Shown piece after piece: positions 1-52,083 of a DNA stretch of 52,083 nt (within the stretch, counting starts at the first letter, position 1; every line of letters starts with the position of its first letter). The DNA comes from an uncultured Clostridia bacterium (GTDB taxonomy: Bacteria; Bacillota; Clostridia; Oscillospirales; Oscillospiraceae): contig CAMHEN010000003.1 in assembly GCA_946184165.1 (NCBI GenBank), positions 1 through 52,083 on the forward strand. The letters run 5' to 3'. The notes beneath the pieces were generated by a model. It was not told the DNA's origin. It ran no database searches and was given only the letters and a program-made list of their open reading frames with translations. Position numbers and translations under genes: made by a program.

Positions 1-28
1 GCTCTTGAGAGAGGGCAGAAAAAAATAT

Positions 29-60
29 GGGCTTGTAGCTCAGCTGGGAGAGCGCCTGGG
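29..60 (+). pseudogene. tRNA-like 5' half, truncated
   Basis: The stretch begins GGGCTTGTAGCTCAGCTGGG and reads as an acceptor 5' strand plus a full D-arm of an Ala/Ile-type tRNA. What follows does not supply an anticodon arm, T-arm or closing acceptor strand within tRNA distance. The intact tRNA-Ala about 110 bases downstream shares the D-arm sequence. I read it as a tRNA remnant, perhaps from recombination at this tRNA locus. The bases between the two (61-166) show no gene I can support. Confidence 0.6.
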
Positions 61-166
61 CCAGTTATATTGCTTGTCTCATGGGGGCATGTACCTCACC
101 CGCCAGCCACGCGGTTCACATCCGTTTGTCGAAAGCCTTGATAAATCAGCATTTTTAATCGAATAT

Positions 167-242
167 GGGGGCGTAGCTCAGCTGGGAGAGCGTACGGTTC
201 GCATCCGTAAGGTCAAGGGTTCGAATCCCTCCGTCTCCACCA
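167..242 (+). tRNA. tRNA-Ala (anticodon CGC)
   Basis: A complete 76-base cloverleaf can be drawn. Acceptor GGGGGCG pairs with CGTCTCC, including the G3-U70 wobble that is the alanine identity element. The anticodon stem is TACGG/CCGTA with loop TTCGCAT, giving anticodon CGC at 200-202. The T-loop is TTCGAAT and the CCA end is encoded. A terminator follows at once. Confidence 0.93.
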
Positions 243-246
243 ATTT

Positions 247-276
247 GGGAAGTCTGGAAGCAGACTTCCCTTTTTT
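247..276 (+). terminator. Rho-independent terminator after tRNA-Ala
   Basis: A perfect 10-bp stem GGGAAGTCTG / CAGACTTCCC with a GAAG loop is followed by six Ts. It ends the tRNA transcript and abuts the stop codon of the minus-strand recombinase remnant. An imperfect copy of the same hairpin plus flanking sequence lies at 1730-1754. Confidence 0.85.
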
Positions 277-704
277 CATACCGCAGTCTGCACGGTCAAG
301 TTCTGAAACTCCTCATAAGACACGTTGAAGTCGATCTCCAAACGGTAATCCCGAAATACCCGTACAGGCTTGATAAACTTCGATACAAACATCTTTTTCG
401 TCTCAAAGGAGCAGCGATCATATATATCTGCCCATCCGATCAGGCGGTCGTATTCCTCGCAGTCCGAGGCATCCTCGGACTGCAATCGGTCAAGCTCCGC
501 TTGCGCTTCTTCCAGCGCCTCTTTAAGCTCGTCCAGTTCCTCTTTCGCTTTAGCAGAGAGCGATGTAAGCAGTTCTGCCGAAAACTTGCTTTGCCCACGA
601 ATGACCTTGATCGTCTCGGCTTCATAGTCGGCGATCTCCTGCTGCTTATCGTTCACCTGCAGAGACAGGATTTTACACCTTGCAGACATAAGGAGGGCAA
701 ACAC
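276..704 (-). pseudogene. Serine recombinase C-terminal remnant
   Basis: The 142-residue product matches only the C-terminal part of a large clostridial serine site-specific recombinase. It has a long Glu/Lys/Leu coiled-coil stretch (about residues 15-85), then the tail MFVSKFIKPVRVFRDYRLEI and a typical short end. The N-terminal resolvase domain with the catalytic Ser, the recombinase domain and the zinc ribbon are missing, and I see no matching frames upstream. It lies tail-to-tail with tRNA-Ala. It could be translated from the ATG at 704 but cannot act as a recombinase alone. Family identity rests on recalled similarity. Confidence 0.7.
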
Positions 705-820
705 ATGCCTGCTGTACTCATATTCCTCACGGCAGATCTTCGTGGATATTGCCGATCAGCGAAAGCTCCCGGCATATATCGCATAAAGCTCACAGGCATT
801 GTCGCTTGTGGGCTTTGTCC

Positions 821-849
821 TTGTTATACGGCTGGGGAAATGGTATAAT
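821..849 (+). promoter_or_regulatory. Sigma-A-type promoter for the two small genes
   Basis: TTGTTA and TATAAT are separated by exactly 17 bases, about 20 bases before the small gene at 869. Confidence 0.65.
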
Positions 850-868
850 CATGCGCGGTGATTTTTTT

Positions 869-1042
869 ATGGAAGTCGAAAAGAAAGAATGGTCCGCTCT
901 CTCATATGAGGAGAAAAGCCATCAGCTGTTCTTGCGGCAAAAGGCGCTGCTCGATGGTTTTTTGGAACACGGCGCGATCACGCAGGCCCAGCATGATAAG
1001 AGTCTGCATGATCTGACAGAGAAAATGGGTGAACATGAATGA
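869..1042 (+). CDS. Small conserved accessory protein of unknown function
   Basis: 57 residues, charged and probably helical (about MEVEKKEW...LTEKMGEHE), with no membrane segment or Cys. I chose ATG 869 because a GGTGA lies seven bases upstream and the promoter -10 ends at 849; the longer track ORF would start upstream of the promoter. Its stop overlaps the next start (ATGA), so the two are probably translationally coupled. Pairs of this kind are common beside recombinases in clostridial mobile elements (recalled, not searched). No function is assigned. Confidence 0.6.
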   Translation: MEVEKKEWSALSYEEKSHQLFLRQKALLDGFLEHGAITQAQHDKSLHDLTEKMGEHE

Positions 1043-1236
1043 GAGCGGCTCACTGGACTCAGCGCACACATCTGTTCCGATCTGATGAGTATATTTGCTC
1101 CGCGTGTAAGGCATCAAGTGATAAGCCCTACAAGGTTTGCCCATCCTGCGGAGCGCCAATGAAGAAAGCAAAGTATGATCCATCTTGGGTGGACGAGACC
1201 GAGGGCCTGTCTGCGCTGCTGGATGACGATTGGTAA
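1039..1236 (+). CDS. Small zinc-ribbon protein
   Basis: 65 residues with two CxxC knuckles, CSAC (about residues 20-23) and CPSC (34-37), consistent with one structural zinc site. The acidic tail DETEGLSALLDDDW resembles small mobile-element accessory proteins. It overlaps the previous gene by four bases and sits between the recombinase remnant and a broken ACT gene, so it is probably cargo left from an integrated element. Function is unknown; a nucleic-acid or protein-binding adaptor is plausible. Confidence 0.65.
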   Translation: MRAAHWTQRTHLFRSDEYICSACKASSDKPYKVCPSCGAPMKKAKYDPSWVDETEGLSALLDDDW

Positions 1237-1276
1237 TCAGGAAGACAAATCGGAGTTTGCGGAGGAAGCATTGTAA

Positions 1277-1643
1277 ATGGAATTGAAGAGAATTGGTCAT
1301 AAGCTTACTATTTGTAAAGTATCCGAGGTATCGAGCATCAACATGGATACCGACTTCTATTTTTATTGGGAAGACAGATGAAGAATTGTCGCTGGTGTGT
1401 AAAACAGAGGATACGCCGCAAAACACCGTAGAGCGTGATGATGGATGGAGAGGCTTCCGCATTCAGGGAGTTCTTGACTTTTCTCTAATTGGTATTCTGT
1501 CAAAACTGTCCGGTATCCTCGCAGATCACAAAATTGGCATCTATGCGGTATCGACTTACAACACAGATTATATTCTTGTGAAAGAAGAAAACTATGAACG
1601 AGCGCTGACCGTGTTGGCTTCTGAAGGATATACAGTAGTATAA
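1277..1643 (+). pseudogene. ACT-domain protein, frameshifted
   Basis: Translation from ATG 1277 (GGAGG just upstream) gives MELKRIGHKLTICKVSEVSS and runs to DFYF. It then breaks at a T5 run (1360-1364) and stops at 1379. The remainder continues in the next frame as IGKTDEELSLVCKTEDTP and on to the end at 1643, with VLDFSLIGILSKLSGILA and YNTDYILVKEEN. Removing one T restores a product of about 121 residues of the two-ACT amino-acid-binding family. The ORF-track start at 1293 is an artefact of the shift. Either the gene is broken or one base is a sequencing error. Confidence 0.75.
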
Positions 1644-1728
1644 ATTCCTTTTTGCCAGCGTACCCAATCATTCAAAATGCACCCCCTAAGCGTTTTTCTG
1701 TCAAAACACGACACCCTTTCCATTTAAG

Positions 1729-1812
1729 GAAGTCTGGTAACAGACTTCTTTTTTCATACCGCCGTCTGTCCGGTCAAATCCCGAAATCCCTTGCAGGACA
1801 TGTTGACAATCC
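1729..1812 (-). pseudogene. Second recombinase 3' tail plus terminator copy
   Basis: This repeats the arrangement at 246-310: hairpin AAGTCTG-GTAA-CAGACTT, a T-run, then a reverse-strand stop codon. Read on the minus strand it ends GFRDLTGQTAV-stop, against EEFQNLTVQTAV-stop in the first copy. Identity fades beyond about 1812. Two diverged recombinase tails in the same orientation, about 1.5 kb apart, mark successive integrations or a partial duplication. Confidence 0.65.
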
Positions 1813-1923
1813 GTTTTCCTATAAAAGCTGACGCCTTTATAGGTTGTTTTGACTGTGAAACGGATTTCCTTATGGGATGTAACTTGTATGGCAGCTAACC
1901 ATGCTGCGTTTCTTGTTTGGACC

Positions 1924-1958
1924 AAAAAATAGAGGCGCCTGTATTTCAAGCGCCTCTA
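1924..1958 (-). terminator. Terminator of the aromatic operon
   Basis: On the minus strand AGAGGCGC ... GCGCCTCT forms an 8-bp perfect stem extended by A-T, followed by a run of Ts. It is the first strong terminator past the last gene, about 240 bases after the aminotransferase stop. Confidence 0.8.
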
Positions 1959-2117
1959 CACTGCAAGGGACGTACTGTATCATACGATCCAATTCTGTTT
2001 TTCTCGGTTTTTTCTCCGATTTATACCGCCTGTATCTGTCACAGTACCTGGTCCGCCTGGCGGCCGTGCGGGTCACTCCCCCGCCCCGGCGGAGCTTTCA
2101 TGGAATGGAAAACAGTA

Positions 2118-2160
2118 TCAGTCAGCCTTCGGCTGCCAGTGCCCCTTTCAGGGGAGCCAG
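2118..2160 (+). repeat. Double-hairpin intergenic repeat
   Basis: Two adjacent small hairpins, CAGCCTTCGGCTG and CCCCTTTCAGGGG, form a unit of a kind I recall as widespread in gut clostridial genomes. It lies in the 3' untranslated region of the aromatic operon. The rest of 1813-2194 shows no coding signal apart from the terminator. Confidence 0.45.
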
Positions 2161-2194
2161 ACTCTCAGCGTTCCGGGATGACCCTTTTGCTGTA

Positions 2195-3361
2195 TTATCC
2201 CATGATCTTCTTGAGATCCGCGAGGCGCTCGAGGGCGGCGTAAAGAGTCTCGTCCCGCTTTGCGAAGTGGAGGCGGATGATATGGTTCACGTTCTCCTTG
2301 AAGAAGGAACTGCCCGGGACGCCCGCGACGCCCACCTTCGCCGCCATCTCCTCACAGAACTCCACGTCGCTCTGCCCCTTCTTGAGGTAGGGGGAGATAT
2401 CGGTGAGCAGGAAGTAGGTGCCCTCGGGATCGGTGAAGGGGATGCCCAGATCTTTGAGGCCGCCGGTGAAGAGCGCCTTCATGTGGGCGTAGTGGGCGGT
2501 GAACTCCTCATAATAGCTGTCGGGCATTTCAAGGCCCACGATGGCGGCCTCCATCAGAGGAGACGGCGCGCCGACGGCGTTGAAGTCGTGAAACTGCTTG
2601 ATCCTGTCCATGATGTGCTTCGGCGCGATGGCATAGCCGAGACGCCAGCCCGTGATGGAATAGGTCTTGGAGAGGGAGTTGCAGGTGACGGTGCGCTCCC
2701 ACATGCCGGGGAGATTCGCAAGGTAGGTGTGGACATGGCCTTCGTAGATGATGTGTTCATACACCTCGTCCGTGATGGCGTAGACGTCATACTTGATGCA
2801 GAGGGAGGCGATGAGCTCCAGCTCCTCCTTTGTGAAGACGCGGCCGCTGGGGTTCGAGGGGTTGCAGATGATGATGGCCTTGATACCCTTTTTGAAGACG
2901 TCCTCCAGCACATTCGGATCGAAGCGGAAGGAGGGCGGAACGAGGGGGATAAAGACCGGCTCGCAGTCGGCGAAGAGGGTCTGGGCGGAGTAGTTTTCAA
3001 AGTAGGGGGAGAACATGGCCACCTTGTCGCCGGGATTCGTAAGGGCGAAGAGCGTGTCTACCATGGCCTCGGTAGAGCCGATGGTCACAACGATCTCGGT
3101 CTCGGGGTCGATATCCCGGCCCATGAAGCGCTTCGTCTTGGCGGCGACGGCCCGGCGGAAGTTCGGCGCGCCCATGGTGATGGGGTACTGGTGCGGGCCG
3201 ACGGCGGCCACCTCGGCGAGGCGGTCGGTCATGGCCTTGGGCGGGTCAAAGTCCGGGAAGCCCTGGGCCAGGTTGATGGCGTTGTTGGCAATGGAGATGC
3301 GCGTCATGCGGCGGATGACGGAGTCGGTGAAAAGGCTGCACTTTTGATTCATGGGTTTCAT
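2195..3361 (-). CDS. Class I PLP-dependent aminotransferase
   Basis: 388 residues, fold-type I aminotransferase (AspC/PatA-like). The PLP-binding lysine lies in SLSKTYSITGWRLGYA, the cofactor-contacting Asn in ICNPSNPSGRVF, and the N-terminal INLAQGFPDF is typical of subgroup I-alpha enzymes. As the last cistron of a complete Phe/Tyr operon it probably transaminates phenylpyruvate and 4-hydroxyphenylpyruvate with glutamate; this is inferred from context, since the family is broad (aspartate, methionine, aromatic). Its ATG overlaps the aroQ stop by four bases. Downstream is an untranslated stretch and the operon terminator. Confidence 0.88.
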   Translation of the reverse strand: MKPMNQKCSLFTDSVIRRMTRISIANNAINLAQGFPDFDPPKAMTDRLAEVAAVGPHQYPITMGAPNFRRAVAAKTKRFMGRDIDPETEIVVTIGSTEAMVDTLFALTNPGDKVAMFSPYFENYSAQTLFADCEPVFIPLVPPSFRFDPNVLEDVFKKGIKAIIICNPSNPSGRVFTKEELELIASLCIKYDVYAITDEVYEHIIYEGHVHTYLANLPGMWERTVTCNSLSKTYSITGWRLGYAIAPKHIMDRIKQFHDFNAVGAPSPLMEAAIVGLEMPDSYYEEFTAHYAHMKALFTGGLKDLGIPFTDPEGTYFLLTDISPYLKKGQSDVEFCEEMAAKVGVAGVPGSSFFKENVNHIIRLHFAKRDETLYAALERLADLKKIMG

Positions 3362-3804
3362 GTGTTTTCTCTCCCCTTCAGATAGTCTTTGAGAAACAGG
3401 ATCGCCTGTCTATAGCCCTCGAAGCCGAGGCCGATATAGCTTTTGACGCAGGCCATGCCGGCGTAGGAGATCTGCCGGAAGCTCTCGCGCTTTGTCACGT
3501 CGGAGAGGTGCACCTCCACGGCGGGGATGCCCACAGCCTTGAGCGCGTCCAGGATGGCGACGCTCGTATGGGTGTAGGCCGCGGGATTTATCACGATGCC
3601 GTCGATCCTGCCGTACGCGCCCTGGATGGCGTCCACGATGGCCCCCTCGTGGTTGGACTGGAAAAGCTCCGCCTCGAAGCCCTGATCCCGGCAGGCGCCG
3701 CGGATAAAATCCTCCAGCGCGTGAAAATCCCGCCTGCCGTAGATGTCCGGCTCGCGCAGGCCCAGCATGTTGAGATTCGGCCCGTTGATGATGAGGATCT
3801 TCAT
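3358..3804 (-). CDS. aroQ: 3-dehydroquinate dehydratase, type II
   Basis: 148 residues, the normal length of the small dodecameric type II enzyme. It removes water from 3-dehydroquinate to give 3-dehydroshikimate. Visible landmarks are N-terminal IINGPNLNMLGLREPDIYG (with the catalytic Tyr), QSNHEGAIVDAI, INPAAYTHTSVAI and VEVHLSDVTKRE (active-site His and Arg). It overlaps aroEK upstream and the aminotransferase downstream by ATGA junctions. Confidence 0.96.
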   Translation of the reverse strand: MKILIINGPNLNMLGLREPDIYGRRDFHALEDFIRGACRDQGFEAELFQSNHEGAIVDAIQGAYGRIDGIVINPAAYTHTSVAILDALKAVGIPAVEVHLSDVTKRESFRQISYAGMACVKSYIGLGFEGYRQAILFLKDYLKGRENT

Positions 3805-5021
3805 CGGAGCACCTCCAGAATGGTCTTTGCCGTCTCCTCCGGGGTGCCGGTATTGTCCGCGGCGAAGTCGGCGAATTGTTCATAGAGCGGGGCGCGGCGG
3901 GCGTACATGGCGTTTAAGTCCGCATTCAGGGACAAGGGCCTCCCCTTCCGCGCGAGCTGCTCGACGGGCCGCTTCAGCCAGACGAGGCGCCCGTTCTGGT
4001 GCAGGAGCGGATAGTTTTCCTTCCGGGTGACACAGCCGCCGCCCGTGGCGATGACCGTGCCGGACTGCTTGCCGAGCTCGGCAAGGACCGCGGTCTCCCG
4101 CGCGCGGAAGCCCTCCTCCCCTTCCCGTGCGAAGATTTCGGGGATGGACATGCCCGCCGCCCGTTCGATCTCCCGGTCCGCCTCGGCATACGGGCGGCCC
4201 AGAAGCTCGGAGAGGCATTTACCCACGGTGGACTTGCCGCAGCCCGGCATCCCGATGAGGATGATGTTTTGCATGGAAGCATCCAGCAGCGCCGTGATGC
4301 GGGCGATCTCCCCCGCGGGAAGCTCCCGCCCCAGGAAAATCTCGCTGCTGCGTTTGGCCTGGGCCACCAGCATCGTGAGGCCCCCGGCGCAGGGGACGCC
4401 GCGCTCCTCCGCCCGGAGGAGCAGGGCGGTGCGCTTCGGGTTATACACCACGTCCAGCACCGCCTCGAGCTCCGGGAAAAAGGCGAGATCCACGGGACTC
4501 ACGCCGTTATTCGGGTACATGCCGAGGGGCGTGGTGTTGACCAGAAGTCTCGCGTCCGCGTGGCGGTCGAGGTTATTATAGTTGTCCTCCCCACGGCGGC
4601 TTATGGACACCACCGCCGCCCCGCGCGCCCGCAGCACGGCGCAGACCGTGACGGAGGCCCCGCCGGTGCCGAGGACCAGGGCTTTCTTCCCCTCGATGCT
4701 CCCGGGGAGGGTTTTGCGCAGCAGCGTCTCAAAGCCGAAGGCGTCCGTGTTGTCGCCGAAGACGGAGCCGTCCGGACGCCGCAGGAGTGTGTTCACGCTG
4801 CCGATGGTCCGGGCCGTGTCGGAGAGCTCGTCGCAGAGGGGAATGACGGTTTTTTTGTAGGGGATCGTGACGTTGAGGCCGTGCCACGCGCCGGAGCGGA
4901 TGAAGGCCTCCACCTCCTCCGGCGCTTTTTCGAAGAGCGCATAGTCATAGTCCGCAAGCTCCCGGTGGATCCGGGGAGAGTAGCTGTGGCCGAGCTTTTC
5001 GCCGAGCAGTCCGCACTGCAT
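3801..5021 (-). CDS. aroEK: Fused shikimate dehydrogenase - shikimate kinase
   Basis: 406 residues in two joined enzymes. Residues 1 to about 247 are AroE: HSYSPRIHRE substrate motif, NVTIPYKK with the catalytic Lys, GDNTDAFGF, nucleotide loop GTGGAS, NTTPLGMYP. Residues 250-406 are AroK: P-loop GMPGCGKST, FRARETAVL, GGGCVTRKENY and the LID region around KGRPLS. The kinase starts at an internal Met with almost no linker, suggesting loss of a stop between ancestral neighbours. The product reduces 3-dehydroshikimate with NADPH and phosphorylates shikimate. It follows pheA after one base with AGGTGA six bases before ATG. The order of steps is not contiguous, since EPSP synthase is a separate cistron. 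Confidence 0.95.
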   Translation of the reverse strand: MQCGLLGEKLGHSYSPRIHRELADYDYALFEKAPEEVEAFIRSGAWHGLNVTIPYKKTVIPLCDELSDTARTIGSVNTLLRRPDGSVFGDNTDAFGFETLLRKTLPGSIEGKKALVLGTGGASVTVCAVLRARGAAVVSISRRGEDNYNNLDRHADARLLVNTTPLGMYPNNGVSPVDLAFFPELEAVLDVVYNPKRTALLLRAEERGVPCAGGLTMLVAQAKRSSEIFLGRELPAGEIARITALLDASMQNIILIGMPGCGKSTVGKCLSELLGRPYAEADREIERAAGMSIPEIFAREGEEGFRARETAVLAELGKQSGTVIATGGGCVTRKENYPLLHQNGRLVWLKRPVEQLARKGRPLSLNADLNAMYARRAPLYEQFADFAADNTGTPEETAKTILEVLR

Positions 5022-5022
5022 C

Positions 5023-6165
5023 TCAGATCACCTCGCTGTAGCTGCCGAGATACTCGTACTCGTCCGTGAGCTCGCCCAGCTCGCCCATGAGCTGGATAAA
5101 GCGCGGGGAGTAGACCGAGGTCTCGAAGTCAAAGTAGAACATGAACTCAAAGCTGCGCTCCGGCATGGGCCGGCTCTCGAGCTTCGTGACATTGATGCCG
5201 AGGGCGTTGAAGCGGGAGAGGAGCTTATACAGAGAGCCCGGCTCGTGCGGCAGGACCATCATGACGCTGGTGCGGTCGGCGCCGGGGTAGATCTCCAGGC
5301 TGCGGGAGATGCAGACAAAGCGGGTGTAATTGTTGCCGGAGTCCTGCACGTCGCTCTTTAAGACGTCCAGACCGTAGAGCCTGGAGCAGGCGCGGGAGGA
5401 GAGGGCCGCGATCCCGGGCTCTGCGGACTCCGCCGCCATCTTTGCGGCGAGGGCGGTGTTCTCACAGGGGATGACCTTCGCCTTCGGCAGAGTCTGCAGG
5501 AAGGCCGCGCACTGGGCAATGGCCTGGGGATGGGAGTAGATCTCCCGGATATCCTCCAGCTTCGTGCCGGGGCGGACGAGGAGGTTGTGGTCCACCTTCA
5601 CCCGCACGGAGCGCACGATGCGAAAATCGTGCCTGCGCATGAGGTCGTACACCGCGTTGACCGTGCCGGCGGTGCTGTTTTCCACCGGGATCACGCCATA
5701 GCGGCAGAGGCCCTTTTCGATGGCGGCGAAGACCGCGTCAAAGGTGGAGAAATAAAAGGTGCTGGGCCGCACGAAGAGCTTTTCGCAGGCGATGCCGGAG
5801 TAGGCCCCCTCCACGCCCTGGCAGGCCACCATGGCCGTCTCGGGGAAGAGCCGTGGCGTCTCCTGAAGGGCCCGCTCGATGGCGAGGGTCTCCGCGCTCT
5901 CGGGGTGGAGGATGCGGTTCTGATAGCTGCGGGAGAGCTCCATGACGAGGGAGAAGAGAGAGGCCGCATACTCCCGCATCTCCTCCGGGCACTGGGCCTC
6001 CAGGGTGCGGAGCTTTTCCTTCTCCCGGCGCAGGTCCAGAACGCGCATGCCGTTGTCCCGCTTCCAGAGGGCGATGTCGCCCGCGATCTCCATGCGGCGG
6101 TTGAAGAGCCTGAGGAGCTCGGAATCCAGCTCGTCAAGCTGGCGGCGGTAGTCTTGCAATTCCAT
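5023..6165 (-). CDS. pheA: Chorismate mutase - prephenate dehydratase (P-protein)
   Basis: 380 residues. Residues 1-90 form an AroQ-type chorismate mutase (LDELDSELLRLFNRRMEIA). About 110-285 is prephenate dehydratase, with GVEGAYSG, IPVENSTAGTVN and NNYTRFVCISR containing the catalytic TRF. About 298-375 is an ACT domain with HEPGSLYKLLSRF and the ESRP phenylalanine-binding motif. It converts chorismate to phenylpyruvate and should be feedback-inhibited by Phe (family knowledge). The ribosome site GGAGGG is seven bases before ATG. It is one of the few genes here not overlapped by its upstream neighbour (59-base gap to aroC). Confidence 0.96.
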   Translation of the reverse strand: MELQDYRRQLDELDSELLRLFNRRMEIAGDIALWKRDNGMRVLDLRREKEKLRTLEAQCPEEMREYAASLFSLVMELSRSYQNRILHPESAETLAIERALQETPRLFPETAMVACQGVEGAYSGIACEKLFVRPSTFYFSTFDAVFAAIEKGLCRYGVIPVENSTAGTVNAVYDLMRRHDFRIVRSVRVKVDHNLLVRPGTKLEDIREIYSHPQAIAQCAAFLQTLPKAKVIPCENTALAAKMAAESAEPGIAALSSRACSRLYGLDVLKSDVQDSGNNYTRFVCISRSLEIYPGADRTSVMMVLPHEPGSLYKLLSRFNALGINVTKLESRPMPERSFEFMFYFDFETSVYSPRFIQLMGELGELTDEYEYLGSYSEVI

Positions 6166-6224
6166 ATGGGTCCCTCCCTCATACTATTTTTCCATAAAAC
6201 ACTGTGTTTTATGGGAGATCAGTA

Positions 6225-7277
6225 TCAAATAATCATATCATAGACCGCGATCGCCGCCGCGGCTTCGATGGCCGGGACGGCGCGCGGCACGATGCAGGGG
6301 TCGTGCCGCCCTTCGACGGTGAGCGTCTCTTCGGAGAGCGTCTCAAGGTTCACGCTCTGCTGCGCCCGCGCGATGGACGGGGTGGGCTTGACGGCAGCCC
6401 GGAACAGGAGGGGCATGCCGTTCGAGATGCCGCCGAGGATGCCGCCCGCATGGTTCGTGACGGTTTCGACGCGCCCGTCTCTTACGCAGAAAGCGTCGTT
6501 ATGCTCGCTGCCGCGCATCCGGGCCGCTTCAAAGCCCGCGCCGAACTCCACGCCCTTCACGGCGGGGACGGCGAAGACGAGGCGGGCGATCTGGTTCTCA
6601 AGCCCGTCGAACATGGGGCTGCCGATCCCGGCCGGAAGGCCGCGCACCACGCACTCGACGACGCCGCCGACAGAGTCCCCCTCCGCCCGGGCGGTCTGGA
6701 TGGCGAGGAGCATCCGCTCCCCCGCGGCGTCGTCCACCACGGGGAAGGGCTTTTCCGCGACGGAAGCGTCAAAGGCGCCCTCGTCCCGGATGCCCGCGAT
6801 CTCGGCGATGCGGGCGTCGACCGTGACGCCTCTTGCTGCGAGCGCCTGCTTGAGGAGGCCCCCCGCGACGCAGAGGGGTGCCGTGAGCCTGCCGGAGAAG
6901 TGGCCCCCGCCGCTGAAGTCCTGAAAGCCGCCGAACTTCAGCTCCGCGGTGTAGTCCGCGTGGCCGGGCCGGGGCGTGATTTTCAGCTTGGAATAGTCCT
7001 TTGGCCGGGTGTTGGTGTTATGGATGATCGCCGTGAGGGGCGCGCCGCAGGTGAAGCCGTCTCTGAGACCGCAGATAAACTCCGGCCGGTCCTCCTCTCT
7101 GCGGGGAGTGGACCAGTCGTTCCGCCCGGGGGCACGGCGGTTCAGGAAGCTCTGGAGCGCGTCCGTGTCCACGGGGATGCCCGCGGGCAGGCCGTCCAGC
7201 GTCATGCCGATGGCCTCCGAATGGCTCTGCCCGAAAATCGTCAGGCAGAGCTTTTGTCCTGCAAAGCTGCTGCTCAT
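6225..7277 (-). CDS. aroC: Chorismate synthase
   Basis: 350 residues, slightly short for the family but with the signatures present: GQSHSEAIGMTLDGLPAG, RRAPGRNDWSTPRREEDRPE, RPGHADYTAELKFGG and SGRLTAPLCVAGG. It uses reduced FMN to eliminate phosphate from EPSP and make chorismate. I start it at ATG 7277 rather than the GTG at 7286, because ATG overlaps the aroA stop as ATGA and GGAGG is eight bases upstream. Downstream is a 59-base gap before pheA, the longest in the operon. Confidence 0.95.
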   Translation of the reverse strand: MSSSFAGQKLCLTIFGQSHSEAIGMTLDGLPAGIPVDTDALQSFLNRRAPGRNDWSTPRREEDRPEFICGLRDGFTCGAPLTAIIHNTNTRPKDYSKLKITPRPGHADYTAELKFGGFQDFSGGGHFSGRLTAPLCVAGGLLKQALAARGVTVDARIAEIAGIRDEGAFDASVAEKPFPVVDDAAGERMLLAIQTARAEGDSVGGVVECVVRGLPAGIGSPMFDGLENQIARLVFAVPAVKGVEFGAGFEAARMRGSEHNDAFCVRDGRVETVTNHAGGILGGISNGMPLLFRAAVKPTPSIARAQQSVNLETLSEETLTVEGRHDPCIVPRAVPAIEAAAAIAVYDMII

Positions 7278-8536
7278 CTCGCGCACCTCCGGAAGTCCTC
7301 CCAGAAAGCGGGATAGGATTTTTGTACACAGTGTGCGCCTCTGATCGTTACGCTCTCACGGCACAGGCCGGCGGCGACGGCGGCGCTCATGGCGATGCGG
7401 TGGTCGCAGCAGGAATCAACGTCACCGCCGCGAAGTCCGCCTGTTCCGTGGATGACAAGGCCGTCGGGCAGCTCCTCCACCGCCCCGCCGAGGTCGCTTA
7501 TAAGCCTTGCGGTACTCTCCAGGCGGTCGGACTCCTTCATGCGGAGGCGGGCGGCGTTTATGATATGCGTGTCACCCTCAGCCCCGCAGGCCAGAACCGA
7601 TAGAACCGGAACCAGATCGGGGATGGGCGCGGCGTCAATGGTGACAGGCCGCAGCTCCGCGCGACGTACTGTCACCTCGCCCTCGAAGGCTTTGACCGAA
7701 GCGCCGCACTGTCTTAATATGTCCAGAACGGCCATGTCCCCCTGGACAGAGTGGAGATTCAGCCCACGCACGGTGACACCCTTTTCACTCAGTGCGCCCA
7801 TGCAGAGGTAGAAGGCGGCATTTGACCAGTCCCCTTCCACGCGCAGGACGCCGGGCAGCGCAAAGCGCTGGGAACCGGGAATATGCCAGGTCTGTGTTTT
7901 CCGCTCGATCCGGACACCGGAGAGCGTGAGCGCGTCCTCCGTCAGGCGGATATAGCCTGCGGATTCCAGCGTCCCCTCCGCCGTGACCGAGCTGTCGCCC
8001 GCGAGCCGCGGCAGGGCCATCAGCAGGCCGGAGAAATACTGGCTTGACACGTCCCCCGGCAGGCTGTAGTCCCCGCTGCGGAGCTGTCCGCCGAAACACA
8101 GCCAGCTCCCGTCCCGGGAAATCTCCATCCCGTGGGCGCGCAGGACGTCTTCATAGACCTGCATGGGCCGCTCGGGCAGACGGCCCTCCATTTTGAAATA
8201 GCCCGAGACGCCCAGCGCGCCGGCGACGGGGAGCAGAAAGCGCAGCGTTGAGCCGCTCTCCCCGCAGGGGAGCAGGCCGCCGCTGACCGGCTTTTGAATG
8301 GGTGTGACACGGATACGGCGTCCGTTCGTTTCGATCCCCGCGCCAAGCGCTTTGAGGCACTTCGCCGTGGCGAAAATGTCCTTGGAAAAGCCGTCGATCA
8401 GAAGTGTTGTTTTCTCCGTCCCCAGCGCGGCGCAGATCAGCAGGCGGTGGGCAACAGATTTGGAGGAGGGAATACAGACTTCGCCCGCGTAGGGCCCCGG
8501 TGTCAGTCCGACAGAAAAACTGTGTTCCTTCTTCAT
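7274..8536 (-). CDS. aroA: EPSP synthase
   Basis: 420 residues, the expected length for 3-phosphoshikimate 1-carboxyvinyltransferase. Features are PSSKSVAHRLLICAALG near the N-terminus, the PEP-binding loop CGESGSTLRFLLP, a central SSQYFSGLLMALP, and the C-terminal INAARLRMKESDRLES with DHRIAMSAAVAAG. It adds enolpyruvate from PEP to shikimate-3-phosphate. The start at ATG 8536 overlaps the aroB stop; the track start at 8596 lies inside aroB and is not credible. Confidence 0.96.
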   Translation of the reverse strand: MKKEHSFSVGLTPGPYAGEVCIPSSKSVAHRLLICAALGTEKTTLLIDGFSKDIFATAKCLKALGAGIETNGRRIRVTPIQKPVSGGLLPCGESGSTLRFLLPVAGALGVSGYFKMEGRLPERPMQVYEDVLRAHGMEISRDGSWLCFGGQLRSGDYSLPGDVSSQYFSGLLMALPRLAGDSSVTAEGTLESAGYIRLTEDALTLSGVRIERKTQTWHIPGSQRFALPGVLRVEGDWSNAAFYLCMGALSEKGVTVRGLNLHSVQGDMAVLDILRQCGASVKAFEGEVTVRRAELRPVTIDAAPIPDLVPVLSVLACGAEGDTHIINAARLRMKESDRLESTARLISDLGGAVEELPDGLVIHGTGGLRGGDVDSCCDHRIAMSAAVAAGLCRESVTIRGAHCVQKSYPAFWEDFRRCAR

Positions 8537-9585
8537 GCCAGCCCCGCCTCCAGCCAGGTGCGCGCCTCCTCCTGTGAAACAGGGAGGATATCGCAATGCC
8601 CGACGGCGCGCGGCACGATGAGGTGCAGTCTGCCGCCGGAAAACTTTTTGTCAAGCAACAAGGTGTCGTAAAGCTCCCCGGCGCTGTAGTCCGTCTCCGT
8701 CGGGAGCTCATAGGCCCGGAGAAGGGAGAGGACCGCGTCCCGGTCGGCTTCTTTGAGAAGGCCCATCCTGCAGGCAGCGCGGCAGATCATGGCCGTGCCG
8801 ACGGACACCGTCTCCCCGTGCAGAAGGGTATAGGCGCTGCGGCTCTCCACCGCGTGGCCGAAGGTATGCCCCAGGTTCAGCAGTCTCCGCTTTCCGGTGT
8901 CCCGCTCGTCCTCGGCGACGATGGCCGCCTTGTGTTTGACGCAGGTCTCGATGACTGCGGGCAGGTCGACGCTCTTATCCCGCAGGGCATTGAAGAGCAC
9001 GGGATCGCCGAGGACGGCGTATTTGATGACCTCCGCAAAGCCGGCGGAGAGTTCCCGCCGCGGCAGGGTCGAGAGGGCGTCGGTATCGCACAGGACCAGC
9101 GAGGGCTGATAGAATGCGCCCACCTGGTTTTTCCCCTGGGGCAGGTCTATGGCCGTCTTGCCGCCGACGGAGGAGTCCACCGCCGCAAGGAGCGTGGTGG
9201 GTGCCTGGACGAAGGCGATGCCCCGCTGATAGGTCGCGGCGGCAAAGCCCGTGAGATCGCCGGTCACCCCGCCGCCGAGGGCGACGACGCAGTCCGTGCG
9301 GGTAAAGCGCTTCTCCGCGAGAAACGTCAGAAGCTCCCCATAGTGCCGCAGGCTCTTGGTCTCCTCCCCCGCCGGGAGGACGAGGGAGCAGGTCTCGAGC
9401 CCCGCGCTCCGAAGGCTCTCCAGGGCCGCCGCGCCATAGAGGGGGAAGACGTTTTCTCCCGCGATCACGGCGCACTTTTTGGCCCCGGTACTCTCGCGCA
9501 CGCCTTCGCCCAGGGTCCCGAGCAGCCCCGGGCCGATGCGGACCTCATAGCGCTGCGAGGGGGCGTTGACCGTGACGCATCTCAT
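8533..9585 (-). CDS. aroB: 3-dehydroquinate synthase
   Basis: 350 residues. It cyclises DAHP to 3-dehydroquinate using NAD and a divalent metal. The signature region GGGVTGDLTGFAAATYQRG, PTTLLAAVDSSVGGKTA and KNQVGAFYQP is intact. Metal ligands are visible in the E of FAEVIKYAV and in NLGHTFGHAVE and LHGE. The ORF track extends to 9750, but the real start is ATG 9585 (MRCVTVNAP), which overlaps the tyrA stop as ATGA. Confidence 0.96.
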   Translation of the reverse strand: MRCVTVNAPSQRYEVRIGPGLLGTLGEGVRESTGAKKCAVIAGENVFPLYGAAALESLRSAGLETCSLVLPAGEETKSLRHYGELLTFLAEKRFTRTDCVVALGGGVTGDLTGFAAATYQRGIAFVQAPTTLLAAVDSSVGGKTAIDLPQGKNQVGAFYQPSLVLCDTDALSTLPRRELSAGFAEVIKYAVLGDPVLFNALRDKSVDLPAVIETCVKHKAAIVAEDERDTGKRRLLNLGHTFGHAVESRSAYTLLHGETVSVGTAMICRAACRMGLLKEADRDAVLSLLRAYELPTETDYSAGELYDTLLLDKKFSGGRLHLIVPRAVGHCDILPVSQEEARTWLEAGLA

Positions 9586-10418
9586 TTTCCGTCGATCTCC
9601 TCTTTGAGCTTTTTCCCCTCGGCGAGCAGGCCCGTGAGAGTTTCCCCGTCCTCCGCCGCCATGGCGTCGCGGTAGGATTTCAGATTCTCGATGAGGCAGT
9701 CCACCTCGCGGATGAGGTTTTCGCGGTTTTCCAGGAAGAGCTCCGACCACATGGGGGCGTTGAGCCAGGCCACGCGGGTCAGATCTCTGTAGCTGCCCGC
9801 GGAGAAGCCGTGGTGCTGCTTTGCCGTGGGGCTTTTTACATAGGCGTTGGAGACCACGTGGGCAAGCTGGGAGGTGAAGGCGATCATCTCGTCGTGGGCC
9901 TCGGCCGTGGTGACGGAGAAGCGCCCGAAGCCCGCGGGAGAGAGCAGCGTCTTCACCCGCTCGAGCAGGAAGATATCGTCAAACTTCGGGGGGACGATGA
10001 CCATGGGCTGACGGGCGTACATGGTGGCCTTCGCGTATTTATAGCCGGAATACTGGGTGCCCGCCATGGGGTGGCCCCCCACGAAGGTGAAGCCGTACTC
10101 CTCCGCGATGGAGAAGCACGCATCGCACACGATGCGCTTGGTGCCGCAGCAGTCCATGACGAGGGGCTTTTTCCCGATATACGGGGCAAACTCCCGCAGG
10201 GTCTCGATGGCGGCCTCGGGGAAGATGGTCAGGAGTACGAGGTCGCAGTCGGAGATGTTCTCTTTTGTGAGCTCCCCGTCCGCTTCCCCGCTGAGGATCG
10301 CAAAATCCAGGGTGGATTTGCTGCGGTTGTGGGCCAGGACCGTCCAGCCCGCCGCGTGGTAGGCTTTCACGAAGCTGCCGCCGATGAGGCCGAGACCGAA
10401 TACGCCGACAGTGCTCAT
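9582..10418 (-). CDS. tyrA: Prephenate dehydrogenase
   Basis: 278 residues. The NAD-binding GxGLIGGS loop lies at the N-terminus, followed by the family motif [16 protein letters not shown], with the substrate-binding His in HPMAG. It oxidatively decarboxylates prephenate to 4-hydroxyphenylpyruvate. There is no chorismate mutase or ACT extension, so feedback control would have to come from the attenuator, AroF or other sites. It overlaps both aroF and aroB by four bases. Confidence 0.93.
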
Positions 10419-11416
10419 CGGATCGCCTCCCTCACAGCGCGGACCTTATCGGCCAGCGCCGCGAATTCCTCGGGTCTGAGGCTCTGCGCCCCGTCGCAGA
10501 GGGCGTGGATGGGGTCGTTGTGCACCTCGATGATAAGCCCGTCCGCCCCGGCCGCGGTGGCGGCGAGGGCCATGGGGGGTACCAGACGCGCGATGCCGGT
10601 GGCGTGACTCGGGTCCACGATGATGGGCAGGTGTGTGAGCTCCCGCAGCATCGGGACCGCAGAGAGGTCCAGGGTATTGCGGGTGTAGTCCGAGAAGGTG
10701 CGGATGCCGCGCTCGCAGAGCATGACCTGCTCGTTGCCGCTGGCCATGATATACTCCGCGCTCATGAGAAGCTCCTTTAAGGTATTGGCAAGGCCGCGCT
10801 TGAGGAGGATCGGTTTATTCACGCCGCCGAGCTCGCGCAGGAGGTCGAAGTTCTGCATATTGCGGGCGCCGATCTGGATGACGTCCACATCCTCAAAGAG
10901 GGGCAGATCGTTGATGTTCATGAGCTCGGTCACGATGGGGAGCCCTGTCTCGGCCCGCGCGATCTTCAAAAGCTCCAGCCCTTCGGCTTTGAGCCCCGCG
11001 AAATCATAGGGGGAGGTGCGGGGCTTGAAGGCGCCGCCGCGCATGAGCGTGGCGCCCGCCGCCTTGACGGCCTTTGCCACCGTGACGATCTGTTCCTCCG
11101 ACTCCACAGAGCAGGGGCCCGCGATCATGACGAAGCTGCCCGCGCCGATCTTCACGCCGCCCGCTTCCACCACGAGGGACTCCGGGTGGAATTTCCGGTT
11201 GCACATTTTAAAGGGCTCGGTCACGCGCTTGACGCTGTCCACGATGTCGAGACTCTCCACGAGGTCGATATCCACCGTGGAGGTGTCGCCCACAAGGCCG
11301 AGGACAGTCTGAAACTCCCCGTCGGAGATATGGATGCGAAGCCCCAGACCCTGCAGCCAGGCGATGAGCTGCGCCTTCTTTTCCGCCGAAACGCCGTGCT
11401 TCAATACAACGATCAT
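10415..11416 (-). CDS. aroF: DAHP synthase, type I-beta with N-terminal regulatory domain
   Basis: 333 residues. About 1-70 is a ferredoxin-like regulatory domain. The rest is the TIM barrel, with [48 protein letters not shown] and [10 protein letters not shown]. It condenses PEP with erythrose-4-phosphate as the committed step of the pathway. The N-terminal domain is the type that binds Tyr or Phe in Thermotoga-like enzymes (family knowledge). I start at ATG 11416, nine bases after GGAGG; the track start at 11452 lacks a ribosome site. First structural gene after the attenuator. Confidence 0.95.
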
Positions 11417-11460
11417 GTTAAAACCTCCCTGACTGCACAAAGGCAGAATCATGCATAATT

Positions 11461-11687
11461 CGAATCGTTTTTCAGGCAGCTCCGCCGCCCGAAAAGCACC
11501 ATAAGCCGAGCTGTGCGAAGCCTCGCGCCGTCGTCAAACGAAACGCACCGCATTCCGCTTCCCTAATTGCGAAGAGCTGGGGAAGCTTCATATCCGTTCT
11601 TTCCGTCTTCCGCTCAAAATCAAGGCCAATGCTTTGGTTTTGTATGAGCGCGAGTATCTCGATCGAAATCAGAGATTTCAATCGAAT
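11461..11687 (-). repeat. Hairpin-rich dispersed repeat, copy f
   Basis: On the minus strand this begins with the palindrome CGATTGAAATC-TCT-GATTTCGATCG and ends with GGCGGAGCTGCCTGAAAAACGA. Both ends align with the copies at 39403-39548 and 49191-49337, though the middle here is about 80 bases longer. It fills the space between the attenuator terminator and aroF, so it is transcribed as part of the aro leader. No credible ORF lies in it. Confidence 0.65.
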
Positions 11688-11752
11688 AAAAATAACCGCA
11701 CAGGATAACCTGTGCGGCAAAAAGCTGATTGCTCCCCTCTTTTTTGCGCCAC
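11685..11752 (-). promoter_or_regulatory. Aromatic attenuator: antiterminator and terminator hairpins
   Basis: On the minus strand CCGCACAGG-TTAT-CCTGTGCGG (11696-11717) is a perfect 9-bp stem followed by TTATTTTTATT, a Rho-independent terminator. The 5' part of its left arm is also the end of CTTTTTGCCGCAC (11712-11724), which can instead pair with upstream GTGGCGCAAAAAAG (11739-11752). The two structures exclude each other. The 5' arm of the antiterminator starts about 10 bases after the leader-peptide stop codon, where a terminating ribosome would mask it. Confidence 0.85.
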
Positions 11753-11761
11753 AAATTATCC

Positions 11762-11818
11762 TTACCTGCCAAAGCCGGTAAAGGAATAATAATAGGCGTA
11801 GAAAAGAGAACTCTTCAT
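11762..11818 (-). CDS. Aromatic leader peptide (attenuator)
   Basis: An 18-codon ORF too short for the ORF track: MKSSLFYAYYYSFTGFGR. Four Tyr and three Phe among 18 residues, with three consecutive Tyr codons, is the composition expected of a leader peptide sensing charged tRNA-Tyr and tRNA-Phe. GGGAG lies about nine bases before the ATG. A small hairpin (CCTTTACC / GGTAAGG) covers its last codons and could act as a pause structure. Starvation would stall ribosomes on the Tyr run and favour the antiterminator; normal translation would favour termination before aroF. The mechanism is inferred from sequence alone. Confidence 0.88.
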   Translation of the reverse strand: MKSSLFYAYYYSFTGFGR

Positions 11819-11850
11819 AAAAAATCTCCCGATCTTTCCTTGCTGTCAGC

Positions 11851-11879
11851 ATTTTATCGCAATTCCATTATACTGTCAA
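11851..11879 (-). promoter_or_regulatory. Promoter of the aromatic operon
   Basis: On the minus strand TTGACA (11879-11874), a 17-base spacer, and TAAAAT (11856-11851). Transcription would start near 11844, about 25 bases before the leader-peptide ATG. Confidence 0.88.
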
Positions 11880-12074
11880 GCTGAATAAGAATACGAAGAA
11901 TTCCGCTGCCCGGCCCGCTTTTTTGGAAAAATTCACGAAGCGGCGAATAGCGCGCCGCAGGCATTTTGACCTGTTCCCGTATAGTTCTCGGAGAGTTTAA
12001 GATTTTTCTCTGGTGTTTGTCGAAAAGATGTGATATCATAGTGAAAACTATATAGAAAAGAGCTGGTTTTTTTC

Positions 12075-13037
12075 ATGAAGAGAAACCTGTTACTCCCTCT
12101 CATCGTTATTCTTGCCCTGCTGCTGACAGGCTGCGGCATCGCCGCGCCCTCTGCCGCAGGCGATAAGGCCGCCGAGGTGAAGGCCACGGAAACCCCGGTC
12201 CCCACGCCGACGCCCACGCCCACCCCGAAGCCCGTCTCCCCCGAGGTGCAGGCGCTTCAACTTCGCAATCAGGAGGTCTGGCGCGAGATGCACCGGCGCG
12301 AGGGGATGGACGGACGCCTGATGATCCCCTCGGCCGGGATCAACGTGGCCCTCTTCTCCTGGATCAACGCCTCCGTCTCCGAAACCGACCCCGACAAGAT
12401 CGTGGAGCAGGTGCGGCAGCTCATCGTGGACTATGAGGACAGCGCCCTTCTGTATAACGACGGTTACGGCAGCGTCATCGCGGATCACTCCAACCAGGAC
12501 TTCATGACGCTCTCCAACGTCAAGGTGGGCGATCCCGCCTATATCCTCGCGGGAGATCACGTGGTGAGTCTCAAGTGCAATCTCGTGACCGACGGCATCA
12601 ATACCGGCACCGGCATTACCGACGCCGAGGGCAAGAACATCACCGCGGGCGAGGACTATACCTGCTACACCTGTCTCGAGGACTGGACCCATATTCTCGT
12701 GGTGGGCTTTGAGATCACCGATCAGGACTTCTTCGACGTAGACCGCTTTGATCTCGGCAAGGTGGAAAAGGACGGCAGCGATGCGGTATCGACAGCCGCC
12801 TCCACACCCGTTCCCTCCCAGCCCGTCTCCGCTACGACTCCCCCGACGCCCACGCCGATCTATACGCCTGTGGGCTCCCCCACGCCGAGTCCGAGTCCCG
12901 CCCCCGAGACTCCGCAGCAGAACGATCAGTGGGATGCCTACGATGACTATTATGACATCCTCGGCGGCTATGATATCTACGCCGATCCCGACGGCAGCGC
13001 CGGCTCCGGCAGCGTCGACGGCGGATATCTGACCTGA
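12075..13037 (+). CDS. Lipoprotein with sortase-like domain
   Basis: 320 residues. The signal peptide ends in lipobox LTGC (Cys20). A PVPTPTPTPTPKP linker follows, then a domain (about 78-225) whose layout recalls sortases: GRLMIPSAGI, VIADHSNQDFMTL with His138 and KVGDPAYI, and YTCYTCLED with Cys200. I do not see the Arg that normally follows the Cys by a few residues. The C-terminus is another Pro/Thr/Ser linker ending in an Asp/Tyr/Gly-rich tail. Probably an outer-face lipoprotein with a degenerate or unusual sortase fold; it could be an unrelated beta-barrel. Single-gene unit ending at a strong bidirectional terminator. Confidence 0.6.
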   Translation: MKRNLLLPLIVILALLLTGCGIAAPSAAGDKAAEVKATETPVPTPTPTPTPKPVSPEVQALQLRNQEVWREMHRREGMDGRLMIPSAGINVALFSWINASVSETDPDKIVEQVRQLIVDYEDSALLYNDGYGSVIADHSNQDFMTLSNVKVGDPAYILAGDHVVSLKCNLVTDGINTGTGITDAEGKNITAGEDYTCYTCLEDWTHILVVGFEITDQDFFDVDRFDLGKVEKDGSDAVSTAASTPVPSQPVSATTPPTPTPIYTPVGSPTPSPSPAPETPQQNDQWDAYDDYYDILGGYDIYADPDGSAGSGSVDGGYLT

Positions 13038-13060
13038 TACCATTTCTGACAAGACAGAAA

Positions 13061-13103
13061 AAAAGCTGAGCGAATCCGCGTTTTACGGATTCGCTCAGCT
13101 TTT
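13061..13103. terminator. Bidirectional terminator
   Basis: An 18-bp perfect stem AAAAGCTGAGCGAATCCG with its complement and a seven-base loop. The A- and T-tracts at the stem ends allow use from both sides, by the lipoprotein on plus and DUF1810 on minus. Confidence 0.88.
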
Positions 13104-13147
13104 CATCTTCGGTTTATCGCTCCGCGCGGCTTTCCATTGTACCCGCT

Positions 13148-13576
13148 CTATCTCCCGAGCAGCGACAGCGTCCTGCTGTCACGGCGGCCGCCGTAGTATT
13201 TTTCCAGCACCCTTGCGAACACAGGCTCATCGGGCGCGGCAAGCTCAAAGAGCGTCATGCAGGAGCGGAGCTTGAGATCGTCCGGGTAACCCAGGACCGC
13301 AGCGGGGTCGCCCGTGTCCAGCGTGAGCAGGGCCTCGCTGATCTCCACAAGACGCCGGGAGAGTACCGGGTGCTCCATATAGTCCTTTGCCTCCTCCAGA
13401 TCCTTCACGCCGTAGTATTCGGCGGTGGAGCTGAAGCCGAGACCGCGGAGCTGCGGAAAGATGTACCACATCCAGTGGCTGCGCTTGCGGCCCCCGCGGA
13501 TCTCCCGCAGGGCGGTTTCATAGTCTCCGGCCTGGGCCTTCAGATAGCGGTCGAGGCCGGCGGGATCATAATACAT
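13148..13576 (-). CDS. DUF1810 family protein
   Basis: 142 residues. The opening DPAGLDRYLKAQ, then RKRSHWMWYIFPQLRGLG and ARDY-like AKDYMEHPVL, are the hallmarks of DUF1810 (calpastatin-like) proteins. Function unknown; the conserved HWMWYIFPQ patch suggests a binding pocket. I start at ATG 13576 with GGAGG six bases upstream; the longer track ORF runs back into the phosphodiesterase gene. Last gene of a four-gene minus-strand run. Confidence 0.88.
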   Translation of the reverse strand: MYYDPAGLDRYLKAQAGDYETALREIRGGRKRSHWMWYIFPQLRGLGFSSTAEYYGVKDLEEAKDYMEHPVLSRRLVEISEALLTLDTGDPAAVLGYPDDLKLRSCMTLFELAAPDEPVFARVLEKYYGGRRDSRTLSLLGR

Positions 13577-13577
13577 G

Positions 13578-14129
13578 TCACGCCTCCCATGAATAAGTCC
13601 GCCAGGTCTCCCCGGTCTCCAGATCGATCCAGCGGAAAACTCCATTCTCCAGGATCAAGGCGCTGTGGCGGCTCTGTTCCTTGGGGATCGCGGCGGAGCC
13701 CGGATTCAGGATCAGGACCCCGTCCCGCTCTTCGCACACGGGGACATGGATATGGCCGAAGAGGAAGGCGTCCCCCGGGCAGAGCTTCGGGTGCTCCTCC
13801 GGCGTGTAGAGATGGCCGTGGGTCACAAAGATTCGGCGGCTGCCGACGAGCAGAAGGCTGTAGTCCGCCATGATGGGGAAGCCCAGAACGGTCTGGTCGA
13901 TCTCCGCGTCGCAGTTGCCGCGTACACCAAAGACGGGAACATCGAGCCCGGTGAGCATGGCGGTGACCTCCTTCGGGGCATAGTCCCGGGGCAGGTCGTT
14001 GCGCGGACCGTGGTAAAGAACGTCGCCCAGCAGGAGAAGGCCCTCGCACCTCTCCTCATGCAGGCGCTCCAGCACCAGGCTGCAGTAATAAGCCGAGCCG
14101 TGGATATCGGAGGCAATCAAGAGCTTCAT
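13578..14129 (-). CDS. yfcE: YfcE-type metallophosphoesterase
   Basis: 183 residues. It carries the calcineurin-like metal motifs in order: SDIHGS, LLGDVLYHGPRN, GNCDAE, THGHLYTP and FGHIHVP, which bind two metal ions. The family are small cytosolic phosphodiesterases acting on model diester substrates; the natural substrate is uncertain. It lies three bases after the aspartate aminotransferase and is followed after one base by DUF1810. Confidence 0.92.
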   Translation of the reverse strand: MKLLIASDIHGSAYYCSLVLERLHEERCEGLLLLGDVLYHGPRNDLPRDYAPKEVTAMLTGLDVPVFGVRGNCDAEIDQTVLGFPIMADYSLLLVGSRRIFVTHGHLYTPEEHPKLCPGDAFLFGHIHVPVCEERDGVLILNPGSAAIPKEQSRHSALILENGVFRWIDLETGETWRTYSWEA

Positions 14130-14132
14130 CGC

Positions 14133-15413
14133 TTATTCCGCCAGCAGGATTTCAAGTGCCGCGATGCGCTGGCAGAGGCAGAAGACCTCCATGCTGCCGT
14201 GCAGCTCGCTGATGGAGGGGAAGGACGGGGCGATGCGGATATTTTTGTCCTCCGGGTCCTTGCCGTAGGGGAAGGTGGCGCCGGCGTTGGTGAACTTCAC
14301 GCCCGCCTCCGCGCAGAGGGAAACGCAGCGCGCGGCCGTGCCGGGCAGGCCGTCAAAGCTGATGAAGTAACCGCCGTTGGGGTTGGTCCAGGTGCCGATC
14401 CCATAGGGGGCAAGGCCGGTGTCCAGGGCGGTGAGCACATAGTCGAACTTGGGGCGCAGGTAGTCGGCCTGCTTTTTCATGTGGGCCTTGATGCCGTCCA
14501 CGCTCTTGAGATAGTGGACATGACGGATCTGGTTGATCTTGTCGTAGCCGATGGTCTGCACGCCCATCTGTCTGAGCAGGAACTTGACATTGTCGGTGCT
14601 GGCGGCGAGGACCGCGACGCCCGCGCCGGAGAAGGTGACCTTGCTCGTGGACATGAACTCATAGACCATGTCCTCGCTGCCGTACTCGCGGCAGGCATCG
14701 AAGATGTTCAGGAGCTCATCGTCCTGCTCCCGGAAGCCGTGGACCAGATAGGCGTTGTCCCAGAAGATGCGGAAGTCGTCCGCCGCGGGCTTGAGGGCCG
14801 CGAAGGCGCGGACCGTGTCGGCGGAGTAGGTGTAGCCCTGGGGGTTGGAGTACTTCGGCACGCACCAGATGCCCTTGACGCTGGGGTCAGACTCCGCATA
14901 CCGGCGCACAAGCTCCATGTCCGGACCGTCGGGGGTCATGGGGATGTTGATCATCTCGATGCCGAACTCCTGGCAGATGCGGAAGTGTCTGTCATAGCCG
15001 GGCACCGGGCAGAGGAAGCGAAGCTGTCCCTGCTGGCCCCAGGGCTTGCTGCCGCCGTACACGCCCAGCACCAGCGCCTTGATGACGCAGTCGTACATCA
15101 GCGCAAGGCTGGACTGGCCGCCCATGATGATGTTCTCCATCGGAAGGCCCAGCACCTCACCGAAGAGCTCCTTGGCCTCATCCACGCCGGCGAGTTCGCC
15201 ATAGTTGCGCACATCGGTGCCCTTGCGGCTGTAGATCAGCTCATAGGGGTTCATGCTCAGCATATCCATGCTGAGATTGAGCTGGGTGGGGTCGGGCTTG
15301 CCGCGGGACATGTCGAGCTTGAGCCCCCGGCCCTTTACGATCTCGTAACGGGCCATGAGCTTCTCATGCTCCCCGCGCAGTTCTTCCTTGGTCATGGACA
15401 GGTATTTGTTCAT
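14133..15413 (-). CDS. Aspartate aminotransferase, PF12897-type
   Basis: 426 residues, a fold-type I PLP enzyme of the distinct Asp_aminotransf family rather than AspC. Landmarks are LDMSRGKPDPTQLNLS near the N-terminus, CPVPGYDRHFRICQEFGI, CVPKYSNPQGYTYS with the cofactor Asn, the lysine in FMSTSKVTFSGAG, and NPNGGYFISFD. Probable reaction is aspartate plus 2-oxoglutarate to oxaloacetate plus glutamate. It sits 38 bases after the histidinol-phosphatase-like gene and probably shares its promoter. Confidence 0.9.
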   Translation of the reverse strand: MNKYLSMTKEELRGEHEKLMARYEIVKGRGLKLDMSRGKPDPTQLNLSMDMLSMNPYELIYSRKGTDVRNYGELAGVDEAKELFGEVLGLPMENIIMGGQSSLALMYDCVIKALVLGVYGGSKPWGQQGQLRFLCPVPGYDRHFRICQEFGIEMINIPMTPDGPDMELVRRYAESDPSVKGIWCVPKYSNPQGYTYSADTVRAFAALKPAADDFRIFWDNAYLVHGFREQDDELLNIFDACREYGSEDMVYEFMSTSKVTFSGAGVAVLAASTDNVKFLLRQMGVQTIGYDKINQIRHVHYLKSVDGIKAHMKKQADYLRPKFDYVLTALDTGLAPYGIGTWTNPNGGYFISFDGLPGTAARCVSLCAEAGVKFTNAGATFPYGKDPEDKNIRIAPSFPSISELHGSMEVFCLCQRIAALEILLAE

Positions 15414-15451
15414 TGTGCATTCCTCGATTTCTAAAATAGCGATTCTGTGGT

Positions 15452-16249
15452 TTACAGTTTTACCGGCACAAATCCGCCGCCGGTGAAGTGCCAGATCTCC
15501 TCAAAGCCGCAGGTACGGGCAAGCTCCTCGCACTGATCGAAGGCGCAGATGATGGCGTCCGAGCTGTGCGCGTCCGAGCTGATGCAGATCCGTCCGTTCA
15601 GTTCCCGGAGGCGGCGCAGCAGCTCCGGCGCCGGATAGGGCGTGGAGCGCCAGCCGCGGCTGATGGCCCCGGCGTTGATTTCAAAGATCTTTTCCGCAGC
15701 GTTCAGCTTTTCCAGGGCGGCAAAGGCGGCGTCTCTGTAGGCGGGAGACGCCTCGTTATACAGGGGTACACGCTCATTATATTTTGTGAGCAGGTCAAAG
15801 TGTCCCACGATGGAGACCTCCGGAAAGTCCGCCATGGTGCAGAGTCTCTCGTAATAGTACTGTGCCGCCCGGTCCGCCCCGCCGTTATATGCGATGAGCA
15901 TCTCCGCCCGCTCCGGCGACTCGTCGATTGAGATGCCGTCCAGCATATGGCAGGCGCCGATGATGTAGTCATAGGGCGGGATGCTGCGGCGCACGGCGTC
16001 CAGATCATACTCCAGCCCGCACCAGACCTCGATGCGCCCGGTGTAGAGCTCGCGCAGTCTGCGCATCTCACGGATGAATTTATCCTCGTTCTCCCCGGCG
16101 CAGCACCAGCCGGTCTCTCCGTCGATAGGGCAGTGGAGGCTGATGCCGATGGCGCTGAGGCCCGCATCCAGGGCGGCGTGGACCATCGCCTCCGGGCTGT
16201 CCTTCCCGTCGTCAAAGAATGTATGGCAATGCAGATTCTGTCGGATCAT
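15452..16249 (-). CDS. hisK: Histidinol-phosphatase-like PHP hydrolase
   Basis: 265 residues of the PHP metal-dependent phosphoesterase family. The metal ligands are visible in NLHCHTFFDDGKDSPE, GISLHCP, GLEYD, GACHML, VGHFDLL and SSDAHSSD. Family members hydrolyse histidinol phosphate, but no his genes are nearby, so the substrate here is uncertain and the symbol is tentative. GGAGGGG precedes the ATG. First gene of the run through DUF1810, driven by a promoter with a palindromic operator. Confidence 0.78.
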   Translation of the reverse strand: MIRQNLHCHTFFDDGKDSPEAMVHAALDAGLSAIGISLHCPIDGETGWCCAGENEDKFIREMRRLRELYTGRIEVWCGLEYDLDAVRRSIPPYDYIIGACHMLDGISIDESPERAEMLIAYNGGADRAAQYYYERLCTMADFPEVSIVGHFDLLTKYNERVPLYNEASPAYRDAAFAALEKLNAAEKIFEINAGAISRGWRSTPYPAPELLRRLRELNGRICISSDAHSSDAIICAFDQCEELARTCGFEEIWHFTGGGFVPVKL

Positions 16250-16283
16250 TTCTGCCCCTCCCCCTGTTTTATCTAACTATAAT

Positions 16284-16312
16284 ATTTTACCGGGACATAG
16301 AAGCTATGTCAA
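16284..16312 (-). promoter_or_regulatory. Promoter of the hisK-like operon with internal operator
   Basis: On the minus strand TTGACA, 17 bases, TAAAAT. The perfect palindrome GACATAG-AAG-CTATGTC (16294-16310) occupies most of the spacer and overlaps the -35, a placement typical of a repressor operator. Confidence 0.82.
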
Positions 16313-16326
16313 GATTTTCTTAAGGC

Positions 16327-16368
16327 AAAAGCAGAGGGAGCGTCACGATTGACTCTCCCTCTGCTTTT
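16327..16368 (-). terminator. Terminator after the glutaredoxin-like gene
   Basis: AAAAGCAGAGGGAG and its complement form a 14-bp perfect stem with T-tracts possible on either strand. It lies four bases past the stop of the gene at 16372. Confidence 0.85.
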
Positions 16369-16371
16369 TGG

Positions 16372-16653
16372 TCATCCCGCGAGGACCCGGTCAAAGGCCG
16401 CACGGATATTCTGCTTGATGGTATCGTAGCTGTGGGTAAAGTGAGCCTCGTAGAGCTTTTCCCCGTTCCAGAAGATCGTGGGCACGCTGTAATAGTCGCG
16501 GGTTTCTGCGATCCGGGGCTGCTCGCTCTCCTCGATCCAGTCGATCCGGATGTCGGCGTAGGGCGGGTTTTCCTCCGTCAGCTCCCCGATGGCGCGCCTG
16601 GCGCTGCGGCAGTAGGGGCAGCCTGCGAGATAGAAGAGCTCGATTTCCTTCAT
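16372..16653 (-). CDS. Glutaredoxin-like thiol-disulfide protein
   Basis: 93 residues with the redox motif CPYC near the N-terminus (YLAGCPYCRSARRAI), cis-proline context YYSVPTIFWNGEKLYE and a thioredoxin fold length. It starts four bases after rubrerythrin stops, so the two are almost certainly co-transcribed, which suggests a role in peroxide or oxygen defence, perhaps as an electron carrier. Reductant and partner are not evident. Confidence 0.85.
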   Translation of the reverse strand: MKEIELFYLAGCPYCRSARRAIGELTEENPPYADIRIDWIEESEQPRIAETRDYYSVPTIFWNGEKLYEAHFTHSYDTIKQNIRAAFDRVLAG

Positions 16654-16657
16654 GGCC

Positions 16658-17197
16658 TTAATAGTTCTCGGCGTTGATTTCGAAGTACGCCTGCGGGTGG
16701 GCGCAGACGGGGCAGACGTCGGGTGCGGCCTCGCCCACCACGATATGTCCGCAGTTGCGGCACTCCCACACCTTCACGCTGCTCTTTTTGAAGACCTCCT
16801 GGATCTCCACGTTTTTCAGCAGCGCGCGGTAGCGCTCCTCATGATGCTTTTCGATGGCGGCCACACCGCGGAATTTGTCGGCGAGCTCCGGGAAGCCCTC
16901 CTCCTCGGCGGTTTTGGCAAAGCCCTCGTACATATCCGTCCACTCGTAGTTTTCCCCGTCGGCTGCGGCGGCGAGGTTTTCGGCGGTGCTGCCGATGCCC
17001 GCGAGCTCCTTGAACCAGAGCTTGGCGTGTTCCTTCTCGTTCTCGGCGGTCTTGAGGAAGAGGGCCGCGATCTGCTCAAAGCCCTCCTTCTTCGCCTTGG
17101 AGGCAAAGTAGGTGTACTTGTTCCTGGCCTGGGATTCTCCCGCAAAGGCGGCCTCCAGGTTCTTCTCGGTCTGTGTTCCGGCGTATTTGTTTGCCAT
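16658..17197 (-). CDS. rbr: Rubrerythrin
   Basis: 179 residues. The N-terminal ferritin-like four-helix domain has paired E and ExxH ligands ([37 protein letters not shown]). The C-terminal rubredoxin domain has CRNCG and CPVC knuckles for one iron. It reduces hydrogen peroxide to water in the anaerobe cytosol. AAGGAGG lies eight bases before ATG. It is preceded by mgtE with only about 60 bases between. Confidence 0.96.
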
Positions 17198-17230
17198 AAG
17201 AAAACCTCCTTATTCTTTCGTAGTGTCAGC

Positions 17231-17256
17231 CGATTGCGAACCTCAGTCCGCGATCG
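17231..17256 (+). repeat. Solo end-palindrome of the dispersed repeat, copy d
   Basis: CGATTGCG ... CGCGATCG forms an imperfect hairpin between mgtE and rbr. It matches the end palindrome of the larger repeats at 39403 and 49191, but without their body. Confidence 0.45.
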
Positions 17257-17258
17257 AA

Positions 17259-18632
17259 TCAAAACAGCAGTGTCTTTGCGATGCTGAAGTAGACCAGCAG
17301 GGACAGGGCGTCCACAATGGTGGTGATGAAGGGACTCGCCATGACGGCGGGATCGAAGCCCAGCTTTTTGGCGCAAAGCGGCAGGGTGCAGCCCACGACC
17401 TTCGCCACCAGCACCGTGAGGGCCATGGTGAGACAGACGACAAAGGCCGTCATCACGGTGATATCCGCGTTGCCGAGGATCAGGCGGTCGAAGAGCATGA
17501 TCTTCAAAAAGCAGAGCGAGGCGAGGGCTGCGCCGCAGAGGACCGCGGTCTGGATCTCCTTCCACATGACCTTCGGCAGGTCGGCAAGCTCCAGCTCGCC
17601 CAGAGAGAGGGCGCGGATCACGGTGACGGAGGCCTGGGAGCCCGAGTTGCCGCCCGTGTCCATGAGCATGGGGATGAAAGCCGTGAGCACCACCTGGGCG
17701 GCGAGGGCACTTTCAAAGCCGGTAATGATCATGCCCGTGAAAGTGGCCGAGACCATCAGCAGCAGAAGCCAGGGGATGCGGTGCCTGAAGAGATCCCAGG
17801 GGGTAGAGCGCAGGTAGGTCTTCTCCGAGGGGAGCATACCGGCCATCTTCTCGATATCTTCCGTGGTCTCTTCCACGAGGACGTCCATGGCGTCGTCGAA
17901 GGTCACGATACCGACCATGCGCTCGTCCGTGTCCACCACAGGCAGAGCCAGGAAGTTATATTTGGAGAGCATCTGGGCGACCTCTTCCTGGTCGGTCAGG
18001 GTGTTGACGAAGATGACATGCTCGTCCATGATCTCGGAGACCGGGGTGTTGTCGTCGGATGCGAGGAGCAGGTCCTTGACCGACACGGTGCCGAGGAGTT
18101 TACGCGCCTCGGTCACATAACAGGTGTAGATGGTCTCTTTGTCCACACCGGTGCGGCGGATGCGCTGGATAGCCTCCGCCACGGTCATCTGGGGGCGCAG
18201 AGAGACATACTCCGTGGTCATGATGGAGCCCGCGGAGTTTTCGGGGTAGCGCAGGATCTCGTTGATCTCGCGGCGCATTTCGGGGTCCGCCTGGGCGAGG
18301 ATGCGCTTGACGACGCTCGCGGGCATCTCCTCGACGAGATCTGCCGCGTCGTCCACGTAAAGCTCGCTCACGACCTCGTGCAGCTCCTTATCCGAGAAGC
18401 CGAGGATCAGGTGCTCCTGCAGCTCCGGCGAGAGCTCGGCAAAGGCCTCCGCCGCAAGCTCCTTGGGCAGCAGGCGGAAGAGCAGCGGGGTGCGGTCCTC
18501 ATCCAAATCCTCGAACACCGCCGCGATGTCCGCCGCGTTCATGGTGCCCAGCACGTCCTTGAGCGTCTGATACTTCTTCTCGTCCAGGAGCCTCTTAAAG
18601 GATTTTTCAAGCGTGACAAACTGTTCTGCCAT
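17259..18632 (-). CDS. mgtE: Magnesium transporter MgtE
   Basis: 457 residues with the full MgtE layout: an N-terminal helical superfamily domain (about 1-130), a CBS pair (about 135-255, with DERMVGIVTFDDAMDVL), a plug helix and five membrane helices from about 290. The pore signature MLMDTGGNSGSQASVTVIRAL is intact. It imports Mg2+ gated by cytosolic Mg2+. AGGAGG precedes ATG. Its 5' leader is about 210 bases and carries a short ORF, suggesting cis-regulation, though no M-box consensus is seen. Confidence 0.95.
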   Translation of the reverse strand: MAEQFVTLEKSFKRLLDEKKYQTLKDVLGTMNAADIAAVFEDLDEDRTPLLFRLLPKELAAEAFAELSPELQEHLILGFSDKELHEVVSELYVDDAADLVEEMPASVVKRILAQADPEMRREINEILRYPENSAGSIMTTEYVSLRPQMTVAEAIQRIRRTGVDKETIYTCYVTEARKLLGTVSVKDLLLASDDNTPVSEIMDEHVIFVNTLTDQEEVAQMLSKYNFLALPVVDTDERMVGIVTFDDAMDVLVEETTEDIEKMAGMLPSEKTYLRSTPWDLFRHRIPWLLLLMVSATFTGMIITGFESALAAQVVLTAFIPMLMDTGGNSGSQASVTVIRALSLGELELADLPKVMWKEIQTAVLCGAALASLCFLKIMLFDRLILGNADITVMTAFVVCLTMALTVLVAKVVGCTLPLCAKKLGFDPAVMASPFITTIVDALSLLVYFSIAKTLLF

Positions 18633-18701
18633 CGGGGTTTCCTCCTTTCGGTTTTCGTCCGGGGTGGGAGGCCGACACGCAGACCAAAGTCCGACTTTAT
18701 C

Positions 18702-18782
18702 TTATTGTTCCACGGAAACGCCATGCGTATTCCGCAATCGACTTCGGCCTGCCGATGCGCCGGTACTGCTTCCAGCGTCCAT
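18702..18782 (-). CDS. Short ORF in the mgtE leader
   Basis: 26 codons (MDAGSSTGASAGRSRLRNTH ...) with a strong AAGGAGGAG upstream of ATG, lying between the mgtE promoter and mgtE. Its codons include six Ser and four Arg. It may be a regulatory leader peptide like those seen ahead of bacterial magnesium transporters, or a chance ORF. A longer overlapping ORF from 18802 in another frame runs into mgtE and I do not favour it. Confidence 0.4.
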   Translation of the reverse strand: MDAGSSTGASAGRSRLRNTHGVSVEQ

Positions 18783-18800
18783 GACGTCTCCTCCTTAATC

Positions 18801-18830
18801 ATTCAATTGCGAACACGGTTCGCGAATATT
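18801..18830 (+). repeat. Solo end-palindrome of the dispersed repeat, copy c
   Basis: ATTGCGAAC-ACG-GTTCGCGAAT lies in the mgtE leader just after the transcription start. It is the same palindrome type as at the end of the 39403 and 49191 repeats. Confidence 0.5.
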
Positions 18831-18851
18831 CAGGCGCTTGCCTGTTTATAA

Positions 18852-18881
18852 ATTTTAACCTGCCCGGGACTGTTTTGTCAA
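18852..18881 (-). promoter_or_regulatory. Promoter of mgtE
   Basis: On the minus strand TTGACA, an 18-base spacer and TAAAAT. Transcription should start near 18845, leaving a leader of about 210 bases. Confidence 0.8.
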
Positions 18882-18926
18882 CACCAAAACAAAGCGGGTT
18901 TTCCCTTCGCCGGACCCCGGATAATG

Positions 18927-18961
18927 AAAAGCCCCGGCAGGGCAGAAGCCGAAGCCGGAGC
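18927..18961 (-). terminator. Terminator of the zinc-ribbon lipoprotein gene
   Basis: On the minus strand GCTCCGGC and GCCGGGGC pair over 8 bp (one G-T) and are followed by TTTTCATT, about 65 bases after the stop of the gene at 19025. Confidence 0.6.
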
Positions 18962-19024
18962 TGATCAGACAAGTCATATATAGGTTGCGAATGGGGCGCA
19001 GGCTGTTTATCCTTCCTGTTCCGC

Positions 19025-19756
19025 TCAGGCCTGATCGTTGATAAACGTGTTGCAGTGCGGGCACACGCGGGTATTGGCCGGGATCGCCTCCCCGCAGACG
19101 GGGCAGCCGATGATGGCGACGGTATTCTGGGCATCGCCCGCATCGTCCTGCGTCTGGGGCGGGACATACGCCGCCCGGCCGAGGATCTTGAGCTCCGCCC
19201 TGTTTGTGATGACCAGGGTGCCCTTGTTGCCGAAGACGCAGTAGAAGGACCAGCCGTTCATCTCCTGAGAGACGTTCCCGATGGTGAGGGTGTTGCTGAA
19301 AACGTTCGAGACAACGGCGTCGGGGAAAGCGTTCTGGAACGTCTCCATGCTGACGTCCTGCCCGTCAGGGGTGACGGCGCGCCAGCCGACGTCCGTATAG
19401 GAATCGGCGTTGGCAATGAAGGTGGCGCTGGACCCGATGTACTGCGACTCGCCGAAGGGCTGCTTGGAGATCACCGGAGCCGGGGCCGAGGGCGCGGCGG
19501 GCATCACCGCGGGTTCAGGATCGGGCTCTGCCTCAGGCTCTGCCTCGGGTGCCGGGGTCGGGGTCGGCGTCGGTGTCGGCGCGGGAGTAGGCGTCGGCGT
19601 GGGCGTCGGCGCGGGCGTCGGCGTCGGAGCGGGGGTGGGCGGGAGCGTCACGATGGGCTCAGGCTCCGGCGTGGGGGCGGGCCGGCTGCCCGGCAGGCAG
19701 CCCGCGAGCGAGAGGGCCATCACCGCGAGGAGCAAAATACAAATGCCTCTTTTCAT
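19025..19756 (-). CDS. Lipoprotein with PT-repeat linker and C-terminal zinc ribbon
   Basis: 243 residues. Signal peptide with lipobox LAGC, then about 50 residues of TPTPAPTPTP-type linker and an acidic stretch. An immunoglobulin-like region follows (SKQPFGESQYIGSSATFIA ... GTLVITNRAEL), resembling bacterial Ig-like folds. The end has CPVCG and CPHC, a zinc ribbon normally found in cytosolic proteins, so its presence on a predicted lipoprotein is odd. Own promoter and terminator. Function unknown. Confidence 0.72.
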   Translation of the reverse strand: MKRGICILLLAVMALSLAGCLPGSRPAPTPEPEPIVTLPPTPAPTPTPAPTPTPTPTPAPTPTPTPTPAPEAEPEAEPDPEPAVMPAAPSAPAPVISKQPFGESQYIGSSATFIANADSYTDVGWRAVTPDGQDVSMETFQNAFPDAVVSNVFSNTLTIGNVSQEMNGWSFYCVFGNKGTLVITNRAELKILGRAAYVPPQTQDDAGDAQNTVAIIGCPVCGEAIPANTRVCPHCNTFINDQA

Positions 19757-19829
19757 ACGAAAATCAGCCTTCCTTTCCTGTCTTTTTCATGAGAAGCGGA
19801 AACCGATCGGGCTTTCCGGTTCTCTCTGT

Positions 19830-19858
19830 ATTTTAACACGCGGGCTGTCAGAACGCAA
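19830..19858 (-). promoter_or_regulatory. Promoter of the zinc-ribbon lipoprotein gene
   Basis: On the minus strand TTGCGT, 17 bases, TAAAAT, about 75 bases before the start codon. Confidence 0.65.
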
Positions 19859-19877
19859 TGGAAATATGCAGCGCCGC

Positions 19878-20477
19878 TCACGAGGACGGATGCGGGATGA
19901 AGGTGGGCGTGGGCAGGGCGTTCGGATCTGCCATTTTGAGCCAGACGCTGCCCCACACCTCCGCCACGCGGAAGGACTCGAAATACATGATGTTGCTGCT
20001 CGAGTAGTTGCCGAAGGCCCAGGTGGTGGTCCGGTCGCCCTTGGGCCAGAAATGCAGAAGCTCGCTCACCTGAACGCGGTCATTCGTCCGCGGGGTGCCG
20101 GTAAAGCTGAGGGTATTGAAGTCGATGTCGAAATCCCCGCTCATCACCACGCCCTCGGCCTCGAAGCGCAGGGCCATGGTGTCCTTGTGGTCGGGGTCGT
20201 TTGCGGCGGTGAACTGCGGCTTGAGCTGCAGACCGTAGGCGATGGTGGAGGAGTCGATCTCGGCTGTGCTCTCATCCCGCACATCCGCCCGGTATTCCTT
20301 GTAGTCAAAGTAAGTATAGAGGTTGTTCAGATCCAGCCGGACCTCGAACACCTCGTTCGGCGTGGGGGTGGGGACGGGCGTCGCCGTGGGGGCGGCCGTC
20401 TCCTTCTTCCCCTTCCCGCAGCCCGTGAGGGCAAAGGCCATGCAGAGGGCGAGCAGCAGGACGACGGTTTTTTTCAT
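19878..20477 (-). CDS. Lipoprotein of unknown function
   Basis: 199 residues from ATG 20477 (AAAGGAGG seven bases upstream); the longer track ORF runs into yyaL and is rejected. Lipobox LTGC is followed by a short PTATPVPTPTP linker and a domain of about 155 residues rich in beta-strand patterns, with TTTWAFGNYSSSNIMYFESF near the end. No family recognised. It follows the YyaL-type gene by 14 bases and probably shares its promoter. Confidence 0.75.
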   Translation of the reverse strand: MKKTVVLLLALCMAFALTGCGKGKKETAAPTATPVPTPTPNEVFEVRLDLNNLYTYFDYKEYRADVRDESTAEIDSSTIAYGLQLKPQFTAANDPDHKDTMALRFEAEGVVMSGDFDIDFNTLSFTGTPRTNDRVQVSELLHFWPKGDRTTTWAFGNYSSSNIMYFESFRVAEVWGSVWLKMADPNALPTPTFIPHPSS

Positions 20478-20491
20478 CTTCGCGCCTCCTT

Positions 20492-22465
20492 TCAGAGCGT
20501 GACCGGCAGGGCACAGGCCCCGTCGGTGCAGACATAGAAGCTGGGCTTTCCATCCTTTGCCTCCATAAAGGCGGTGAAGGGTGCGGCCGCAGCGAGCGCC
20601 TCCGCCCGCGCGGGGGTCTTGACCAGCACGCTCATCCCCGGGCTGCGGCGGCGCAGGACGGAAAACAGCGCCTCCGGAAACTCCTCTGCGGGCAGGACCG
20701 CGACGGTCTCCTTCGTCGGGCCGCTCCGCAGGAGCAGCGCCGTGAGACCGAAGGGCGCGGCAGCGGGATAGTCTCCCGCGGCGCGCTGCAGAAAATCGAG
20801 CTGCCCGTCCAGGAGCGCGCGCCATTTCTCCTCCGCCGTAAGGCGAAAGAGCCTGTCGAAGAGGACCGCCGCCGCGCTGTTGCCGCAGGGCAGAGCCCCG
20901 TCCTGGGTCTCCTTCGGGCGCAGGAGCAGCGCCTCCCCGTCCGAGGGGGTGTCGAAGTATCCGCCCCGCTCATCCCCATAGCGAACGGGGATCGTCTCCG
21001 CGAGGGCGGCGGCGTCCAGGATATGGCGGGGATCGAAGTCCGCGTCATAGAGCTCCAGGAGTCCGAGGGCACAGAAGGCGGTGTCGCTCAAAGAGGCGTC
21101 GAAGCGGAGCTCCCCCTCGCAGAGGCGGGCCAGGAGCCTGCCGTCCCGGTGCATGTCGGTGAGCAGGAAGTTCGCGAGCTCCTGCGCCTCGAGAAGATAG
21201 CGCCGGTCCCCAAAGGCGGCCGCCGCGCGGGAGAGGGCCATGAGCATCAGGCCGTTCCAGCCCGCAAGGATCTTCCGGTCGGTGAAGAGATTCATGCGCC
21301 CGGCCCGGTACTCGCGCAGGCGCTCGCGGTATTCCTCATAGCCCTCGGGCAGAAAGTTCCAGCGGGTGTTGAGCAGGAGGTTCGGGATGCTCCTGCCGTG
21401 GAAGTTTCCGTCGGCGGTGATGTCATAGCACTCGCAGAAGTGCCGCCCCGCCTCCGCGCCGAGTATCACTTCCACCTCTCCGGGCGTGAAGAGATAGTAG
21501 GCCCCCTCCCGCCCCTCGCTGTCCGCGTCCTGGGCGCTGTAAAAGCCGCCGTCCGGCGCTTTGAGCTCCCGGAGGCAGTAGTCCAGGGTCTGCTCCGCCG
21601 TCTCCCGCCAGAGGGCCATGTGCCCGTCCTGCCAGGCTTCGGTATAGCTGAGAGCCAGCAGGGCGTTATCGCAGAGGGTCTTTTCAAAGTGGGGCTTGAG
21701 CCACTCCCGGTCGGTGGAATAGCGGCAGAAGCCGCCGCCGAAGTGGTCATAGATGCCGCCCCGGTACATCTGCCGCAGGGTCTGCTCCACCGCCTCCCGG
21801 GGTTTCTTCTCCCCGGTGACGGCGGCGTACTCCATCAGGAACAGAAGGTTCTGGGGCGTTGGGAACTTGGTGGACCAGCCGAAGCCGCCGTACTCCGCGT
21901 CATAAGCCCCCATGAGCTGCTCGGCGGCCTTCCGGGGCAGATCCTCCACGGGGTCGCCCGGCTTTGTCTCCTGCCGGAGGTAGAAGCTCATCTCCTTCGC
22001 CGTATGCAGGAGGGTGTCCCGGTCCTCTCCCCACTTTTCGGCGATGGCTTTCAGAAGATACAGAAGGCCCATGCGCCCGCCGCGGTTCTCCTTCGGGAAA
22101 TAGGTGCCGACGAAAAAAGGCTCCTGCGCGGGGGTCAGGATCGCGGTCAGGGGCCAGCCGCCGCTGCCGTTTGCCGCGACGCAGGCCTGCATATACACGC
22201 TGTCGATATCGGGCCGCTCCTCCCGGTCCACCTTGACGGGAACATAGAAGCGGTTCAGAACCTGCGCGACCTCCGGGTCCTCAAAGGATTCGCGGGCCAT
22301 CACATGGCACCAGTGGCAGGTGGAATAGCCGACGGAGAGGAAGACGGGCTTATCCTCCCGCCGCGCCTTTTCAAATGCCTCCTTCCCCCAGGGATACCAG
22401 CTTACGGGGTTTTCCGCGTGCTGGCGCAGATAGGGGGATTTTTCGTTTATCAGTCGATTGCTCAT
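20492..22465 (-). CDS. yyaL: Thioredoxin-domain protein, YyaL / SSP411 family
   Basis: 657 residues. The N-terminal DUF255 thioredoxin-like domain (about 1-160) has [22 protein letters not shown]-type opening, [18 protein letters not shown] with CxxC, and [10 protein letters not shown]. The remainder is an alpha/alpha toroid like N-acylglucosamine epimerase and glycosidase folds ([31 protein letters not shown]). Widely conserved but its substrate is unsettled. It heads a two-gene unit with the lipoprotein gene at 19878. Confidence 0.92.
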
Positions 22466-22492
22466 GCCGGAGCCTCCAGGTGGTTTTTGTTT

Positions 22493-22521
22493 ATTATACC
22501 CATTCGACGGGATTCTTTCAA
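22493..22521 (-). promoter_or_regulatory. Promoter of the yyaL unit
   Basis: On the minus strand TTGAAA, 17 bases, TATAAT, back-to-back with the plus-strand promoter at 22529. Confidence 0.8.
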
Positions 22522-22528
22522 GATGTTG

Positions 22529-22557
22529 TTGGCGCTTTGCGTTTTATATGCTATACT
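22529..22557 (+). promoter_or_regulatory. Promoter of the TPR gene
   Basis: TTGGCG, 17 bases, TATACT, 34 bases before ATG 22591. The two divergent -35 boxes are only seven bases apart. Confidence 0.7.
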
Positions 22558-22590
22558 ATATCTATATTTTGTTTTCACGGAGCGCAGGCT

Positions 22591-23406
22591 ATGGATCACA
22601 ACGAATACTGCTGCATTTTTGATACGGCCCAATATACCGGCACGCCGGACTCTGCGCCCTGCCCGCAGGCGCTGGACGTGCCGCGGCTCATAGAGCGCTT
22701 CGACGCGCTATGCAGTCAGGGGCGCGAGGAGGAGGCGCGGGATCTTCTGGAGCAGGCGCAGGAGACGGCAAAGCAGGCCGGGGACTGGCGCGCCGAGCTC
22801 AGCGTGACGAACGAACTGCTCGGTCAGTACCGCCGGACACAGCAGGCCGGCAAGGGGCTTGCGGCCGTGAATCACGCGCTTGAAATCATCCGCGTCCACC
22901 GCCTGGGCCGTACGGTCTCCGGGGCGACGATCCTCCTGAACGCCGCGACGACGCTCAAGGCCTTCGGGCACGCTTCCGAGTCCATCCCCATTTTTACCCA
23001 TGCGGCGCGGGTCTATGCCGATAATCTGGCCCCTGACGACTACCGCTTTGCCGGGCTCTACAACAACATGGCGCTGAGCTATGACGACATGGGCGATGTG
23101 GCGAGCGCCGAGCGCTTTTTCGGTCTCGCCCTCAAAACCATTGAGAAGACCGAGCACCCCGGAAACGACAGCGCCGTGACCTGGTGCAATCTCGCGGAGA
23201 TGTACGGGCGGCGCGACCCGGAGGATGAACGCATCGGAGACTGCCTTGAGATGGCCTGGGACTGTCTCAACACCCCTGACCTGCCCCGGGACGGCTACCA
23301 CGCCTTCACTGTCTCCAAGTGCGCGCCGACCTTTGATTATTTCGGCTTCTTCCTCTATGCGAAGGAGCTGCGGGAAAGGGCGGAGAGAATCTATGCAGGG
23401 ACTTGA
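22591..23406 (+). CDS. Tetratricopeptide-repeat protein
   Basis: 271 residues with repeated helix pairs of TPR type, for example REEEARDLLEQAQETAKQAG, FAGLYNNMALSYDDMGD and WCNLAEMYGRR. No signal peptide, so cytosolic. I start at ATG 22591 right after the promoter rather than at the track start 22375 inside yyaL. Its end overlaps the DUF4037 gene by 14 bases. The pairing suggests that the TPR protein is the partner of the nucleotidyltransferase-like protein. Function unknown. Confidence 0.85.
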   Translation: MDHNEYCCIFDTAQYTGTPDSAPCPQALDVPRLIERFDALCSQGREEEARDLLEQAQETAKQAGDWRAELSVTNELLGQYRRTQQAGKGLAAVNHALEIIRVHRLGRTVSGATILLNAATTLKAFGHASESIPIFTHAARVYADNLAPDDYRFAGLYNNMALSYDDMGDVASAERFFGLALKTIEKTEHPGNDSAVTWCNLAEMYGRRDPEDERIGDCLEMAWDCLNTPDLPRDGYHAFTVSKCAPTFDYFGFFLYAKELRERAERIYAGT

Positions 23407-24316
23407 AGAGGCGAGGCGCCTCTATGAGCGCTATGGCGCCGACATGATCGACAGGCTCTTCCCCGCCTGGGCCGGGCGCATCGCCGTCGGGCTTGCGGGC
23501 CACGGGTCCGAGTGCTTCGGCTTTGACGATGCGCTCTCCCGCGACCACGATTTTCCCGAGGGCTTCTGTCTCTGGATCGACGACGAGACGGACCGGGCCA
23601 TCGGCGTGGAGCTGAGCCGCGCCTACCGTTCTCTCCCCTTCCGGAAGGCGGCGGAGCGAAGCGCCCTGAGCGAAGCGAGCCGCGGCGTGCGGCGCATCCG
23701 CGATTTCTATGAGCGCTACACCGGCACCGGCGGCGCACCGCAGGATCTGATGCAGTGGCTGTCCCTCCCCTCCCACGCCCTGGCGGAGGCTACGAACGGC
23801 GAAGTTTTCCGGGACGATCAGGGGCTCTTCTCCTCCATCCGTGAGACGCTGCTCAACGGGATGCCGGAGGACGTGCGTCTCAAGAAGCTGGCCGCCCGGG
23901 TGATCGCCATGGCCCAGGCGGGGCAGTATAACTACCCCCGCTGCGTGCGGCACGGAGAATACGGCGCGGCCATGCTGGCGATGGCCGAATTCGTGAACGC
24001 CGCCTGCGCATGCATCTTCCTTCTGAACCGGCGGCACATGCCCTATTACAAGTGGCAGCTCCGGGCGATGGAGGGGCTTGAGCGGCTCTCCAATCTGCGG
24101 GAGGCGCTGGAATTCCTGCTCACCGCGGAGAATGACGAGCAGGGCCGCATCCTGAAATCCGCGGTCATTGAGGATATCTGCGCCGCCGTCATTGCGGAGC
24201 TCAAGGCCCAGCGCCTCACCCACGGGAGCTGGGACTATCTGGAGCCCCACGCCTTTGAGATCGCCTCGCATATCGAGAGCCCGCAGCTTCGGGCCATGCA
24301 CATCATGGAGGGATAA
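23393..24316 (+). CDS. DUF4037 nucleotidyltransferase-like protein
   Basis: 307 residues. The opening region GLAGHGSECFGFDDALSRDH is the DUF4037 signature, a G-S ... D/E pattern like minimal nucleotidyltransferases, with a helical remainder (LRAMEGLERLSNLREALEFL). The likely start is ATG 23393, overlapping the TPR stop. Likely nucleotidyl transfer to an unknown acceptor; catalytic activity is not certain. Confidence 0.75.
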   Translation: MQGLEEARRLYERYGADMIDRLFPAWAGRIAVGLAGHGSECFGFDDALSRDHDFPEGFCLWIDDETDRAIGVELSRAYRSLPFRKAAERSALSEASRGVRRIRDFYERYTGTGGAPQDLMQWLSLPSHALAEATNGEVFRDDQGLFSSIRETLLNGMPEDVRLKKLAARVIAMAQAGQYNYPRCVRHGEYGAAMLAMAEFVNAACACIFLLNRRHMPYYKWQLRAMEGLERLSNLREALEFLLTAENDEQGRILKSAVIEDICAAVIAELKAQRLTHGSWDYLEPHAFEIASHIESPQLRAMHIMEG

Positions 24317-24320
24317 TATT

Positions 24321-24362
24321 CGATCGCAAGCTTTGGTTTGCAATCGAGATACTCGCGCTTCA
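24321..24362 (+). repeat. Solo end-palindrome of the dispersed repeat, copy e
   Basis: CGATCGCAAGC-TTTG-GTTTGCAATCG followed by AGATACTCGCGCT. The same AGATACTCGCGCT follows the palindrome of copy f in the aro leader. It sits directly before the MBL-fold gene. Confidence 0.6.
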
Positions 24363-24375
24363 GGAGGGACAAGCC

Positions 24376-25125
24376 ATGGAGATACGCTGGCTGGGACACG
24401 CCTGCTTTACCATCACACACAGGGGCTACACGCTCGCCGTCGACCCATACAACAGCGACTATGTGACCGGGTATCCCAAGCTGCGCGGGCTGCGGGCGGA
24501 CAGGCTCCTCATCAGCCACGACAGCTACGGCCACAATTACCGCGAGGGGGTCGTGCTCTCGGGAAGGCCGGAGAACGAGTGCCCCTTCACCATCACGCCC
24601 ATGGAGGTCTGGCACGACACGGTCTGCGGCATCATGCGCGGTTCCTGCCTCATCCACCTCATCGAGGCCGACGGTATCCGCGTGGCCCACATGGGCGATA
24701 TCGGCGCCCCCCTCACCGGGGAACAGGCGGGCAGGCTCTACAACCTGGACGCCATGATGATCACCGCGGGGTCCTGCACGGCCCTCCCCTCCCAGGAGGT
24801 CTTCCGCCTGAGCGAGGAGCTTTTTCCCAAGGTGCTGATCCCCATGCACTACCGGGACGGAAACCGCGGCCCCCGGCGGCTCGAGCATGTGGAGGAGCTG
24901 ACCAAGCACTTCGCGCCCAGCATGGTCAAAAGGTACGACACGGACCGCATCACGATCACCCCGGACGCGGAGCCGCAGGTGGCCCTGCTGCGCTTTCGTG
25001 GGCTTTCGCCGGAGGAGAGCGGCACGGAGAAGAAGCCCTCCCTCCTGGCCTGCGCCGTCAGAAAGCTGCCGTTTGCAAAACAGAACACATCGGGCTTGCA
25101 ATATCGGCCGGATATGGTAGAATAA
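24376..25125 (+). CDS. Metallo-beta-lactamase-fold hydrolase, altered metal motif
   Basis: 249 residues, related to UlaG/UPF0173-type MBL proteins: WLGHACFTITHRGYTLAVDP, VAHMGDIGAPLT, PKVLIPMHYRD. The usual HxHxDH is replaced by HDSYGH, so one His and the Asp ligand are missing, while the later His and Asp positions remain. It may bind one metal or act on a different substrate. AGGAGGG precedes ATG. Single gene before a new promoter. Confidence 0.8.
   Translation: MEIRWLGHACFTITHRGYTLAVDPYNSDYVTGYPKLRGLRADRLLISHDSYGHNYREGVVLSGRPENECPFTITPMEVWHDTVCGIMRGSCLIHLIEADGIRVAHMGDIGAPLTGEQAGRLYNLDAMMITAGSCTALPSQEVFRLSEELFPKVLIPMHYRDGNRGPRRLEHVEELTKHFAPSMVKRYDTDRITITPDAEPQVALLRFRGLSPEESGTEKKPSLLACAVRKLPFAKQNTSGLQYRPDMVE
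25096..25123 (+). promoter_or_regulatory. Candidate promoter of the envelope operon
   Basis: TTGCAA, 16 bases, TAGAAT inside the end of the MBL gene, 45 bases before the start at 25169. Confidence 0.5.
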
Positions 25126-25168
25126 ATAAATCGACTGTCAGTTTTACTTTTACTAATGGAGTGTCTGC

Positions 25169-26773
25169 ATGAAAGCATTTCGAAAAATCATGGCCGCAGC
25201 CGCAGCGCTGCTGCTCTGTTTGGGGCTGTTTGCGCCCGCTTTCGCGGCGGAGGACGACGGGACCGACCCCTCCTGGGACGAGGTATCCGCGAAGGTGCTG
25301 GCCGAATATGAGATGGACGAGGCGAACATCCACGCAGGCTATCTGAATCTTGTGACCGGCGAGGAGCACTACATCAACGGCGACGAATATGCCGTCGCCG
25401 CGAGTATGTACAAGGTGCCCCTTTGTATGTATTTCACCGAGCATCTCGCCGACGGCACCATCGACTGGAGCGTGTACGAGCAGTACTTCTCCTACAAGGA
25501 GATCCAGGACGCGGTCCTGATCGATTCCAGCAACGAGCAGGCGATGTTCCTCTTCAACACCTTCCTCGACGGGTACGACAATTTCCGCGCCCTGACCGCC
25601 CCCTACATGGGCGTCGAGCCGGGGAGCGAATCGGTCGACATCACGATGTACAACTACTACACGGCGCGGGAATTCATCCACTGCCTGAAGCTGCTCTATG
25701 ACGAGCAGGATCGCTTCCCCGACATCATCCCCACGATGCAGCAGGCCATGACCGACCGCTTTTTCAAGTATAACGAGCCGCGCTTCCGCATCGCCCAGAA
25801 GCCCGGCTGGATGTCCCCGCCCGACAGCTATGTGCCCGTCCTCAACGACTGCGCCATCTGCTTTACGACGCAGCCCATCGCGCTTGTCATGTTCTCCAGC
25901 AGCTTCAACACCAGCGAGGAGTTTTTAAGCGCCTGGTGCACCGCCATGTGCGAATACACCGAGACGCTCGCCAACAAGCCCAAGCCCACGCCGACCCCCA
26001 CGCCGGTTCCGGTCGTCACGCCGGAGCCGGCCCCGACGCCGGAACCCGGGCCCGCCCGCGTAGAGCTGCCGATGTTTGCCCCCGCGGTCGCGGTGGGCTG
26101 TTTTCTGCTGGCAGGGCTCATCTTCCTGATCGTTCTGTGCCTTCGCTATCACGCCCGGTTCATCGGGCTTTTCCTCGCACTGGTGCTGAGCGCGGCGGCC
26201 ATGCTGCTGGCCGTCGGCGGCGTTTACTTCGGCACGGTCTACGCGAGGCCCAGCGGAAACCCGGCGGATACGGCCGCGCATTTTCTGAACGCCGTCTGTG
26301 CCGGTGATTACGGCGCCGCCTATCTCGATCTTCGCGATTATTCGGATCTGGGCCTCTCCGAGGCGCCCGCAAGCGCCGCCGGGCAGAAGATCTACCGGGC
26401 GCTGCATGAGAGTTTCTCCTATGCTCTCGCGGGCGAGTGCCGCACAGACAAGCTGTCCGCCGCTCAGCCCGTACGCTTCCGCTATCTGGATCTGAACCGG
26501 ATGGAGGAGGCGGTGGCCCGGCAGACACAGGAGGAGGTCAAGAATATCGTACAGCTGCGCTCCACCCACGAGGTCTATGACGAAAACAACCGCTACCGTC
26601 CCGAGATCGCGAACGAGGCCTATCTCGCCGCGCTCGACACGGTGCTGCAGAACGCCCGGGACTACTATGCCGAGGCGGCGTTTGATCTCTCCCTCGCCTA
26701 TACGGACGGGAAGTGGCAGGTCCTCACCAACTCTGCGCTGCTGCGCTCCCTCGCCGGCGGCATCGGATACTGA
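25169..26773 (+). CDS. Exported SxxK serine hydrolase (class A beta-lactamase-like)
   Basis: 534 residues. Signal peptide ending about AFAAE. The domain at about 35-270 has Ser79 and Lys82 in ASMYKVPL, SSN at 120-122 (the SDN position) and KPG at 211-213 (the KTG position). This is the penicillin-recognising fold, though no drug resistance is implied. A PTPTPTPVPVV linker follows (about 273-300), then two adjacent membrane helices (about 305-360) and an extracytoplasmic C-terminal domain of about 170 residues I do not recognise. First of three overlapping or tightly spaced genes. Confidence 0.82.
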   Translation: MKAFRKIMAAAAALLLCLGLFAPAFAAEDDGTDPSWDEVSAKVLAEYEMDEANIHAGYLNLVTGEEHYINGDEYAVAASMYKVPLCMYFTEHLADGTIDWSVYEQYFSYKEIQDAVLIDSSNEQAMFLFNTFLDGYDNFRALTAPYMGVEPGSESVDITMYNYYTAREFIHCLKLLYDEQDRFPDIIPTMQQAMTDRFFKYNEPRFRIAQKPGWMSPPDSYVPVLNDCAICFTTQPIALVMFSSSFNTSEEFLSAWCTAMCEYTETLANKPKPTPTPTPVPVVTPEPAPTPEPGPARVELPMFAPAVAVGCFLLAGLIFLIVLCLRYHARFIGLFLALVLSAAAMLLAVGGVYFGTVYARPSGNPADTAAHFLNAVCAGDYGAAYLDLRDYSDLGLSEAPASAAGQKIYRALHESFSYALAGECRTDKLSAAQPVRFRYLDLNRMEEAVARQTQEEVKNIVQLRSTHEVYDENNRYRPEIANEAYLAALDTVLQNARDYYAEAAFDLSLAYTDGKWQVLTNSALLRSLAGGIGY

Positions 26774-26787
26774 GAGGGAGGCGGAAT

Positions 26788-28377
26788 ATGAGCAAAGACA
26801 TGTTCGATTACAGCGATCTTGACGCGATCCTCGCGGAGTTTCGCGGCGATACGGCAGCCTCTTCCGGGGAGCCTTCCCCTTCTCCCGCGGTCCGGGAGCC
26901 GGCGGAGGAGATCCCCGTCCCCGCAGCGCGGGAGATCCCGCCCGCGGAGGAGCCTGTCCCGCCGGAGGAGCCGGAAGCCCCGGCGCCCGCGCAGGACGCC
27001 AGCGAGGCCACGGTCCTCTTTGACTTTTCATCGCTCGATTCCCGTTTCGCCCAGAGCAGCCGTGAGGCCGAAGAGCCGGAGGAAGGAGAGGATCTTCCCG
27101 CGGCAGAGCCCGCCCATGAAAAGAAGCGCCTCTTCGGGAAAAAACCCAGGGCCGAAAAAGCCCCGAAACCCGAGAAAGCGCCCAAGACCCCCAGACCCGG
27201 GAAAGAGCCCAAGCCCCAAAAGCCTCCGCGCGTATACAGAAAGCGCCGCATCCCCTGGGCGCTGCGGGCGCTCCTGTCCCTGCTGTTCATCGCGCTGACG
27301 CTTGTGATCCTCGCCTGGGTGCTGCTGTATCTCCATCCGGCCTCCGGCAGTCTCGCCTTCTCGGGAACCGACACGAAACTGCGCCTTTCGGACAAGCTGG
27401 ACGTCTATGTGAACAACGCGGCCTCGGACGCCCTGGGTGAGCTTGCCTACATCCGCAAGATCTACACCCTGCAGGAGAGTCTCACCGTCGCCCCCCGGCC
27501 CGATCCCGGCGGCTTCGGCACCACCTACGACCCCGCCGATATCGAGGCGCTCATCAACCGCGCCTCCATTCTGCTGGACGGGCAGAGGATGATCTTTGAC
27601 CCCAGCGCGGATTTCGTCCCGGACGAGCCGATCCGTTACTACTTTGACGACACGATCCTCGTGATCGCCTGGAAGGAATATATCGAGCAGCGCTGCTGCA
27701 CCTTTGCCGAGGTCAAGGTCGCCCACGGCTCGCAGCTCCGGCGCAAGCTCGCGGAGGACAGCTACAGCTCCAGCGTCCAGCTCTACGCCTCCGACATGGC
27801 CAACGCCTCCAACGCGGTGGTCGCCATGAACGGCGACTTCTACGCCTTCCGCGATCTCGGCATCACGGCCTACCAGCGCAAGCTCTACCGCAACAACCCC
27901 GCCCAGGTGGATTCCTGTTTCTTCACAGCCTCCGGCGACATGCTCTTCTCCCGCGCGGGCGAGCTGATGGGCGAGGGCGAGGTTGAGCGCTTCATGGAGG
28001 ATAACGACGTGGTCTTCGCCGTGGCCTTCGGCCCGATCCTCGTGGACAACGGCGAGCTCCAGTACTGCGCCTCCTACCCCATCGGCGAGATCAACACCGA
28101 ATACTCCCGCTCCTGCATCGCCATGACGGACGAGCTGCACTACCTGCTTATGACCATCAACCACACGCCCGACGCAAGACCCCGCGCCACCATCAACGAG
28201 CTTGCGCGTATCATCTACTCCAAGAACGTCCGGAAGGCCTACACCCTGGACGGCGGCCAGACCGCGGAGATCATCATGATGGGCGGGCCCATCAACCACG
28301 TGGATTTCGGCTATGAACGCGCGGTCAGCGATATCATCTACTTTGCCACAGCGGTTCCGGAGGAGGTGCGCTCATGA
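26788..28377 (+). CDS. Membrane protein with phosphodiester-glycosidase (NAGPA-like) domain
   Basis: 529 residues. The N-terminal 165 residues are disordered, rich in Pro, Glu and Lys (KAPKPEKAPKTPRPGKEPKP) and cytoplasmic. One membrane helix follows (about 170-195), then an external domain ending in the phosphodiester glycosidase fold: VVAMNGDFYAF, FAVAFGPILVDNGEL, and ARIIYSKNVRKAYTLDGGQT. Family members uncover N-acetylglucosamine phosphodiesters or act on envelope polymers; the substrate here is unknown. GAGGGAGG precedes ATG 26788. Its end overlaps the next start as ATGA. Confidence 0.82.
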   Translation: MSKDMFDYSDLDAILAEFRGDTAASSGEPSPSPAVREPAEEIPVPAAREIPPAEEPVPPEEPEAPAPAQDASEATVLFDFSSLDSRFAQSSREAEEPEEGEDLPAAEPAHEKKRLFGKKPRAEKAPKPEKAPKTPRPGKEPKPQKPPRVYRKRRIPWALRALLSLLFIALTLVILAWVLLYLHPASGSLAFSGTDTKLRLSDKLDVYVNNAASDALGELAYIRKIYTLQESLTVAPRPDPGGFGTTYDPADIEALINRASILLDGQRMIFDPSADFVPDEPIRYYFDDTILVIAWKEYIEQRCCTFAEVKVAHGSQLRRKLAEDSYSSSVQLYASDMANASNAVVAMNGDFYAFRDLGITAYQRKLYRNNPAQVDSCFFTASGDMLFSRAGELMGEGEVERFMEDNDVVFAVAFGPILVDNGELQYCASYPIGEINTEYSRSCIAMTDELHYLLMTINHTPDARPRATINELARIIYSKNVRKAYTLDGGQTAEIIMMGGPINHVDFGYERAVSDIIYFATAVPEEVRS

Positions 28378-29372
28378 TCAATCCCATCGCCGTCTACAGC
28401 GGCAGCACGGTTCTGTACTGGAGCGCGATTATCATCGGCGCGGGCTTTCTGGCCGCACTGTTTATGAGTCTTTCCGTGCAGGCTACCGGCAAGGGCCGCC
28501 TTGTGGCCATGCTGCTTTTCTTCCCGCTGGCCCTGCTGTTTTCGATCCCGCTCTGCAGGCTGCTGCACTGGTACTGTCATCAGGAGCAGTACGGCGGTCT
28601 CGTCAAAGCCGTGACCGATTATACCGCCGGCAGCTATGTGCTCTCGGCCGCCATCCCCGGCGTCTGGATCGCCGCCTGGATCGCCGCGAAGCTGGACGAC
28701 GGGAACACCGCAAAGCTCCTGGACGCGGCGGCGCCGGGCCTCGCCCTCGCCATCGCCTTCGTGCGGCTGAGCTCTCTCTTCAACAACGCCTGCCGCAGCA
28801 AGATCCCCGTGACGAGCACCGTCCTGCAGCACCTGCCCTTCGCCGCCGGGATCACCAATTCCGCCGGTGCGGTGGAATATCGCTTTGCCACCTTCTTCGC
28901 CCACTTCTTCATCCTGCTGCTCCTTTGCGCGTGCATGCTCAAGTTTTATTTCAAGCGCCGCGCCGTCCCGATGAAAGCCGGACGTCCGGAGGGCAGCACC
29001 ATTATGATCTTCCTGCTGTATTACTCAGCCTCCGAGTTCGTGATGGACTCCACCCGCTACGATTCGAGCTTCCTGCCCATCAACGGCTTTGTCAGCATCG
29101 TGCAGATCATCGCGGCCGTGTGCATCCTCGTGCTGCTCATCTACTACAGCGTCCTCTCGGTACGCGCGAACGGGCGCCGCTTCTGGCACTGGCTGCTGTG
29201 GGCATTGTGGCTCGTGATGCTCGCCGGCATCGGCATGACGGAGTATCTCGTCCAGCGCCACGGCGACTGGTATATGAGCTGCTACGGCGGCATGGCCTTC
29301 TGCTGCCTCGGCCTCGCGATCATCGTACACCGCATGTATCTGAGCTGCTGCGGTGAGAGAGAAGCGGAATAA
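28374..29372 (+). CDS. Lgt-like polytopic membrane protein
   Basis: 332 residues with about seven membrane helices. The segment LDAAAPGLALAIAFVRLSSL aligns by eye with the Lgt signature around the essential Arg (prolipoprotein diacylglyceryl transferase), and LYYSASEFVMDSTRYD matches the C-terminal Lgt region. The GRxGNFxN core is changed to VRLSSLFN, so activity may differ. As third gene of the envelope operon it may modify or anchor a lipid-linked partner. Lgt itself should be encoded elsewhere, since several lipoproteins are present. Confidence 0.68.
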   Translation: MINPIAVYSGSTVLYWSAIIIGAGFLAALFMSLSVQATGKGRLVAMLLFFPLALLFSIPLCRLLHWYCHQEQYGGLVKAVTDYTAGSYVLSAAIPGVWIAAWIAAKLDDGNTAKLLDAAAPGLALAIAFVRLSSLFNNACRSKIPVTSTVLQHLPFAAGITNSAGAVEYRFATFFAHFFILLLLCACMLKFYFKRRAVPMKAGRPEGSTIMIFLLYYSASEFVMDSTRYDSSFLPINGFVSIVQIIAAVCILVLLIYYSVLSVRANGRRFWHWLLWALWLVMLAGIGMTEYLVQRHGDWYMSCYGGMAFCCLGLAIIVHRMYLSCCGEREAE

Positions 29373-29404
29373 AATACGGGCTATGAAAAAGGCCAATTGA
29401 CATC

Positions 29405-29554
29405 GCAGGGGCCGACGCCCTCGGCGGCCCGTATGAGACAGTATGGAATTGTGCAGAAATCCCCGGCGAAAACGTGCATTTGTCACGTATTCGCCGGGGA
29501 TATGTGCATTTATTGAAATTCCGCTGCCGGGCCGCCGAGGGCGTCGGCCCCTGC
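29405..29554. repeat. Paired REP-like element 1 with nested hairpin
   Basis: Two 27-base arms (29405-29431 and 29528-29554) are perfect inverted copies beginning GCAGGGGCCGACGCCC, and each is itself partly self-complementary. Between them a second hairpin (29459-29501) has a 12-bp perfect stem ATCCCCGGCGAA and an inner 5-bp stem. The element lies between convergent genes and accounts for the 29373-29609 gap. Confidence 0.85.
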
Positions 29555-29609
29555 ACGGAACAGGCGGTGCGCAAAAAGGATTCGTTTTGCAGCCTTTTCT
29601 GCCGTTCCC

Positions 29610-31304
29610 TTATTTCTTATTTCCGAAAAGGCCGCGGATGATGGCGGTGGAGCCGGAGCGCATGGCGGAGGTCAGGGCATTCCGCGCGGCGCGCTTTGCG
29701 ATGGTCTGGGCGCTCGTGGTCTTGCCGCCGGTGGCAGCGTTGATGAGGTTTGTGGAGAGGGCGCCCACCACGGTAGAGGCGGCCGTCGTCGCAGCCTGCT
29801 GGGCGATCTTCTTTTTCTTCGCGGCCTCGGCAGCGGCGGCCTTCTCCGCGGCGAGAGCCTCCTTTTCGGCGGCCTTGAGGGCGGCGGCCTCCTCCTTGAG
29901 GCGCTGCTTCTCAGCGGCGGCGGCCTCTCTCAGGCGCTGCTTCTCGGCCTCGGCCTCGGCTTTCTTGCGGGCGGCCTCCTCGGCGGCGGCAGCCGCGGCC
30001 TCGGCGCGCTGCTTTTCAAGCTCGGCATTGGCGCGGGTGAGGACCTCAAAGGCAGACTCGCGGTCGACGCCTTCGCGGTACTTCTGATCCAGCACATCGC
30101 CGTAGATGCGGAGTCTGACCTCCTCGGTCCCGGCGGCGCCCATCAGACTCTGGGGCGGGAGGATGCTCGCCCGCTCGACGATGCTGGGGATGCCCTCCTC
30201 ATCCAGGAAGCTCACGAGCGCCTCGCCCACGCCGAGCTCCATGATGGCGTCCTCGGTCTTGAAGGCGGGGTTCACGCGGAAGGCCTTGGCAGCGGCGCGG
30301 ACAGCCTTCTGCTCGTCCGGGGTATAGGCGCGCAGGGCATGCTGGACCCGGTTGGAGAGCTGGGCCAGCACGTCTCCCGGGATATCGCTCGGGCTCTGGC
30401 TAATGAAGTAGACACCCACAGCCTTGGAGCGGATGAGCTTGACGACCTGTACGATCTTCTGCAGCAGAGCCTTGGGCATGCCGTTGAAGAGCAGATGCGC
30501 CTCGTCAAAGAAGAAGATCATCTTGGGCTTGTCGAGATCGCCCACCTCGGGAAGCTGCTCGAAGAGCTCGGTCAGCATCCAGAGCAGGAAGGTCGCATAG
30601 ACGGTGGGAGACTGAATGAGCTTCTGGCTGGAGAGAATATTGATATAACCGCGGCCGTTCTCGTCGGTGGCCATCCAGTCGGAGATGTCCAGCTCCGGTT
30701 CGCCGAAGAAGAGCTCTCCCCCCTCCTGCTCGAAGGCGAGCAGAGCGCGCTGGATAGCGCCGATGCTGGCGGCGGAGACGTTGCCGTACTCCACGGTGAA
30801 CTCCGCCCGGTTCTCACCCACGAACTGCAGCATGGCGCGCAGATCCTTGAGGTCGAGCAGCAGGAGACCGTTGTCGTCCGCGACCTTGAAGACGATGTTC
30901 AAAACGCCGGTCTGGATCTCGGTGAGACCCAGGAGCCTTGCCAGCAGCACCGGGCCCATCGAGCTGACCGTGACGCGCACGGGGTGGCCAAGCTCGCCGA
31001 AGATATCCCAGAAACGGGTGGGATAGCCCTTGTAGGAGAAGTTCTCGATGCCGAAGCGCTCAATGCGCGCCTGCATGTCGGCGCTGTCCCTGCCGGGCTT
31101 GCACATGCCGGTAAGGTCGCCCTTGATGTCTGCGAGGAAAACGGGCACGCCCATATCCGAGAAAGACTCCGCCATGACCTTCATGGTGACGGTTTTGCCG
31201 GTACCGGTGGCGCCCGCGATCAGGCCGTGGCGATTCGCCATGTTCGGCAGCAGGAAAAGGCGCTTTTCGGACTTTGCCATCCAGATTTTATTGTCTGTAA
31301 ACAT
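29610..31304 (-). CDS. HerA-like ATPase, DUF853 family
   Basis: 564 residues. Walker [13 protein letters not shown] near residue 31, Walker [13 protein letters not shown], sensor region [18 protein letters not shown], and an arginine-finger-like [12 protein letters not shown]. Residues from about 425 form a long Ala/Glu/Lys coiled coil ([15 protein letters not shown]), and the end is an Ala/Thr-rich segment with GGKTTSAQT. The family (E. coli YjgR) are hexameric FtsK/HerA-type ATPases of unclear role. Own promoter; ends at REP element 1. Confidence 0.9.
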
Positions 31305-31340
31305 GTGTCTGTCCCCCTGTTTTTAATATCATGTACAGAT

Positions 31341-31369
31341 ATTGTAGCACAGCAAGCACAAAGGCACAA
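31341..31369 (-). promoter_or_regulatory. Promoter of the DUF853 gene
   Basis: On the minus strand TTGTGC, 17 bases, TACAAT, 36 bases before the start codon. Confidence 0.6.
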
Positions 31370-31440
31370 GTTCAATGTCGCAATTCTTTTTATTTTTCCG
31401 CAGCCGAGGGGAAAATCTTTGCGTGTTTTGCTTTGCCCTG

Positions 31441-31492
31441 TTGTCTTCGGGGCGCTTTTATGATATTCTGATACAAATGAAAGATTTGTATC
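31441..31492 (+). promoter_or_regulatory. Promoter of cdsA with downstream palindrome
   Basis: TTGTCT, 17 bases, TATTCT (31464-31469). Immediately after is the perfect inverted repeat GATACAAAT-GAAAG-ATTTGTATC (31470-31492), covering the expected start site. It could be an operator or a 5' hairpin protecting the message. Confidence 0.7.
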
Positions 31493-31522
31493 ATTTTCCG
31501 GCGCAGAAAGAGAGGATGCCGC

Positions 31523-32317
31523 TTGAAGGACCGTGTCAAATCCGCCGCTGTTCTGATCTTGATCACAGCGGCGTGCATGCCCTTTGCCCCCGCACGAATC
31601 CTGTATTTCGGTGGGGCGGGCGCCCTGTGCGCCTATGAATACAGCAAGAATGTGGAGAAGCTCAACGCCCGCTGCACGCTCTGGGTCATGTTTGTGTATC
31701 TCGCGGCCCACGCGGTGCTGACGTTTTTTGACGCGGGCCTCTTTGCCTATTCGGTCTGCTTTGTGTTTTGCCTGTACCTCGCGCTCTTCTCCGGCGTCCT
31801 GCACCGGCAGGTCTCCGGCATCGGCGCCCTGTACACCCTCGCCGGGCTCACCTACCCCTGCGTGCTGTTCGGTATTGTCATGACCATCTCCGTCAGCCGT
31901 ATCTGGTGGCAGACGCTTCTGACGGCGGTCTTCGCGACCATCGGCTGCGACACCGCCGCGCTCTTCGGCGGGATGCGCTTCGGCAGACACAAGCTGGCCC
32001 CCGCCGTCAGCCCCAAAAAGACCGTGGAGGGGGCCGTGTGCGGCGCCCTGTCCTCGCTGCTGACGGGGGCGCTCGCCTGGTTCATTATCACCCGTGCCGG
32101 CGATCCCATCCCCCTGCCGCTTTGCCTTGCCACGGCCTTTGTCGGCTCCTGCATGGGCCAGATCGGCGACCTTGCGGAGTCCCTGCTCAAGCGCATGATC
32201 GGCGTGAAGGACTTCTCCAACCTCATCCCCGGCCACGGCGGCATGTTCGACCGGGCCGACAGCCTGCTCTTCTCCATCCCCACGGTCTACTTCTGTTTTC
32301 TCATCGCGGGGATCTGA
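31523..32317 (+). CDS. cdsA: Phosphatidate cytidylyltransferase
   Basis: 264 residues, about eight membrane helices. The C-terminal signature is intact: SPKKTVEGAVCGALSS, then GQIGDLAESLLKRMIGVKDF and PGHGGMFDRADSLLFSIP with the catalytic Asp. It makes CDP-diacylglycerol from phosphatidate and CTP. The start is TTG 31523; no in-frame ATG fits the conserved N-terminus, and GAGAGGA lies upstream. It is monocistronic, apart from rseP or dxr, which often follow it in other bacteria. Confidence 0.92.
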   Translation: MKDRVKSAAVLILITAACMPFAPARILYFGGAGALCAYEYSKNVEKLNARCTLWVMFVYLAAHAVLTFFDAGLFAYSVCFVFCLYLALFSGVLHRQVSGIGALYTLAGLTYPCVLFGIVMTISVSRIWWQTLLTAVFATIGCDTAALFGGMRFGRHKLAPAVSPKKTVEGAVCGALSSLLTGALAWFIITRAGDPIPLPLCLATAFVGSCMGQIGDLAESLLKRMIGVKDFSNLIPGHGGMFDRADSLLFSIPTVYFCFLIAGI

Positions 32318-32344
32318 CACTGTGAAAAGCATCTCTTCGGAACC

Positions 32345-32487
32345 GTAGGGGCGGATATCATCCGCCCGCGCGGCAAGAAAGAAACCGCGATAAAAAAGCC
32401 GGGCGAATTCGTATCCTATCACGAATTCGCCCAAATTCTACTGCAAATGATTTCGTTCTTTGCCGGGCGGCTGATAGCCGCCCCTAC
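32345..32487. repeat. Paired REP-like element 2 with nested hairpin
   Basis: Arms of 24 bases (32345-32368 and 32464-32487) are inverted copies. They differ at two positions that compensate within each arm: GGCGGAT-ATC-ATCCGCC versus GGCGGCT-GAT-AGCCGCC. Between them lies a 12-bp perfect hairpin GGGCGAATTCGT / ACGAATTCGCCC (32401-32432). Layout matches element 1, though the inner sequence is unrelated. Confidence 0.85.
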
Positions 32488-32516
32488 AGGATGTGAACAG
32501 CCTCCTGTATAACGTC

Positions 32517-32597
32517 GTAGGGGCCGATGCCCTCATCGGCCCGCCGTTTTCCGTTCTTTACGTGGTTCGGCGGGTCGATCCGGGGATCGGCCCCTGC
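32517..32597. repeat. Paired REP-like element 3
   Basis: Left arm GTAGGGGCCGATG...CATCGGCCCG (32517-32543) and right arm CGGGTCGATCC...GGATCGGCCCCTGC (32571-32597) point inward, 27 bases apart, with no inner hairpin. Elements 2 and 3 fill the 300-base gap between cdsA and the gene at 32618; nothing else is visible there. Confidence 0.8.
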
Positions 32598-32617
32598 GTT
32601 TTTTGCATGAATACTTT

Positions 32618-34630
32618 TTATCTCTTATATCGGATCGCAAACAACAGGCCGAGGATGAGGACCACGGCGCAGGCCCCCAGCATGATCCAGGTCTCGGTGC
32701 TGACGGGCCGGGGGCCGGTCGGGATCTCTTCGGCAGCTTCATCCGCCGGGACCTCCTCTGCCGCCGGCGTCTGCTCCGGCCGCTCCCAGACGCCCATGGG
32801 CATGGGGGAAAAGGCCGGCCTCTCGCCGTCAACGCCCGGCATTTCTCCATCGAAATCCGGCGGCATGCCGTTCATCTCAGGCCCCGGCGGCATCTCGGAT
32901 GGCATGGGCCGCATATCCTCAGCGCCCTCGGGACGCTCGTCCCGGGGCATGCCGTCCCGCCGGTGCATCTGGCCGAAGTTCATGTTCCCGCCGAAGCCCT
33001 CGCTTCTGACGTCGCCGTAGGAGGCGGAAACCTCCTCCAGGGTGATGTGTTCTTCCTTCTCGCCGATCACGACGGTGTAGGTCTCGCCCAGCTTCATCCC
33101 GGGCGAGCTGAGGGAGACGGAGGAGAAGGCGCAGGGCGGCGTATACCGCAGGAGCACATTCCCTTCGGCGTCCTCCAGCATCACCTCGGTCCCGGCCGGG
33201 ATGCCGTAGCTGATGTTGTAGAGGACCGAGCACTGGGTGGAGCCGCTGCTGAAGCCCTCGGCCATCATATAGCTGCCGCAGGCGACCACCTCGCCGCCGC
33301 TGATCTCGCAGACGCCGCCGCTCTCGCTGCCGTAGTCGATGGCGCTGTTGCTGCCGGCGTTCGTGAGGCTGATAAAGACTGTGCCGCCGGTGATATAGAT
33401 GTCGCCGTTGGAGTCGAGACCGTCCGCGTCGCGGGCCACGTTGTTGACGATGGTGAGCGTCCCGCCGCCGATGTGGATCCAGGTCTCCTCGTCCTCTGTG
33501 CCGTCTCCGGTCGGCGCCCGGTCTCCGAACGTGCCCGGAAGGCCGAATCTGTCGCTGCCGCCGTTGGCATTCAGACCGTCATCGCCGGGGTAGATGGTGA
33601 TGTCGCCGCCGGTCAGGTCGATGGTCAGCGCTTCGATCCCCTCATAGCACTCGCTGATGGTAATCCGGCCGCCCGCGACAGAGACCGTCTTGTCGGCGTG
33701 GATCCCGTCGTCCCCGCTTGTGATATGCAGGCTCCCGTCTGTCATGGTGAAGCTGCCGCCCGCATGGACGCCGTCGCCCTCGGATAGGATGTCGAGACTG
33801 CCGCCCGCGAGTTCAAAGGCATCGGCGCTTTTGACGCCGGAGCCCGTGCTCTCGATGTCCAGGCTGCCGGAGCTGATATAGAGGATGCTCTTCTCCCCCT
33901 GCAGATCGACGCCCTCGTCCCCCGCCTTCAGGGAGAGAGAGGCGTTTTCGATCCGCAGGCCGTCGTTGACATGGATCGCGTCGCCCGGCGCCTCGATGCT
34001 GAGCGTGCCGCCGGTGATGACCAGCGTGTCGTTCACGTCGACGCCGTGCCCGGAGGCGGCAAGGATGCGAAGGCTGCCGCTGCCGTTGATGGTGAGATCG
34101 TCATGGCTGAAAAGGACGCTGTTTCGCTTGTCGGCCACGGCTTCCTCGCTGTATGTCTCGCCGCCGGACAGGCTGTTCTCCGAGCCCTCGGCCAGGGTCA
34201 GAAAGACCTTGTCCGCCTGGTCGACACGCAGGCAGGCGTCATCCGAACAGGTGATGTCCGCCCCGTCCAGCATGATCCAGACCTTGTCCCCGCTGTCCGC
34301 GTTGACAACGATGCTGCCGTCCTCCAGCGTTCCTGAGACCACATAGCGTCCGGGCTGGGCGATGACCACGTCGCCGCCGTAGGCATAGGCGCCGCCGCCG
34401 AAGACCCGTGCATGGTCCCCCGCGAGGGTGATGGTGGCCGCGCCGGAGAGACTCCAGCCGCCGTTGCGGTCGTTCCGGGTGAACCAGGCGGAATCGGTGC
34501 TGTTCTCCGCATCGCCGTCCAGGACGGATTCGAGGCCGAAGCGCCGGCCGTTTATAAACAGGACAGTGAGCAGAACTGTGCAGACAAGGACGGCAACGCA
34601 GATGAGATCAATATACTTGTGCGTTGACAC
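32618..34630 (-). CDS. Membrane-anchored Cthe_2159-type (DUF4353) beta-helix protein
   Basis: 670 residues. One membrane helix lies near the N-terminus (about 8-27) and another at the C-terminus (WIMLGACAVVLILGLLFAI). Between them is a long repetitive beta-helix with rungs such as LVITGGTLSIEAPGDAIHVN, SLDIESTGSGVKSADAF, SLHITSGDDGIHADKTVSV and GDITIYPGDDGLNANGG. The Asp/Gly-rich turns resemble the calcium and acidic-polysaccharide binding family Cthe_2159. A Met/Pro-rich linker (about 555-625) precedes the last helix. GTG start with AAGGAGG upstream. It lies 12 bases after the DUF4956 gene. Confidence 0.82.
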   Translation of the reverse strand: MSTHKYIDLICVAVLVCTVLLTVLFINGRRFGLESVLDGDAENSTDSAWFTRNDRNGGWSLSGAATITLAGDHARVFGGGAYAYGGDVVIAQPGRYVVSGTLEDGSIVVNADSGDKVWIMLDGADITCSDDACLRVDQADKVFLTLAEGSENSLSGGETYSEEAVADKRNSVLFSHDDLTINGSGSLRILAASGHGVDVNDTLVITGGTLSIEAPGDAIHVNDGLRIENASLSLKAGDEGVDLQGEKSILYISSGSLDIESTGSGVKSADAFELAGGSLDILSEGDGVHAGGSFTMTDGSLHITSGDDGIHADKTVSVAGGRITISECYEGIEALTIDLTGGDITIYPGDDGLNANGGSDRFGLPGTFGDRAPTGDGTEDEETWIHIGGGTLTIVNNVARDADGLDSNGDIYITGGTVFISLTNAGSNSAIDYGSESGGVCEISGGEVVACGSYMMAEGFSSGSTQCSVLYNISYGIPAGTEVMLEDAEGNVLLRYTPPCAFSSVSLSSPGMKLGETYTVVIGEKEEHITLEEVSASYGDVRSEGFGGNMNFGQMHRRDGMPRDERPEGAEDMRPMPSEMPPGPEMNGMPPDFDGEMPGVDGERPAFSPMPMGVWERPEQTPAAEEVPADEAAEEIPTGPRPVSTETWIMLGACAVVLILGLLFAIRYKR

Positions 34631-34642
34631 CGCCGCGCCTCC

Positions 34643-35314
34643 TTATCCCATGTAATCGCCGCTGTAGCTGACCAGGACCGCGCTGCGCACGCCCTCGATA
34701 CGGGCGATCTCGTTGACGAAGTCGGTATTGCCGCCCCGGAGGCGGATCTCCACCGTGAGCTCCACCGCGTCCTTGCGGGCGGTCTTGCTCTTGACCGAGC
34801 AGCGCCCGGCATATTCGCGCAGGACATGCATGGCGGTCTTTTCGCTGCCGTGGCCGTCACACTCGATGACGACGATGAAGGGTCTGGACATGTCCTTGAG
34901 ATTTGCGAAAATGAGAAGGATGACGCCGATGATGACGCTGCCGAATACTGCGAGCGGGATGAGCCCCGCGGCCAGCACGATGCCCGCGGCGATCGCCCAG
35001 AAGAGGAAGGCGATGTCCAGCGGCTCCTTGATGGCCGTGCGGAAGCGGACGATGGACAGGGCGCCCACCATGCCGAGAGACAGCACGATGTTCGACGTGA
35101 CGGCGAGGATCACGAGCGTCGTGATCATGGTCAGCGCGATCAGCGTCACGCCGAAGCTGGAGGAATACATGACGCCTGCATAGGTCTTCTTATAGATGAA
35201 AAAGATGAACAGGCCCAGGCCGAAGGCCAGCACCATGGCAAGCGCCATATCCAGCACGCTCACACTGTTTACATTCTCCAGAAAGCTGGATTTGAAAATG
35301 TCCTGAAAGCTCAT
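34643..35314 (-). CDS. DUF4956 membrane protein
   Basis: 223 residues, with about four membrane helices in residues 20-140 (MALAMVLAFGLGLFIFFIY, then SLGMVGALSIVRFRTAIKEP, the family signature). A cytosolic ACT-like or ferredoxin-like tail follows (about 145-223, VELTVEIRLRGGNTDFVNEI). DUF4956 genes recur next to VTC-domain polyphosphate polymerases, as here. Function unknown; the RFRTAIKEP loop suggests phosphate or polyphosphate contact (inference). AGAAGGAG lies eight bases before ATG. Confidence 0.88.
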   Translation of the reverse strand: MSFQDIFKSSFLENVNSVSVLDMALAMVLAFGLGLFIFFIYKKTYAGVMYSSSFGVTLIALTMITTLVILAVTSNIVLSLGMVGALSIVRFRTAIKEPLDIAFLFWAIAAGIVLAAGLIPLAVFGSVIIGVILLIFANLKDMSRPFIVVIECDGHGSEKTAMHVLREYAGRCSVKSKTARKDAVELTVEIRLRGGNTDFVNEIARIEGVRSAVLVSYSGDYMG

Positions 35315-35350
35315 ATGTTTTACTCCTTCTGTTAATTCAAGTGACGGCGC

Positions 35351-36028
35351 TCAATCGTAGATCCTGCACTGGGCGTATTTGGAAAAGGCCTCCGCCCGGC
35401 GGCCCGGCGTCTGCACGGCGTCCCGGATGATATCGGGCAGGAAGGCGTCCCACTTGACCTCAAGGAGGATCGGGGCGCCGCCCGCGGGGACGGTCACACA
35501 GTCCGGATTCAGAAAGTCCCGGCAGGAGAGGCCGGTGCGGATGTCATAGTCCAGCGTGACGCGGACATTGCCGGGGCGGTATATAAAAGGCTCGCGCGTG
35601 TAATCGACGATGGTTTTGGGGCGCAGGCCCTGATAGCGCATCTTGCAGTAGAGCTCCCGTACAAGATCTCTGCCGCTGTCCATCATCCAGTCGAGGTCGC
35701 CCTCTGTGATCTTCCGGGCCTCCTCCGCGCTCAGGGGGGCGCTGAACTTGGTGCCGAGACCGCCGCGCTTGCTCTTCTTCTCCAGGTGGATGACGGAGGG
35801 ATCGTTGTTGTACAGGCGGATGCGGAACTTCTCCCGCAGGTTAACCCCGTCGATTTTCTCGCGCAGGGCCTTGTCGCGCAGGTTGTCAAAGTAGAGGCTG
35901 CGGATCCGGTAGCTTCCGGATGCGGCGTGCGGGTCGAGGTCCATCACCGCCCGCAGGCGCTGCCTGAGCGCCAGCATGTCCGCGTAGCTGATCTCATGCT
36001 TCCACTCGTGCCGATATTGGAATTCCAT
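35351..36028 (-). CDS. VTC-domain (polyphosphate polymerase-like) protein
   Basis: 225 residues, soluble. The VTC catalytic tunnel pattern is visible: EWKHEISYADML, YRIRSLYFDN, KFRIRLYNND, VIHLEKKSKR, KTIVDYTREPF, RVTLDYDIRTG and ILLEVKWDAFLPD, with the alternating basic residues and final Glu/Lys expected for triphosphate-tunnel enzymes. Likely synthesises or binds polyphosphate from NTP, but bacterial members are poorly characterised. First gene of a three-gene operon. Confidence 0.87.
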   Translation of the reverse strand: MEFQYRHEWKHEISYADMLALRQRLRAVMDLDPHAASGSYRIRSLYFDNLRDKALREKIDGVNLREKFRIRLYNNDPSVIHLEKKSKRGGLGTKFSAPLSAEEARKITEGDLDWMMDSGRDLVRELYCKMRYQGLRPKTIVDYTREPFIYRPGNVRVTLDYDIRTGLSCRDFLNPDCVTVPAGGAPILLEVKWDAFLPDIIRDAVQTPGRRAEAFSKYAQCRIYD

Positions 36029-36142
36029 GGTACATTCCTTCCCTTCCCTCGGCGTCTGTCGGAAGCATACACCGGAAATTGAAACGGGCCATCAAGAATA
36101 TGTAAAGAATTTGAAAAGACTACAGCAACCCATTTTGAAGAT

Positions 36143-36171
36143 ATTATATAGTCTCTCCCACCGGTTTTCAA
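36143..36171 (-). promoter_or_regulatory. Promoter of the VTC-DUF4956-Cthe_2159 operon
   Basis: On the minus strand TTGAAA, 17 bases, TATAAT, about 115 bases before the VTC start. The rest of the 36029-36378 gap holds a GC-rich run with CCCGCGCCCGCGCCCGCGG around 36200 and the next promoter. Confidence 0.8.
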
Positions 36172-36297
36172 GCATTTTGCATCTTTCGCCGCCAAGATTT
36201 CCCGCGCCCGCGCCCGCGGCAGAGCGGGCCGGCGGGCGCACTCTGCCGCACATCGGGAAAAAAGTTACCCTGAAATTAGAAATAATGCAGAAAACAT

Positions 36298-36325
36298 TTG
36301 CTTTTTTGAACGATCGTGTTATAAT
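36298..36325 (+). promoter_or_regulatory. Promoter of the DUF6465 gene
   Basis: TTGCTT, 16 bases, TATAAT, 53 bases before ATG 36379. Confidence 0.65.
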
Positions 36326-36378
36326 ACCCACGATATCCGTCAATAGATATCGCATTCTGTAAGGAGGAGGTATTCCAC

Positions 36379-36663
36379 ATGGCACCCAGAAAAGCAAGCG
36401 AAGAGACTGCGGCTGCGAAGAAGGCTGCGCCTAAGGCCGAAGCTCCCGCCGCCAAAAAGCCTGCCGCCAGAAAGCCCGCCGCAAAGAAAGCTGCGGTCAA
36501 GAAGACTGCCGAAATTATCGTTCAGTCTCCTCTCGGCGGTGAGATCTCTGTTTCCGAGATTCTTGCCAAGGTCGGCGATGCTGATAAAGTATATGTGAGA
36601 GTCGACCAGAACAAAGCGTACTGGGTACGCGGCGAAGAGACCGGTGACACCGATCTTTGGTAA
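36379..36663 (+). CDS. DUF6465 family protein with H1-like tail
   Basis: 94 residues. The first 45 are Ala, Lys and Pro only repeats (AAKKPAARKPAAKKAAV), like bacterial histone H1-like tails. The last 50 form a compact domain (IIVQSPLGGEISVSEILAKV ... VYVRVDQNKAYWVRGEETG). Probably an abundant nucleic-acid-associated protein: strong AAGGAGGAGG site and two stacked terminators. DUF6465 assignment is recalled; role unknown. Confidence 0.8.
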   Translation: MAPRKASEETAAAKKAAPKAEAPAAKKPAARKPAAKKAAVKKTAEIIVQSPLGGEISVSEILAKVGDADKVYVRVDQNKAYWVRGEETGDTDLW

Positions 36664-36670
36664 TCTCTCC

Positions 36671-36698
36671 ACCCGGCAGGACCTGCCGGGTCTTTTTT
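36671..36698 (+). terminator. Terminator of the DUF6465 gene
   Basis: ACCCGGCAGG / CCTGCCGGGT stem with a one-base centre, followed by CTTTTTTT. Confidence 0.85.
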
Positions 36699-36716
36699 TG
36701 TCTTTGATAATTTGAC

Positions 36717-36755
36717 AAAAAGGACTCCGACGGATTTGCCGTCGGAGTCCTTTTT
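36717..36755. terminator. Bidirectional terminator
   Basis: AAAAAGGACTCCGACGG and its complement around ATTTG, a 17-bp stem with A- and T-tracts. It serves the minus-strand oxidoreductase and backs up the DUF6465 terminator. Confidence 0.88.
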
Positions 36756-36767
36756 GCTGTGTATGTA

Positions 36768-39380
36768 TTATTTCGCCTCAGACATCCTGCGGATCTCGAT
36801 GCGCTTTTTGCGGCCCTCGATAAAGACGGGCAGCTCCTTCGGGCGGTCGAAGTAATCGATGCTCTCCACGAAGGTGCGCTTGCGCAGATGGATGGCGTCG
36901 AACTTGCAGCGAGTCGTGCAGACACCGCAGCCGAGGCACTTGTTGGGATCGACGAAGGATGCGCCGCAGCCGAGGCAGCGGGCGGTCTCCTTCTTGAGCT
37001 GCTCCTCGGTAAAGGTGCGGCGATCGTCCTTAAACGTGCAGGCCTTCTTCTCGTCTTTGCCGGGGACCTGTCGGTCGGTGGCGTCATAGTCGCGCTTGAC
37101 GGTGTCGAAGTCCACGTTGTCCTTGTCGAAGGCGCGGTAGGTGAGTCTGTCGCGGCCGATGGTGAGACTCTGTCCGGGCTGCACAAAGCGGTGGATGGAA
37201 ATGGCCGCCTGCTTGCCCTGGGCGATGGCGTCGATGGCGAACTTCGGGCCGGTGTATACATCGCCGCCGGCGAAGACGTCCGGCTGGGCGGTCTGATAGG
37301 TAACGCCGTCCGCGATCACGCGGCCCTTTTCATCACAGGTAAGCGCGCCGAGATCCAGAGCGCCCAGATCGACGCGCTGGCCGACCGCGGCAAGGATGGC
37401 GTCGCAGCGGACCTTCTTGTCGCCTTCGCAGACGAGGGCCGCGACCTTGCCGCCCTTGCCCTCGATTTCCACGGGCTTATGCTCGAAGAGGAACTTCACG
37501 CCCTCCTCCTTCGCCTCCGCTACCTCGGCGGGATCGGCGGGCATGTCGCTCTCCTTCCGGCGGTAGGCGACAGTCACCTGCGCGCCGAGACGGACAGCGG
37601 TGCGGGCCACGTCCATCGCGACGTTGCCGCCGCCGATGACGACGACCTTCTTGCCGATGGCGGGCAGAGCGCCGGAGTTGACCTCCCGCAGGAAGTCGAC
37701 GCCGCCCCAGACGCCCTTGAGATCCTCACCCGGGATGCCGAGGGGCGCGGACTTCTGAGCGCCGACAGCGAGATAGAAGGCGTCAAAGCCCTGGGCGCGC
37801 AGCTCGTCCAGCGTCACGTCTTTGCCGACCTCCACGCCGCAGCGGAAGATCACGCCCAGCTCCTTCAGCACGTCGATCTCGGCGTCGAGGACAGTCTTCT
37901 CCAGGCGGAAGTTCGGGATGCCGTAGCGGAGCATGCCGCCGGGCTGGTCGTTCCTGTCGAAGACGGTGACCTTGTAATTGTCGGCGGCGAGGAAGTAGGC
38001 GCAGCTCAGGCCCGCGGGGCCCGCGCCGATGACGGCAATCTTCTTGTCGCTGTAGTCATAGAGCTTCTTCGGCACAAAGCGGCTGTCGCGCTCCAGCTCA
38101 CGGTCGGCGATGAACTTCTTGACCTCGTCGATTGCGACGGCGCGGTCCACGTCGCCGCGGGTGCAGACGTCCTCGCACTTGCGGTTGCAGATGCGGCCGC
38201 AGACGGCGGGCAGCGGATTCTCCTTCTTGATGAGCTCAAGGGCCTCCAGATATCTGCCCTGGGCGGCGAGCTTGAGATAGCCCTGGACGGCGATATGGGC
38301 GGGACACGCGGTCTTGCAGGGCGCGGTCCCCTCGGGCGCGATATACTCGCGGTTCGTGCGGTGTTCAGGATTCCAGTGCTCCGGCGTCCACTCAATATCG
38401 TCGGGCAGCTCCATGTGCTTGTGCACGATGGGCGTTTTGGCGCAGAGCTTCTGGCCCATCTGGATGGCGTTGTTGGCGCAGCGGTCGGTGCACTGGCCGC
38501 AGGCGACGCACTTGGCCTCGTCGATCTCGGCCACGTAGTTGCTGCGGGAGGTTCCGGGGGTGTTGTAGTACTGACTCACGCCGAGGGCCAGGCAGCTCTC
38601 GGGCATGCAGTTGCAGATGGCGAAGGTCTCGCCCTGGTGCAGGGTTGTGATCTGATGGACGCAGCCGCGCTCGTCGCACTTCTTGACCAGCGCCTTGGCC
38701 TCCTCCACGGTGCAGGGGCGGCCCTTGCCGGAGCGATTGAACATGTCGCCCACGTGGCCCATGAAGATGCAGAGGCCCTCGTCCATATCGCCGCTGCCCT
38801 CGCCCATCATTTTGCGCACACGGCGGCACTGGCAGGGCGTGATGCTGAGGTGCCCGTCGTTATCCTCGATATACTTGCTGACGCGCTCGTTATCGATGGC
38901 GGTGGTGCCGGCGGGGATGGCGCTTTCAACAGGGATGACGCGCATGATGCCCGCGCCCATGGGGGTGTTCGGCGCATGCTCGATCTGGCTCGTGGTGGCG
39001 TGCTGATGGAAGGCGTAGGCAATCTCGGGATGCTGGAGGCAGAACTTCTCGTTGATGAGCAGGAATTCAAAGATGCCGGGGGTGTAGGGCGGCAGGAGAT
39101 AGATCTCCAGCCCCACCTTGGGGACGACGACCTGCACCACAAGGCCGATGTCGTAGATCTCATGCAGGACCTCGCGGGTGCGCTTGACGCTGAGACCCGC
39201 CTTGCGCGCGATGATGGGCACGAAGGCTGGCTTCATGTCGGTCAGGGCCAGCATAACGGTGATCTGCTCGTCCGTGATCCACTGCTCAAAGACCTTGTAC
39301 TCCGCGCAGTCGGGGGTGATTTTGTAATGCCCGCCGTTGATTTTTTCGCACAGCTTGATCAGATTTTCTCTGACTGCCAA
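36768..39380 (-). CDS. Multi-cluster Fe-S flavoprotein, GltD-like oxidoreductase
   Basis: 870 residues. Residues 1-100 resemble a winged helix (IIARKAGLSVKRTREVLHEI). About 180-330 has Cys motifs TPCQCRR, ICNCMPESC and a ferredoxin CVACGQCTDRC. About 365-450 is the GltD-type Fer4_20 domain (TACPAHIAVQGYLKLA, VCGRICNRKCEDVC). The FAD loop IGAGPAGLSCA and NADPH loop IGGGNVAMDVARTA follow. The C-terminus has CLGCGASFV and CLGCGVCTTRC, a two-cluster ferredoxin. Predicted to move electrons between NAD(P)H and a low-potential partner such as ferredoxin; partner unknown. No neighbouring subunit. Confidence 0.85.
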   Translation of the reverse strand: MAVRENLIKLCEKINGGHYKITPDCAEYKVFEQWITDEQITVMLALTDMKPAFVPIIARKAGLSVKRTREVLHEIYDIGLVVQVVVPKVGLEIYLLPPYTPGIFEFLLINEKFCLQHPEIAYAFHQHATTSQIEHAPNTPMGAGIMRVIPVESAIPAGTTAIDNERVSKYIEDNDGHLSITPCQCRRVRKMMGEGSGDMDEGLCIFMGHVGDMFNRSGKGRPCTVEEAKALVKKCDERGCVHQITTLHQGETFAICNCMPESCLALGVSQYYNTPGTSRSNYVAEIDEAKCVACGQCTDRCANNAIQMGQKLCAKTPIVHKHMELPDDIEWTPEHWNPEHRTNREYIAPEGTAPCKTACPAHIAVQGYLKLAAQGRYLEALELIKKENPLPAVCGRICNRKCEDVCTRGDVDRAVAIDEVKKFIADRELERDSRFVPKKLYDYSDKKIAVIGAGPAGLSCAYFLAADNYKVTVFDRNDQPGGMLRYGIPNFRLEKTVLDAEIDVLKELGVIFRCGVEVGKDVTLDELRAQGFDAFYLAVGAQKSAPLGIPGEDLKGVWGGVDFLREVNSGALPAIGKKVVVIGGGNVAMDVARTAVRLGAQVTVAYRRKESDMPADPAEVAEAKEEGVKFLFEHKPVEIEGKGGKVAALVCEGDKKVRCDAILAAVGQRVDLGALDLGALTCDEKGRVIADGVTYQTAQPDVFAGGDVYTGPKFAIDAIAQGKQAAISIHRFVQPGQSLTIGRDRLTYRAFDKDNVDFDTVKRDYDATDRQVPGKDEKKACTFKDDRRTFTEEQLKKETARCLGCGASFVDPNKCLGCGVCTTRCKFDAIHLRKRTFVESIDYFDRPKELPVFIEGRKKRIEIRRMSEAK

Positions 39381-39402
39381 AGGGCTTCCCTCCTAAAATT
39401 AT

Positions 39403-39548
39403 TTCAATTGCAAACAACGTTTGCAATCGAGGACCCGCATTTATCGCACGCGGCGGAGCGTACACGCCGCGTTTGGCCGATGCGAGGCCTCGCAAGGCTC
39501 GGCTCAGGGTGTTGTTGAGGCGGCAAAGCGGCCTCAACAACGATTTGA
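39403..39548 (+). repeat. Hairpin-rich dispersed repeat, copy a
   Basis: Begins CAATTGCAAAC-AAC-GTTTGCAATCG and contains CGCGGCG ... CGCCGCG, palindromic GCGAGGCCTCGC, and the strong hairpin TTGTTGAGGC ... GCCTCAACAA, ending AACGATTTG. It aligns along its whole length with copy b (49191-49337). It lies just upstream of the minus-strand flavoprotein gene. The remaining 39549-39698 has no gene I can support. Confidence 0.75.
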
Positions 39549-39698
39549 AATCCTGCCGCCGAAGGCCCTTGCCAGCAAGTGGTCTTCGCAATTGACGCAA
39601 GATTGTATCATCGGCCGCCGGTGTTCGCGGCCGGAATGATTTTCTGTTTTCCAGTTTATTCGTTTTCCCTGGAAAAGTCAAGAAAAGCCGTGAAAAAG

Positions 39699-40049
39699 CT
39701 ACCTGTAAACGGGCATGGGCAGGGGCTTTTTCAAAACGACCTTCCCGAGGCAGAGGCAGGCGGCCTTCTCCGCCCGGCTGAGGGACAGGTTTTCGCGCTC
39801 CCGCCGGGGATTGGCACAGAGAAGATGCAATGTACCCTCGCTGTCCTCGCACCACTGTCGGCAGAGGATCCGGCCCCGGTACCAGAAGACGCCCGGCTGC
39901 AGCTCATCCGGAGCCTCGCTTCGGTCCACATATACGATCTCCCCCTGCCGGAGCCAGGGCTCCATGCAGTCGTTATCGAGGCGCAGGCAGAAGTCCGCGC
40001 CCGGAGGCGTTCTCTGCGTCCGCGGGACAAAGCTGTATTCCTCCGTCAT
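39699..40049 (-). CDS. S24/LexA-like protein with Cys at the nucleophile position
   Basis: 116 residues. FCLRLDNDCMEPWLRQGEIV matches the S24 pattern xDSMxPxxxxGxxV except that the catalytic Ser is Cys28. GVFWYRGRILCRQW matches the second strand, but no clear catalytic Lys is seen. HLLCANPRRE fits the later Asn-Pro. There is no helix-turn-helix, so it is not a repressor by itself. It may be a non-proteolytic relative or a cysteine variant. Has its own TTGACC/TATGCT promoter, divergent from plsC. Confidence 0.68.
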   Translation of the reverse strand: MTEEYSFVPRTQRTPPGADFCLRLDNDCMEPWLRQGEIVYVDRSEAPDELQPGVFWYRGRILCRQWCEDSEGTLHLLCANPRRERENLSLSRAEKAACLCLGKVVLKKPLPMPVYR

Positions 40050-40090
40050 ATTCTCACCTTCTTTTTCTGCCTTTCACAATCGACCGTTCC

Positions 40091-40119
40091 AGCATACAGG
40101 CTTATCACACCGGGGTCAA
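40091..40119 (-). promoter_or_regulatory. Promoter of the S24-like gene
   Basis: On the minus strand TTGACC, 17 bases, TATGCT. Confidence 0.65.
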
Positions 40120-40129
40120 GAAGAATCGC

Positions 40130-40157
40130 TTGAAATTTCTCCGGGAGGAGATATAAT
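40130..40157 (+). promoter_or_regulatory. Distal promoter P1 of plsC
   Basis: TTGAAA, 16 bases, TATAAT. Transcription from here starts near 40164, directly before the hairpin array. A second possible promoter TTGATT-18-TATAAT (40329-40358) lies between the array and plsC. Confidence 0.7.
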
Positions 40158-40170
40158 GACTATATGATGG

Positions 40171-40376
40171 CGAAACGCCGCAAGGCGTTCCGCCGAGCCG
40201 CCCTGCGGCTCAGCGCCGCAGATTGGCTGCGGCGCCCTATATTCATTGCAATGAGCATCGCGCGAATGATTATGAAATCATTCGCTGCCAAACTTGTCGT
40301 TTGGCGGCGAAATCAATCGAATCCTCGATTGATTTCACCGTGCGATGATCATTATAATGGGTAAAACGCAAGCGTT
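40171..40376 (+). other. Array of at least seven near-contiguous stem-loops in the plsC leader
   Basis: Perfect stems in order: AACGCC-GCAA-GGCGTT (40174-40189), GAGCCGC-CCT-GCGGCTC (40195-40211), GCGCCGCAG-ATTGG-CTGCGGCGC (40213-40235), self-complementary TCATTGCAATGA (40243-40254), GCGAATGATT-ATGA-AATCATTCGC (40262-40285), GCCAAAC-TTGTC-GTTTGGC (40287-40305), GAAATCAATCGA-ATCC-TCGATTGATTTC (40309-40336), then AACG-CAAG-CGTT (40365-40376). Only a few bases separate most of them. No ORF fits. It would lie in the untranslated leader of plsC. Confidence 0.8.
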
Positions 40377-40388
40377 GGGAGGATTGTC

Positions 40389-41192
40389 ATGATTCTTGTC
40401 ATCTTTTCCGTGATTTCCGTCATCGCGGGAATCGTCTCGACCGCGCTGGGCCATACCCCCTGGCAGAGCGTGCTGGTATTCCTCGGGGCGTTTCTGGGGC
40501 TCAATCTTTTGTACGCGATCTTCTGGTTCGGCGTGTCCGCCACAGTGGACCGGAAGAAGCCCCTTGAGAAGATCCGCCCCATCTACCCCGAGGGCTGCAT
40601 CTCTGTTGCGGGCTGGCTCTGTGCCTGGGCGGGCGTCCGCGCCGAGGTAAACGGGATGGAGAAGCTGCCGCAGGAGGGTCGCTTTCTCCTTGTGTGCAAC
40701 CACCGCTCCATGTTCGACCCCATCGTGACGGAGTATGTGCTGCGCAAATACCGCCTCGCCTTTATCACCAAGCCCTCGAACCTGGAGATCCCGGGCATCA
40801 GCAGGCTGGCTGTGGGCGCGGGCTTTCTCGCCATCGACCGGGAGAACGACCGGGAGGCCCTCAAGACCATTCTGAAGGCCGCGGACTTTCTCAGGAAGGA
40901 TCTCTGCAGCATGGTTGTCTACCCCGAGGGCACCCGCAGCAAGACCGGTGTGATGGGCCCCTTCCACGCGGGCAGCTTCAAGATCGCCCAGCGGGGCAAT
41001 GTGCCGGTGGTCGTGGCGGCGATCCGGGGCACCGAGCAGGTACACAGGCACTTTCCCTTCCGTCCCACCCACGTGACTCTGGACATTCTGGACGTGATCC
41101 CCGCAGAGGAGGTCAAGGCCATAACCACCCAGGAGCTCTCCGCCCGGAGCCGCGCGCTTATTGAAAAGGATCTGGAGGAGGGCGCGGCATGA
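40389..41192 (+). CDS. plsC: 1-acyl-sn-glycerol-3-phosphate acyltransferase
   Basis: 267 residues. Two N-terminal membrane segments (about 2-22 and 28-55), then the acyltransferase motifs in order: VCNHRSMFDP (HX4D), ITKPSNLEIPGI, GFLAIDREND, VYPEGTRSKTG and VPVVVAAI. It acylates lysophosphatidate to phosphatidate on the cytoplasmic membrane face, one step before CdsA. GGGAGG lies eight bases before ATG. Overlaps the following reductase gene by ATGA. Confidence 0.92.
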   Translation: MILVIFSVISVIAGIVSTALGHTPWQSVLVFLGAFLGLNLLYAIFWFGVSATVDRKKPLEKIRPIYPEGCISVAGWLCAWAGVRAEVNGMEKLPQEGRFLLVCNHRSMFDPIVTEYVLRKYRLAFITKPSNLEIPGISRLAVGAGFLAIDRENDREALKTILKAADFLRKDLCSMVVYPEGTRSKTGVMGPFHAGSFKIAQRGNVPVVVAAIRGTEQVHRHFPFRPTHVTLDILDVIPAEEVKAITTQELSARSRALIEKDLEEGAA

Positions 41193-41920
41193 GAAAGGTC
41201 GCCCTTGTGACCGGCTCCTCCCGCGGCATCGGCAGAGCCTGCGCCGAGGCTCTGAGCGCGGCGGGCTTCGCCGTCTGTCTCAACTGCCTGGAGCGGGACG
41301 ATCTCGCCGCCGCGCTCTGCGATTCGCTCCGCGCAAAGGGCGGGGACGCCATCTGGGTCAGGGCCGACGTGGCCGATCCCGACGCCGTGCGGGAGATGGT
41401 CGCGCGCGCGGAAAGGGAGCTCGGCAAAATCACGCTGCTTGTGAATAACGCCGGCATTGCGAAACAGCAGCTCTTTCAGGATATCGACCGCGCCACCTGG
41501 GACCGGGTCTTCGCGGTAAATCTCGGCGGCTGCTACAACACCATCCAGGCGGTGCTGCCCTCCATGCTGCACGAGCACGCCGGCGCCATCGTCAACATGA
41601 GCTCCGTATGGGGCAGGCACGGCGCCTCCTGCGAGGCGACCTATTCCGCCACGAAGCACGCCATCATCGGGCTCACGCGCTCCCTCGCGGCGGAGCTTGC
41701 CCCCAGCGGCATCCGGGTAAACGCGGTGGCCCCCGGCGTCATCGACACCGACATGGTGCAGGTCCTCGGGCAGGGCACCCTGGATATGCTCAGAGACGAG
41801 ATCCCCCTGGGCCGCCTCGGACAGCCGGAGGAGATCGCCCGGGCGGTCCTGTACCTCGCGGAGGCGGCGTACGTCACCGGCCAGGTCCTGCACGTCGACG
41901 GCGGATTTCCGATCATATAG
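41189..41920 (+). CDS. fabG: FabG-like short-chain dehydrogenase/reductase
   Basis: 243 residues. The cofactor loop is GSSRGIGRACAEAL, followed by NNAGIAKQ, the catalytic Ser in IVNMSSVWGRHG and YSATKHAIIGLTR with Tyr and Lys, then PGVIDTDM. Best guess 3-oxoacyl-ACP reductase using NADPH, supported by coupling to plsC; other carbonyl substrates are possible as the rest of the fab cluster is absent. The symbol is tentative. Confidence 0.82.
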   Translation: MRKVALVTGSSRGIGRACAEALSAAGFAVCLNCLERDDLAAALCDSLRAKGGDAIWVRADVADPDAVREMVARAERELGKITLLVNNAGIAKQQLFQDIDRATWDRVFAVNLGGCYNTIQAVLPSMLHEHAGAIVNMSSVWGRHGASCEATYSATKHAIIGLTRSLAAELAPSGIRVNAVAPGVIDTDMVQVLGQGTLDMLRDEIPLGRLGQPEEIARAVLYLAEAAYVTGQVLHVDGGFPII

Positions 41921-41940
41921 CTGATTGAATCCTCAAGACC

Positions 41941-42022
41941 GCAGGGGTCGATCCCCAGATCGACCCGCCGAGCAGCACACATTGCTGGATAACGGCGGGC
42001 CGATGAAGGCATCGGCCCCTAC
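41941..42022. repeat. Paired REP-like element 4
   Basis: Left arm GCAGGGGTCGATC...GATCGACCCG (41941-41967) and right arm CGGGCCGATG...CATCGGCCCCTAC (41996-42022) face each other between convergent genes. The right arm's CTA supplies the stop codon (TAG on minus) of the ArsR-AraC gene. Confidence 0.82.
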
Positions 42023-42753
42023 GGCTTTGTTTTTATCTTCCGGTACTCGCTCGGGAGCATGTGGTAGCGCTCGCGGAAGGCGGCGGAGAAGCGGCTCGGG
42101 CTGTCATAGCCTACAGCGGCGGCCACCTCGCCGATGCTCAGTTCCCCCTGCTGCAGCAATTCCGCCGCCTTTTCCATGCGGTGCTCCTTCATGTGGGAGG
42201 CGAGGGAGTCTCCGTACACCGCTTTGAACACGGCCTTGAGCGTGGTGGGATTCATGAGGCAGCGGCGGGAGAGCTCCTCAATGGTGACGCGCTCTTCGGG
42301 GTGCTGCAGGAGCTCATCGTGCATGCGGCGCACAGTGGCGGCCTGCTCCGGCGTAAAGGCCGCCGCATGCTCCTGCTCCTCCTCCCCGTATTCGGGACAG
42401 GAGATCTCCATGGTCTTCTCAATGACGCTGTGCAGGAGCTTTACCGTAGGGGTGTCGGCCGCGCGGTAGCAGACCTCCTTCCCCTCCCGGCGGCAGACGA
42501 TGAGGCCCGCCTCTTTTAATAGGCGCAGGTGGTGGGAGACGGCAGGGCTCGAGAGCCCCGTGAGGGCGGAAATATTCAAAACGCACTCCTCACAGTGGCA
42601 CAGAAGCCAGAAGATGCGCACGCGGCTCCCGTCGTCCAGGAGCTGAAAGATTTCCGCCACGGTGTCAAAGCCGCCCCCTTTCGCGAGGGCGCTTTTCAGG
42701 ATCGCCGCCCGCCGGATGTTCCCGTGGTTGTGGGGCATGAGTTCTATGTTCAT
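42019..42753 (-). CDS. ArsR-AraC fusion metalloregulator
   Basis: 244 residues from ATG 42753 (GGAGGAG upstream); the longer track ORF crosses the divergent promoter and is rejected. About 30-120 is an ArsR/SmtB winged helix: DDGSRVRIFWLLCHCEECVL (Cys cluster at the usual alpha-3 metal site), then SSPAVSHHLRLLKEAGLIV. About 150-244 is an AraC-type double helix-turn-helix (MEKAAELLQQGELSIGEVAA, GYDSPSRFSAAFRERY). Predicted sensor of Cd, Zn or a similar thiophilic metal, repressing the divergent efflux genes. The AraC half may add a second DNA contact. Confidence 0.85.
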   Translation of the reverse strand: MNIELMPHNHGNIRRAAILKSALAKGGGFDTVAEIFQLLDDGSRVRIFWLLCHCEECVLNISALTGLSSPAVSHHLRLLKEAGLIVCRREGKEVCYRAADTPTVKLLHSVIEKTMEISCPEYGEEEQEHAAAFTPEQAATVRRMHDELLQHPEERVTIEELSRRCLMNPTTLKAVFKAVYGDSLASHMKEHRMEKAAELLQQGELSIGEVAAAVGYDSPSRFSAAFRERYHMLPSEYRKIKTKP

Positions 42754-42819
42754 GTTCTCCTCCGATGCGCCCGTTTGGCAATGCTTTTCTCCCTTTCGGC
42801 AGGGATCGCGCCCCGGGCG

Positions 42820-42879
42820 TTGACTTTTTATCTCGGCAAGGATTATACTCCGCTCAGAAAGATTAAACAACTACTTAAT
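42820..42879 (+). promoter_or_regulatory. Metal-efflux promoter and ArsR-type operator
   Basis: TTGACT, 18 bases, TATACT (42844-42849). Just downstream at 42862-42879 is ATTAA-ACAACTAC-TTAAT, an imperfect palindrome of the kind bound by ArsR/SmtB repressors, placed over the transcription start region. Confidence 0.78.
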
Positions 42880-42899
42880 TGAAGCGGAGGAACAGCCAT

Positions 42900-43118
42900 A
42901 TGAAAAAGAGCTACAAGATTGAAGTAGACTGCGCCAACTGCGCCAATCTCATGGAGCAGGCCGCGAAGAAGACCCCCGGCGTGAAGGACGCGGCGGTGAG
43001 CTTCATGGCGCTCAAGATGACGGTAGAGTTTGAGGACGGAGCCGAGCCCGCCGCCGTGATGAAGGACGTGCTGAAGGCCTGCCGCAAGGTGGAGCCCGAC
43101 TGCGAGATCTTCATGTGA
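42900..43118 (+). CDS. Stand-alone heavy-metal-associated (HMA) domain protein
   Basis: 72 residues with a ferredoxin-like HMA fold: metal motif DCANCAN near residues 10-15, GVKDAAVSFMALKMTVEF and the closing CRKVEPDCEIF. P1B ATPases often carry this domain at their own N-terminus; the ATPase downstream lacks it, so this looks like a split-off metal-delivery domain. ATG 42900 has GGAGG nine bases upstream. First gene under the metal promoter. Confidence 0.9.
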   Translation: MKKSYKIEVDCANCANLMEQAAKKTPGVKDAAVSFMALKMTVEFEDGAEPAAVMKDVLKACRKVEPDCEIFM

Positions 43119-43120
43119 TC

Positions 43121-43192
43121 GACAAGAGCAGCCGCAAAGGGAGTTTCCGCCGCCGGCGCGGCGGGCCGTTTCCCTCTGCGGCTGTCGTTTTT
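43121..43192 (+). terminator. Large hairpin between HMA and ATPase genes
   Basis: GACA...CAGCCGCA..AGGGA...CCGCCGCC pairs with GGCGG...TCCCT.TGCGGCTGTC over more than 20 bp with small mismatches, and is followed by GTTTTT. It may be a partial terminator that lowers ATPase expression relative to the HMA protein. Confidence 0.6.
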
Positions 43193-43205
43193 GGAGTAAT
43201 AAGCT

Positions 43206-45080
43206 ATGAACAAAAAGCAGAAAAAGGTCCTGTACCGCATCCTGATCGCCGCGGCGCTGCTGGTGCTGGCGAACGTGCTGCCCCTCCCCTTCCCGGCGTC
43301 CTGCATCCTGTATGCCGTCTCCTACCTCACCATCGGCTGGGACATCCTGCGCAAGGCGGCTCTCGGCATTGCGAACCGACAGGTCTTCGATGAGAACTTC
43401 CTCATGGCGGTGGCAACCCTCGGCGCCATCGCCCTCGCCGTCGCGGACCGGAGCGGGGATTTTAACGAGGCCGTGGCTGTTATGCTCTTCTACCAGATCG
43501 GTGAGCTCTTCCAGAGCATCGCCGTGGGCAAGAGCAGGCGCAGCATTGCCTCCCTCATGGACATCCGCCCGGACTGTGCCAACCTGGAAACGGACGGCGG
43601 CATCGTGGAGACGGACCCGGAGGAGGTCCCGGTCGGGAGCGTCATTGTCGTTCAGCCCGGGGAGCGCATCCCCATTGACGGCACGGTGATCGAGGGCAGC
43701 TCCGGTATCGACACCGCGGCTCTCACCGGTGAGAGCGTCCCCCGGGATGTGACCGTCGGGGACGAGGTAATCAGCGGCTGCATCAATTTGAGCGGCGTGC
43801 TGCGGGTGCGGACGACCCGGGAGTTCGGCGAATCCACCGTGAGCAAGATCCTGGAGCTGGTGGAAAACTCCAGCTCCCGCAAGTCCAGATCCGAAAATTT
43901 CATCTCCAAATTCGCGCGCATCTACACCCCCGCCGTGTGCTGCAGCGCGCTGGCCCTGGCGCTTCTGCCGCCGCTTGCGCGTCTCATGCTGGGGATGGCC
44001 CCGGCCTTCGGCACCTGGGCCTACCGGGCGCTCACCTTCCTTGTCATCAGCTGCCCCTGCGCGCTCGTGATTTCCATTCCGCTGAGTTTCTTCGCGGGTC
44101 TCGGCGGGGCGAGCCGCGAGGGTATCCTGATCAAGGGTTCCAACTATCTCGAAACCCTCTCCAAGGTCAAGACCGTGGTGTTTGACAAGACCGGCACCAT
44201 CACGAAGGGCGTCTTCGAGGTCAGCGGCGTGCACCACCACGAGGGAAAGGACGAGGAGCTCATCGAATACGCGGCCCACGCCGAGTGCGCCTCCTCCCAC
44301 CCCATCAGCCAGAGCCTGCGCCGCCACTACGGAAAAGAGCCGGACCGCAGCCGCGTGCGCGACATTGAGGAGATCAGCGGCCACGGCGTCACCGCCACGG
44401 TGGATAACGTCTCTGTCGCCGCCGGGAACGACAAGCTCATGCGCCGTCTCGGGGTGGAGTACATCCCCTGCCACAGCGCCGGGACCGTGATCCACGTGGC
44501 CCTCGACGGCAAATATGCGGGACACATCCTCATCTCCGATGTGGAGAAGGAGAATATCTGCGAGGCTCTCAAGGCGCTGCGCGAGGCGGGCGTGGAGAAG
44601 ACCGTGATGCTCACGGGCGACGTGGAGAGCGCGGCGAAGCAGGTGGCGGAGCATGTGGGCGTGGACGAGTACCACAGCGAGCTGCTGCCCGGCGACAAGG
44701 TGGAGAAGGTGGAGGCGATGCTCCGGGAGCTGGGCTCCGGCAAGCTCGCCTTCGTGGGGGACGGCATCAACGACGCGCCCGTCCTCTCCCGGGCGGACAT
44801 CGGCATCGCCATGGGAGCGCTGGGCTCCGACGCCGCGATTGAGGCGGCGGACGTGGTGCTCATGGACGACAACCCGATGAAGATCGCCCGGGCCATCAAA
44901 ATCTCCCGCAAGTGCCTTCGGATCGTGTATGAGAACATCGTGTTCGCCATCGCGGTCAAGCTCGGATGCCTGCTCCTGGGCGCGCTGGGCTTCGCCGGGA
45001 TGTGGGCCGCCATCTTCGCCGACGTGGGCGTGATGGTCCTCGCGGTGCTCAACGCGATGCGGGCGCTGAAAACGAGATAA
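43206..45080 (+). CDS. cadA: P1B-type heavy-metal ATPase (Cd/Zn/Pb class)
   Basis: 624 residues. Membrane helices flank the core, with the metal motif SCPCALVISIPL (CPC), phosphorylation site FDKTGTITKG, TGES in the actuator domain (ALTGESVP), HP in SSHPISQS, and hinge GDGINDAP. The N-terminal HMA domain is absent; a free HMA protein is encoded just upstream. Exports divalent soft metals, inferred as Zn/Cd from the CPC plus LAVKLGCL-like later helices and the ArsR regulator. GGAGTAA lies upstream of ATG 43206. Confidence 0.92.
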   Translation: MNKKQKKVLYRILIAAALLVLANVLPLPFPASCILYAVSYLTIGWDILRKAALGIANRQVFDENFLMAVATLGAIALAVADRSGDFNEAVAVMLFYQIGELFQSIAVGKSRRSIASLMDIRPDCANLETDGGIVETDPEEVPVGSVIVVQPGERIPIDGTVIEGSSGIDTAALTGESVPRDVTVGDEVISGCINLSGVLRVRTTREFGESTVSKILELVENSSSRKSRSENFISKFARIYTPAVCCSALALALLPPLARLMLGMAPAFGTWAYRALTFLVISCPCALVISIPLSFFAGLGGASREGILIKGSNYLETLSKVKTVVFDKTGTITKGVFEVSGVHHHEGKDEELIEYAAHAECASSHPISQSLRRHYGKEPDRSRVRDIEEISGHGVTATVDNVSVAAGNDKLMRRLGVEYIPCHSAGTVIHVALDGKYAGHILISDVEKENICEALKALREAGVEKTVMLTGDVESAAKQVAEHVGVDEYHSELLPGDKVEKVEAMLRELGSGKLAFVGDGINDAPVLSRADIGIAMGALGSDAAIEAADVVLMDDNPMKIARAIKISRKCLRIVYENIVFAIAVKLGCLLLGALGFAGMWAAIFADVGVMVLAVLNAMRALKTR

Positions 45081-45100
45081 AGAATCCCAAAACGATTTAT

Positions 45101-45124
45101 CCCCCGGGACGGCCGTCCCGGGGG
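45101..45124. terminator. GC-rich hairpin between convergent genes
   Basis: CCCCCGGGACGG / CCGTCCCGGGGG is a perfect 24-base palindrome between the ATPase and the export-protein gene. T-tracts are short, so it is a weak or bidirectional terminator. Confidence 0.55.
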
Positions 45125-45130
45125 ATCGAT

Positions 45131-45613
45131 TTACAGTACGATATGAATGACGCCGTAGGTCACAAGGGTCATGATCGCCGCGGCGATGCAGACGCCCAGC
45201 ATGATCACCGGCACGGCCTTGGCGGTCCGCAGATCCAGCAGCGCCGCAATCAGCGCGCCGGTCCAGGCGCCGGTGCCCGGCAGGGGGATCGCCACGAAGA
45301 GGAGCAGGCCCCAGGGGCCGTATTTCTGCACGGTCTCTCCCTTGAAGTTCGCGCGGGTTTCAAGCTTGGTCACCAGCGCGTCGAGCCTCGGCAGGTTCCT
45401 GCGCATCCAGTCAAAGATGCGCTTGATATACACGATGATGAAGGGCACCGGGATCATATTCCCCAGCAGCGCGGCCATCAGCGCGAGCGGGTATTCCAGC
45501 CCCAGCGCAATCCCATACGGGAGGCCGATGCGCAGCTCCCCCACAGGGAGCATCGAGAGGAAAAAGGTCGCGCAGATCTTGCCGGCATCCGTGCCGGTCA
45601 GCCAGTCAATCAT
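45131..45613 (-). CDS. Small multi-drug export protein family (COG2426)
   Basis: 160 residues, about four membrane helices. The pattern ELRIGLPYGIALGLEYPLAL and RANFKGETVQKYGPWGLLLF, ending IPLPGTGAWTGALIAALLDL, is that of PF06695. The family name is historical and the substrate is unknown. I start at ATG 45613 with GGAGTGA upstream; the longer track ORF crosses the promoter. Confidence 0.87.
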   Translation of the reverse strand: MIDWLTGTDAGKICATFFLSMLPVGELRIGLPYGIALGLEYPLALMAALLGNMIPVPFIIVYIKRIFDWMRRNLPRLDALVTKLETRANFKGETVQKYGPWGLLLFVAIPLPGTGAWTGALIAALLDLRTAKAVPVIMLGVCIAAAIMTLVTYGVIHIVL

Positions 45614-45674
45614 AGAGTCACTCCGTCTTTTCCGGGAAAGCGGCGCTTTCGCAGAAGCATGATAACAGTTATTT

Positions 45675-45703
45675 ATTATACCATACGTGTCGGAAACATA
45701 CAA
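45675..45703 (-). promoter_or_regulatory. Promoter of the small export protein gene
   Basis: On the minus strand TTGTAT, 17 bases, TATAAT. Confidence 0.7.
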
Positions 45704-45746
45704 GTATAAAAAGAATCATCCGGGAAAAGGCGACAATCCCGCCGTA

Positions 45747-46817
45747 TCAGTTTCGGGCTTTCCTCCGCAGCAGGGCGGCCGGCAGCTCCAGGCGGCCGAA
45801 GATCTCATACAGGACGACGGCGGTGACAAGCGACAGCGCCGTCCCCAGCGCCAGCATCGCCGTGCCGGGGAGCGGCAGCTCCAGGCGGATCAGCAGCTCA
45901 AAAATCGTCCAGTGCAGCATATAGAGCATAAAGGTGCTGCCGGACAGATAGGCGGCGGCGCGGTTTCTCTCCCGTCCGCCCGCAAAGCACCGGACGCCCG
46001 CGCAAAGGGCAAGCCAGAGCAGGAGGAAGGGCACGATGCCGTAGGCCTCGTTTCTCACAAAGGAGTAGCCGACCAGCGCGAGGAGCGAGCCCGCAAAAAG
46101 AAGGGGCGCCGCCTTTGCGTCGAGACTCCCATAGAAGTAGTAGCCCAGAACGCCGAGGGCAAACACAAAGCCGAGCCCGCCGCCGCGGCCGCCGATCAAA
46201 TACTCGTAGGGCAGCAGCACCAGCAGCCCGAGGAGCGCCATGTCCCCGAGGCCCAGCCGCTCCCTGTTGCGGACGGCAAGAAAGAGGCGCGCAAAGATCA
46301 GATAGAAATACCACTCGAGCGACAGGGTCCACAGCGGTTTCCCGGACCCGAAGGCGAGCATCTGCACACCGGGCAGGCGATTGACCGCCGTCCACTGCAG
46401 CAGGAGGAGATTCCCGAGGAAGGTTTTTAAATCCCAGGTGTCATAGTATCTGTACTGCCCGGGGTTCAGGCGGATCGACAGGGCGTCGAGCGCCGCGATC
46501 AGCAGGAGCGCCGGAACGTATTCCTTCATGATCCGCGCGAGCTTGTGGCGGAAGAAGGCGCCGAAGCGGTAATCCCCCCGGGCGTTTCGCCCCTCCAGTG
46601 AGCAGGCTGTCAGAAAGCCGGAGAGCAGGAAAAAGATCACGACGCCCAGATCCTGCAGCAGCGGGAAGCGGTCGCCCGTCGAGAAAACCGTGAGATCCGT
46701 GAGAAAAAAACCGTGTCCGAACAGGACCATTCCCGCCGCCGTCAGGCGGACCGCATCCAGAAAGGTCTTTTGTCCGCCGCTGAGAGGCGGTCTGCCGCCG
46801 GTGCGAATATCCTCCAT
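45747..46817 (-). CDS. Acyltransferase family 3 membrane protein (OafA-like)
   Basis: 356 residues, about ten membrane helices. Motifs are FLDAVRLTAAGMVLFGHG with the essential His in the first helix, GVVIFFLLSGFLTACSL with the following R-rich loop, and WTLSLEWYFYLIFA. Members O-acetylate sugars or other envelope polymers. It starts three bases after the hexokinase stop, so the pair is co-transcribed; a link between sugar phosphorylation and envelope acylation is possible but unproven. Confidence 0.88.
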   Translation of the reverse strand: MEDIRTGGRPPLSGGQKTFLDAVRLTAAGMVLFGHGFFLTDLTVFSTGDRFPLLQDLGVVIFFLLSGFLTACSLEGRNARGDYRFGAFFRHKLARIMKEYVPALLLIAALDALSIRLNPGQYRYYDTWDLKTFLGNLLLLQWTAVNRLPGVQMLAFGSGKPLWTLSLEWYFYLIFARLFLAVRNRERLGLGDMALLGLLVLLPYEYLIGGRGGGLGFVFALGVLGYYFYGSLDAKAAPLLFAGSLLALVGYSFVRNEAYGIVPFLLLWLALCAGVRCFAGGRERNRAAAYLSGSTFMLYMLHWTIFELLIRLELPLPGTAMLALGTALSLVTAVVLYEIFGRLELPAALLRRKARN

Positions 46818-46820
46818 GCG

Positions 46821-48095
46821 TCAGCAGTTGAGCAGCGCAGCCGCGGCAGAGCCCGGCAGCGTCGTCTCCTGGCCGACGTGCAGTTCAAAGGCGATGCCGC
46901 GCTTCTCCGTGCCGTAGAGCTGCAGGAGCCGCTCCAGCTCCGGGCGGTAGCAGCGGCCCTTCTGGACGAGGGACCCCTCCGCCAGCATGCAGATGGGCTT
47001 GTCCCGCCCGCCGATAAGCTCGGCGAGGGCCAGAAGGTTCACGCACATGCACCGCGCCGAGCGGTGGAAGAGCGCGAGACTCAGGGTCCGGGCAAAGCTG
47101 TGGTCGTCCTCGTTCCCGCCGAGGATGTCGAAGCCCTCGCCGCAGGCCCAGGCGTCGATGACGGCGGAGTCGAACACGGGAAGCTCCCGCACCTTTGCGG
47201 CGCAGTCGTCGCTCAGAAGCCCCTCGTCCGCGGCGGCGCTGAGCATGAGGTGGCAGATCTCGCCGAGATAGACACCCGCCGTCAGCTTTTCAAAATGCTT
47301 CTGGCCGGGGTTGTGGCTCTCCTCATCGAGCATGCGGTCGAAGTCGCCGCCCTTGATGCCGTCATACTTGCCGGACTCCAGATTGACGATCATGCCGCGA
47401 TCGCCGCTCAGCCCCAGCTTGCCGATGGCGGAGACGGGCAGGGACACGCAGGTATTGGTGCCGGTGCCGCTGACCTGGCCGATAAAACCGCCGTACTTGG
47501 ATTTGTCCAGTCCAGCCGCCATGCCGAGCAGCACCGCCACGGTGTCGTTGAGGATGACGATGCGCTTTCCGGTGATGCCGCGGCGCGCAAGCTCCGCGAG
47601 CAGGGACGCGCCGATGAGCTGCCCCTCGCAGCCGGTGACCACGACTTCCTTGTCGATGGTGATGACGCGCCCGTCCATCTCCGGGGTGATGGTGGCGGCG
47701 TAAGAGAAGCAGAAGCCGATCATGTCCGCCCGGTCCATGAGCGGCTCGATGGCGTCCGCCGTGAAGCGGATGAACTCCTCCCAGGTGCAGGGAGCCTCGG
47801 TACCCGGCATCTTGCGCTTGATCATGTCGGAGACCGTGCAGCCGGCGGGCTGGAAGCGCACGAGGGCGCTGCGGAAATTGGTGCCGCCTGCGTCGATGAC
47901 CGCGGCGCTTACGCCGGGCTGCAGCTCGCCGTCGTTGGAGAGATAGGTGGGGATCATATCCATGGAGCAGGCCTCCCCCTGGAGGCCGCTGCGCATCTCG
48001 GTGAGCATCCTGTAGATGCACATGTCGGGGTCGACGCTCTCAGGCGTCATGCCGTGGGCTTCCAGAAAGCGGAGCGCTGATTCATTGATAGTCAT
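46821..48095 (-). CDS. Hexokinase (eukaryotic-type family)
   Basis: 424 residues from ATG 48095 (GGAAGGAA upstream). The ASKHA phosphate motif is VIDAGGTNFRSALVRF, then a substrate loop around GFCFSYAATITPEMDG, catalytic ILNDTVAVLLG, and adenosine motif GFIGQVSGTGTNTC. It resembles the two-domain hexokinase family of clostridia rather than ROK or bacterial glucokinases. Phosphorylates a hexose with ATP; the exact sugar is unknown. Confidence 0.87.
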   Translation of the reverse strand: MTINESALRFLEAHGMTPESVDPDMCIYRMLTEMRSGLQGEACSMDMIPTYLSNDGELQPGVSAAVIDAGGTNFRSALVRFQPAGCTVSDMIKRKMPGTEAPCTWEEFIRFTADAIEPLMDRADMIGFCFSYAATITPEMDGRVITIDKEVVVTGCEGQLIGASLLAELARRGITGKRIVILNDTVAVLLGMAAGLDKSKYGGFIGQVSGTGTNTCVSLPVSAIGKLGLSGDRGMIVNLESGKYDGIKGGDFDRMLDEESHNPGQKHFEKLTAGVYLGEICHLMLSAAADEGLLSDDCAAKVRELPVFDSAVIDAWACGEGFDILGGNEDDHSFARTLSLALFHRSARCMCVNLLALAELIGGRDKPICMLAEGSLVQKGRCYRPELERLLQLYGTEKRGIAFELHVGQETTLPGSAAAALLNC

Positions 48096-48118
48096 GGCAG
48101 TATTCCTTCCGTTAAAAG

Positions 48119-48252
48119 AGGCTGTGAAAAAAGAGGAGACGTATTCCCCGTGCCGCAGGGGTCGATCCCCGGATCGCCCCGAAAATGCAGGAAGCGCAGG
48201 TTTTCGGGCCGATGAGGGCCCCTGCGGGAGAGAACGGACTTCTTTCACAGCC
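48119..48252. repeat. Paired REP-like element 5 within an outer inverted repeat
   Basis: Inner arms GCAGGGGTCGATCCCCGGATC (48155-48181) and CGGGCCGATGAGGGCCCCTGC (48205-48225); the right arm is shorter by several bases. An outer pair GGCTGTGAAA / TTTCACAGCC sits at both ends (about 48120 and 48243). The element lies between SPFH and hexokinase genes, both on the minus strand. Confidence 0.75.
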
Positions 48253-48276
48253 ACTTGATTTTTTGTGGGATGCGGA

Positions 48277-49170
48277 TTATTTCTCCTTTACGGATTCCAG
48301 AAGACCGGCCGCGAGGCCCGCGACGCCCTGGATCTCGCTCGGGATGATGATCTTGGTTGCCTGGCCGTTGGCGGCGCTGGCAAAGGCCTCCATGGCCTTG
48401 AGCTTGATGACGGCCTCGGAGGGCGCGGCCTCGTTGATGAGACGGATGCCTTCGGCGGTCGCTGTCTGCACCTTGAGGATGGCTTCCGCCTGGCCTTCGG
48501 CCTCCAGGATCTGCTGCTGCTTCTTGGCGTCGGCCCGCAGGATGGCGGATTCCTTCTCGCCTTCGGCCTCCAGGATGGCGGCCCGCTTCTCGCCCTCGGC
48601 GCGGAGGATGGCTTCGCGGCGTTCGCGCTCGGCCTTCATCTGCTTCTCCATGGCGTTCTGGATCTCCTTGGGCGGCAGGATGTTCTTCAGCTCCACGCGG
48701 TTGACCTTGATGCCCCAGGGGTCGGTGGCCTCGTCCAGGATGGAGCGCATCTTGGAGTTGATGATGTCGCGGCTGGTCAGGCACTGGTCCAGCTCCAGCT
48801 CACCGATGATGTTTCGCAGGGTGGTGGCGGAGAGGTTCTCGATGGCGAGCATGGGCTGCTCGATACCGTAGGTGTAGAGGCGGGGGTCGGTGATTTGGAA
48901 GTATACGACGGTGTCGATCTGCATGGTGACGTTATCCTTCGTGATCACGGGCTGGGGCGGGAAGTCCGCCACCTGCTCCTTCAGGGAGACGACCTTGGCG
49001 ATGCGCTCCACGAAGGGGAGTTTGAAGTGGATGCCGACGTTCCAGGTAGTCTTGTACGCGCCGAGGAATTCGATCACGTAGGCGCGGGCCTGCTGTACGA
49101 TGCGGATGCAGCGCACGGCGATGATGATGACCAGAAGCAGGATAACAGCGAAGAGAATGACAGAGCTCAT
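48277..49170 (-). CDS. SPFH/stomatin-family membrane protein
   Basis: 297 residues from ATG 49170. One N-terminal membrane helix (VILFAVILLLVIIIAV), an SPFH domain (about 25-190, GIHFKLPFVERIAKVVSL, TKDNVTMQIDTVVYFQI, LDQCLTSRDIIN), then a long helix of AEGEKRAAILEAEGEKESAI type and a C-terminal assembly region. Stomatin-like proteins form membrane rings and are typically paired with NfeD, as here. An AGGAGG is present upstream in the short leader. Confidence 0.94.
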   Translation of the reverse strand: MSSVILFAVILLLVIIIAVRCIRIVQQARAYVIEFLGAYKTTWNVGIHFKLPFVERIAKVVSLKEQVADFPPQPVITKDNVTMQIDTVVYFQITDPRLYTYGIEQPMLAIENLSATTLRNIIGELELDQCLTSRDIINSKMRSILDEATDPWGIKVNRVELKNILPPKEIQNAMEKQMKAERERREAILRAEGEKRAAILEAEGEKESAILRADAKKQQQILEAEGQAEAILKVQTATAEGIRLINEAAPSEAVIKLKAMEAFASAANGQATKIIIPSEIQGVAGLAAGLLESVKEK

Positions 49171-49190
49171 TTTGCAGCCTCCTTTTTTAA

Positions 49191-49337
49191 TTCGATTGCA
49201 AACACGGTCTGCAATCGCGGAACTCGCATTTATCGCACACAGCGGTGCGTGATCCGCCGCGTTTGGTCGACGCGAGAGTTCGCTTTGCTCACTGACGGTG
49301 TTTCTGAGGCGGCAAAGCTGCCCCAAAAACGATTTGC
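49191..49337 (+). repeat. Hairpin-rich dispersed repeat, copy b
   Basis: Begins CGATTGCAAACACGGTCTGC and ends GGCGGCAAAGCTGCCCCAAA then AACGATTTG, aligning along its length with copy a (39403). It occupies the space between nfeD and the SPFH gene, so it is transcribed inside that operon, in antisense orientation. The ORF-track extension to 49371 reads through it and is not real. Confidence 0.75.
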
Positions 49338-49348
49338 GTAATTTGTAC

Positions 49349-49807
49349 TCAGGGTTCCTTTTCCTCAACAATCAGCTTGACGCCTTCTATGCGCAGTACG
49401 CGCAGGACAACTCCCTTCGGGGCCTTACCGTCAGCCGCGGCCATGCGCGCGGTCCAGGTCTTGCCGCCGACCGACACGGTGCCGGTGCCGAGTACGTTGT
49501 CGATCGCCTCCGTCACCACGCAGTCCTTGCCGATGACCATATCGGCGTTGGTGGGGACGGCGCGGCCGTTGACGTATTTTTTCGCAAGGGGCCGCGTGAG
49601 CAGCAGCGTCACGATGGAGATGAGGAAAAACCAGACAATCTGCAGCCAGAGCGGCGCGCCCAGCATGGCCGAAATCATCGCAGCCAGCGCTCCGAGCGCG
49701 AACCAGATCGAAACAAGCCCCGGCGCGAGTCCCTCCACAATCAGCAGCACAACCGTCGCGGCAAGCCACAGGACGGCCATGCCGGATCCGAGTATTCCAA
49801 AGTTCAT
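49349..49807 (-). CDS. nfeD: NfeD family membrane protein
   Basis: 152 residues, the short NfeD1b type without a protease domain. Membrane helices cover about 8-75 (MAVLWLAATVVLLIVEGLAP, then LQIVWFFLISIVTLLLTRPL), and a C-terminal OB-fold follows (VIGKDCVVTEAIDN, GTVSVGGKTWTARMA). It is the usual partner of stomatin-like proteins. ATG 49807 has AAAGGAGAA upstream. First gene of the nfeD-SPFH pair. Confidence 0.92.
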   Translation of the reverse strand: MNFGILGSGMAVLWLAATVVLLIVEGLAPGLVSIWFALGALAAMISAMLGAPLWLQIVWFFLISIVTLLLTRPLAKKYVNGRAVPTNADMVIGKDCVVTEAIDNVLGTGTVSVGGKTWTARMAAADGKAPKGVVLRVLRIEGVKLIVEEKEP

Positions 49808-49909
49808 GGCTTCTCCTTTCTGCGGGAAAACGCCCCCGCGTTCTATCTGTGTGAAGCGTCTGGGGAACGGCAGGAACGCCTGACGATGTCCCGCCATCGT
49901 ATCGCCATC

Positions 49910-49938
49910 ATTATAGTATGCCGCGCGGAAATCCGCAA
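49910..49938 (-). promoter_or_regulatory. Promoter of the nfeD-SPFH operon
   Basis: On the minus strand TTGCGG, 17 bases, TATAAT, about 105 bases before nfeD. Confidence 0.7.
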
Positions 49939-50075
49939 GTGGGATTGCGTTCCCGTTATTGAATTTTCGGTGAACTTGTGAAAAGCCCCTTTACTTTTCC
50001 AGTGTAATGATGTAAAGTGTGAAGGGAATAGAAAATGCTGCCAGTTGCTCCCACAGCCGGCAGACGGAGGTAAAC

Positions 50076-50372
50076 ATGAACAAGCATATCCGGAAGCCCC
50101 GCAACGAAAAGCTGTATGAGGCGATCCTGAAGCTCGAGACGATGGATGAGTGCATGCGCTTTTTTGACGACCTGTGCACCGTGTCGGAGCTCATGGCCAT
50201 GGAGCAGCGCTACCAGGTCGCTGCCTGTCTGAACGACGGGATGATCTACAATGATATTCTGGCGCAGACCGGCGCCTCCAGCGCCACGATCAGCCGCGTC
50301 AACCGCTCTCTGCAGTACGGCAGGGGCGGCTACGCCGTGGTGTTTGACCGTCTGCGGGAGAAGGATTCGTGA
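50076..50372 (+). CDS. yerC: YerC/YecD TrpR-type regulator
   Basis: 98 residues with a TrpR-like helical fold: LYEAILKLETMDECMRFFDDL, TVSELMAMEQRYQVA, and helix-turn-helix NDILAQTGASSATISRVNRSL. ATG 50076 follows GGAGG by five bases. The effector is unknown in this family; tryptophan binding should not be assumed. GTGA overlap with the methyltransferase. A weak TTTACT-17-TAAAGT promoter may lie near 49990-50018. Confidence 0.9.
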   Translation: MNKHIRKPRNEKLYEAILKLETMDECMRFFDDLCTVSELMAMEQRYQVAACLNDGMIYNDILAQTGASSATISRVNRSLQYGRGGYAVVFDRLREKDS

Positions 50373-51094
50373 ACTGCTATGACGCTCTCGCCCCCTGGTA
50401 TGACAGTCTGACGGGGGACGTGCCCTACAGTGCCATCGCGGATCTCTATGAAGCGGAATTCTCCGCAAAGGGCGGGGAGTTCCGCCTGCTGCTGGATCTC
50501 TGCTGCGGCACGGGCTCCATGACCTGGGAACTGGCGCGCCGCGGGTATGAGATGGTTGCGGCGGACCGCTCAGTGGAGATGCTGATGCAGGCCCGGGAAA
50601 AGCAGGAGACGTGCCGTGTGCAGCCTCTTTTTCTCTGCCAGGCGGCGGAGGAGCTGGATCTCTACGGGACGGTGGACGCCGCGGTGTGCTGCCTGGACGG
50701 GTTCAACTACATCGCCTTTGACGCCCTGCGGGAGGTCTTCCGCAGGCTGCGTCTCTTTGTGCGGCCCGGCGGGCTCCTTATCTTCGATGTGCGGACGCCG
50801 GACTTTCTCCGCGCTCTGGACGGGCAGGTCTTTGTGGACGAGACGGAGGACGTGCTCTGTCTCTGGCGCGCGGATTTTGACGAAGAGCTCCGGGCGCTTA
50901 TCTACGGCATGGACCTCTTTACGCGCCGGGGGCGCCTCTGGGAGCGCAGCGGTGAAGAGCATATCGAATACGCCCACGAACCGGAGGCCCTGCGCGAGGC
51001 TCTCGAAGAAGCCGGATTCGGCGGCGTCCGCCTCCGGCAGGACGGGCCCCAGGGCGACGCGGGCAGACTGTATATCATTGCGGAAAGGCTTTAA
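50369..51094 (+). CDS. Class I SAM-dependent methyltransferase
   Basis: 241 residues, GTG start overlapping the yerC stop. Motif I is LLLDLCCGTGSMTWELARRG, motif II YEMVAADRSVEML, motif IV DAAVCCLDGFNYI, and motif V region LRLFVRPGGLLIFDVRTP. Clear Rossmann-fold methyltransferase of the YqeM/Methyltransf_25 type. Substrate unknown. Two bases before hslO, so yerC, this gene and hslO form one operon. Confidence 0.9.
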   Translation: MNCYDALAPWYDSLTGDVPYSAIADLYEAEFSAKGGEFRLLLDLCCGTGSMTWELARRGYEMVAADRSVEMLMQAREKQETCRVQPLFLCQAAEELDLYGTVDAAVCCLDGFNYIAFDALREVFRRLRLFVRPGGLLIFDVRTPDFLRALDGQVFVDETEDVLCLWRADFDEELRALIYGMDLFTRRGRLWERSGEEHIEYAHEPEALREALEEAGFGGVRLRQDGPQGDAGRLYIIAERL

Positions 51095-51096
51095 AT

Positions 51097-51999
51097 ATGG
51101 ATAGAATTATCAGAGCGACGACGGCGGACGGCTCTGTCAAAATGGCGGTCATTACGGCAAGGGACACTGTGGAGCGGGCAAGGCAGATCCACGATCTCAG
51201 CCCCACGGCCTGCGCCGCCCTCGGGAGGACCCTCTGCGGCGCTTCTCTGCTGGGGCAGGCCATGAAAGAGGAAAAGGCCAGCCTCACCATCCGCATCAGC
51301 GGCGGCGGTCCCATCGGGAGCGTTGTGGCGGTCTCGGACCATGATGGCAATGTGCGCGGCTACGTGGAGAATCCGCATGTCGATCTGCCCCTCAGATCCG
51401 ACGGAAAGCTCAACGTGGGCGGTGCGGTCGGCCGGGACGGCATGCTCACGGTCAGCCGGGATATCGGCCTGCGCGAGCCCTATATCGGCTCCGTGGAACT
51501 CGTGAGCGGCGAGATCGCGGAGGATCTCAGCTCTTACCTGCTGGAGAGCGAGCAGGTCCCCTCCGCCTGCGCCCTCGGGGTGCTGGTGGACACGGACAGG
51601 ACCATCCGGGCGGCGGGCGGTTTTCTCGTGCAGCTCATGCCCGGGGCCGACGAGACGTGCATCGAAAAGCTGGAGGAGAACATCCTTCTGATGGATCAGC
51701 TCACCACCGTCCTGGACGAGGACGGCGCGGACGCGGTCTTCGCACAGGTCCTGAAGGGCTTCGACTGGCACAGCGTCGGCGAGTACCCGGTGGAGTACCG
51801 CTGCTATTGCAGCCGCGGGCGGGTGGAGTCCGCCCTCTCAGTCATCGACGAGAGCGAGCTTGCGGAGATGATCGCCGAGGGGAAGGACATCTCCGTCTCC
51901 TGCCAGTTCTGCGACCGGGTATACGCCTTCTCCCCCGATGCGCTCAGATCCGTGCTGGAGGCCAAAAAGAAAAAACAAAATTCCGAAAATGCCCCTTGA
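51097..51999 (+). CDS. hslO: Hsp33 redox-regulated chaperone
   Basis: 300 residues. The N-terminal domain (about 1-230) is typical, with TIRISGGGPIGSVVAVSDHD and GRDGMLTVSRDIG. The C-terminal redox switch has YRCYCSRGRV (CxC) and VSCQFCDRVY (CxxC), which bind zinc when reduced. It is activated by oxidative unfolding of that domain and holds unfolded proteins. The stop codon overlaps the -35 of the tRNA-Val promoter. Confidence 0.95.
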   Translation: MDRIIRATTADGSVKMAVITARDTVERARQIHDLSPTACAALGRTLCGASLLGQAMKEEKASLTIRISGGGPIGSVVAVSDHDGNVRGYVENPHVDLPLRSDGKLNVGGAVGRDGMLTVSRDIGLREPYIGSVELVSGEIAEDLSSYLLESEQVPSACALGVLVDTDRTIRAAGGFLVQLMPGADETCIEKLEENILLMDQLTTVLDEDGADAVFAQVLKGFDWHSVGEYPVEYRCYCSRGRVESALSVIDESELAEMIAEGKDISVSCQFCDRVYAFSPDALRSVLEAKKKKQNSENAP

Positions 52000-52024
52000 C
52001 AAATCCGGGATTATTTAGTATTAT
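51996..52024 (+). promoter_or_regulatory. Promoter of tRNA-Val
   Basis: TTGACA, 17 bases, TATTAT, 16 bases before the tRNA. The -35 shares TGA with the hslO stop codon. Confidence 0.85.
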
Positions 52025-52040
52025 TACAAAGCTGTGACGC

Positions 52041-52083
52041 GGGAGCATAGCTCAGCTGGTTAGAGCACCTGCCTTACAAGCAG
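52041..52083 (+). tRNA. tRNA-Val (anticodon TAC), cut by window end
   Basis: Acceptor 5' strand GGGAGCA, D-arm GCTCAGCTGGTTAGAGC, anticodon stem CCTGC with loop CTTACAA (anticodon TAC) and the start of GCAGG. The variable, T and 3' acceptor parts lie beyond the window. Confidence 0.88.

Follow-up and report, generated by a model that had tools for sequence, protein, structure and literature searches.

What occupies the space ahead of an Fe-S/flavin oxidoreductase gene in this uncultured member of the Oscillospiraceae, and why do its hairpins stay paired while its sequence drifts? The window analyzed here is the whole stretch of 52,083 nucleotides (contig CAMHEN010000003.1), in which a preliminary description had proposed a dispersed, hairpin-rich repeat with three long copies (a, b and f). 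Our reading is that the element is very probably a miniature inverted-repeat element (MITE), non-autonomous, which moved by way of 15-bp ends with an 11-bp duplication and whose hairpins were kept afterwards. The cause of that upkeep is a separate matter, on which we are considerably less certain. The window contains the following features:

39402..39599, + strand: copy a, core hairpins P1 to P4 plus the right arm, delimited by nucleotide comparison, genome matches and a covariance model, with the right repeat placed by inspection
39403..39430, + strand: hairpin P1 of copy a, the left inverted repeat followed by its own inverted copy
39435..39492, + strand: hairpin P2 of copy a, a two-part stem with inner stem GCGGCG/CGCCGC
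39511..39542, + strand: hairpin P4 of copy a, GTTGTTGAGGCGGC AAAG CGGCCTCAACAAC
49190..49336, + strand: copy b, core hairpins P1 to P4, in the gap that separates the NfeD and SPFH/Band_7 genes of a single operon
11461..11687, - strand: copy f, a diverged, partly deleted relative of the long form, upstream of a DAHP synthase gene
24319..24360, + strand: fragment with P1 and the start of P2 only (nhmmer E = 1.6e-4)
18803..18830, + strand: fragment with P1 only, its second arm decayed (weak; model E = 2.3)

The interval 39403-39548, initially taken for the whole unit, is the core only. Hairpins P1 to P4 of copy a fill 39402-39546, the right inverted repeat (TTCGCAATTGAC) lies at 39585-39596 and the arm runs to about 39599. 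Copies a and b are 79.6% identical over 147 bp (E about 1e-32); copy f matches the last 67 bp of a at 77.6% identity (E about 2.5e-12) and a long-form copy, L247 (L numbers denote element copies, G numbers genomes), at 77.8% over 185 bp. A covariance model trained on 63 copies, with a and b included and f left out, returned E values in the window of 1e-30 for a, 1e-26 for b and 2.5e-9 for the P2-P4 part of f. The proposal of three long copies holds for a and b but not for f, which is a shortened, diverged relative of a long form of 350-390 bp; f does carry the same type of starting palindrome as a and b. The placement claimed for all three, upstream of genes or within operon gaps, also stands: a precedes the oxidoreductase gene, b separates the NfeD and SPFH genes and f precedes the DAHP synthase gene. 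By inspection, the C-terminal end of NfeD differs from that of relatives at the insertion of copy b (window 49340-49371), which seems to have replaced the last NfeD codons. Upstream of the DAHP synthase gene, a short leader ORF (MKSSLFYAYYYSFTGFGR; 11818-11762, - strand) followed by a terminator (11718-11685, - strand) looks like a Phe/Tyr attenuator. Such a leader is kept in relatives (e.g., MKNVFFFAYYYLFTGVRG), and the insertion point of copy f falls between it and the DAHP synthase gene.

Searching the genome of origin (2.26 Mb, 67% complete) with copy a gave 43 matches (E from 6e-96 to 4e-4), corresponding to about 40 separate copies, so that the outcome that would have spoken against a repeat, no further copies and chance-level alignment, is excluded on both counts, given also the a/b alignment. 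The covariance model likewise recovered copies throughout this genome and beyond it. Copy a was matched in 17 of 60 relatives, all of the same genus, and the model found matches in 9 of 121 genomes of the family (8 of 106 genera), strong in G142, G147 and G148 and weak in G083, G133, G092 and G149. A collection-wide scan with the P2 pattern yielded at least 108 stretches; among the matches listed, the carriers are metagenome-assembled genomes (MAGs) of Oscillospiraceae, Ruminococcaceae or Clostridia, nearly all from the rumen or ruminant gut, and the exact pattern had no match in virus contigs. The repeat family spans many species of the genus, is patchy in other genera of the family and is not confined to a single species. 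On contig 37 of G142, the copies L263 and L272 follow one another in direct tandem with 4 bases between them. L029, L035, L046 and L017 are adjoined or interrupted by further dispersed repeats (motifs include GAGGTTCTAGTATGAG and CTTGATTAAAGGTTTAATCAAG), so that the genome of origin harbors several families of hairpin repeats, side by side and nested.

The boundaries of the element identify it as a mobile unit. The whole unit measures about 190-204 bp between 15-bp terminal inverted repeats (TAGTCRATTGCGAAA); in several copies a right arm of 40-60 bp is followed by the inverted copy of the left end, and the two ends match as inverted repeats at 11 or more of 15 positions in 14 copies, against 1.3 expected. 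In the cleanest copy, L021, a perfect 15-bp inverted repeat (TGGTCGATTGCGAAA/TTTCGCAATCGACCA) is flanked by a perfect 11-bp duplication (TATTTGAGTAT). Exact 11-bp duplications also flank L283 (AATCGTTATCT), L228/L245 (AAACAGTCTAT), L241 (AAAACAGGATC) and the 36-bp solo palindrome L281 (ATGATTTTTAG), and L214/L021; the additional cases came from a search of other genomes with the end sequences, followed by retrieval of the sites. Once both ends were required, a duplication with at least 10 of its 11 bases matching was present in 11 of the 70 candidate end pairs, whereas shuffled pairing predicts 0.08. Target-site duplications, suggested at the outset as something to look for, are thus present in intact copies. 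Among all copies, with both ends not required, there was no overall excess and most copies had no recognizable duplication, as is expected of older insertions; the mobility of the typical copy rests on the younger, end-intact subset. End pairs are spaced at 34-36, mainly 181-212, or 317-387 bp; two others span about 90 bp. At 34-36 bp, many pairs represent only the P1 of a longer copy, but true solo palindromes also exist. In the long form (350-390 bp), P2 is interrupted midway by an insert. By inspection, the stem-structured core has no conserved reading frame.

Empty sites, likewise proposed as a check in sister strains, were found in related species. The site of L021, a copy of G000 whose duplicated 11 bp overlap a promoter -10-like TATACT, is empty in G027 and G060, where the upstream region of the orthologous gene is uninterrupted. 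None of the 10 relatives compared has copy b between its NfeD and SPFH genes. Copy a is common to G027, G060 and G260 and absent from the orthologous upstream region in G033, G007, G034, G063 and G245, and the site of copy f is, in relatives, occupied differently or not at all. Together with the roughly 40 copies, the inverted ends and the duplications, these sites support the original view of a dispersed, probably non-autonomous mobile repeat. At several orthologous gene pairs, the same intergenic gap holds different copies with different junctions in different species, suggesting repeated insertion into the same gaps. The left end often lies 1-4 bp past a stop codon or 21-26 bp ahead of a start codon. 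Orientations relative to neighboring genes (45/32/29/25) follow a near-equal background with no strand preference; because they do, the element uses gene borders with no visible functional direction, and strand-specific regulatory placement is ruled out.

The hairpins have clearly been kept as sequence drifted, as first proposed. RNAalifold predicted 44 pairs in four hairpins, 26 of them with two-sided changes; counted on that structure, paired cells make up 97.7% of the total, and 154 cells carry two-sided changes, compared to 28 in shuffles. The observed covariation was reached by 0 of 500 shuffles, and sliding the partner by 1-3 columns destroys the signal. Copy a itself folds below its shuffles (z = -4.9 as DNA; -5.4 and -5.1 as RNA of the two strands). 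Among 29 orthologous or same-gap copy pairs, a set that includes some independent insertions in one gap, changes on both sides numbered 68 against 13.9 expected. Restricting the set to the 17 pairs with the same junction left 20 compensatory changes (3.7 expected) and 19 one-sided changes; most of the 20 come from three pairs, the counts ignore phylogeny and re-insertion or gene conversion may underlie some of the "orthologous" comparisons. Since the same-junction set includes copies without recognizable right ends, pairing has been kept after mobility was lost. P4 was considered as a terminator and rejected by inspection, its A/T tracts being on the wrong sides of the stem.

Two accounts of this upkeep have to be weighed, and the type of mispair bears on both. 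Across 156 unique copies, with three predominantly G.U pairs set aside, stem cells comprise 6049 Watson-Crick pairs, 100 A.C and 54 G.U. If the + strand specified a functional RNA, G.U would be expected to outnumber A.C by a wide margin; here A.C exceeds G.U on that strand (p about 3e-4, relatedness ignored). Because G.U intermediates are not enriched, maintenance of the palindrome at the DNA level fits at least as well as a function in RNA. The first account, to which we give about an even chance as the main cause and which we favor over selection on RNA, is that mutation alone keeps the stems: replication would switch templates between the arms of an imperfect palindrome, so that one arm is rewritten from the other. 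Template switching has been described for RNA hairpins (PMC8794818). It would exchange Watson-Crick states with few G.U intermediates, as observed, and would act on either strand and in decayed copies; the small excess of A.C over G.U is not something it predicts. More tentatively, at clearly less than even odds, we suggest that the hairpins of a dead mobile element keep their Watson-Crick pairing by template switching without any selection. The covariation seen here would then say nothing in favor of an RNA function, the many copies would form a natural archive of stem rewriting in DNA, and the dataset could serve directly as a negative control for methods that infer functional RNAs from compensatory changes.

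The second account, possible but the less probable of the two, is that the pairing is kept by selection on the RNA of the element as a 5' leader, operon spacer or small RNA, making it a co-opted MITE; its role might then be to stabilize or process mRNA. The strong covariation of the hairpins is what such selection would produce, and paired changes occur at same-junction loci with decayed ends (e.g., L120/L150 and L032/L081). Copies often abut a ribosome-binding site, one lies between a promoter and a ribosome-binding site, and the A.C excess on the + strand would follow from wobble tolerance in a minus-strand RNA. Yet the element has no orientation preference relative to neighboring genes, wobble pairs are scarce whichever strand is read (54 and 100 among about 6300 pairs), unlike in typical structural RNA, and no Rfam family was matched: with Rfam 15 at gathering and permissive thresholds, only tRNAs were detected in the window and nothing credible in representative copies.

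Returning to the element as a MITE, we propose the following life cycle. The 15-bp ends (TAGTCRATTGCGAAA and its inverse) would be recognized by a DDE-type transposase encoded elsewhere and acting in trans, which would paste the element into AT-rich sites at gene borders through an 11-bp staggered cut, leaving the 11-bp duplication. P1 consists of the left end and then its inverse, so that the second arm of P1 and the right end are direct repeats; deletion between these two probably generated the 34-36 bp solo palindromes, one of which (L281) retains an intact 11-bp duplication; such an origin would require no separate mobile unit of 36 bp. After insertion, ends and duplications would decay while the hairpins stay paired by two-sided changes. 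Templated correction of near-palindromes in replication would presumably be the main cause, perhaps supplemented by selection on RNA leaders. The ends, 11-bp duplications, empty sites, dispersal, size classes and lack of strand preference can be read from the sequences themselves. The family predicts an unseen transposase with an 11-bp cut. Among 102 genomes of the genus, no kilobase-sized end pair that might mark an autonomous partner was found, which is weak evidence, as repeated insertion sequences are often lost from MAG assemblies; the few DDE_Tnp_1 (PF01609) loci found had matching ends in no case.

Could a different kind of enzyme have moved it? REPINs and GTAG-REPs are intergenic, high-copy palindromes tied to RAYT enzymes and have no target duplication (PMC3116915, PMC3733652). 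The rumen element resembles them in being palindromic, intergenic and abundant and in having solo palindromes of 34-36 bp, and differs in its 11-bp duplication. HUH enzymes (RAYT/IS200-IS605) are not known to create target duplications on insertion, and exact 11-bp duplications occur here even at the solo palindrome L281, so it is very unlikely that the element is a palindrome of the REP/REPIN type mobilized by such an enzyme. Least probable of all is a fixed, non-mobile family of noncoding RNAs or regulatory elements that spread with genes: some copies do share a place in several species, but the duplications and empty sites rule it out as the principal reading, and inverted ends and unrelated neighboring genes also speak against it.

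By its architecture and behavior, the element belongs with the MITEs that have a structured core, such as bcr1 and other hairpin MITEs (PMC3733652, PMC10969869), as a new family of a type already known. Like other MITEs, it is shorter than 500 bp without coding capacity and has terminal inverted repeats, a target-site duplication and presence or absence at orthologous sites. We found no published description of it in the literature searched (subscription papers lay outside the search), and the family adds an abundant, apparently undescribed repeat of uncultured rumen Oscillospiraceae that fills gene borders and enters leaders and operon gaps. Covariation methods could miscall it as a structured RNA, and it allows two questions that are usually merged, whether paired stems are kept and whether the RNA has a function, to be separated. 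For the source of the helper enzyme, the IS4 family may offer a lead only: its insertions duplicate roughly a helix turn of the target, about 10 bp (PMC2266710), which is close to the 11 bp seen here, but the ends of the rumen element (TAGTC...) do not match the 5'-CAT ends quoted for IS231/ISH8 (PMC2266710). Prokaryotic MITEs (RUP, NEMIS/Correia, ERIC and QMITE) are noncoding, below 500 bp and gene-adjacent, with inverted ends, duplications in younger copies and predicted stem-loop transcripts (PMC10969869, PMC3733652). The rumen element shares their size, ends, duplications and gene adjacency, whereas its core is GC-rich rather than AT-rich and consists of four separate stems that covary between copies. 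A further likeness is to bcr1 of the Bacillus cereus group (Okstad et al. 2004, cited in PMC2267715), which PMC2267715 and PMC3733652 describe as a dispersed, intergenic repeat of about 150 bp, found in a single bacterial group, with a conserved stem-loop structure and features of mobile elements. Compared by description only, the two are alike in size, dispersal, intergenic position, restriction to one group and stem-loops, and they differ in host class, the rumen element having its own ends, an 11-bp duplication and three size classes that include solo palindromes.
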